Part shown: piece by piece, positions 1 through 36,477 of the stretch
Layout: every line of letters starts with the position of its first letter
Numbering within the stretch: the stretch's first letter is position 1
IMG/VR virus record: IMGVR_UViG_3300030339_000137
Coordinates: 1-36,477 of that record
Source of the DNA: a virus
Direction: 5' to 3' (one strand)
DNA: 36,477 nucleotides
Made by a program: the position numbers and the translations under genes
The notes under the pieces: generated by a model
Databases searched by the model: none
Told to the model about the DNA's origin: nothing
Seen by the model: the letters and a program-made list of their open reading frames with translations, nothing else

Positions 1-81
1 GCCCCGGCGTTTAGGCGGCGAGGACGGCTTTTTTGTGAGCGACGACGAAAGCCCAGTTGGCGCCGTCATCATCTCGCCACT

Positions 82-100
82 ACCTACCCAGTCGGTAGGT
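82..100. repeat. 7-bp perfect inverted repeat upstream of the terminase genes
   Basis: ACCTACC at 82-88 is complementary to GGTAGGT at 94-100 across a 5-nt loop. It lies in the 164-nt leader before the small terminase gene. Phages with lambda-type terminases often have their packaging site here, so it could be part of a recognition site, a leader hairpin or an operator. Nothing else recognisable was seen in 1-164. Confidence 0.4.
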
Positions 101-164
101 GTTTGCCCATCTCACCGGTGGGCATCCGTTGACGACCCGGCCGTCTGTAGAAAGACCCACCAAC

Positions 165-878
165 ATGGCCCTAGGCTACAAGAACTCCTACAACTACTAC
201 TCGAGGCGCTTTAATATACCCGTGAGCACGGCCGTGCGCTGGTGCAAGCAGGGAGCGCCCATGGACAATGACAAGAAGCTCGAGCTGTGGGTGATGGCCA
301 AGCGCTCTCGGCCGAAGGGTTTTCGCATCCCGAGGGCTCCGCAGGAGGAAACGCCTGCCGGTTCGGCGGGCAAAGAGCCTGCCAGTCCCTCCGTGAGGGT
401 TCCGCAGCCCCTTCTGGACCTTCCAGTCCCCCCCAGCGCTCTGGTTCGGGGTCTGCGAGGAGAGATCGAGCGCCTCGAGGAGGAGTGCATCACCAACTAT
501 GAGCTCTACCAGGCGGCCACTCGGTCTGACCCGCCGCAGCCTGTGCTCTTGCAGACCTACCACAAGCTCTGGATGGACTCACAGGATGCCCTCCGTAAGA
601 TGCGCAAGGACACGCCGAAGTCTGAGCAGGACGACAAGCGCGCTCTGGACCGGGAGGATGTAGTCGGGGCGCAGACCCGAGCCCTGAAGGAGTTCAAGAC
701 CCGACTCGAGATGTTGCCCCGCCGCATGGTGCTCGTCTCCAAGGGTCTCACTCCGGGTGCCCTAGAGAAGCGCTGGTCAGACGAGATTGCGCTAGTCGTG
801 GGAGACCTACGGGTCGCTTTCGCTCGAGCGGTAGGCGTTGAGGTAGGGAAAGGAGAGCAAGATGGCCACGAAGGCTGA
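165..878 (+). CDS. Terminase small subunit (Nu1-like DNA-packaging protein)
   Basis: This is probably the DNA-recognition subunit of the packaging motor, which binds the packaging site and brings the large subunit to it. It has 237 residues from the ATG at 165. A longer frame opens at 99, but its extra residues look like translated leader. Residues about 10-31 read as a helix-turn-helix (tyrosine-rich start, then NIPVSTAVRWCKQGAP). A Pro/Ala-rich linker and a charged helical C-terminal half follow, the latter probably for oligomerisation. The 3' end overlaps the large terminase gene by 17 nt, and this position supports the call more than similarity does. The leader is A/C-rich (cccaccaac) with no Shine-Dalgarno. 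Confidence 0.7.
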   Translation: MALGYKNSYNYYSRRFNIPVSTAVRWCKQGAPMDNDKKLELWVMAKRSRPKGFRIPRAPQEETPAGSAGKEPASPSVRVPQPLLDLPVPPSALVRGLRGEIERLEEECITNYELYQAATRSDPPQPVLLQTYHKLWMDSQDALRKMRKDTPKSEQDDKRALDREDVVGAQTRALKEFKTRLEMLPRRMVLVSKGLTPGALEKRWSDEIALVVGDLRVAFARAVGVEVGKGEQDGHEG

Positions 879-2673
879 GGAACTGTTGGCCCAGGTCTGC
901 TTCGACACTCTCCGACCCCGCACTCGGCAGGAGTGCGATCACTGGTCCGAGGCGCACATCCGCCTGTCTGAGCGCTTCTCCCCGAACCCCGGGCGGCTGA
1001 GTCTAGACTTCCTGCCGTTCATGCGGCAGCCCCACATCTGGTTCTCTGACCCCGAGGTGAATCAGATCACTGGCGTGGCTTGCGTGCAGATCGGCAAGAC
1101 GACCTGGATGGCGGACTGCGCCATGTACGCCATCGCGGAGGACCCGGGACCGATAATGTATGTCACATCGACCGGGGACAACGGCAAGTCGTGGGTGGAG
1201 CGCGAGTTCCAACCTCGTGTCGAGGACTGCGACGCTGTGCGGGAACTCAAACCGGACAACGCCGATGACTTTAAGAAGATGGAGATGCACTTCAAGACGT
1301 GCACCTTCCGCGTGGTCGGGTCTAACTCTCCAGCCAACCTGGCCTCTCGCCCCATTCGCTATCTATTCGCCGACGAGGTGGACAAGTGGCCCAAGGAGAA
1401 CGGCGCCGAGGCTCCATCTCTGGACCTGGCCCGAGCTCGTACGACGCGGTACGAGCACATCCGCAAGATCGTAGTAGCGTCGACGCCCACCACGGAGTCC
1501 GGCACGGTGTGGGTGGAGTTCCTGAAGGGCAGTCAGCACAAGTTCTTCGTGCCGTGCCCGCACTGCGGCCACAAGCAGGAGTTGCACTTCACCTACACGA
1601 GCAAGGACGGCGGCCTCTACATCCCAAAGGACGCCAAGGACAAGCGCACCGGCCTGTGGGACCTAGACCGCGTGGCTCGCGAGACTACCTACGTCTGTGA
1701 GGAGTGCCGAGAGCACATTAAGCAGGATGAGGCCCCTGCGATGCTCTTGGCCGGCGAGTGGAAGCAGACCAACCCACACGCTCCGCGCAACCACATCTCC
1801 TGGCAGATCAGCGCGCTCTACTCCATGAGCTGGGGCGCTCTGGCCCTCGCATTCTTGGAGCGCAAGGACACCGTGGGGGGCCTGCACGACTTCTACAACA
1901 ACTTCCTGGGCTTGCCCTTTCAGAGGCAGGCCGCGGCCGTGACGCAGACCGCGGTGGAACGGGTGCGGGACGCCTCACCACGCTACGCCCTGGGCGAACT
2001 CATCATAAAGCCGCTGATGATTACCATGACAGTGGACGTGCAGCAGACCGAGTTCTGGTGGACGCACTGCGCTTGGTCAGATGATGGCAAGTGCTACCTG
2101 CTGGACTACGGGTCTTCGCCCTCATTCGACGACTTGATGGTGCTGGTGAACAAGACCTACACGCTCAAGGGTACTGACGAGAAGTTCCCGATCCTCATCG
2201 GGCTCATCGACTCCGGCTACAAGGCCAAGCGCGAGTCCGGTATCTACGACTTCTGCTACGCCTCTGGCGGCCGTTTCGTTCCGGCGCAGGGTAGGTCCAC
2301 GGCGCACGGCTTCTTCGTGCCGGTCCGAGAGTCCACCTTCCTGCACAGGCAACGAGCTATGACGTTGGTGCAGTTCAACGACTCCATGTTCAAACAGGAG
2401 TTGTACCATCGGCACATCAATGAACGCGACGGTAAACTGTTACTGCCCTTCGACGTCGGAGCTAACTTCGTCGAGCACATGACTGGCGAGAAGTTGGTGG
2501 AGAAGACCAACGAGCGCGGACAGACCGAGTGGGTTTGGATCGAGGTGGGTCCCAACCATCTCGGCGACTGCATGAAGGAGCAGTTGGTCATCTCTCACCA
2601 AATGCTGGAGGTACTGGCCAAGCTCAAGGAGACGCAGGAGGCCAACGCGCAGACGTCGGCGACGCAGAGTTGA
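862..2673 (+). CDS. Terminase large subunit, lambda GpA family
   Basis: This is the ATPase-nuclease that cuts concatemeric DNA and pumps it into the prohead. It has 603 residues, normal for the GpA family. The ATPase domain has a deviant Walker A (VQIGKT, about 75-80) and a Walker B ending in DE at 171-172 (LFADEVDKW). An inserted zinc-ribbon-like unit has CPHC at 232-235 and CEEC at 279-282. The C-terminal RNase H-like nuclease begins near MTMTVDVQ, with candidate acidic residues D392 and D450 (GLIDSGYKAK). A good Shine-Dalgarno (aaaggaga) precedes the ATG. The start overlaps the small subunit gene, so the two are probably translationally coupled. Confidence 0.95.
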   Translation: MATKAEELLAQVCFDTLRPRTRQECDHWSEAHIRLSERFSPNPGRLSLDFLPFMRQPHIWFSDPEVNQITGVACVQIGKTTWMADCAMYAIAEDPGPIMYVTSTGDNGKSWVEREFQPRVEDCDAVRELKPDNADDFKKMEMHFKTCTFRVVGSNSPANLASRPIRYLFADEVDKWPKENGAEAPSLDLARARTTRYEHIRKIVVASTPTTESGTVWVEFLKGSQHKFFVPCPHCGHKQELHFTYTSKDGGLYIPKDAKDKRTGLWDLDRVARETTYVCEECREHIKQDEAPAMLLAGEWKQTNPHAPRNHISWQISALYSMSWGALALAFLERKDTVGGLHDFYNNFLGLPFQRQAAAVTQTAVERVRDASPRYALGELIIKPLMITMTVDVQQTEFWWTHCAWSDDGKCYLLDYGSSPSFDDLMVLVNKTYTLKGTDEKFPILIGLIDSGYKAKRESGIYDFCYASGGRFVPAQGRSTAHGFFVPVRESTFLHRQRAMTLVQFNDSMFKQELYHRHINERDGKLLLPFDVGANFVEHMTGEKLVEKTNERGQTEWVWIEVGPNHLGDCMKEQLVISHQMLEVLAKLKETQEANAQTSATQS

Positions 2674-2691
2674 CGGTGACGACTGCTCATG
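2670..2691 (+). promoter_or_regulatory. TTGACG-N13-ATG element
   Basis: TTGACG at 2670-2675 lies exactly 13 nt before the ATG at 2689. The last T of the preceding codon and the TGA stop of the terminase gene lie inside it, so part of the match could be chance. It is the weakest of five similarly spaced elements in the late region. Its function is unknown. Confidence 0.25.
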
Positions 2692-2979
2692 GCTGCATCC
2701 TCAAAGTTCGTTCAAGCACTCATCACCTTCGCCAGTGAGTGCCCAGAGAATCTGCAGGCGATCCGGAACCTCAGGGACCGGGCGATGCAGGAAGTATTGG
2801 GCACTCCCGACGGTACCTTGGTCTCTCAGATCCAGGGTATGATGAACGGCAAGCAGTTCCAGTTCAAAGTGGATCGACCGCTCTCTGAGCTGCTTGGGGA
2901 GGTGGACGAGGTGCTCCGCACTGTCAGCGGAGACCTGATCCGCGTCACTACGATGGACTTCACCATGATTCGACTCTAA
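2689..2979 (+). CDS. Small protein between terminase and portal (gpW position)
   Basis: I do not recognise this 96-residue protein from sequence. It is mixed polar and helical, with no cysteine cluster and no membrane segment. In lambda the head-completion protein gpW (68 residues) lies at this point between terminase and portal, so a head-joining or portal-associated role is a reasonable guess from position only. It starts 15 nt after the terminase stop and ends 5 nt before the portal start, so it is part of the same transcript. No clear Shine-Dalgarno precedes it. Confidence 0.6.
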   Translation: MAASSKFVQALITFASECPENLQAIRNLRDRAMQEVLGTPDGTLVSQIQGMMNGKQFQFKVDRPLSELLGEVDEVLRTVSGDLIRVTTMDFTMIRL

Positions 2980-2984
2980 CTACC

Positions 2985-4535
2985 ATGAACTTCCTCCAAG
3001 AGAAACTCATCAAACCACTGGCGCAGAGCATCGTAGCCTGGAGCGGCTTCTCATCCTTCGGCGGCGCCAACTACACCTCTAGTCGCTCCTTCGCTCCCTA
3101 CTTTCCGCTCGACGCCCGCCGCGAGGTGGACACCTGGACTCGAGTCGAGCTGCTTCGTAAGTTCAGGTGGTTGCGCAACAACGTCGGACTAGTGCGGCGA
3201 CTGGTGAATGGCACGGCTCGCTATTCTGTCGGCGGGGGCATCATTCCCCGCTCCACTACGACGGATGAGACCTGGAACAAACTGTCTGACGCCTGGTTCG
3301 ACAACTGGGCCTCCAACAAGAAGGTCTGCGACATCGAGGGGCGGCACAACTTCTGGGCCATGCAGCGGCAATGCGCCCGTGGTGTGGTCGGTGATGGGGA
3401 GATGTTCACGCAGCTCATCGGCAACATGGAGGGAACTCACCCCGACGACACTGTGCTCGGAACCCCGCAGTTGCAGAACTACGAGAGTCACGAGATCGCA
3501 GACAGCAGCTCCAAACCCGATGATACTGTCGACGGGTTGGTGCTCAACAAGTACAATAAGGCGACTGCCTACAGGGTCATCGTCGATCAGAGTGGCAATT
3601 ACGTCGACATTCCAGCCGAGGCCATGGTCCACGCCTACGACCCGGAACGCATAGGACAGCTTCGAGGCATCACGTGGCTGTACCATGGGGTGAACTCACT
3701 CATCGACATCATGGACCTGGGGGCACTCGAGAAGCAGTCCGTCAAGGTCCACTCCATGCTCGCCGTGGCCGTGAAGAACAAGGCAGGTGAGGCTGGAGGC
3801 ACAGGACTCACGGGCACTCTGCAGACACTGGTGACAAAGGCGCAGAAGCAGGCCAATCCCACACTGCAGCAGGCCACTCTAGAGAAGGCCTTCGGTGGCG
3901 GCATGATTCCTTGGCTCAACTCAGATGAGGAGCTGCAGCTCCTCACCTCCAATCGGCCCTCGCCGACTTTCACGGGCTTCCTGGACTGGCTGGTGCGCGA
4001 CATCGCCTGGGGATTCGGCACCTCTCCCGAGTTCGTGTGGTCTCTGGCGGGCATGGGGGGCGCGAATACGCGCATGATTCTGGAGGACGCGCAGTGGTTC
4101 TTCCAGGAGGTTCAGCAGATTGTGATCGAGTCCTGGTCCGCCCCCATTCGCACTTGGGTCCTGGCTAAGGCCATGAAGATGAATGAGCGCGACTCTGCCC
4201 TGGGCATCCCACGCTGCAAGGACCCTCAGTGGTGGAACTGCACCTGGCAGGTGCCCCCTCGCATCACGGTCGATCAGGGGCGGGACGGTCAACTCGAGAT
4301 CGATCGACTGCTCGTGGGCTTCAACACCATCGAGGACTACTGGTCCGCCCGCGGTCATGATGGGCGAGAGAAGATCGTGGCTCGTATTCGCGAAGTGAAG
4401 TTCGCGCAGGAGCAGTGCGCGAAGGAAGGGGTGCGCTATGAGGACGTATTCCCCCCGCAGGCCGGCGCGGCCGCGAAGACCAAGGCGGAGTCCGCACCTG
4501 GAGGCGGCGCGGGTGCGGCGGGGTTGGCAGCGTAG
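2985..4535 (+). CDS. Portal protein, lambda gpB-like family
   Basis: Portal proteins form the dodecameric ring at one capsid vertex through which DNA enters and leaves, and which nucleates head assembly. The protein has 516 residues, close to lambda gpB (533). Features typical of this family are an N-terminal stretch with FRWLRNNVGLVRRLVNGTARYSV-like arginine-rich text (about 60-83), a central MVHAYDPERIGQLRGITWL segment, and a GTSPEFVWSL motif with an aromatic-rich surround in the C-terminal third. The extreme C-terminus is Ala/Gly-rich. The gene sits between the terminase and the S49 protease, as in lambda. The leader is short (ctaactacc), without a Shine-Dalgarno. Confidence 0.92.
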   Translation: MNFLQEKLIKPLAQSIVAWSGFSSFGGANYTSSRSFAPYFPLDARREVDTWTRVELLRKFRWLRNNVGLVRRLVNGTARYSVGGGIIPRSTTTDETWNKLSDAWFDNWASNKKVCDIEGRHNFWAMQRQCARGVVGDGEMFTQLIGNMEGTHPDDTVLGTPQLQNYESHEIADSSSKPDDTVDGLVLNKYNKATAYRVIVDQSGNYVDIPAEAMVHAYDPERIGQLRGITWLYHGVNSLIDIMDLGALEKQSVKVHSMLAVAVKNKAGEAGGTGLTGTLQTLVTKAQKQANPTLQQATLEKAFGGGMIPWLNSDEELQLLTSNRPSPTFTGFLDWLVRDIAWGFGTSPEFVWSLAGMGGANTRMILEDAQWFFQEVQQIVIESWSAPIRTWVLAKAMKMNERDSALGIPRCKDPQWWNCTWQVPPRITVDQGRDGQLEIDRLLVGFNTIEDYWSARGHDGREKIVARIREVKFAQEQCAKEGVRYEDVFPPQAGAAAKTKAESAPGGGAGAAGLAA

Positions 4536-4546
4536 CTTCTACAGTT

Positions 4547-5383
4547 ATGAAAGACTACCCACATATCGTCAGTCAGGTGTACTCCGGCATCTGGTGCATC
4601 TTGCCGGAGACCTTCCAAGCCATCGAGTCCACTCTGCGGACGCACATGAATGGCTATCCCGGGCAGGTGGTGGCGTTGGACGCCGCCAAGCAGGAGAAGA
4701 AGCCCATGATGCGTATGAACGCCGGGCAGGGTATCGGGGTCCTCAGCGTGGAGGGCATACTCGGCAAGCGTCTATCCTCCCTGGAGACCCTGTGTGGCGG
4801 TGTCGACGTGAACGACGTGGTGAATGCCGCTCGCACGTTGGCCGCCGACCCCAAGGTGGGGACCATCGTGATGGACATCTCCTCGCCCGGCGGCGTGGTC
4901 ACGGGCATCCCCGAAGCCTATTCCGCCCTGTGCCAGATCGCTAAGGACAAGACTTTGATCGCCTACTCCGATACACAGATGTGCTCAGCGGCCATGTGGC
5001 TAGGCGCCGCGGCGCACTCTCGCTACTGCGCGCGCTCAGCGGACCTCGGCAGCATCGGGGTGTACACCGTACAGTTGGACAAGTCCAAGCAATTGGAGAA
5101 CGCCGGGGTGAACGTTCAAGCGGTTCAGGCGGGCAAGTATAAGACTGCGGGTGCCCCATGGCGCCCCCTCACTGCAGAGGAGCGCGCTCTGATCCAGTCT
5201 CGGGTGGACGACGTGTATAAGAATTTCACTGACGCGATGCGGGCGGCCTGCCCGGGCGTCTCCGACGACACCATGCAGGGGCAGGTGTTCCGGGGCCCTC
5301 GCGCTGTGGAGGCGGGTCTCGCCGACGGCACCTACGACTCTCTTGACGACCTCATCGCCGCTCTGCTTGACACGCAGCGTTGA
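4547..5383 (+). CDS. S49 family prohead protease (SppA/gpC-like)
   Basis: This is a ClpP-fold serine peptidase that probably matures the prohead by digesting scaffold and clipping head proteins. The 278 residues correspond to the C-terminal catalytic half of SppA or to lambda gpC. The core reads VGTIVMDISSPGGVV at about 104-118, followed by the nucleophile region QMCSAAMWLGAAAH with S147, then GSIGVYT, and the general-base region GKYKTAG with K199. S147 and K199 form the expected Ser-Lys dyad. The protein stops soon after the catalytic domain, and a separate coiled-coil protein follows 3 nt downstream. That arrangement resembles a protease and its scaffold encoded separately instead of as a nested pair. 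Confidence 0.9.
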   Translation: MKDYPHIVSQVYSGIWCILPETFQAIESTLRTHMNGYPGQVVALDAAKQEKKPMMRMNAGQGIGVLSVEGILGKRLSSLETLCGGVDVNDVVNAARTLAADPKVGTIVMDISSPGGVVTGIPEAYSALCQIAKDKTLIAYSDTQMCSAAMWLGAAAHSRYCARSADLGSIGVYTVQLDKSKQLENAGVNVQAVQAGKYKTAGAPWRPLTAEERALIQSRVDDVYKNFTDAMRAACPGVSDDTMQGQVFRGPRAVEAGLADGTYDSLDDLIAALLDTQR

Positions 5384-5386
5384 CCT

Positions 5387-5848
5387 ATGGACCTTGTCGC
5401 CATCAACAAACAGCTGACCGCCGACCTCGCCACCATTACCGGTGAGCGGGACCAGGCGCGAACCGACCTCGCCACCCTCACCGGTGAGCGCGATCAAGCA
5501 CGAACCGACCTCGCCGCGGCCAACACCGCGCGGGAGACCGCTGAGACCACTCTCACCACCGTGACCGGTGAACGGGACCAGACTCGCACCGACCTCACGG
5601 CGGCCCAGGAGCGCATCGAAGCGCTCAAGGGGCAAGTGGGCGCGCTCGAGGCGCGCACCCCTGGCGACGAGGCCCTGGCGGCCATCGCGGCGGCCGGCGC
5701 ACCCGCCGTCACCAAGGCGCCTAACACGGACGCGAACACCGGCAAGACGCTCCTCGAACAGTACAACGAACTCTCCGCCAAGGACCCGAAGAAGGCCGCG
5801 GAGTTCTACGCCACGCACGGGTATGAGAAGATCATGGGCGGGCACTGA
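5387..5848 (+). CDS. Coiled-coil scaffold candidate with 14-residue repeats
   Basis: This 153-residue protein lies between the prohead protease and the major capsid gene, the classic position of a head scaffold. Residues about 15-85 are built from 14-residue units (two heptads each), recognisable by repeated TGERDQARTDL blocks. An Ala-rich middle follows, and the short C-terminal domain contains LLEQYNELSAKDPKKAAEFY and ends in a basic/glycine tail. C-terminal ends of this style (tyrosine, DPK, AAEFY) are seen in capsid-binding ends of scaffolds and protease-linked scaffolds, but this is my reading and not a database match. A decoration protein is the alternative. The gene starts 3 nt after the protease stop. 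Confidence 0.65.
   Translation: MDLVAINKQLTADLATITGERDQARTDLATLTGERDQARTDLAAANTARETAETTLTTVTGERDQTRTDLTAAQERIEALKGQVGALEARTPGDEALAAIAAAGAPAVTKAPNTDANTGKTLLEQYNELSAKDPKKAAEFYATHGYEKIMGGH
5438..5605 (+). repeat. 42-nt in-phase tandem repeat inside the scaffold candidate
   Basis: The block ACCGGTGAGCG begins at 5438 and 5480, and a slightly changed copy begins at 5564. The intervals are 42 nt and 2 x 42 nt, so a degenerate unit occupies 5522-5563. Each unit encodes 14 residues, that is two heptads, consistent with repeat-driven lengthening of a coiled coil. Confidence 0.8.
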
Positions 5849-5901
5849 GCTGACATCAACAGGTAGACTGACGCTCATCGCAGCAACAAAAACACACATC
5901 T

Positions 5902-6849
5902 ATGGCTAACTCACTCGGCACACTGAACGGAACCATCGTGGCGCAACGCGTCCTGGAGTTCCTTCGGCTCATGTTCCCGGCGCTCACTCGCATCGCCTCC
6001 AATTACAGCGATGAGCGTCTCCTGTTCAACCAGACGTTGGTGACCCGCGTTCCGGTCGTAGGCTCGGCCAACGACTATGACCAGGCCAACGGCTACGTCT
6101 CGCAGAACAGCAACACCGTCGACGTCCCGATCAAGATCGACCACCACAAGCACGTGTCGATCTCCTTCAACGACCAGGAGGTCTCCAGCACGAACCGCAA
6201 TCTGATCGACGAGCAGGCAGCTCCGGCCGCCTACGCCCTCGGTCTCGACCTGTTCACCTACGTCTTTGGTCTGGTGACCGGCGCAAACATCCCGAACGAG
6301 TTCGTCACCGCGACGGCCAACTACGCTCGGCCCACGGTCACGACCATCAACGGCATCCTCAACAAGCGCGGCGTGTCCCCACTCGGTCGCTTCGGCCTGG
6401 TCAGTTCGGCCGCCTACGCGAATCTCGCCGACGACATCACGATCGTCGGCAATCAGAATAACCCGACGTCGAACACGATCGCGACTGGCGTCCTGACCAA
6501 CGTCCACGGCGTCGACATCATCGAACTGCCGTTCATGAACTCGGCCACGGCGGAGAAGCTTAACGGCTTCTTCGGCAACAAGTCGGCGCTCGCAGTCGCT
6601 ACCTGCGTTCCGAAGGACCCCGGTCAGGTGCTCCCCGGTCTCCCCATCCCGGGCCGCATCTACACGGTAACCGACGCACTCACGGGTATGACCATCATGG
6701 TCCGTGAGTTCTACGACATGGGCAAGGGCAAGTATCAGTACACCCTCACTTGGATGTACGGCGCAGCGATCGGCATCGCCAAGGCCGGCGAACGCGTGGT
6801 CACCGCCGCCACCGCCATCGATGGCACCGTGGTGGATACCCTGGCGTAA
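5902..6849 (+). CDS. Major capsid protein
   Basis: This 315-residue protein most likely forms the icosahedral shell. It follows the protease and scaffold candidate and is the only protein of suitable size here. The N-terminal region (VAQRVLEFLRLMFPALTRIA), the later QTLVTRVPVVG segment, and the NLIDEQAAPAAYALGLDLF helix resemble the opening of coat proteins of the P22-like branch of the HK97 fold. The C-terminal half contains TNVHGVDIIELPFMNS and an aromatic-rich strand near the end (KYQYTLTWMYGAAIG). The 53-nt leader has an A/C-rich end (gcaacaaaaacacacatct) and no Shine-Dalgarno. A strong stem-loop lies just after the gene. Confidence 0.85.
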   Translation: MANSLGTLNGTIVAQRVLEFLRLMFPALTRIASNYSDERLLFNQTLVTRVPVVGSANDYDQANGYVSQNSNTVDVPIKIDHHKHVSISFNDQEVSSTNRNLIDEQAAPAAYALGLDLFTYVFGLVTGANIPNEFVTATANYARPTVTTINGILNKRGVSPLGRFGLVSSAAYANLADDITIVGNQNNPTSNTIATGVLTNVHGVDIIELPFMNSATAEKLNGFFGNKSALAVATCVPKDPGQVLPGLPIPGRIYTVTDALTGMTIMVREFYDMGKGKYQYTLTWMYGAAIGIAKAGERVVTAATAIDGTVVDTLA

Positions 6850-6856
6850 GGACACT

Positions 6857-6899
6857 CGCGGCCGACCCACGCCCTGATCTAGTGGCAGGGTCGGCCGCG
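6857..6899 (+). terminator. 12-bp stem-loop directly after the capsid gene
   Basis: CGCGGCCGACCC at 6857-6868 is perfectly complementary to 6888-6899 across a 19-nt loop. There is no T-run after it. It may act as a partial terminator, a processing site or an mRNA 3'-end stabiliser, which would allow capsid mRNA to be more abundant than downstream tail mRNA. Confidence 0.55.
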
Positions 6900-6916
6900 C
6901 AACTACTGACAGCACA

Positions 6917-7189
6917 ATGGCACTTCGCAACTTCGCAATCGCAGTGGGTGAGAAGCGGGACGGCACTCTCGAGTGCCTGGCGATCAGTCGGCAACCCGAC
7001 GACCTGCTCAAGGTCCTCGATGATCCCGACATCGTGGACCCCGCCGAATTCAACGTCGTGGGCATCGTGAAGAACATTCACCACGTGTCCTTCCGGCGCA
7101 TCCTCGAGCAGCCCAAGATCGCTTCCAACAGCCCTGACGGCTCGGACTCTGAGTCCGACGAGGGGACCAACCAAAACGAGAAGGCTTAA
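6917..7189 (+). CDS. Small unidentified head-region protein
   Basis: This 90-residue protein is not recognised. The first 65 residues look folded (RNFAIAVGEK, then FNVVGIVKNIHHVSF), while the last 25 are acidic and serine-rich (DGSDSESDEGTNQNEKA) and probably disordered. It lies between the major capsid gene and the connector genes, so it could be a minor head or decoration protein. It stands between two strong hairpins, 6857-6899 before it and 7234-7265 after it. This suggests it forms its own small transcript segment or is regulated separately from its neighbours. Confidence 0.6.
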   Translation: MALRNFAIAVGEKRDGTLECLAISRQPDDLLKVLDDPDIVDPAEFNVVGIVKNIHHVSFRRILEQPKIASNSPDGSDSESDEGTNQNEKA

Positions 7190-7233
7190 CCCGCGGCAGT
7201 CGCTACCACAAGACATTCCAAGGGGTTGGGTCG

Positions 7234-7265
7234 ATGAGGCGTCCAGAGCAATCTGGGCGCCTCAT
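7234..7265 (+). terminator. Hairpin with GCAA tetraloop ending the head block
   Basis: ATGAGGCG (7234-7241) pairs with CGCCTCAT (7258-7265). A T-G wobble and CCAGA/TCTGG continue the stem to a GCAA loop (7248-7251), giving about 14 paired positions. GNRA loops make very stable hairpins. Only a weak T-rich tail (ttgcatt) follows, so termination is probably partial. The rest of 7190-7354 holds nothing else except the TTGACA element at 7336. Confidence 0.65.
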
Positions 7266-7335
7266 TTGCATTCTGGCCTACTACTCGCACTTCCGTCCGT
7301 CTCGGAGGCTCCCACGGGCTGTCTAGGAGACCTGA

Positions 7336-7357
7336 TTGACATCCGGCGGAGAGCATG
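7336..7357 (+). promoter_or_regulatory. TTGACA-N13-ATG element
   Basis: TTGACA at 7336-7341 lies exactly 13 nt before the ATG at 7355, and GAGC directly precedes the ATG. This is the same layout as at 8922, 15090 and 18917. It is too close to the start codon to be a -35 box for this gene. GGCGGAGAGC between them may give weak ribosome pairing. Confidence 0.35.
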
Positions 7358-7702
7358 TCCGCCTTCACTCGTCGCATGGCCAGCGCGCTGGCCCACACTA
7401 TCGCGCGCAACGCCCCAGTCTCGTTCACCTTGGACGACGTGGGTCCGTTCACGGGCGACGCCGGGGAGCGCGCTCAGGACTCCAAACTCAGGCGCGAGGG
7501 TGGTGGTGACCTGGACATCACCGACACGTGGTTGGTGGTGAGCAAGACGTCTATGTCGCAGGAGCCGCGCATCGGTGCGCAGCTCAAGGTCGTGAAGAGC
7601 GAGGCCGACCACATGCCCGAGGGGTTGGCGCTCGAGGTCAGCCACGTAGCGCAGGATGAGATCGCCTGGAAGCTGTTCCTGGTGGAACCGGCCACTGAGT
7701 AG
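7355..7702 (+). CDS. Head-tail connector candidate
   Basis: This 115-residue protein is not firmly recognised. Gene order (after capsid, before a gp10-like and a tail-terminator-like protein) and its small beta-rich appearance fit a head-closure or stopper protein of the lambda gpFII type. The segments GDLDITDTWLVVSKTSMSQEP and RIGAQLKVVKSEADHMPEGLALEV would suit a small beta-barrel. It ends 2 nt before the next gene. The start is preceded by the TTGACA-N13 element. Confidence 0.5.
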   Translation: MSAFTRRMASALAHTIARNAPVSFTLDDVGPFTGDAGERAQDSKLRREGGGDLDITDTWLVVSKTSMSQEPRIGAQLKVVKSEADHMPEGLALEVSHVAQDEIAWKLFLVEPATE

Positions 7703-7704
7703 CT

Positions 7705-8427
7705 ATGGCGGATGGAATCACAGTCAGGGTCGATACTGCAGAGTTCGACCGGTGGGTCGGTAAGTTCATAAACGACCTGCGCATCGATGCGCGGCTAGTG
7801 GTCACCGACCAGTTTCGGATGCTCATCAAGCAGCTGATCCGTTTCACGGCTCCCAACACCTACGCGGAGGGGCGCGCCGCCGTGGTTCGGGACATTCGTC
7901 GGGCCATGACGCCCATTGATCCGGCAGAGTACACCAACGACCATGTGCGAGCCATTATGGCCTCTGGTGACGTGGACGCTATCAATGCAGTACTGCAGCA
8001 GGTGCCCGGCTGGAGGGGCTTCAAGGCCATGCACTTCAACCGCGACCTCCATGCTAAGGTTCGCGATCGACGTGGGCGGGTAACTAGGTCTCGCAAGATA
8101 CTGGTGCCAGAAATGAAGGAGCACGCAGCCTACGTGAAGGAGATGCAGTCTCACGTGGGCATGGCTAAGGGTAGCTGGGCCGACTCATTCGCCTTCGCAG
8201 GAGGGTCCGGCCTACCTAACTACATCACGCGTCATGCGGGTCGAGGCTTCGCGTCCGTGGCGGATTTTCGCGCCGACCCCAGTTTTCCCCGTTTGCACGT
8301 CGACAACTCCGCGCGCTTCTTCGTGTCAGACAACCAGTTCGCCAGTTCGCTGACCCATGCGCTGGAGTACCGCGTCCAGGCCATGAAGGCTGACTTCGAG
8401 CGGCGTCTAGAACTACACGCACGATGA
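7705..8427 (+). CDS. Neck/tail-completion protein candidate (HK97 gp10-like position)
   Basis: This 240-residue protein begins with VRVDTAEFDRWVGKF, reminiscent of the first strand and helix of HK97 gp10-like minor tail proteins. A basic middle follows (KVRDRRGRVTRSRKILVPEMK), and the long C-terminal helix contains ALEYRVQAMKADFERRLE. The gp10-like proteins are usually shorter (about 110-160 residues), so there is an insertion, or the protein belongs to another neck family. It shares an ATGA overlap with the next gene, implying coupled translation. The call rests mostly on position. Confidence 0.5.
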   Translation: MADGITVRVDTAEFDRWVGKFINDLRIDARLVVTDQFRMLIKQLIRFTAPNTYAEGRAAVVRDIRRAMTPIDPAEYTNDHVRAIMASGDVDAINAVLQQVPGWRGFKAMHFNRDLHAKVRDRRGRVTRSRKILVPEMKEHAAYVKEMQSHVGMAKGSWADSFAFAGGSGLPNYITRHAGRGFASVADFRADPSFPRLHVDNSARFFVSDNQFASSLTHALEYRVQAMKADFERRLELHAR

Positions 8428-8918
8428 ACACAGACTATCCAGCAGTCAGGCAGAGGGTGGAGGCCGCCGTGGCCGCTTTCCTTCGCAATCGCCCTATCGA
8501 TGACACGGCAGACCCGACTGCGATTCGCGCAGGGTCAGTCCTGGACGGGGTAAACGTGTTCATGGGTCAGGCCAGTGATAAGTGGGCCATGCCCTGTATA
8601 GTAGTGCTGGTGGACGCCTGTGTGAAGCTAGAGGGCGTCGTGGACGAGGACTGGTACGACTGCTCGCTGCAGGTGCACGTGATGACGGCCCGCGGTGAAC
8701 GCAGTGAAGACCAACCCATCGCTGCGCAGAAGCAGAGCGATCGCGTGGGGGCGCTGACTGACTTGATGTCGGATCTCCCGAGCGTCATCGCGGCCGTGAA
8801 CGCCATGGACGCAGGGGTGGCGCTGTTCGGCGCGTTCCCCGAGGAGCAGAAGGGCACCGTCACAGACAAGCACTGGGACGACCCCTTCGGGTGGCGTGTG
8901 CACTGCGCACTGACGTGA
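8424..8918 (+). CDS. Tail terminator protein candidate
   Basis: This 164-residue protein has a pattern common in tail terminators (lambda gpU-like). It has an N-terminal helix (PAVRQRVEAAVAAFL), a strand-rich centre with MPCIVVLVDACVKLEGVVDEDWYDCSLQVHV, and a helical section with RVGALTDLMSDLP. Terminators cap the tail tube and join it to the head. The order neck protein, terminator, tube, chaperone, tape measure is the usual siphovirus order. Its start codon overlaps the previous stop (ATGA). Confidence is limited because no diagnostic motif exists for this family. Confidence 0.55.
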   Translation: MNTDYPAVRQRVEAAVAAFLRNRPIDDTADPTAIRAGSVLDGVNVFMGQASDKWAMPCIVVLVDACVKLEGVVDEDWYDCSLQVHVMTARGERSEDQPIAAQKQSDRVGALTDLMSDLPSVIAAVNAMDAGVALFGAFPEEQKGTVTDKHWDDPFGWRVHCALT

Positions 8919-8921
8919 GGG

Positions 8922-8943
8922 TTGACATATCCATCGAGGCATG
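8922..8943 (+). promoter_or_regulatory. TTGACA-N13-ATG element
   Basis: TTGACA at 8922-8927 lies exactly 13 nt before the ATG at 8941, with AGGC directly preceding the ATG. It falls in the short gap after the tail terminator gene, so coding constraint does not explain it. Confidence 0.35.
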
Positions 8944-9321
8944 GGAACTCCTAAAATTCGCGGCATCCAGCCCCTGGCGTGGGGCAACTTCACGATCGAC
9001 GGCTACGTCAACGAGTCCACCGGTGAGGATACCTCCACCGAGGAGGAACTGATTGCCGACGAGCAGGCGCAGACCATCACCCAAGTGACTGGCTTCGGCA
9101 TGAAGACCGACGTCACTCTGGAGGTCATCCCCAAGGCCAAGAATCAGGCAGGTGAGGACGTCACGGCCCCCAATCCGAGCGACATCTTCACCTATGGGGC
9201 GGCACCCAACATCAAGTCCATCACGGTCATCAGCGTGTCCTCCAAGCGCACGAATAAAGGTGTCATGAAGTGGACCATCAAGGGCAACCGCTTCCCCGAC
9301 GTGCCTCTCACCGGCGTGTAA
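8941..9321 (+). CDS. Tail tube protein candidate
   Basis: This 126-residue protein sits where the major tail tube protein should be, between a terminator candidate and a chaperone candidate. It is rich in predicted strands (GNFTIDGYVN, TDVTLEVIPKAK, SITVISVSSKRT, GVMKWTIKGNRFP), which fits the beta-sandwich of tube proteins. It is smaller than most siphovirus tube proteins (about 140-250 residues). No transmembrane or signal segment is seen. The start is preceded by the TTGACA-N13 element, which would suit special translation of an abundant structural protein. Confidence 0.5.
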   Translation: MGTPKIRGIQPLAWGNFTIDGYVNESTGEDTSTEEELIADEQAQTITQVTGFGMKTDVTLEVIPKAKNQAGEDVTAPNPSDIFTYGAAPNIKSITVISVSSKRTNKGVMKWTIKGNRFPDVPLTGV

Positions 9322-9325
9322 TCCT

Positions 9326-9883
9326 GTGGACGCCAACTTCCTGGAGAGCTGGGTCAACAGTGACGACCATCAGGTGCTGGGCCATCGCCTACACCCGTTC
9401 TGTCTCTACGACATCCTGTCTCTGGAGCTGGTGGACAGTCCATTCCTTCGAGGTGCCGGTGGCGTTTCATACACGCCACTGGACCTCATCTTGGCTGCGC
9501 GTATCTGCTCCCACTCCTTCGAGAGCAACGTGCGCTTTCTGCGCACCAATGGTCTGCGCAAGCGTCTATACGTGTGGCGGGACCTCCGCAAGTGTCGAGG
9601 GCACTTCGTGCGGGAGTGCCAGCACTTCGTGGACTACATCGACGACTACTGGGCGCCCCCGGAGGTATTCACCTCTGAGGACTCTGGAGAGATCAAGAGT
9701 CCGTGGGTGCTGGCCTACGCAGCCAAACTCATGACCAGCACCTCCATGGGGGAAGCGGCCATCATGACTATGCCCATCGGCAAAGTGCTGTGGTTCAGCG
9801 CCACCATGGGTGAGCTGGCGGGCAGCGACGCGGAGATCGTGTCCGAGGAGGAGGCTGAGGCCATGCGCAAACTCGGTTACTAG
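9326..9883 (+). CDS. Tail assembly chaperone candidate
   Basis: This 185-residue protein begins at a GTG at 9326, only 5 nt after the previous stop. Its start, with PFCLYDILSLELVDSPFL and SYTPLDLILAARICSH, resembles tail assembly chaperones that lie just before the tape measure gene. These helical proteins are thought to coat the tape measure during assembly. Many phages make a second, longer product by ribosomal frameshifting here. I see no second open frame between this gene and the tape measure start 26 nt later, so one product is more likely. No Shine-Dalgarno is obvious. Confidence 0.55.
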   Translation: MDANFLESWVNSDDHQVLGHRLHPFCLYDILSLELVDSPFLRGAGGVSYTPLDLILAARICSHSFESNVRFLRTNGLRKRLYVWRDLRKCRGHFVRECQHFVDYIDDYWAPPEVFTSEDSGEIKSPWVLAYAAKLMTSTSMGEAAIMTMPIGKVLWFSATMGELAGSDAEIVSEEEAEAMRKLGY

Positions 9884-9909
9884 CGACCTGACTCCGCGCT
9901 CCTTACATT

Positions 9910-11628
9910 ATGGGAGCCCACGTAGAACTAGACGTCGGAGTGAAGACCGGCGCCGTCGCAGCCGGCCTTCGAGAGGTCCAGCATGAGATCTCTAGCTTCA
10001 AGAATGAGGTGGGCCGGAGCATCATGGGCCTCTTTGCGTTTGAGGGCGTGAAGTCGGGAATCGAGGCCATCATAGAGAAGGCTCGCAATATCCGCATGAT
10101 GTCTGAGCAGTTCGGCATGACGACCGAGTCCGTGCAGAAGATCTCCAACGCGGCCAAGGCTACCGACGTGCCCATCGACTCTGTGCGCATGGCAATCAAC
10201 CGCATGGTGGTGGCTCAGGAGAAGGCCCGCGCCGGTTCCAATGAGATGCGAGATGCATTCGCCGCCTTCGGTCTGACCATGGAGGACGTGGCCGGCGCGG
10301 GCACGGATGAGTTGTTCTTCAAGATAGCAGACGGCTACGCCCATGCAGAGGACCAGGGACGAGCCTACAACGCGGTAGTCGCCCTCATGGGTCGTAATGC
10401 CGGCAGGTTGGTCCCCCTCCTCAAGGAGGGCAAGGATGGCATCGAGGAACTCGGAAACGCGCAGGGCGTAATGGCCAGCTCTGATGTAGCGGAGCTGCAA
10501 CGACTGGGCGTTCAGATAGATCGTATCTCCAATCAGTTCAAGATCTTCTTCGGCCATGCCATCGTATGGGGCAAGACCTTCGTCGAGGAGATTACTACGG
10601 TATTCACCGGTTGGGCCATAGATACCTACGACATTCTGGGAGGACTCAAGGATGCATTCACTAAGTTGTTCCACGGGGACTTCAAAGGCGCAGCCAAAGA
10701 GTTCAGCAAGGCCGCGTGGACGGCAACTGGAGGGCAGCTCGTGGCCAGCACCGACCCGCGCGCATCTCGAGGTCAGCAGGCCGGTCGGCTGGCCCGAGAG
10801 GACGTCGAGGTGCAGAAGCAGCGAGACGAGAGCGAGGAGGACACCATGCACAAGTCCAAGCAACTCGAAATCTCTCAGGAGGAGGTCCGCGAGCAGGAGC
10901 ACCTGACTCGTTTGCAGGAGGAGCTCAACAGTCTGCAGAAGGAGGCGGCAGAGGCCAAGATGACGGCAGAGGCCAAGATCAAGGACCTGGTGGCGCGTCG
11001 TCTCGCCCTCGAGCGCGAGGCCGCAGAGCTGGAGGCCAAGGGCGACAAGGTGGGGGCGATGCAGAAACGCGTGGAGGCCGCTCGTCTGCAGAAGCAGCAG
11101 AGTGAGACCGAGCAGAAGCAGCAGAGTGAGACCGACGCGCTCAGGGAGCATCGGCAGGCGCTACTACTCAAACAGCGAGAGGCCGCCATCACTCACCAGG
11201 AACACATGGAGCGTGCGCAGGCAGAGCAGCGCGGCACGTCCGAACGGGAACTCGCAGACATTCACCTGAAGGCCAACGCCGCCAAGGCCGCAGAACTGAG
11301 GCAGACTCTGATTCGTCAACAGACGGACGCCATTGCGGAGACTGACCCCGTGCGGAGGCAGAAGAAGTCGGAGGCAGTAGCAGAGACCGCCGAGCGCATA
11401 CAAGCGCTGCAGTATGATTCAGCAGAGACCGCCGAGCGCATACGTGCACCACAGGTGCGGGCCGTGTCTGCCGACCAACTCGCACGCATTGGGGGTGGAG
11501 GTGGGGTGGCGCGGATGGGTGGCGCGGACGCTCATCTAGTCGAGGCGAAGACCACCAACACTCTACTGCGGGAGATCAATCAGAAACTGACTCCCGACGA
11601 GGCTAGGCAACTTTTGATGAAACCATGA
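9910..11628 (+). CDS. Tail tape measure protein
   Basis: This 572-residue protein sets tail length and is ejected with the DNA. Residues 1-220 contain text typical of tape measures: LREVQHEISSFKNEVG, ARNIRMMSEQFGMTTESVQKISNAAKA, and ADGYAHAEDQGRAYNAVVALMGRNAG. A hydrophobic stretch (about 213-250) follows, then a long, highly charged coiled coil (about 290-510, rich in Q, E, K and A). The length is short for a siphovirus, predicting a tail under about 90 nm if the usual relation of about 0.15 nm per residue holds. The 3' end overlaps the next gene (ATGA). Internal repeats at 11089 and 11380 suggest length change by duplication. Confidence 0.85.
   Translation: MGAHVELDVGVKTGAVAAGLREVQHEISSFKNEVGRSIMGLFAFEGVKSGIEAIIEKARNIRMMSEQFGMTTESVQKISNAAKATDVPIDSVRMAINRMVVAQEKARAGSNEMRDAFAAFGLTMEDVAGAGTDELFFKIADGYAHAEDQGRAYNAVVALMGRNAGRLVPLLKEGKDGIEELGNAQGVMASSDVAELQRLGVQIDRISNQFKIFFGHAIVWGKTFVEEITTVFTGWAIDTYDILGGLKDAFTKLFHGDFKGAAKEFSKAAWTATGGQLVASTDPRASRGQQAGRLAREDVEVQKQRDESEEDTMHKSKQLEISQEEVREQEHLTRLQEELNSLQKEAAEAKMTAEAKIKDLVARRLALEREAAELEAKGDKVGAMQKRVEAARLQKQQSETEQKQQSETDALREHRQALLLKQREAAITHQEHMERAQAEQRGTSERELADIHLKANAAKAAELRQTLIRQQTDAIAETDPVRRQKKSEAVAETAERIQALQYDSAETAERIRAPQVRAVSADQLARIGGGGGVARMGGADAHLVEAKTTNTLLREINQKLTPDEARQLLMKP
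11089..11136 (+). repeat. 24-nt tandem duplication in the tape measure coiled coil
   Basis: Two adjacent 24-nt units (11089-11112 and 11113-11136) differ only at the last base and encode QKQQSETE/D twice. Confidence 0.8.
11380..11443 (+). repeat. 22-nt direct repeat, 42-nt interval, in tape measure gene
   Basis: The identical 22-nt block encoding AETAERI occurs at 11380-11401 and 11422-11443. The 42-nt interval (14 residues) keeps heptad phase. Confidence 0.75.
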
Positions 11629-12323
11629 GCGCGACTCCACAATCTCGAGGCAACATGCTGCTGACCCCGGTCAGGCAGTCCGGTGGGACTCTGCAGCTAC
11701 AAGACGACGGCACCTACAAGGCTGTGGAGACGTTCGCGATCGCATGGAGTCGTGTACAGGTATCCATGCCCGTTCGCAACGTCACGCCCCACCCCGATTT
11801 CTCTACGATGCTCTGCAGTGGGTGCGAAGTGCGCAGGCAGAAGTCCGGCACCTGGGCGCTCATGGCAATCACCTACACGGGCGTGTTTCCCGGCATCGCA
11901 GGTGGGACTCCTGTGATTGAGGAACTAGTGGCTGGCACCACGGAGTCACCTATCGACACGCACCCCAAGTTCGTGACTAAGATCGGGGGCACTAAGGGTA
12001 GTGCCGTCGCCAAGACGAACAAGGCTGTGTTCGACGACGCTGGGGCGTTCCAGGCGTTCCAGGCCGACTCGCCCTTCGCGGGTGTTACCAGTTATCTGTC
12101 TCCCACCATATCCTATCGGCGTACTACTTTCTCTGGCGCGGGCCTCGCGGTACCCTCTGACCTGGGCAAGATCTCCGCGCCGTCCATCGCGGCTCCCAGT
12201 GGGCGCAACTGGCTTCGCGCCGGTCGCACCGTTCACACGGAGGGAGGCGTCACGTCTGTGGTGGACGAGTGGATCTTGAGTGGTCCCGCCGGCTTCAACC
12301 AGATCATCTACGGCAACAGCTAA
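11625..12323 (+). CDS. Distal tail / minor tail protein candidate
   Basis: This 232-residue protein follows the tape measure, where distal tail or tail-tip proteins are encoded. It is beta-rich and glycine/serine-rich, with KAVETFAIAWSRVQVSMP, GTWALMAITYTGVFPG and a C-terminal VVDEWILSGPAGFNQIIYG. A CSGCEVRRQ stretch near residue 65 has two cysteines but no full metal site. I do not recognise a named family. It begins with an ATGA overlap with the tape measure gene and ends 2 nt before the next gene. Confidence 0.5.
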   Translation: MSATPQSRGNMLLTPVRQSGGTLQLQDDGTYKAVETFAIAWSRVQVSMPVRNVTPHPDFSTMLCSGCEVRRQKSGTWALMAITYTGVFPGIAGGTPVIEELVAGTTESPIDTHPKFVTKIGGTKGSAVAKTNKAVFDDAGAFQAFQADSPFAGVTSYLSPTISYRRTTFSGAGLAVPSDLGKISAPSIAAPSGRNWLRAGRTVHTEGGVTSVVDEWILSGPAGFNQIIYGNS

Positions 12324-12325
12324 CT

Positions 12326-14020
12326 ATGGGTGCTCGAAAGAAACTGCAGCGCTTCCACGCCAATGTGCCCCTGCTGGACCAACTCACGGCCAGCAGGCTC
12401 AATGATATCCTAGATGCCGTCGACATATCGACGCTTCAGCCAGGTGCGGGTTATCGTATCGCGAGTCAGTCCGTGTCGGGCACTGCACTGTCCATCACGT
12501 CCAAGCACGCAGACCAGTCTGATGTCGACTTCCCATTTCGCGTCGTGTCTGGTCCGTGGGACGCGCAGGGCACCATGCACGTGGGGGTGATCTCTGATAG
12601 CCACTGCATGGACGCCACCGACCCCGACACCTGCGAGTTGGATAACAGCGGGTGGGGACTACTCGGAGACGATCAGAACGACGACGACTCGGGATGGATC
12701 GCAGTGACTAAAGCAGAACTGCCGATAGGAGCCAAACTCTGGTTGCAGTTCGAGTTCAACCAGGACGGCAATCTGGTGAGCGTCACGCTGGAGTGGGGCA
12801 GGCCCGCAGATGCAGGTTGGCAGTACTTCCCCGACGCCATCGAGATGGTTTCTGGGGATGAGCCTTGGCAGAAGTATTTTCGAGTGCCCATCGCGGAGGT
12901 GACCGACCCGGATCAAGATCCTCGTGGGGGCCTTCAGCTAAACTACTCCCAGGCGGACGGAGGGGGCAATCTGCAGATAGTGCAGCTCTGCCGCACTAAT
13001 CTCATTCTGCAACCTGCTTTCACCGCGCCTTACGCGCAGGAACCCGACGTGGACCTGCAGGTGGCTGTGCCGTGGAATGCTCCATGTTCTACGGCAGACG
13101 GCAGTGCTGATCCCATAAACACCGACGAGCAGAGCATGACCCCCTGGCTCTTCGCGTCCCCAGGAGACAATCATCCATGGCGACTCAGGGGCTTCACGGA
13201 TAGTGAGGGGCAGGACTGGATCAAGATCTTCTACGGCGAGGTGAACGGTCTCGCCCCCGCGGGCATGACTAAGGGTAAGTTCTTAAAGTACTCTGTGGAG
13301 GCAGATGGTGTGGTATTCATCAGTGCCAGTATCGACGAGGATCATAGTATCACCAGTTGTTGGGTAGATATGGCCGCTAGTGACGTACCCGTGGACACGG
13401 ACTACGAGATCCACTTTGTCATTGGGCAGTTCTCTGTCGGCGGAGAGGATATAGAGGTGACGCAGGTTCTCAGCGAGAACGTCTTGACCGAGACCTTTCT
13501 CACGTTCAACCTGGACACCTTCGACCTATACAGGCAGTGGCCGCACGTATATACGCGCTCTGGGGACACCTCAGACAACCTTCTGGACATCCTGTTCAAC
13601 AAGTTGTACGAACTGCTTTTGGCCGCTCTCGAGGCTGCCATCCAAGCCATAGAGGCCGCCGCAGAGGCCGCCAAGACCGCCGCAGAGGCCGCCGCCACCG
13701 CCGCCGCTTCTGCAGCCACTACCGCGGCAGAAGCAGCAGAAGCGGCGGGGAACTGGGGAGAGTTTGCGCAGAGTGAAGCTAGTATGGCTCAGGAAGCGGC
13801 ACAGACTGCGACTGAGGCCGTGGCCACTGTAACAGAAGCGGCAGCCGAGGCGAGCGGCTCTCGCGACGCGGCTGACCTGGCGGCAGTTGACGCAGCTAAC
13901 GCGGCCGACCGCGCCGAGGCCGCCGCGACTCGTGCTGAGACTGCAGCCAATAAGAGCTGGGTTGTAAATGGTACCTGTAACAACGATGGAACGGTCACCA
14001 TCACAGTCTCTCAAGCATAA
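12326..14020 (+). CDS. Tail fibre-like protein with Ala-rich coiled coil
   Basis: The ATG at 12326 gives 564 residues. An upstream in-frame start at 12269 would overlap the previous gene and is less likely. Residues 1-420 look globular and beta-rich (NHISW-type aromatic strands, many Asp/Trp). Residues about 445-540 are a nearly pure alanine heptad region (repeated AAEAA, KTAAEAA), typical of trimeric fibre or hinge rods. The end (WVVNGTCNNDGTVTITVSQA) forms a small beta cap. It probably belongs to the tail tip or a side fibre. The stop overlaps the next start (TAATG). Confidence 0.6.
   Translation: MGARKKLQRFHANVPLLDQLTASRLNDILDAVDISTLQPGAGYRIASQSVSGTALSITSKHADQSDVDFPFRVVSGPWDAQGTMHVGVISDSHCMDATDPDTCELDNSGWGLLGDDQNDDDSGWIAVTKAELPIGAKLWLQFEFNQDGNLVSVTLEWGRPADAGWQYFPDAIEMVSGDEPWQKYFRVPIAEVTDPDQDPRGGLQLNYSQADGGGNLQIVQLCRTNLILQPAFTAPYAQEPDVDLQVAVPWNAPCSTADGSADPINTDEQSMTPWLFASPGDNHPWRLRGFTDSEGQDWIKIFYGEVNGLAPAGMTKGKFLKYSVEADGVVFISASIDEDHSITSCWVDMAASDVPVDTDYEIHFVIGQFSVGGEDIEVTQVLSENVLTETFLTFNLDTFDLYRQWPHVYTRSGDTSDNLLDILFNKLYELLLAALEAAIQAIEAAAEAAKTAAEAAATAAASAATTAAEAAEAAGNWGEFAQSEASMAQEAAQTATEAVATVTEAAAEASGSRDAADLAAVDAANAADRAEAAATRAETAANKSWVVNGTCNNDGTVTITVSQA
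13620..13950 (+). repeat. Degenerate GCC/GAG-rich repeat encoding Ala-rich coiled coil
   Basis: Short related units such as gaggccgccaagaccgccgca recur here and translate as AEAAKTAAEAA-type heptads in the fibre gene. Confidence 0.6.
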
Positions 14021-14322
14021 TGGCGAGCACATCAGGTTTCTCTTTTACTATCACCTGCGACAACGGGTGCTGCTGCACGCCGCAGTGGGAGGCGTCGCCG
14101 CCTTCAGATATGTACATGTGTAATGAGACCTACACGGCTACTTGGACTGATGTGAAGCACTGCAAGGGCAGTCAGTCATACACAACGGAGATGTGGGGCA
14201 CGCAGCAGGTTAACCCCGCCGACTGCGCTCCACTGTACCCGGGAACTGGCGGCTATTGGATGTGCTTGGGCGGATGCTGTACTGAGTGCTCCGACTTGAC
14301 CTGGATGGGACCTGGAGACTAG
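14020..14322 (+). CDS. Cysteine-rich small protein of the tail tip region
   Basis: This 100-residue protein has 11 cysteines: C13, C17-C19, C34, C48, C69, C82, C86, C87 and C90. It is also rich in Trp, Tyr, Thr and Gly. It is not recognised. There is no signal peptide or membrane segment. The two clusters, CDNGCCC near the start and CLGGCCTEC near the end, could bind metal or form disulphides after release from the cell. It lies within the tail fibre block with a TAATG overlap to the fibre gene, so a structural or host-contact role is likely. Confidence 0.6.
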   Translation: MASTSGFSFTITCDNGCCCTPQWEASPPSDMYMCNETYTATWTDVKHCKGSQSYTTEMWGTQQVNPADCAPLYPGTGGYWMCLGGCCTECSDLTWMGPGD

Positions 14323-14325
14323 CGC

Positions 14326-14814
14326 ATGACGAATTTCGAACTATACTTTTTCATGTACGCCATGACCCTGCGCGCGAGGCCGAGGGCGAAGCGTGAGCTC
14401 TGGATCAGCAAAGGCGTGCGTCGGCTAGCGCGTCGTGGAACACTGTTTAACTACTGGAAAAAGCGTCTCGCAGAACACCCGGAAGACCTCAGTATATTCG
14501 AGGCCGAGAAAGCCTGTTTCTATCGGCGCGGGGGCAAATTGCCGCCGGCTCTCACCGACGAAGAAATCCAGCTCAAGATCCAAAACGCGGCAGCGCGAAG
14601 TGTACCCACGAAACCAGTGGCATGGCCCACGTTCTTGAAGCCCCTACTGGCGCTAGCGAAACCCGAAGACAAAGGGGTCGGAGATATTATCGCGCGGACA
14701 ATCGGTCCTATCGGCGGCGATGCGTTCAAGGTGTGGTACAAGCGACTCTTCGGCAAGAGCTGCGGGTGTCAGGCTCGCCAGGACCGCTGGAACGCACAGT
14801 TTCCACTTAACTAG
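14326..14814 (+). CDS. Tail-region protein with GVGD...CGCQARQ C-terminal motif
   Basis: This 162-residue basic protein is not named by any family I can be sure of. The C-terminal 45 residues, GVGDIIARTIGPIGGDAF (117-134) and KSCGCQARQDRWNAQFP (144-160), match a pattern I know from small phage proteins: a GLGD segment, then a CGGC-like pair and a basic helix. The function of that motif is unknown to me. It follows the Cys-rich gene by 3 nt. The codon pattern is slightly richer in A than its neighbours (acccgaagacaaa), possibly a different origin. Confidence 0.55.
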   Translation: MTNFELYFFMYAMTLRARPRAKRELWISKGVRRLARRGTLFNYWKKRLAEHPEDLSIFEAEKACFYRRGGKLPPALTDEEIQLKIQNAAARSVPTKPVAWPTFLKPLLALAKPEDKGVGDIIARTIGPIGGDAFKVWYKRLFGKSCGCQARQDRWNAQFPLN

Positions 14815-14826
14815 CCCCCTAAAGAC

Positions 14827-15087
14827 ATGAGTACTCTACTTCCTTCTGCGGTGGATACGGCGGTCAGCAACATCAAGGTCATAGATAAGACCCTGATTCC
14901 CGTTCTCATCAACAACATAGCGCGGCTGGATGCCGCGCTGAATAAGACCACCAATGACGATAAGGTCCTCCTTTCGGCGGCCGACGTGGTGAGCGCGGCC
15001 GGGGGCAGTCTCGACGCATTTCCTGCATTTCTGGCTGCACTGAAGACCGCGGTCAATGTGGCGGTGCCTGGAACCTACCCCAGTTAG
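14827..15087 (+). CDS. Small helical protein of the fibre block, unidentified
   Basis: This 86-residue protein is not recognised. It is predicted mostly helical (SAVDTAVSNIKVIDKTLIPVLINNIARLDAALNK) and ends in VNVAVPGTYPS. There is no cysteine, charge cluster or signal segment. It lies between two tail-region genes in the same direction, 12 nt after one and 21 nt before the next. A fibre chaperone or tail accessory is possible but not supported by any motif. Confidence 0.5.
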   Translation: MSTLLPSAVDTAVSNIKVIDKTLIPVLINNIARLDAALNKTTNDDKVLLSAADVVSAAGGSLDAFPAFLAALKTAVNVAVPGTYPS

Positions 15088-15089
15088 GT

Positions 15090-15111
15090 TTGACACGCGC
15101 AGGTGAGCATG
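15090..15111 (+). promoter_or_regulatory. TTGACA-N13-ATG element
   Basis: TTGACA at 15090-15095 lies exactly 13 nt before the ATG at 15109, with GAGC directly before the ATG. It lies in the non-coding gap before the receptor-binding gene. The spacing also argues for ATG 15109 over GTG 15103 as the start. Confidence 0.35.
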
Positions 15112-21708: not shown

Positions 21709-21926
21709 CCTCCCGAGCTCTGCACGTGTGTCACCGCGCTCGCGAGAATCCAAACTGGCGACCGGACAGCCGGCTGCTGATACTCTGCGAGCAGCGTCGT
21801 CTGGGGCAGATAGCGGAGTCCTATTGGATGCGCTATCTCACCGGTGTCCTGCTGATCGCCGTCCTCGCCCTGGGACTCTTCGCCATCCTAAAAGTGCTGG
21901 CGGAAGTCGCATTCTGGTCCCGGTAG
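21705..21926 (+). CDS. Small single-span membrane protein
   Basis: This 73-residue protein has a polar, arginine-rich N-terminal half (residues 1-40, CHRARENPNWRPDSRLL) and one membrane segment (YLTGVLLIAVLALGLFAILK, about 44-63). The short C-terminus ends in AFWSR. It is not recognised. The ATG overlaps the preceding stop (ATGA). It is the last gene before a strong hairpin terminator, so it closes this small operon. Membrane placement of a basic N-domain could tether DNA or proteins, but that is only a guess. Confidence 0.55.
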   Translation: MTSRALHVCHRARENPNWRPDSRLLILCEQRRLGQIAESYWMRYLTGVLLIAVLALGLFAILKVLAEVAFWSR

Positions 21927-21927
21927 G

Positions 21928-21997
21928 AAAAAGTTGCCGGCGTAAGTCGCTGATCTCTAAGAGTTTGGGAGAAAAGTGACCTCGCCGGCAACTTTTT
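21928..21997 (+). terminator. Rho-independent terminator, 15-bp stem
   Basis: AAAAAGTTGCCGGCG (21928-21942) is perfectly complementary to 21983-21997, with a 40-nt loop and a T-run at the end (ttttttat). It ends the 20054-21926 operon. The promoter at 22000 begins directly after it. Confidence 0.8.
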
Positions 21998-21999
21998 TA

Positions 22000-22028
22000 T
22001 TTACTTTTCCCAACCCGCTTGGCATACT
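22000..22028 (+). promoter_or_regulatory. Promoter of the 22035 operon, predicted leaderless
   Basis: TTTACT (22000-22005), a 17-nt spacer and CATACT (22023-22028) form the same promoter class as at 19958. The start of transcription would be about 22035, which is the A of the ATG. T-rich sequence lies upstream. Confidence 0.55.
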
Positions 22029-22034
22029 TCTCTC

Positions 22035-22268
22035 ATGAACATTGACACCGAGACCCTCGTCCGCCTCATCAAGAGCATGCCTCTCGCCGAGGCGGTCACC
22101 CTCCTGCAGGACACCTTAGACCGCGCGACTGCCGTCCCCGCCAAGGTGCGTCAGCCCTTTCACCGCGCATGCAGTAATTGCCACTCTACGACTCACCAGG
22201 ACTACTGGAGGGACCTCGGTCCCGGCTACGCTGGCTGCCCTGTATGCCACTTGCGCCAGCACATCTAG
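22035..22268 (+). CDS. Small zinc-ribbon protein, probably from a leaderless mRNA
   Basis: This 77-residue protein has a helical N-terminal half (TETLVRLIKSMPLAEAVTLL) and a C-terminal four-cysteine ribbon: CSNC at 46-49 and CPVC at 68-71, with histidines around it. This suggests a zinc-binding, nucleic-acid or protein contact module. The family is unknown to me. The predicted promoter places the transcription start at the start codon, and there is no room for a ribosome site. It begins the operon that includes the AAA+ ATPase and the SF2 helicase. Confidence 0.6.
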   Translation: MNIDTETLVRLIKSMPLAEAVTLLQDTLDRATAVPAKVRQPFHRACSNCHSTTHQDYWRDLGPGYAGCPVCHLRQHI

Positions 22269-22287
22269 TCTCAACTCACAACCAGCA

Positions 22288-23256
22288 ATGATACCCACTA
22301 AAGAGACCCTCCGCAAGGGTCAACCCGTAAAGATCACATGGCAGGGGCAGACGGTCACCGCCAAGTTCTTGGAGTGGTCCGACAAGTACCACATCTGCAT
22401 CGTAGACTACAATGGCCGCCGCCTCCACCGTAATGCTAAGGACGACGGCACACCTGCCATTGACGACGTGGCTGCCAGTAAACTCACCGCCGAGATGGAA
22501 GAGCCTGAAGAGTCGCGCTTCACTGTGGAGCAGCGCTTCGCCTTCCTAGCCAAGATGGCCCGCATGGTCGGCAAGCGTCAGGCCAAGTCTTTCATCATCA
22601 CTGGTGAGGGCGGCCTCGGCAAGTCCTTCACAGTCCGCCAGCAGTTCGACGCGCTCGGACTGCAGGAGATTCTACCGCTCAAGGACGAGCACGGCAAGGA
22701 GACTGACGAAATGGACGACGGCGACTACATCGTCATCAAGGGCTTCTCCACGCCGAAGGCCATGTATCGCGCCCTCTGGAACAATCGTGACAAGATCGTG
22801 GTCTTCGACGACTGCGACTCCGTGCTCAAGAACGACACCGCCACTAACCTGCTGAAGGGCGCGCTCGACTCCTACGGAGTGCGCCGCATCAGCTGGCTCA
22901 CCGAGCTGTCTCGCATCGACGACGACCTGCCCAAGAGCTTCGACTTCGAGGGCTTCGTGATATTCATCAGCAATCATCGCCTCGAGGACATGCCTCAGGC
23001 CCTCGTCTCGCGCTCCCTCATCGTGGACGTATCCATGACCTCCGCCGAGAAGATAGAACGCATGCGCGGCATCTGTCAGGCCGTCGAGAACGACATGACG
23101 CTCGAGGCGAAGATGGAGGTAATCGAATTTCTGGACGGTCTCCGCGACAAGATCGGGGACCTGAACATGCGAACCTTTCTCAAGGTGTGCGACCTGTACA
23201 GCGACGACCCCGCCGACTGGCGCGACGTCGCGGAGTATATGGTCACCGCCATGTAG
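22288..23256 (+). CDS. AAA+ ATPase
   Basis: This 322-residue protein has a small N-terminal beta domain (residues 1-60, with TWQGQTVTAKFLEWSDKYH) followed by an AAA+ module. Walker A is GEGGLGKS at 106-113, Walker B is VVFDDCD at 171-177, a sensor-like ISN follows in VIFISNHRLEDMP, and an arginine-containing stretch is present (LVSRSLIVDV). Such proteins act in phage DNA metabolism as helicases, loaders or remodellers. It sits beside an SF2 helicase gene. The leader is ctcaactcacaaccagca, with no Shine-Dalgarno. A specific partner cannot be named. Confidence 0.75.
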   Translation: MIPTKETLRKGQPVKITWQGQTVTAKFLEWSDKYHICIVDYNGRRLHRNAKDDGTPAIDDVAASKLTAEMEEPEESRFTVEQRFAFLAKMARMVGKRQAKSFIITGEGGLGKSFTVRQQFDALGLQEILPLKDEHGKETDEMDDGDYIVIKGFSTPKAMYRALWNNRDKIVVFDDCDSVLKNDTATNLLKGALDSYGVRRISWLTELSRIDDDLPKSFDFEGFVIFISNHRLEDMPQALVSRSLIVDVSMTSAEKIERMRGICQAVENDMTLEAKMEVIEFLDGLRDKIGDLNMRTFLKVCDLYSDDPADWRDVAEYMVTAM

Positions 23257-23284
23257 AACAACCAAAACCCAAACACCAACCAAA

Positions 23285-23542
23285 ATGAAAAAACACATGC
23301 AGTTTGAAGTTCCATTCGTCACCATCGCCAAAGACACCATCGCCCGTCTGGCCAAGGAGCCGCGCATCCGTCTCCTACCCGCGCAGACCTTTCTGGACAA
23401 GCAGGGGTTCACGTGGCGCATTCGCCTGGAGCGGACTCGTCAGCAGTACGTCGTGACCTGCAGCGACTCGAAGCAGGGGCTCTACGTGAAGTTCGGCAAG
23501 ACCCGCGGACTTCGGCGCTTCGTCAATCGCATCAAGGCGTGA
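23285..23542 (+). CDS. Small basic unidentified protein
   Basis: This 85-residue basic protein is not recognised. The pattern is an N-terminal helix (IAKDTIARLAKEPRIRL) and a beta-rich second half (FTWRIRLERTRQQYVVTCSD, GLYVKFGKTRGLRRFVNRI). It may bind nucleic acid through its many Arg/Lys. The leader (agaacaaccaaaacccaaacaccaaccaaa, here only its pattern matters) is the purest A/C-rich one in the window and has no Shine-Dalgarno. The stop overlaps the next GTG start (GTGA). Confidence 0.6.
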   Translation: MKKHMQFEVPFVTIAKDTIARLAKEPRIRLLPAQTFLDKQGFTWRIRLERTRQQYVVTCSDSKQGLYVKFGKTRGLRRFVNRIKA

Positions 23543-24120
23543 AGAAGTTCCTACTGGTGTCGGGACTCGTCCACTCGCGGACGGACTTCGACATCCACCT
23601 CATCGACGCCGATCAGCTGGCGCGACTCTACTGCGTGGACCCGGCCGAGTGCCTGTCCATCAGCGAAGAGGAACTCCACCTGATCGGCACTACACTACCG
23701 CGAGAGCTTCAAAACTTAAAACAACTGAAGCCCCGTCGAGACGGGGACTACCCGTTATTCTGCCATGCCCATGAAACCGAAGAAGAACGACAGCGCCGTC
23801 AGCGCCTACATGTCCCGTATTGGGCGCAAGGGCGGCCTCAAGAGCAGCTCTGCCAAGACTGCGGCCGCAAAGATCGGTGCGCTAAAGCGATGGGGCAAGC
23901 CCATTCCGCAGGAGTTGCTGGACCGAGTGAAACCAGGGAGGACCCGCTAGATGGCACTCTCACCGATGCAATTGGAGTTGCTCGCGGAGCGTTGGACGAG
24001 CGGGGAGATAGTCGACACGCCGAAGGGCCCACGACTGGTGCGCCGAGGGACGCCCACCCAAAGTTTCTGGCGAAGTTTCCGTGGCTTTCGTCGGCAGAGC
24101 ATTTTCGCCGCGGGTATTAG
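23539..24120 (+). CDS. Phage protein with DGDY segment; long 3' overprint of two genes
   Basis: The GTG at 23539 overlaps the previous stop (GTGA). The first about 70 residues look like a conserved phage protein, with VSGLVHSRTDFDIHLIDADQL, LYCVDPAECLSISEEELHL and LKPRRDGDYPL. Similar proteins normally stop soon after the DGDY segment. Here no stop occurs until 24120, giving 193 residues. The 3' part overprints the small gene at 23765 completely and the helicase start by 170 nt in another frame. Its C-terminal text (after about residue 76) is Arg/Gln/Gly-rich and may not be selected protein. The stop may have been lost by mutation, or a base may be missing in the sequence. Confidence 0.5.
   Translation: MKKFLLVSGLVHSRTDFDIHLIDADQLARLYCVDPAECLSISEEELHLIGTTLPRELQNLKQLKPRRDGDYPLFCHAHETEEERQRRQRLHVPYWAQGRPQEQLCQDCGRKDRCAKAMGQAHSAGVAGPSETREDPLDGTLTDAIGVARGALDERGDSRHAEGPTTGAPRDAHPKFLAKFPWLSSAEHFRRGY
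23765..23950 (+). CDS. Small basic protein upstream of the helicase
   Basis: This 61-residue protein begins MPMKPKKNDSAVSAYMSRI and continues RKGGLKSSSAKTAAAKIGALKRWGK, a style of short basic phage and bacterial peptide (RKGG...AAKTAAARIGALKRWGKP). It may bind nucleic acid. A second ATG lies at 23771, so the start is not certain. It shares its DNA with the overprinting 3' end of the 23539 frame. The stop TAG is directly followed by the helicase ATG, and ggagg near its end serves as ribosome site for the helicase. Confidence 0.65.
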   Translation: MPMKPKKNDSAVSAYMSRIGRKGGLKSSSAKTAAAKIGALKRWGKPIPQELLDRVKPGRTR

Positions 24121-25603
24121 CGCCCGCAAGAACGAGGAGACCGGCAAACATGAACTCGTCTGGATGACCCCCGTCCCGCCCGGATGGTCTCCAGTTAGTG
24201 AGGACTCACTGGCCGACTTCCGCGACGCCCCAGGTCTGTGCTGGGACACCGTGGAGCGCGCTCGTCGCGCCGAACTGCTGTCTCACATCGACGATGTGGA
24301 CCCCTCTGGACTGCTGACCTATCAGGTGGATCCGACGCGCCTGCTGGCTCACTCACTGTTCACTAACGGAGTGGCCCTGGACGCGAGCGATCCAGGCGTC
24401 GGCAAGACTTACATGGCCCTCGGGGCGATCCGTGAGTTCGGCGGTTGGCGGGCGCGAGTGCTCTGCCCGAAGTCCGTGCTCCCAGCTTGGACTCGCGCGG
24501 GCGCTCACATGCGGGTGCAGACTGAGCCTCTCAACTACGAGATGGTGCGCACGGGCAATACGGACTGGGGGCAGTGGCATGCGCTCACCAAGACGGAGAA
24601 GACCTTTGAGTGGACTCTGCCGAAGCGCACGGTGCTGGTCTTCGACGAGGCGCACGCCTGTCGCGGTGCCGAGAGTCGCGCCAGCGCCATGCTGACGGCG
24701 GCTCTCCGCCAAGGCATCCCAACTATGCCCCTGTCCGCCACTCTGGCGATGAGTCCGCTGGAGATGTACTCGCTCGGGATGCTGTTGGGTCTGCACTCCG
24801 GCGTGGACTTCCATCAGTGGTGTCTGATGAACGGCTGCGTGTCCGATGGCTACGGCCTGGTGTACCGCGGCGGTCCAGAGGGCATGCTCCCGATCCACAG
24901 GGCCATCTTCCCAGACAAGGGAGAGAGGACCACCGTAGACGAGTTGGGGGCCGCGTTCCCGTCGAGTCAGATCACGGCGGAGTGCTTCGACTGCAACGAC
25001 GACGGTGCCATTCAAGTTGCCTACGACGAGATGGAGAAGGAGATCGAGGCGCTGGCGGAGCGGGCTGAGGAGGACAAGCCGTCCGCCCTGACCGTCATGA
25101 CCCGTGCTCGCCAGCACGCCGAGCTGCTGAAGGTGCCCACCTTCGTGGAGCTCACTAAGCAGTGGTTGGAGGAGGGGCTGAGCGTGCCCGTCTTCTTCAA
25201 CTTCAACGATAGTCTCATGGCGTGGGCGGAGCGCGTGGGCACGGACTGCCTGGTCTACGGGGGCAACAAACGCGGAGAGCGACAGGTCAACATCGACCGC
25301 TTCCAGCGCAATGAGAGCTGGACCATCGGCTGCAACGCGCAGGCCGGCGGGCAGAGCATCGACCTCCACGACGTCTACCACCAACGCCGCCGAGGTGCAC
25401 TCATCAGCCCCTGCTTCAGCGCCATCGTGTTGCGGCAGATTCTCGGGCGTGTTCGCCGCAGTGGGGGCACGCACTCCATTCAGCGGATCGTGTTCGCCGC
25501 GGGCTCGGTGGAGGAGCAGGCATGCTCCGCCGTCCAGGTCAAGTTGAACAACCTGACGGCCCTCAACGACGGCGACTTGACCGCTGGACTGCACTTGTTC
25601 TGA
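23951..25603 (+). CDS. SF2 (SNF2-like) helicase
   Basis: This 550-residue protein has superfamily 2 motifs: Walker A (DASDPGVGKTYMAL, about 144-157), LCPKSVLPAW (motif Ia, 171-180), DEAH at 232-235 (VFDEAHACRG), LSATLAMSP (261-269), and the C-terminal RecA lobe with CNAQAGGQSIDLHDV and the arginine finger motif QILGRVRRSGG. The order and text are closest to SNF2/Rad54-like ATPases found in phage replication blocks. It likely remodels protein-DNA complexes or helps replication and recombination. There is no intergenic gap to the upstream gene, and a Shine-Dalgarno (gggagg) is present. It is the last gene before the convergent terminator. Confidence 0.85.
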   Translation: MALSPMQLELLAERWTSGEIVDTPKGPRLVRRGTPTQSFWRSFRGFRRQSIFAAGISARKNEETGKHELVWMTPVPPGWSPVSEDSLADFRDAPGLCWDTVERARRAELLSHIDDVDPSGLLTYQVDPTRLLAHSLFTNGVALDASDPGVGKTYMALGAIREFGGWRARVLCPKSVLPAWTRAGAHMRVQTEPLNYEMVRTGNTDWGQWHALTKTEKTFEWTLPKRTVLVFDEAHACRGAESRASAMLTAALRQGIPTMPLSATLAMSPLEMYSLGMLLGLHSGVDFHQWCLMNGCVSDGYGLVYRGGPEGMLPIHRAIFPDKGERTTVDELGAAFPSSQITAECFDCNDDGAIQVAYDEMEKEIEALAERAEEDKPSALTVMTRARQHAELLKVPTFVELTKQWLEEGLSVPVFFNFNDSLMAWAERVGTDCLVYGGNKRGERQVNIDRFQRNESWTIGCNAQAGGQSIDLHDVYHQRRRGALISPCFSAIVLRQILGRVRRSGGTHSIQRIVFAAGSVEEQACSAVQVKLNNLTALNDGDLTAGLHLF

Positions 25604-25628
25604 CCTATCGCGATCAGGGCATAAAACT

Positions 25629-25655
25629 GGCCTCCTAGGATGACCCTAGGAGGCC
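25629..25655. terminator. Bidirectional terminator between convergent clusters
   Basis: GGCCTCCTAGG (25629-25639) pairs perfectly with CCTAGGAGGCC (25645-25655) around a 5-nt loop. On + it is followed by ttttatt. On - it is followed by agttttat. It can end both the rightward helicase operon and the leftward replication operon, which meet here. Confidence 0.9.
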
Positions 25656-25684
25656 TTTTATTCGTCTCGAGTGCGAACGCCAGG

Positions 25685-25975
25685 TTAGGATGGAGAGGGT
25701 TTCTGGGACCCAGCTAGCTCGGCCATGGCGACGCCTCGCGCCTCTATCCTCTTCACTAGGAAACGGATGGTGGCTCGCAGGCGCGCGATCTCTAGGTCCT
25801 TAGCCGCGCAGCGAGTGCAGCGATCGTTCAAGAATGTCTGGGCGGGAGTCTCTCCGCAGTCTTTGTCTTTTGGCTTGGCCACGTCCTCGAGGAGGGCCGT
25901 CAAGAGCCGCTCCTCTCGCAACGTCTGCAGACTCTCACCCACCTCAGCCTCGTACTCTTCAGCTGTGAGGATCAT
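25685..25975 (-). CDS. Small helical protein, end of the leftward operon
   Basis: This 96-residue protein is not recognised. The acidic helix at the start (MILTAEEYEAEVGESLQTL), the CTRC pair at 53-56 with another cysteine at 40, and the helical segment DLEIARLRATIRFLVKRI suggest a small oligomeric or zinc-assisted protein. It is the last gene of the leftward cluster, 30 nt from the bidirectional terminator. Its start overlaps the stop of the upstream gene (ATGA), so it is translated together with it. Confidence 0.55.
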   Translation of the reverse strand: MILTAEEYEAEVGESLQTLREERLLTALLEDVAKPKDKDCGETPAQTFLNDRCTRCAAKDLEIARLRATIRFLVKRIEARGVAMAELAGSQKPSPS

Positions 25976-26196
25976 CGTGGGAGTAGGTGTTGGGCCTCCA
26001 GCAGAGGCTGATCTCGATGGGCCCTCGCGGCCTCGTAGTCAGACTTACTGACGCGGAAGTGCATGACTATATCCCCGCTCACCTCGTCGGAGGCCTCAGT
26101 CGCAGTCCACTCGCGGACCATTATGAAGCCCCCTGGCACGCGTCGGCACTCGCCGGGCGTGGGCAGGAAGCTCAAGGGGTTGGGTCGGTCGTTCAT
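25972..26196 (-). CDS. Small unidentified protein
   Basis: This 74-residue protein is not recognised. It reads as beta-rich in the centre (VPGGFIMVREWTATEASDEVSGDIVMHFRVSK) with a helical end (DYEAARAHRDQPLLEAQHLL). No signal, membrane or cysteine motif is present. It is coupled at both ends by ATGA overlaps, to the primase-helicase upstream and to the small helical protein downstream. This conserved tight packing is the main reason to treat it as a real gene. Confidence 0.55.
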   Translation of the reverse strand: MNDRPNPLSFLPTPGECRRVPGGFIMVREWTATEASDEVSGDIVMHFRVSKSDYEAARAHRDQPLLEAQHLLPR

Positions 26197-28316
26197 TTAG
26201 TCTTTCCTTTCTTGGAGGCGCGGTAGATTCGCCAGCTGCGTCCGCCTCCGTGGCCGCTGCGAAAGTTCTCGAGTGGCGCGCCCTGCGCCTGCATCTTGCC
26301 GAGCGCTCGTCCCAGGGCCTTGGCGGTGAGGGAGCGCGCGATGTCGCGGATAGCGTCATTGCTGAGCATCTCCGCCAGCAGCTCCGTGGCGCTGCCCTCC
26401 CAGTGCTCCTCCCTGCTCTCGTCGAAGTAGGAGCGTTTCCAGATGGCCAGCAGCTCTGACACCTGCGCGGAGTCACTGCTCTCCTTGGCCGTCTCGAGCA
26501 GACTGGTCTCGTGGTAACTCTTCACGCCGAAGCGAGCTGAGCCGACGCAGCGCTCTGGGATGGTCCAATCCAGGAGCCAGCGGCAGAAGAACGGTAGTTC
26601 CCTGGCAATCACCTTGTGCAGGTCCAGGGGAAAGTTCTTCTTAGTGCTGGCGGCCTTGAACAGACTGATCTTGTCCAGAGTGCTGGCCTCCATGTCGGGG
26701 AGGATGCGGATGGACTCCACGTCTGCATTGCAGGTCACAATGATGCGACCTATCCACGGGATGGACTGCTGGTCCTTAAACTTAGCGTTCCACTCGAAGG
26801 TGCGATTGGCGACGATCTTCTTAAGCATGCTCGAGAAGAGACCGTGCTTGCGCTGGTCAGCTGCTGGCATGGTGTCGTCGATCGTCCACAGACTGCTCTC
26901 GAAGAGCTCTTTGTTGAATTGAGTCTCACCCAGGAGATAGTCGCTGGCGTCCACATGCCCGCCCATCATAGTGGCCACTATGACGGTGGAGAGCAGCGTC
27001 TTGCCGAGACCGGACTCGCCTGCGATGAACACTGCCTGCCCGGGCTGCAAGTCACCCTGCCTGCCCGTCTCGTAGAAGCGCTTAAGGTAGGCCAAGAAGA
27101 AGTCGAGACTGTCGTGCGGCTCGAAGTAGCCGTCCAGGAAGTCGGCGATCCAAGGGAAGTCCTGCCCCCACTTCTGGGGTTTGTCGGCCGGCGGTAGGCA
27201 CTCAGCCGTGCTGGTGTTGAGGTAGCGACGCCCGAAGCGCGTCACGATGCCTTTCTGCTGATGCACGAACGGCACAGCCCCCTTCACCCGATTGTGGTCC
27301 TGAAGGGCCACGACGGCGCGGTCCACCTCACTGAAGGTGTCGCCCTTGCCGCAGAACGGACTGAGCCCGCGCTTCACCGCTAGATGCTTGCCTAGGTTAG
27401 TCTGATTGTGGCACACCCAAGTCGCGCTCGGGTCCTGCAGCCAGTAGTCCTTGCCGTCCCACCATATGTCCTCGATGGCCCCAGCAGTCTTCTCTGCCTC
27501 ATACTTAGTGACGAACGCGGCACCGAGTATGTCGCCCCAGGACATGAACTGCTTGGGCCCAGTGAAGCACTGCATGCCCGTATCGCGCACGATGGCCGCC
27601 GTAGGACAGTCAGCAGTGGGGTCCCAGAAGCGAAGTCCCCTCGCACCCAGCACGAAGTCCCCTCCATTCCATCGACGAGGAAACTGGCGCTCGACCTCCG
27701 CAGCTACGTCCTCGATGGGGATGTTGGGCCCCTCCTTGGTCCAGTCGCCCTTCTCACTGGCCTCGATGAGCCAACTCTGCCCGACGGTCGCGGGGATGGT
27801 GTCCTCTGGCCGATAGTCCCACTCAGTGCCCACCTCGTAATATTTGTCGAAGGCGTAGAACGCCTCCTCGTCGAAGCCCGGCAGCAGTCCCTGAAGGTTC
27901 AGCTCCTTACGGCATCGAGCCAGGAACTTCTTGGTGACCTGTGGAGTGTAGACGAAGAGCGGCTCCTCGAAGGCGAACACCAAGCGCGCTCCTCCGGAGC
28001 GAGTCCTGCTGATGCCTGTAGGACCAAACTCCGGTGTGTCCATCTCCTTGAGCATCTCATCCGACACCTTGGCGTCGTAGTCGATGACCAGTGCGTGGAC
28101 TTTGTAGGGCTTGTTGGTGGTGTTCACTCGCTGATGCGGATTCAGCCCCTCGTAGCCGGAGAAGAACAGGTGCTTAGTGGTGGGTTTGCAGCACCACGCG
28201 CGAAACGCCGCCTTGTCCATCGTCTTGTAGTTGCGCGGATAACTGGGCTCGTAGCTCCAAGGCTTGCAGGGCGTGACGTCGACGCCTTTCTGGTTTGATA
28301 GTCCAAAGAGGATCAT
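26193..28316 (-). CDS. Primase-helicase: AEP-like primase domain plus SF3-like helicase
   Basis: This 707-residue protein probably primes and unwinds the phage DNA. The N-terminal 330 residues resemble an archaeo-eukaryotic primase: ALVIDYDAK (75-83) offers the metal-binding D79/D81, and RTRSGGARLVFAF (104-116) the second motif. The C-terminal ATPase has Walker A GESGLGKT at 433-440 and Walker B LWTIDD at 476-481, with NRTFEWNAKFKDQ and RIIVTCNAD (sensor 1) as in DUF5906/D5-type SF3 helicases. Its stop overlaps the next gene. The leader has no Shine-Dalgarno. The primase assignment is less sure than the helicase one. Confidence 0.8.
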   Translation of the reverse strand: MILFGLSNQKGVDVTPCKPWSYEPSYPRNYKTMDKAAFRAWCCKPTTKHLFFSGYEGLNPHQRVNTTNKPYKVHALVIDYDAKVSDEMLKEMDTPEFGPTGISRTRSGGARLVFAFEEPLFVYTPQVTKKFLARCRKELNLQGLLPGFDEEAFYAFDKYYEVGTEWDYRPEDTIPATVGQSWLIEASEKGDWTKEGPNIPIEDVAAEVERQFPRRWNGGDFVLGARGLRFWDPTADCPTAAIVRDTGMQCFTGPKQFMSWGDILGAAFVTKYEAEKTAGAIEDIWWDGKDYWLQDPSATWVCHNQTNLGKHLAVKRGLSPFCGKGDTFSEVDRAVVALQDHNRVKGAVPFVHQQKGIVTRFGRRYLNTSTAECLPPADKPQKWGQDFPWIADFLDGYFEPHDSLDFFLAYLKRFYETGRQGDLQPGQAVFIAGESGLGKTLLSTVIVATMMGGHVDASDYLLGETQFNKELFESSLWTIDDTMPAADQRKHGLFSSMLKKIVANRTFEWNAKFKDQQSIPWIGRIIVTCNADVESIRILPDMEASTLDKISLFKAASTKKNFPLDLHKVIARELPFFCRWLLDWTIPERCVGSARFGVKSYHETSLLETAKESSDSAQVSELLAIWKRSYFDESREEHWEGSATELLAEMLSNDAIRDIARSLTAKALGRALGKMQAQGAPLENFRSGHGGGRSWRIYRASKKGKTK

Positions 28317-28546
28317 AGTTTGTGAAAGCCGGTTGCCGGCCCTTTGCCGGCGTTAAAGATCACTGCGTGGTAGCAGTCGTAGGCACCACCACCGCGCCAG
28401 CCCTTCGGCGCGCGACGGCGCCCCTCGGCCTCCCCCATGGCCTGCATCTGCTCAATGCGGTGACAGCGCTCGCATATCAGACCGGTAGGAGTCTTGACTG
28501 TCGCGAGCTGACCGCACTCGCATCGCTTGTTGCTGAAGTTTGGCAT
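28313..28546 (-). CDS. Small zinc-ribbon protein
   Basis: This 77-residue basic protein has a four-cysteine ribbon near its start: CEC at 9-11 and CERC at 25-28 (followed by H29), with a short beta hairpin between them. The remainder is basic, glycine-rich and disordered-looking (RRRAPKGWRGGGAYD). It is not a known family to me. It lies between the thymidylate-synthase-like gene (4-nt gap) and the primase-helicase (4-nt overlap). A nucleic-acid-binding accessory role for replication is plausible. Confidence 0.65.
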   Translation of the reverse strand: MPNFSNKRCECGQLATVKTPTGLICERCHRIEQMQAMGEAEGRRRAPKGWRGGGAYDCYHAVIFNAGKGPATGFHKL

Positions 28547-28549
28547 GGC

Positions 28550-29467
28550 CTAGACGGAGATGCCAGCCTTGATGACCGGATGAGACTGATAGTCCTTCAG
28601 ACACCAGTACTCGAGATCGATGAAGTCCAAGTCCTCGACAGTCTGGATCGCCGGGCTCAACTCCATGGTGGGCAACTGAGGCATAGGCATGCGCTGCAGT
28701 TGCTCCATGCCCTGCTGCCAGTGGTTGTTGTACAGATGCAGGTCCCCAAAGGTTACCACCAGCTCTCCGGGCGTGTAGCCGGACAGTCGCGCCAACGTGC
28801 TGAGCAGCATTCCGTACAAGCTCAGGTCGAAGGGGAGCCCTAGGAAGATGTCGATGCTCCGGCAGTATACTTGGAGGTCGAGTTTAGCCTCCCCACGCAG
28901 CAGGTCCTCCCGCACGTAGCACTGGAACAGCGTGTGACAAGGGGGCAGGGACATGTCGTCCACGTCAGTAGTATTCCACGCGCTGACCACATGGCGACGA
29001 CTGAACGGTTCGGTCCCCAAGTCGTGCACTAGCCGAGCTATCTGGTCTATGGCGAAGACTCGCGTCTCCCCATCGGCGGAACGAGCTCCCTGCCAGCAGC
29101 GCCACTGCTTGCCGTAGATCGGTCCGAGCTCACCGTTCTCCTTGGCCCACTCATCCCAGATGTGAACGTTGCGATCTTGCAGGAACTTCGTGTTGGTGTT
29201 GCCGCGGATCATCCAGCAGAACTCAGCGATCGAGCCCCGGGAGAACACCTTTTTGGTGGTGATGAGCGGAAAGCCTAGACTCATGTCGTGGCGCATCTGC
29301 GCGCCGAACACGGAGAAGGTGCCGGTGCCGGTGCGGTCGCCTCGGGGAAGTCCGGTGGACATCACGTGGTGGAGTAGCCGAAGGTACTCGTAGTCGACGT
29401 GATTGGCGGGGTGATACTCGCACAGACCTACCGGCGTGCAGGGGCGGATTCGAGATTCATGTTGCAT
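28550..29467 (-). CDS. Thymidylate-synthase-family enzyme, predicted dCMP-specific (methylase or hydroxymethylase)
   Basis: This 305-residue protein has the complete ThyA framework: RGDRTGTGTFSVFG (42-55), GPIYGKQWR (115-123), RRHVVSAWN (157-165), catalytic C177 in LPPCHTLFQCYV, R203-S204 in YCRSIDIF, and GDLHLYNNHW (241-250). The loop after this, FLGLPFDLSLYG, has D214 where ThyA enzymes have the Asn that hydrogen-bonds the uracil (E. coli Asn177, L. casei Asn229). T4 dCMP hydroxymethylase has Asp there, and the L. casei N229D mutant is known to prefer dCMP. So this enzyme likely makes 5-methyl- or 5-hydroxymethyl-dCMP. The codon is GAC at 28826-28828 (minus strand). Alternatively it is a ThyA variant. 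Confidence 0.9.
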   Translation of the reverse strand: MQHESRIRPCTPVGLCEYHPANHVDYEYLRLLHHVMSTGLPRGDRTGTGTFSVFGAQMRHDMSLGFPLITTKKVFSRGSIAEFCWMIRGNTNTKFLQDRNVHIWDEWAKENGELGPIYGKQWRCWQGARSADGETRVFAIDQIARLVHDLGTEPFSRRHVVSAWNTTDVDDMSLPPCHTLFQCYVREDLLRGEAKLDLQVYCRSIDIFLGLPFDLSLYGMLLSTLARLSGYTPGELVVTFGDLHLYNNHWQQGMEQLQRMPMPQLPTMELSPAIQTVEDLDFIDLEYWCLKDYQSHPVIKAGISV

Positions 29468-29490
29468 AGTGAGTTAGATTGTGAGGTCTC

Positions 29491-29520
29491 AGTCTAGACG
29501 AGCCGAGGCCGGGTTGTAAA
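29491..29520 (-). promoter_or_regulatory. Promoter of the thymidylate-synthase-like gene
   Basis: On - the sequence reads TTTACA (29520-29515), an 18-nt spacer and TAGACT (29496-29491). A TTTTCTA tract precedes the -35 box. The predicted transcript starts near 29484, leaving a leader of about 17 nt before the ATG at 29467. Confidence 0.5.
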
Positions 29521-29572
29521 TAGAAAAGTTGAACTTATTTCAGATGGGTCTCGCGTTCATACTAAGACCCTA

Positions 29573-29613
29573 GTCCGGAGGCCTCCCAGGTCTTGCTAGG
29601 ACTGCCTCCGGAC
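29573..29613 (-). terminator. 10-bp stem-loop between polymerase and thymidylate-synthase-like gene
   Basis: GTCCGGAGGC (29573-29582) pairs with GCCTCCGGAC (29604-29613) around a 21-nt loop, just past the end of the leftward polymerase gene and upstream of the next promoter. There is no T-run, so it is a weak or factor-dependent terminator. The remaining part of 29468-29623 holds only the promoter. Confidence 0.55.
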
Positions 29614-29623
29614 GTGGTTTCGT

Positions 29624-31795
29624 CTACTTCATGTAGTGCTCAGACGCATGGCCCTCTGCCCCGACGGGGCAGCCCTCGAGCCAATCGGGACAGACGGACA
29701 TCAGCTGCTCGATCTCCTTCACATCTTTGTCGGCGGTCTTCTCATCCACCTCGTAGACGCCCTCGTCGTGCACGTCGAAGATGCCGTCGAAACCGGCGAT
29801 AGCGCAGCGAAGCAGACATAGCGCGTAGACGTCTCGCGCGATGGCCTGGATCAAGTTCTCGAAGAGCAGTCCCCCGTAGAGTTTGCGGTGGTTGCCCCCG
29901 ATCTCTACCTGAGCCGCGTAGTTGCCTCCGATGTTCTTGATGTTCATGTACCGCAGCTTGCGCCCAGAGGGCAGCTCTACCTCGAGTCGACGCTCTGGCG
30001 CCCGGGCCGCCTTGATGAGCTCGTTGCGAAGGGAGTTCCACAAGTCCACGATCCACTTGGACTTCTCGCGGAAGTCGGCGACCTGCTTCTCGGCCTCCTT
30101 CGGTGAGATGTCGTAGTCTAATTCTGCACAGGAGTCCCGAAAGCGGGGAGCCCCGGCGCCATAGCCGAGACTGAGCACGCGGCGCTTGGCGATGAACTGC
30201 TTGTCTGGAGACTCAGCCTTCAGCGTGCCGAAGTCTCCCTTCCAGCCCATGGTCTCACGGGCGTGAACCTCGTAGATGCTGGCCCCGTCGCGGATCAACT
30301 GCAGGGTGTCCCAGCGCTCGCCTATCCACAGCTGGCAGCGAGGTTCGATCTGCGCCAGGTCGACGATGCCCAGCTTCTTGCCGGGCGGCGCGATGATGAG
30401 CTTGCGAATGTCGACGCTGAGTTTAGGCATGCGCTTGCTGGTGAACGGTTTGCGCATCTGGTTCTGTACATTTAGACCGGCGTCTCCGCTCCAACGACCA
30501 GTGTGCCCGCCGAAATACTTGATGCCGTAGGGCACACGGCCGTCGGGCTTAAGGCGACGCAGCATGGTCTTGATGCGCTTCAGGTGCATGTTGCCCTTGC
30601 GGAAGTCTCGCATGGCCGCTACGAAGGTGTACTTGTCGCCGTACTTGTCCTCCCACTGCTTGCACCGCCAGTCGTCCTCGGCCAGCGACGCCGGCACCTC
30701 GATGCCCACCTTGCGGCAGTGCTCGGCGACCGCAGTGGTGGCCAGCACGCCGTCGTGATCCGGCAGCGTCTTCGCCCATGGGATGTCCTTGCGGCACTTC
30801 CAGAGGAACTGCTCGAGGTCCTCGACATACTGCTCCGCCAGTGCCTTGTTGAGGTAGAAGCCACGATTGGCCCGAGTGTAGGAGAGGATGCTGATGGCCT
30901 GCTCCTCGATGGGCCACTCGTCGGCCTTGAGGTTCACCAGCTCCAGGGCGTGCTTGGAGTCGTCGAGGCAGTACTCGCACATCTGGTCCCACTTGCCGGC
31001 GGCCTTGATGTCCGCGCCAGTCTTGCCTTTGGCCCACGTCCGCATGTTCTTGGACACGTCGACGTCTAGCAGGGCCTTCATGGCCCCGGCCAGAGCGCGA
31101 GGCGCGCCGAAGTAGACGGACAGGTTGGCGGAGCAGTTCCAGATGCGCGGCAGGAAGTAGTAGGTGGCGGGGTAGAGTTCCATCAACGTCTCATAGACCG
31201 TGCGGTCGAAGGCGGCATTGTGACTCCACCACTCGTGGTGTATGATCTTCTCCCACGGTGCGCGGGCCGGGTCGCCCACGTAGGTGATGCCGTCCGTCGT
31301 CACGATGGAGACCAGGTAGGCCTCCCACAACGGGTGGTGACAGTAGGCCCAGTTGCCCAACTTCTTGATGGTGCACTCACTGGCGTCGTAGTAGGTCTCG
31401 AAGTCGATCATGGCCCGAGGCCGCTTGTGGTCGACGGCGAGTTTTATCTCAGTGAGCATCTCGCTGGCCTTCACCGGGATGGGCGCCTCATCCCCTCCCT
31501 CCACAGACGGCGCGACGGCGCGACGTCGGGTCTTGACCGCCTTCACCGGTGTAGATTTGCGGCGTCGGACCGGCGAAGCCGTCTCGCCCATGGGCAGTTC
31601 CATCTGTTCGGCGACCGCTCGCTTCGGGGTTCGAGGTTTTGGGGCGGTCGCGTTGAGCGCGTCCACATCCCGCTTCAGCTCACGCGCCCTCTTGAGGACG
31701 CTCGCGGCGTGGCGCTTCGGGGCGACGGGTTTCTTCGTGACGGTGGAGCGAGACTTCGTAGTCGCGGTCTTCTTGAGTGCGGCGGAGCGAGACAT
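29624..31795 (-). CDS. Family A DNA polymerase with 3'-5' exonuclease
   Basis: This 723-residue protein is probably the replicative polymerase. Residues 1-100 are a basic Lys/Ala/Pro/Arg-rich tail. The exonuclease has D131/E133 (MIDFETYY), D197 (NAAFD) and Y275...D279 (YCLDD). Polymerase motif A is VDLAQIEPR (478-486; D479, E484), motif B is KRRVLSLGYG (537-546), and motif C is HDE at 676-678. Counting back from the motif B tyrosine-glycine, K537 corresponds to E. coli Lys758 and L541 to Phe762, a Leu variant known from many environmental phages. A Shine-Dalgarno (gggagg) is present. Confidence 0.93.
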   Translation of the reverse strand: MSRSAALKKTATTKSRSTVTKKPVAPKRHAASVLKRARELKRDVDALNATAPKPRTPKRAVAEQMELPMGETASPVRRRKSTPVKAVKTRRRAVAPSVEGGDEAPIPVKASEMLTEIKLAVDHKRPRAMIDFETYYDASECTIKKLGNWAYCHHPLWEAYLVSIVTTDGITYVGDPARAPWEKIIHHEWWSHNAAFDRTVYETLMELYPATYYFLPRIWNCSANLSVYFGAPRALAGAMKALLDVDVSKNMRTWAKGKTGADIKAAGKWDQMCEYCLDDSKHALELVNLKADEWPIEEQAISILSYTRANRGFYLNKALAEQYVEDLEQFLWKCRKDIPWAKTLPDHDGVLATTAVAEHCRKVGIEVPASLAEDDWRCKQWEDKYGDKYTFVAAMRDFRKGNMHLKRIKTMLRRLKPDGRVPYGIKYFGGHTGRWSGDAGLNVQNQMRKPFTSKRMPKLSVDIRKLIIAPPGKKLGIVDLAQIEPRCQLWIGERWDTLQLIRDGASIYEVHARETMGWKGDFGTLKAESPDKQFIAKRRVLSLGYGAGAPRFRDSCAELDYDISPKEAEKQVADFREKSKWIVDLWNSLRNELIKAARAPERRLEVELPSGRKLRYMNIKNIGGNYAAQVEIGGNHRKLYGGLLFENLIQAIARDVYALCLLRCAIAGFDGIFDVHDEGVYEVDEKTADKDVKEIEQLMSVCPDWLEGCPVGAEGHASEHYMK

Positions 31796-32073
31796 CAGCG
31801 GCCTCCCTTCAGTTGATACTGCGCGACGAGCCCGCGCATGTCACGCAGGTTCTCCTCCGCCTCGTCGAGGGTCTTGTCGTCTAGCCTCTTGGCCGTGGCG
31901 CGAATCAGCGCTCCGGACGGCGTGCGGAGGTAGAGGCGGTCGGAGTAGCGCACCAGAGTGCGCGACTGCGTGATGTGGGAGAACACGCGAGCAATCTGCT
32001 TGCGAGCCTTAGTCTTCAGGCCAGTCAGGCCGTTCATCATTGAGGCCATGAGGCCTATGTCATTGGATTCCAT
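31795..32073 (-). CDS. Small basic protein upstream of the polymerase
   Basis: This 92-residue protein is not recognised. It is mostly helical and basic (LKTKARKQIARVFSHITQ, then DDKTLDEAEENLRDMRGLVAQYQL), with a strand pair between (RLYLRTPSGALIRATA). Its stop shares one base with the polymerase ATG (TGATG), so translation is probably coupled. The leader (ctacccacaacccaactct) is A/C-rich without a Shine-Dalgarno. A processivity or DNA-binding accessory role is possible, without direct support. Confidence 0.6.
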   Translation of the reverse strand: MESNDIGLMASMMNGLTGLKTKARKQIARVFSHITQSRTLVRYSDRLYLRTPSGALIRATAKRLDDKTLDEAEENLRDMRGLVAQYQLKGGR

Positions 32074-32093
32074 AGAGTTGGGTTGTGGGTAGT

Positions 32094-32297
32094 CTACTTG
32101 CGAGAGGTGGGGGGTTTCAGAGTTTTGCCGATACTGGGCGCAGACTGAACTGTGGCCCTGATGGCGTTCAGTACTACGCCGTCGAGATAGTCGAGGAACT
32201 CGTCGGACACGCGAGAGGGCGCCCAGGCGGGGCGCAGCTCCTTAGCGACGGCGAGAGTCTTCTTCTTCACTCCGTGGCGGTTCAGGAAAGTGTTCAT
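32094..32297 (-). CDS. Small basic protein, possible histone-fold-like
   Basis: This 67-residue protein is basic, with RVSDEFLDYLDGVVLNAIRATVQSAP followed by GKTLKPP. The pattern (serine, amphipathic helix, then a positively charged end with GKTLKP) resembles short phage proteins with half histone-fold-like helices, but I would not assert the family. A TATACT hexamer lies on - at 32360-32355, about 58 nt upstream, and could be a -10 box without a convincing -35. An AGGAGG at about 17 nt from the ATG is too distant to be a normal ribosome site. Confidence 0.5.
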   Translation of the reverse strand: MNTFLNRHGVKKKTLAVAKELRPAWAPSRVSDEFLDYLDGVVLNAIRATVQSAPSIGKTLKPPTSRK

Positions 32298-32369
32298 AGA
32301 TCGATGTGTTGTGACCTCCTGGAGCGGCCCAGATGACGTCCGGACCGCCCCAGTAGTATAGTCAGCAGG

Positions 32370-33188
32370 CTAGCAGCGAGCGTGCTCCGCCACGAAGGTC
32401 TGGAACTCGTCCGAGGTCTTGCCGGCGTTTTTCACGCGGGGGACCCAGACCCAGTTCACGCCCTTCTTGACCCGCTCGGTGGTGAGCTTGAACAGCCGCG
32501 AGCACAGAGGCCGTCCGCCACTCATCGCCTTCGCCGTGAGGATGTCCTTCCCCGCAGAGGTGTAGGCGGTGCCGGTGAGGCGCCACTGAGCGAGCGCATA
32601 CTCCTTGCCCTCGATCTCGAGGCAGAAGAAGCCCGCGTCCACGTCGGCGATACCCTCGGGGCGCTCGATGAGCACCACCGCATTGAGCGCCTTTGAGAAT
32701 GGGGGCTTCTCATTGTCTATCCACTCGATCCACCCTCCGGCGTCCTTGACCTCTGCCAACGTGTTGAACACGCGAGGCATGTCCTCGGAGCCATAGACCA
32801 GGTTCTCTTGATAGATCACATTGGCCTGCACGACGCAGATGTCGAGTGGTGTCTTGGGGTCCGTCAACAGCACTTCGCCGCCGAGGCAGTAGTAGCCCTG
32901 GTTCTGCGGGAAGCGCTCGCTGAGGTCGCCCACCGAGTGGACGATCTTGAGCTTGGGCTTCTTGATGTCGGACTGATCGACCTCGCCGGCCACGTCACCG
33001 TAGCCTGCGCCGGCCTGATCCTGTCGGACCACCCGCGTCTCGGTGTTCTCGTCTTCACCGGGTTCATCTACCGGTGCGGACTTGGCCGTGCGACCCTTGG
33101 GGGCCGACTTGGCGCCCTTCGGCGCGGACTTCACTTCGGGTTTGGCGGGTTGTTTGGCCGCCCCCTTCTTGAACGATTTGATTGCCAT
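32370..33188 (-). CDS. DNA-binding replication protein candidate with basic N-terminal tail
   Basis: This 272-residue protein begins with a Lys/Pro/Ala-rich tail (residues 2-40, with KSAPKGAKSAPKGRTAKSAP), then an acidic linker (DEPGEDENTE). The folded part starts near residue 75 with KKPKLKIVHSVGDLSERF, and includes ICVVQANVIYQENLVYG and ends with VNWVWVPRV. The many aromatic and strand segments and the place in the replication cluster fit a single-stranded-DNA-binding protein, but no family motif can be named. The leader (caacaaccaaaacggaaacaagaca) is A/C-rich with no Shine-Dalgarno. A further 98 nt to the upstream gene hold nothing else visible. Confidence 0.6.
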   Translation of the reverse strand: MAIKSFKKGAAKQPAKPEVKSAPKGAKSAPKGRTAKSAPVDEPGEDENTETRVVRQDQAGAGYGDVAGEVDQSDIKKPKLKIVHSVGDLSERFPQNQGYYCLGGEVLLTDPKTPLDICVVQANVIYQENLVYGSEDMPRVFNTLAEVKDAGGWIEWIDNEKPPFSKALNAVVLIERPEGIADVDAGFFCLEIEGKEYALAQWRLTGTAYTSAGKDILTAKAMSGGRPLCSRLFKLTTERVKKGVNWVWVPRVKNAGKTSDEFQTFVAEHARC

Positions 33189-33286
33189 TGTCTTGTTTCC
33201 GTTTTGGTTGTTGCCCCAGATTACGTCGCTGAGGCGCCGAGTTTGCGCGCACGCCCTCGTCGTGAGAGCGCATCACTCAAGATTTG

Positions 33287-33529
33287 CTAATGAACACCGG
33301 CTAGCTCCTTTGGGAACTCAGTTCCCGAACAAGTAGCGGGTGTTATCTGCGGGTGAAACCTCATGCCGACCCTCTTGCGCCGAGGCATTCCGCAGCTGAC
33401 CATAGTGCTGATGACTTGAAAGACTCCAAACCAGCCGACCTGAAAGACCGCACCGACTTCGGGCAGCTCTTCCTCGGCTGGCCAGTCTAGCACTATCGTG
33501 TTCTGGAGTTTGAATGTGAGATGCTCCAT
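33287..33529 (-). CDS. Small unidentified protein
   Basis: This 80-residue protein is not recognised. It looks beta-rich (LTFKLQNTIVLDWP, then GAVFQVGWFGVFQVISTMVS) with a basic segment (PRRKRVGMRFHPQ). It may be a cytosolic domain, as the hydrophobic part is too polar to span a membrane with certainty. It begins 3 nt after the stop of the DUF2800 nuclease gene and ends 98 nt before the next leftward gene, so it lies on the same transcript. The assignment as a gene rests on spacing and the lack of a better frame. Confidence 0.5.
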   Translation of the reverse strand: MEHLTFKLQNTIVLDWPAEEELPEVGAVFQVGWFGVFQVISTMVSCGMPRRKRVGMRFHPQITPATCSGTEFPKELAGVH

Positions 33530-33532
33530 AAG

Positions 33533-34846
33533 TCAGAGAGGTAGAGGTTCACTCTTGACGCGCCGCAGCTCTGCGCCTCCACCCGACACAGTGACGATGC
33601 CCCGCTCCTTGAGGAGGTCGCTGAACTTCGTGACCGTCTCACCCTTCTTTCCTTTCGGCGCGTGGTCCTTCACCACGTCGTCAAGCCTGGACAGGGAGAG
33701 TTTGTCGCAGCAGGACATGTAGACCAGCGGCTCCAAGTCCACACCGGTCAACTCCTTGAAGACGCCGTGGATCTCACCGTATGCCAACAGTGGACTGGCC
33801 ACGCCGCGGTTGCCCTCCCGATAGCCGAGCTTGTAGCCGGGGATGTCGAAGCCCTCGTCCACCCACATCGACGTGGCACGAGTCTTCACGCTCTTGGACC
33901 AGGTGTCCAGGATGGTGGCCGCGGCGCGCGCCCTCGCCATGGTCCGAGGATCGTCGATCTTGGACGGTGACTCGATGGGCGGCAGGTTCAGAGCGTCGGG
34001 GTTGTGGAACGCGTCATAGGCGTTGGTCTGCTGGATCGCGCAGTTGGTGACTGCGGGACACTCGCCGATGCGACCACAGAACTGGCAGTTGTGGAAGGTG
34101 GGGTTCAACGCGGCGAGTTTTGGGTGCGCGTCCTGCTCCTGCACCCGAGCGGAGATGCGAGCGATGCGCAGCATCATGGCGTCCACCTCCGCGATGTCGT
34201 ACTCCCAGTAATCGGCCTCCTGGTGAACGCGAGGCTGAAGGAAGTGCACCCTGATCTTCTTCACATCCTTCAGGTGATGCCGCAGTTCGGGGTCGGCGCG
34301 GAAGTAGTTGATCGCCCCCACTATGTAGGCCTGCCCCTGGGCGTTCCCGTAGGCGGGCGGCACGACCGTCTTCCCGAACTTGAAGTCGATGACGTCGATG
34401 GAGTAGTCCCTCTGGATGATGAGGCGATCGGCCGTGCCGAACTCCACCCACCATGTGGGCATGATGGAGAGCCTCACCTCCTTGAGGGCCTTGAGCGCGC
34501 CGCGCTCCAGAGGCCGCACGTAGTCCAAGACCTCCTGGACGCAGTGCCGCTGTTCGTCGGTGCAACGGGCGAACTTGCCGGAGTTGATGGCCTTGAGGAG
34601 CGCATTGTCATCGTTGATGAGGGACACGTCGTCCTTCTCAGCGGCCTCGTGCATGGCGGTGCCTTCGTCGGCGTATTTCTGGAACTCAGTGCTCTTGGAG
34701 TTCCGCCAGCCCGGACAGATCTCGCGGGCTGCCAGTGTGGACGGCGGGAAGGTGGCGTGGTCGCGCACTGACTTTTCGCCGACAGTTTTCTTCTTGGCGG
34801 CCGGTTTTTTCGAAGCGACGGCGGGCTTCACTTTCTTGGTGGTCAT
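33533..34846 (-). CDS. DUF2800 / Cas4-like PD-(D/E)XK nuclease
   Basis: This 437-residue protein starts with a Lys/Ala tail (residues 4-25) and then has the RecB-nuclease order: C44 in REICPGW, GTAMHEAAE (62-70), GTADRLII (137-144; D140), and the catalytic strand VIDFKFGKT (152-160; D154, K156). A later cysteine group C254, C257, C263 and C269 (CQFCGRIGEC) with C44 suggests a 4Fe-4S cluster as in AddB/Cas4. DUF2800 proteins are common in phage replication blocks and probably trim DNA ends for recombination. A promoter lies directly upstream, with a leader of about 8 nt. Confidence 0.88.
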   Translation of the reverse strand: MTTKKVKPAVASKKPAAKKKTVGEKSVRDHATFPPSTLAAREICPGWRNSKSTEFQKYADEGTAMHEAAEKDDVSLINDDNALLKAINSGKFARCTDEQRHCVQEVLDYVRPLERGALKALKEVRLSIMPTWWVEFGTADRLIIQRDYSIDVIDFKFGKTVVPPAYGNAQGQAYIVGAINYFRADPELRHHLKDVKKIRVHFLQPRVHQEADYWEYDIAEVDAMMLRIARISARVQEQDAHPKLAALNPTFHNCQFCGRIGECPAVTNCAIQQTNAYDAFHNPDALNLPPIESPSKIDDPRTMARARAAATILDTWSKSVKTRATSMWVDEGFDIPGYKLGYREGNRGVASPLLAYGEIHGVFKELTGVDLEPLVYMSCCDKLSLSRLDDVVKDHAPKGKKGETVTKFSDLLKERGIVTVSGGGAELRRVKSEPLPL

Positions 34847-34860
34847 GGTTGGTGAGGAAG

Positions 34861-34889
34861 TTTCTACCTCGTGGAGTTTGGACTGTAAA
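34861..34889 (-). promoter_or_regulatory. Promoter of the DUF2800 gene and the leftward replication operon
   Basis: On - the sequence reads TTTACA (34889-34884), a 17-nt spacer and TAGAAA (34866-34861), preceded by a TTTTCA tract. The predicted start near 34854 leaves only about 8 nt before the ATG at 34846, so no Shine-Dalgarno can be used. Confidence 0.55.
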
Positions 34890-34898
34890 TGAAAATCT

Positions 34899-35189
34899 TC
34901 AAGAATTTTTAGGAGGGAGTCCTCGCAGCGGCGCGGGGTATCCCGGAAGGAGCAGCATGAACCTGCTGGCGAAGTAGTATCGAATGCCTCGCCAGCGTTT
35001 ACTCCGATTCTTCGGCCACCGTTGGCAGTGCGCTCGCATGTCCACCTCGATGAAGTAGAGGTCTACCCGCGTGCCGGCAGGTAGCTCTCCGTCGGTGATT
35101 TGTCGGATCAGTGCGTCCCTGTCGCGCTTCAGTCGGGCGCGCGTCTTGGCCCGCCGACGAGTTATGCGGTCTGAGATGTGTCGACTCAT
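34899..35189 (-). CDS. Small arginine-rich protein
   Basis: This 96-residue protein is very basic. The first 25 residues are RRRAKTRARLKRDRD-type, followed by a beta-strand pair (GTRVDLYFIEVDM) and a basic, aromatic helix (RWPKNRSKRWRGIRYYFASRFMLLLPGYPAPL). It may bind nucleic acid. It lies just upstream of the leftward promoter at 34861, so its own transcript comes from further right. Its start overlaps the upstream gene's stop (ATGA, 35186-35189). No specific function can be assigned. Confidence 0.55.
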   Translation of the reverse strand: MSRHISDRITRRRAKTRARLKRDRDALIRQITDGELPAGTRVDLYFIEVDMRAHCQRWPKNRSKRWRGIRYYFASRFMLLLPGYPAPLRGLPPKNS

Positions 35190-35410
35190 ATCGGGCGGTG
35201 GAGTTGAGTCAGCTGCGCGTCTACGAGCGCCTTGCCGAGATTGGCCTTCTCCCGTGAGAGGGTCAGCACGATGTCAGCGAGTGGCGCGCCGGTCTTCACC
35301 AGCACGTTCACGGTAGGGTCCTTCAGGTAGGCCTCCTGCAGAGAGGCGGGCATCTTCCCGCTCGGGAAGGTCACGATGTTGTCGGGTTCTGATTGGGTTG
35401 GGTCTTTCAT
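35186..35410 (-). CDS. Small unidentified protein
   Basis: This 74-residue protein is not recognised. It is mostly helical after an unstructured start (SEPDNIVTFPSGKMPASLQ), with LVKTGAPLADIVLTLSREKANLGKALVDAQL. No signal, membrane or metal motif is seen. It shares an ATGA overlap with the arginine-rich gene downstream. A perfect 7-bp hairpin precedes the start at 35419-35441. The leader is short and GC-rich, without a Shine-Dalgarno. Confidence 0.5.
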   Translation of the reverse strand: MKDPTQSEPDNIVTFPSGKMPASLQEAYLKDPTVNVLVKTGAPLADIVLTLSREKANLGKALVDAQLTQLHRPI

Positions 35411-35418
35411 GGGTTGCG

Positions 35419-35441
35419 GCCGCGGTAGGTCCCGCCGCGGC
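35419..35441. repeat. 7-bp hairpin upstream of the 35410 gene
   Basis: GCCGCGG (35419-35425) pairs with CCGCGGC (35435-35441) around a 9-nt loop, in the 46-nt gap between two leftward genes. It may act as a weak transcription stop after the membrane protein gene, or as a translation control hairpin before the next start. Confidence 0.45.
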
Positions 35442-35456
35442 TCGGGTGTTGGGGAT

Positions 35457-35852
35457 CTATCGATGCGGGCTCATCGCTCGTTTGGCCAGCAGGGTGACCG
35501 TCCACGCGGACGACACGGATAGCCCCGTGACGGCCACCACCGCGTACCACAGGGACAATTCCCTCCAGTTCACCATGAGGTAGCCGCTCGAGACGAAGCC
35601 CAGGAGGATCCACGCCCAGTCTACCTCGCATGCACGCTTGGCGAGCGCATAAACGCCCATAAGGACCGCACAGGCCCCCAGACAGGCCAGTTTGAGGCTC
35701 GCCCAGACGAGACGCACGAGGAACAGGACTCCCGTGCCCAGCAGGGTCAACGCGAAGATCAGGGCCCATATCGCCATAGCCCCCAGCGTCGCGCCGATTA
35801 TCACTCCGAACCCCACTCCGAGTCCGGCCAGTATCATTGTCAGTGTGTTCAT
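35457..35852 (-). CDS. Multi-span membrane protein
   Basis: This 131-residue protein is hydrophobic nearly throughout. I count about four membrane segments: MILAGLGVGFGVIIGATLGAM, WALIFALTLLGTGVLFLVRL, a Cys/Ala-rich one (LKLACLGACAVLMGVYALA), and LWYAVVAVTGLSVSSAWTVTLL. It is not recognised. It has a good Shine-Dalgarno (ggaggt, 9 nt before ATG). Possible roles are superinfection exclusion, host takeover at the membrane, or holin-like activity outside the lysis block. There is no sequence support for choosing among these. Confidence 0.65.
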   Translation of the reverse strand: MNTLTMILAGLGVGFGVIIGATLGAMAIWALIFALTLLGTGVLFLVRLVWASLKLACLGACAVLMGVYALAKRACEVDWAWILLGFVSSGYLMVNWRELSLWYAVVAVTGLSVSSAWTVTLLAKRAMSPHR

Positions 35853-35859
35853 AGTTAGT

Positions 35860-36393
35860 TTACCTCCGCTTCGGCCAGGACTTCCGAGCCGCCTCCGCGT
35901 GGTGCTCTCGCGCAGTGTCAGTGCGCTGCACTCGGGAGTGATAGTGCCAGCGTCGGCTCGCGCAGCTGGCGATTTGGGAGAGGTGGCTGCGCGTCACCGC
36001 GCGGCTTACGCCCTCGAAGAGCCGCCCCAGGCTCGAGAGGGTCTCCCCTCCCAGCAACTCGGGGCGGAGCAGCCAAACGCAGCACAGGAAGCGCATGGCC
36101 ACCTGCACCACGTCGCGGAAGGACCTCGGCGGTTTCGGCACGCAGAAGGTCAGTATCTCCCGCATGGAGTCGGCCGCGAAGACCAGCATCCGCTCGCGCT
36201 CCTCGTCCGTCACCTCGCCCTCCTCGCGCCAGCCGTTCCGCTCGTCGATGTCAGTGTATATATCCGGCATCTCCGCCGGCACATGGCGCGCCTGTCCCTC
36301 GTGGCAGTCCTCGAAGGCCATGACACCAGTGTCTCCGGGGCGCAGAGCCCCCACTCGCAGTTTGGCTCCCTGCTTTCCGGTCCCGAAGCTCAT
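35860..36393 (-). CDS. Putative helix-turn-helix regulator
   Basis: This 177-residue protein has an acidic N-terminal half (residues 40-85, DIYTDIDERNGWREEGEV). At residues about 117-141 comes a helix-turn-helix-like segment, ETLSSLGRLFEGVSRAVTRS. The basic C-terminus RWHYHSRVQRTDTAREHHAEAARKSW resembles the end of phage DNA-binding proteins that follow an SLxxLGRxxGVSR helix. It is probably a transcription regulator of the early leftward genes, being among the first of this strand. Its start overlaps an open frame running off the right edge (ATGA). Confidence 0.5.
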   Translation of the reverse strand: MSFGTGKQGAKLRVGALRPGDTGVMAFEDCHEGQARHVPAEMPDIYTDIDERNGWREEGEVTDEERERMLVFAADSMREILTFCVPKPPRSFRDVVQVAMRFLCCVWLLRPELLGGETLSSLGRLFEGVSRAVTRSHLSQIASCASRRWHYHSRVQRTDTAREHHAEAARKSWPKRR

Positions 36394-36477
36394 TCGCGCA
36401 CCTCCGCACCGGCGTGCAGTTGATGCGGGAGCTCGAAGCGAGCTTGCAGTGGGGACGCGGGGTGCGGCTTCGGGCAG
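36390..36477 (-). CDS. Partial gene at the right edge (3' end only)
   Basis: On - an open frame enters from the right edge and ends at the TGA of an ATGA overlap with the next gene. The last residues read ARFELPHQLHAGAEVRE. The start lies outside the window. ATGA overlaps are frequent in this genome, which supports the frame. The short length prevents any functional call. Confidence 0.45.
   Translation of the reverse strand, partial: CPKPHPASPLQARFELPHQLHAGAEVRE

Follow-up and report, generated by a model that had tools for sequence, protein, structure and literature searches.

A phage thymidylate synthase homologue with aspartate at the base-selecting position as a predicted dCMP 5-methylase

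The locus and its product

The window analysed here is the whole 36,477-base stretch of a viral record, which is classed as linear and has no terminal repeats of at least 11 bases, and so may be a fragment. Its plus strand carries genes for terminase, portal, protease, capsid and tape measure, while the minus strand holds a replication block made up of an exonuclease (DUF2800), a family A DNA polymerase, a thymidylate synthase (TS)-like gene, a 77-residue Cys-rich protein and a DUF5906 protein. The features that matter for what follows are these, with E. coli TS numbering given for equivalent residues.

26193-28316, minus strand: DUF5906 (primase/helicase-like), a replication gene within this minus-strand block
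28313-28546, minus strand: 77-residue protein with a Cys-rich (zinc-ribbon-like) N-terminus, downstream neighbour of the TS-like gene
28550-29467, minus strand: TS-superfamily protein of 305 residues, predicted dCMP 5-methylase (from the reading frame, Pfam and PHROG matches, residue alignment, tree and model)
28826-28828, minus strand: Asp214 codon GAC (E. coli N177, L. casei N229, T4 gp42 D179), predicted cytosine-selecting residue
28862-28864, minus strand: Cys202 codon TGC (E. coli Gln165), the other altered pocket residue, of a kind common in Asp-type enzymes
28937-28939, minus strand: codon TGT of the catalytic Cys177, in the motif PPCH
28946-28948, minus strand: Leu174 codon CTG, three residues N-terminal to the catalytic Cys, where TS methylases have Leu and T4 dCMP hydroxymethylase has Asp
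29624-31795, minus strand: family A DNA polymerase (phrog_17, 6.6e-60), upstream neighbour of the TS-like gene

The reading frame at 28550-29467 is confirmed as encoding 305 residues from an ATG start. The 77-residue protein directly 3' of it (28313-28546, minus strand) bears the Cys motif CxC-x13-CxxC.

Membership of the TS superfamily is evident from the Pfam profile PF00303, which covers residues 27-305 (E 1.2e-90), from the catalytic Cys (C177), from the phosphate-binding Arg set (R45, R157, R158 and R203) and from the TS fold. The match to the thymidylate synthase family PHROG 160 is equally clear (3.8e-98), and the score of 328.8 against the NCBIfam thymidylate synthase equivalog barely passes the cut-off of 327. 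An AlphaFold2 model has a mean pLDDT of 80 and a pTM of 0.82, with low confidence confined to the N-terminus, one loop and the C-terminal lid, and thymidylate synthases rank top when it is searched with Foldseek (TM up to 0.91 by target). Residues retained from the canonical enzyme (E. coli numbers in brackets) include E82 (58), W104 (80), P116 (92), Y118 (94), R157/R158 (126/127), L174 (143), C177 (146), H178 (147), R203 (166), S204 (167), D206 (169), H244 (207) and Y246 (209), and the C-terminal tail, IKAGISV, is kept as well. A single-protein search of IMG/VR returned no close relative, and exact motif scans took the place of that search.

The nucleotide-binding pocket

The earlier note had drawn attention to the motif PFN of thymidylate synthases, which here reads PFD (D214, codon GAC), and to the Asp that T4 dCMP hydroxymethylase has at the same place; both observations stand, since D214 lines up with N177 of E. 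coli and D179 of T4 gp42. Its description of all core ThyA motifs as intact holds for the catalytic, phosphate-binding and cofactor residues but not for Gln165, which is replaced by Cys202. Crystal structures of TS have established that the equivalent of Gln165 donates a hydrogen bond to the pyrimidine O2 and that the equivalent of Asn177 reads N3 and O4 (PMC6479881). Thus two base-touching side chains are altered and not one: dUMP-specific ThyA has Asn177, pairing with uracil N3/O4, and Gln165 at O2, whereas the phage protein has Asp214 and Cys202. Alongside Asp214, the half of the active site that serves the reductive step remains TS-like (L174, W104, Y118, H178 and the C-terminal tail), which is the combination expected of a dCMP methylase.

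It is already appreciated that exchanging Asn for Asp at the residue 177 site makes TS use dCMP in place of dUMP, with 5mdCMP as the product, and that modified environmental contigs in the MetaGPA survey mostly carry Asp there (PMC8670742). Asp-for-Asn as a marker of dCMP-using TS homologues is therefore published, and the phage gene adds one more case. D214 also falls in the column of Asp229, the residue engineered into L. casei TS N229D (PDB 1NJC/1NJD), an enzyme whose product was 5-methyl-dCMP according to the citation of Liu and Santi (1992) in PMC8670742. The phage protein shares with that enzyme the ThyA frame, PFD in the same column and the residues of the reductive step; L. casei TS N229D is, however, engineered and keeps Gln217, the equivalent of Gln165, where the phage protein has Cys. 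The MetaGPA homologues likewise are phage TS homologues with Asp177 (PMC8670742), but position 147, the second most diagnostic in that survey, is often altered in them too, while it is an unchanged His in the phage protein and in 23 of 29 strict Asp-type enzymes; their carbamoyltransferase and pyrophosphohydrolase companions are absent from the window.

The loss of Gln165 could be followed across 94 Asp-type and 67 Asn-type proteins, that is, proteins with Asp or Asn at position 177, after redundancy was removed at 90%. Gln165 was lost in 47 of the 94 Asp-type proteins and kept in the other 47, as against a single loss among the Asn-type proteins (66 of 67 kept), which gives a Fisher p of 5e-13, uncorrected for kinship. 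Independent pairs drawn from the tree gave a trend of the expected sign that was not significant, the supported pairs being too few. Proven or probable cytosine enzymes have Met (T4 gp42) or Leu (AXL1 gp63) at this position, and Cys202 fits the pattern. NCBIfam calls the phage protein a thymidylate synthase, as automatic annotation would; residue 177, ideally considered jointly with residue 165, contradicts this, and if the prediction is right the pair offers an inexpensive way to predict from sequence which phages have modified cytosine. What is new here is that a second pocket residue differs as well, that cells almost never have Asp177 and that td becomes a candidate enzyme for VR7 and phage 133, taken up below.

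Distribution and recurrence of Asp177

An exact scan for the motif DxFLGxPFD recovered 21 stretches in 84,980 cellular genomes, of which 5 were true TS genes, and 34 stretches in IMG/VR, of which 29 were; a looser motif gave at least 120 matches in IMG/VR. In a Pseudomonadota sample 113 of 200 genomes gave motif matches and every match besides the seed gene read PFN, as did all 44 matches besides the seed gene in a Patescibacteria sample (45 of 287 genomes). Asp177 is nearly missing from cells, and the cellular and IMG/VR scans taken together therefore mark it as a trait that recurs in phages. In maximum-likelihood analysis without the trait columns, the best tree has 8 changes of the trait and supported branches force at least 3; the Asp-type td of phage VR7, for instance, is sister to the Asn-type td of RB69. 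Asp177 in phages has arisen repeatedly by convergence.

The phage protein itself sits on a long terminal branch in an isolated position, outside every supported Asp-type clade, and its nearest rows by path are a mixture of Asn- and Asp-type sequences. Of the checks proposed in the earlier note, the alignment with ThyA and T4 gp42 places the key residues; the tree speaks neither for nor against the prediction by kinship. A kinship with the sequence L010_D, which had an SH-aLRT of 96 in a quick tree, was lost in a careful tree with more rows.

So long and isolated a branch might also be expected of a gene that is decaying or has taken on another role, with Asp214 and Cys202 the products of drift in a gene not needed for dTMP. 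We regard this as highly improbable. The frame is intact, the catalytic residues and the C-terminal lid are kept, GC by codon position resembles that of the neighbouring genes, the fold is predicted with confidence, and the same two sites are altered in unrelated phages.

Residue 177 of td in T4-like phages

Gaprivervirus and Acinetobacter phage 133 are without known modification enzymes, yet encode homologues of DenB, Alc and dCTPase, and an enzyme not yet known has been suspected of modifying their DNA, while the DNA of RB43 and RB49 is canonical (PMC8056088). The cytosines of VR7 are reported, on the basis of restriction data, to be modified and unglycosylated (PMC6326788). Translation of td gives D177 in VR7 and D177 with M165 in phage 133, both without gp42; N177 in RB43 and RB49, both without a dCMP hydroxymethylase; and N177 in RB69 and JS98, both with a gp42 homologue. 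All six of these T4-like phages agree with the rule that Asp177 in td goes with modified cytosine, the modification of phage 133 being presumed. Loci of td with Asp177 lie at 4490-5350 (minus) in L182 (VR7), at 4746-5606 (minus) in L159 (VR26) and in L193 (phage 133). The residue-177 test thus names td as the enzyme that could account for the reported modification in VR7 and the suspected one in phage 133, which are culturable laboratory phages.

These td proteins, from Gaprivervirus (VR7, VR26) and phage 133, resemble the phage protein in having a near-canonical TS frame with Asp177, L143, P92 and H147, in phages without gp42. They differ in their surroundings, which are T4-like and include DHFR, NrdA/NrdB and, as reported, a homologue of dCTPase, and the switch from Asn to Asp in VR7 td is separate from that in the phage protein.

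The simplest alternative for the phage protein is an ordinary dUMP-using TS that tolerates Asp and boosts dTMP for phage replication. In its favour, the highest identities (about 50-52%) are to Asn-type phage TS (L055, L052), the equivalog cut-off is passed, though narrowly, all catalytic residues except those at 165 and 177 are kept, and the gene is the sole TS gene in the window, each Asp-type viral record likewise having one recognised TS gene. Against this stand the switch of engineered N-to-D enzymes to dCMP (PMC8670742), the almost universal Asn177 of cells, the joint alteration of two base-contacting residues and the way in which Asp in T4-like td tracks cytosine modification as reported. 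On balance, the alternative is unlikely.

Methylation or hydroxymethylation

Phages are known to disguise their DNA through TS-type methylation of dCMP, a strategy that has been little characterised. The Asp shared with dCMP-active mutants, together with the covarying residue 165, argues well for dCMP as the substrate of the phage protein, and it remains to weigh which group it would transfer to the base. Hydroxymethylases of the T4 gp42 type, which make 5-hydroxymethyl-dCMP for hmC DNA, are the best-known Asp-type phage enzymes; gp42 (PDB 1B49, 6A9B) shares with the phage protein the Asp at the cytosine-selecting position (T4 Asp179, here Asp214) and a comparable loss of Gln165, replaced by Met. 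Sequence similarity between the two is low, however. The ternary structure of the T4 enzyme revealed a signature for hydroxymethylation in two residues: Asp145, at the third position N-terminal to the catalytic Cys, and Ser94, at the second N-terminal to the Tyr; its D145N mutant is inactive, and the enzyme is without the TS C-terminal tail (PMC6400193). Where the signature calls for Asp/Glu and Ser/Thr the phage protein has Leu174 and Pro116, and it ends in a TS-type tail (VIKAGISV), whereas the putative hydroxymethylases sampled here combine Asp143 with Gly/Ser92 and Thr/Cys147. The window, moreover, holds no recognised glucosyl-, arabinosyl- or carbamoyl-transferase. A hydroxymethylase is thus very improbable here. 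Candidate dCMP hydroxymethylases, all Asp-type with Asp143, Gly/Ser92, Thr/Cys147 and Met/Phe165, were seen at L211, L242, L255, L271, L281 and L265.

Since the residues of the reductive step and the lid are retained, and the water-activating Asp/Ser pair that marks hydroxymethylases is not there, 5-methyl-dCMP and dihydrofolate are the predicted products, and these features lean towards methylation over hydroxymethylation. The gene probably encodes a dCMP 5-methylase on an ordinary ThyA frame, which would put 5-methylcytosine into phage DNA. The reading of Asp as selecting dCMP, put forward in the earlier note, gains from the mutants and the MetaGPA survey (PMC8670742), from residue 165, from gene co-occurrence and from T4-like td; its choice between 5-methyl- and 5-hydroxymethyl-dCMP narrows to the former, with the latter disfavoured by Leu174, Pro116 and the C-terminal tail.

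In the proposed mechanism, Cys177 would attack dCMP at C6, and Asp214 would pair with N3 and the 4-amino group such that cytosine is taken instead of uracil, while loss of Gln at position 202 would re-tune the pocket around O2. The carbon would come from methylene-tetrahydrofolate, and 5-methyl-dCMP and dihydrofolate would be released. Host kinases or unrecognised phage kinases might then convert 5-methyl-dCMP to 5-methyl-dCTP, which the phage family A polymerase could incorporate to give DNA with partial or full 5-methylcytosine, possibly resistant to C-sensitive host nucleases; phosphorylation, incorporation and resistance to restriction are the more tentative steps. If the prediction is right, the 5-methylcytosine phages would gain a member whose enzyme has a near-canonical ThyA frame.

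The enzyme of Xp12-type phages (Bosavirus/Pamexvirus), which have 5mC or restriction-resistant DNA, is another close counterpart, with gp63 of AXL1, a phage closely related to the 5mC phage Xp12, serving as its proxy. It shares with the phage protein Asp177, the loss of Gln165 and a location in the phage replication region, but differs in its distant sequence, in N143 and P147, and in the want of a canonical C-terminal tail. The AXL1 gene row runs DHFR, deaminase, TS, pyrophosphohydrolase, and none of these companions is recognised in the window. In L025 (Vibrio phage VAP7) and the AXL1-type phages, the Asp-type TS adjoins a gene annotated as haloacid dehalogenase or nucleotide pyrophosphohydrolase, which may be a dCTP-removing partner.

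Companion genes and the fate of 5-methyl-dCMP

Deaminase and pyrophosphohydrolase companions were described on modified contigs in the MetaGPA survey (PMC8670742). Among non-redundant viral records, the cytidine/dCMP deaminase family PF00383 occurred in 12 of 22 with an Asp-type TS against 3 of 24 Asn-type controls (p 0.004), and the PRA-PH pyrophosphohydrolase PF01503 in 8 of 22 against 1 of 24 (p 0.009); a PRA-PH match in the L010 contig (2.8e-4) fell under the curated cut-off and was left out of the count. These companions of Asp177 dCMP methylases, common but not universal, were not found in the window. As the earlier note had remarked of dCTPase, dCMP kinase and glucosyltransferase, none is recognised in this probable fragment, and the same is true of other dNMP kinases, dCMP deaminase and DHFR. 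With no dCTPase recognised, cytosine may be replaced in part, or else the absent genes may be encoded beyond the contig. Avoidance of palindromes in the window is weak (4-mers at 0.97 and 6-mers at 0.91 of expected) and uninformative on modification.

The association with deaminases allows a different destiny for the product. Deaminases of the dCMP deaminase family act on 5-methyl-dCMP. Conceivably, 5-methyl-dCMP is an intermediate, with dCMP methylated and then deaminated to dTMP, dUMP bypassed and the DNA left unmodified. Besides the co-occurrence of dCMP deaminase genes with Asp-type TS, two cellular enzymes with Asp177 and Pro147 speak for such a route: that of L166 adjoins a dCMP deaminase and an AAA kinase, and that of L161 a thymidylate kinase, DHFR and gatB. 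For the phage protein this route is nonetheless quite unlikely: no deaminase is recognised in the window, His147 is kept, unlike in L161 and L166, and phages with Asp enzymes of the VR7 and AXL1/Xp12 types are described as having modified or restriction-resistant DNA. Nor is it at all likely that the orphan Asp177 enzymes as a group (the phage protein and two in candidate-phyla MAGs) serve dCMP-first synthesis of dTMP and not DNA modification; were this true, the path from dCMP through 5-methyl-dCMP to dTMP by a deaminase would be a third dTMP route beside ThyA and ThyX.

The cellular-looking Asp177/Pro147 genes lie at 4547-5455 (plus) in L166, from a Parcubacteria MAG, and at 4070-4978 (minus) in L161, both in clusters of nucleotide genes. 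The make-up of these clusters suggests that 5-methyl-dCMP might there also be deaminated to dTMP, and because of this hint Asp177 alone does not prove modified DNA, even though incorporation as 5-methylcytosine is the preferred reading for the phage gene. A Robiginitomaculum MAG carries an Asp-type TS on one contig (L168; G029:C53:12521-13372) and, elsewhere in its assembly, two further TS genes of the Asn type, on contigs other than this one; its Asp-type copy is probably phage-borne.
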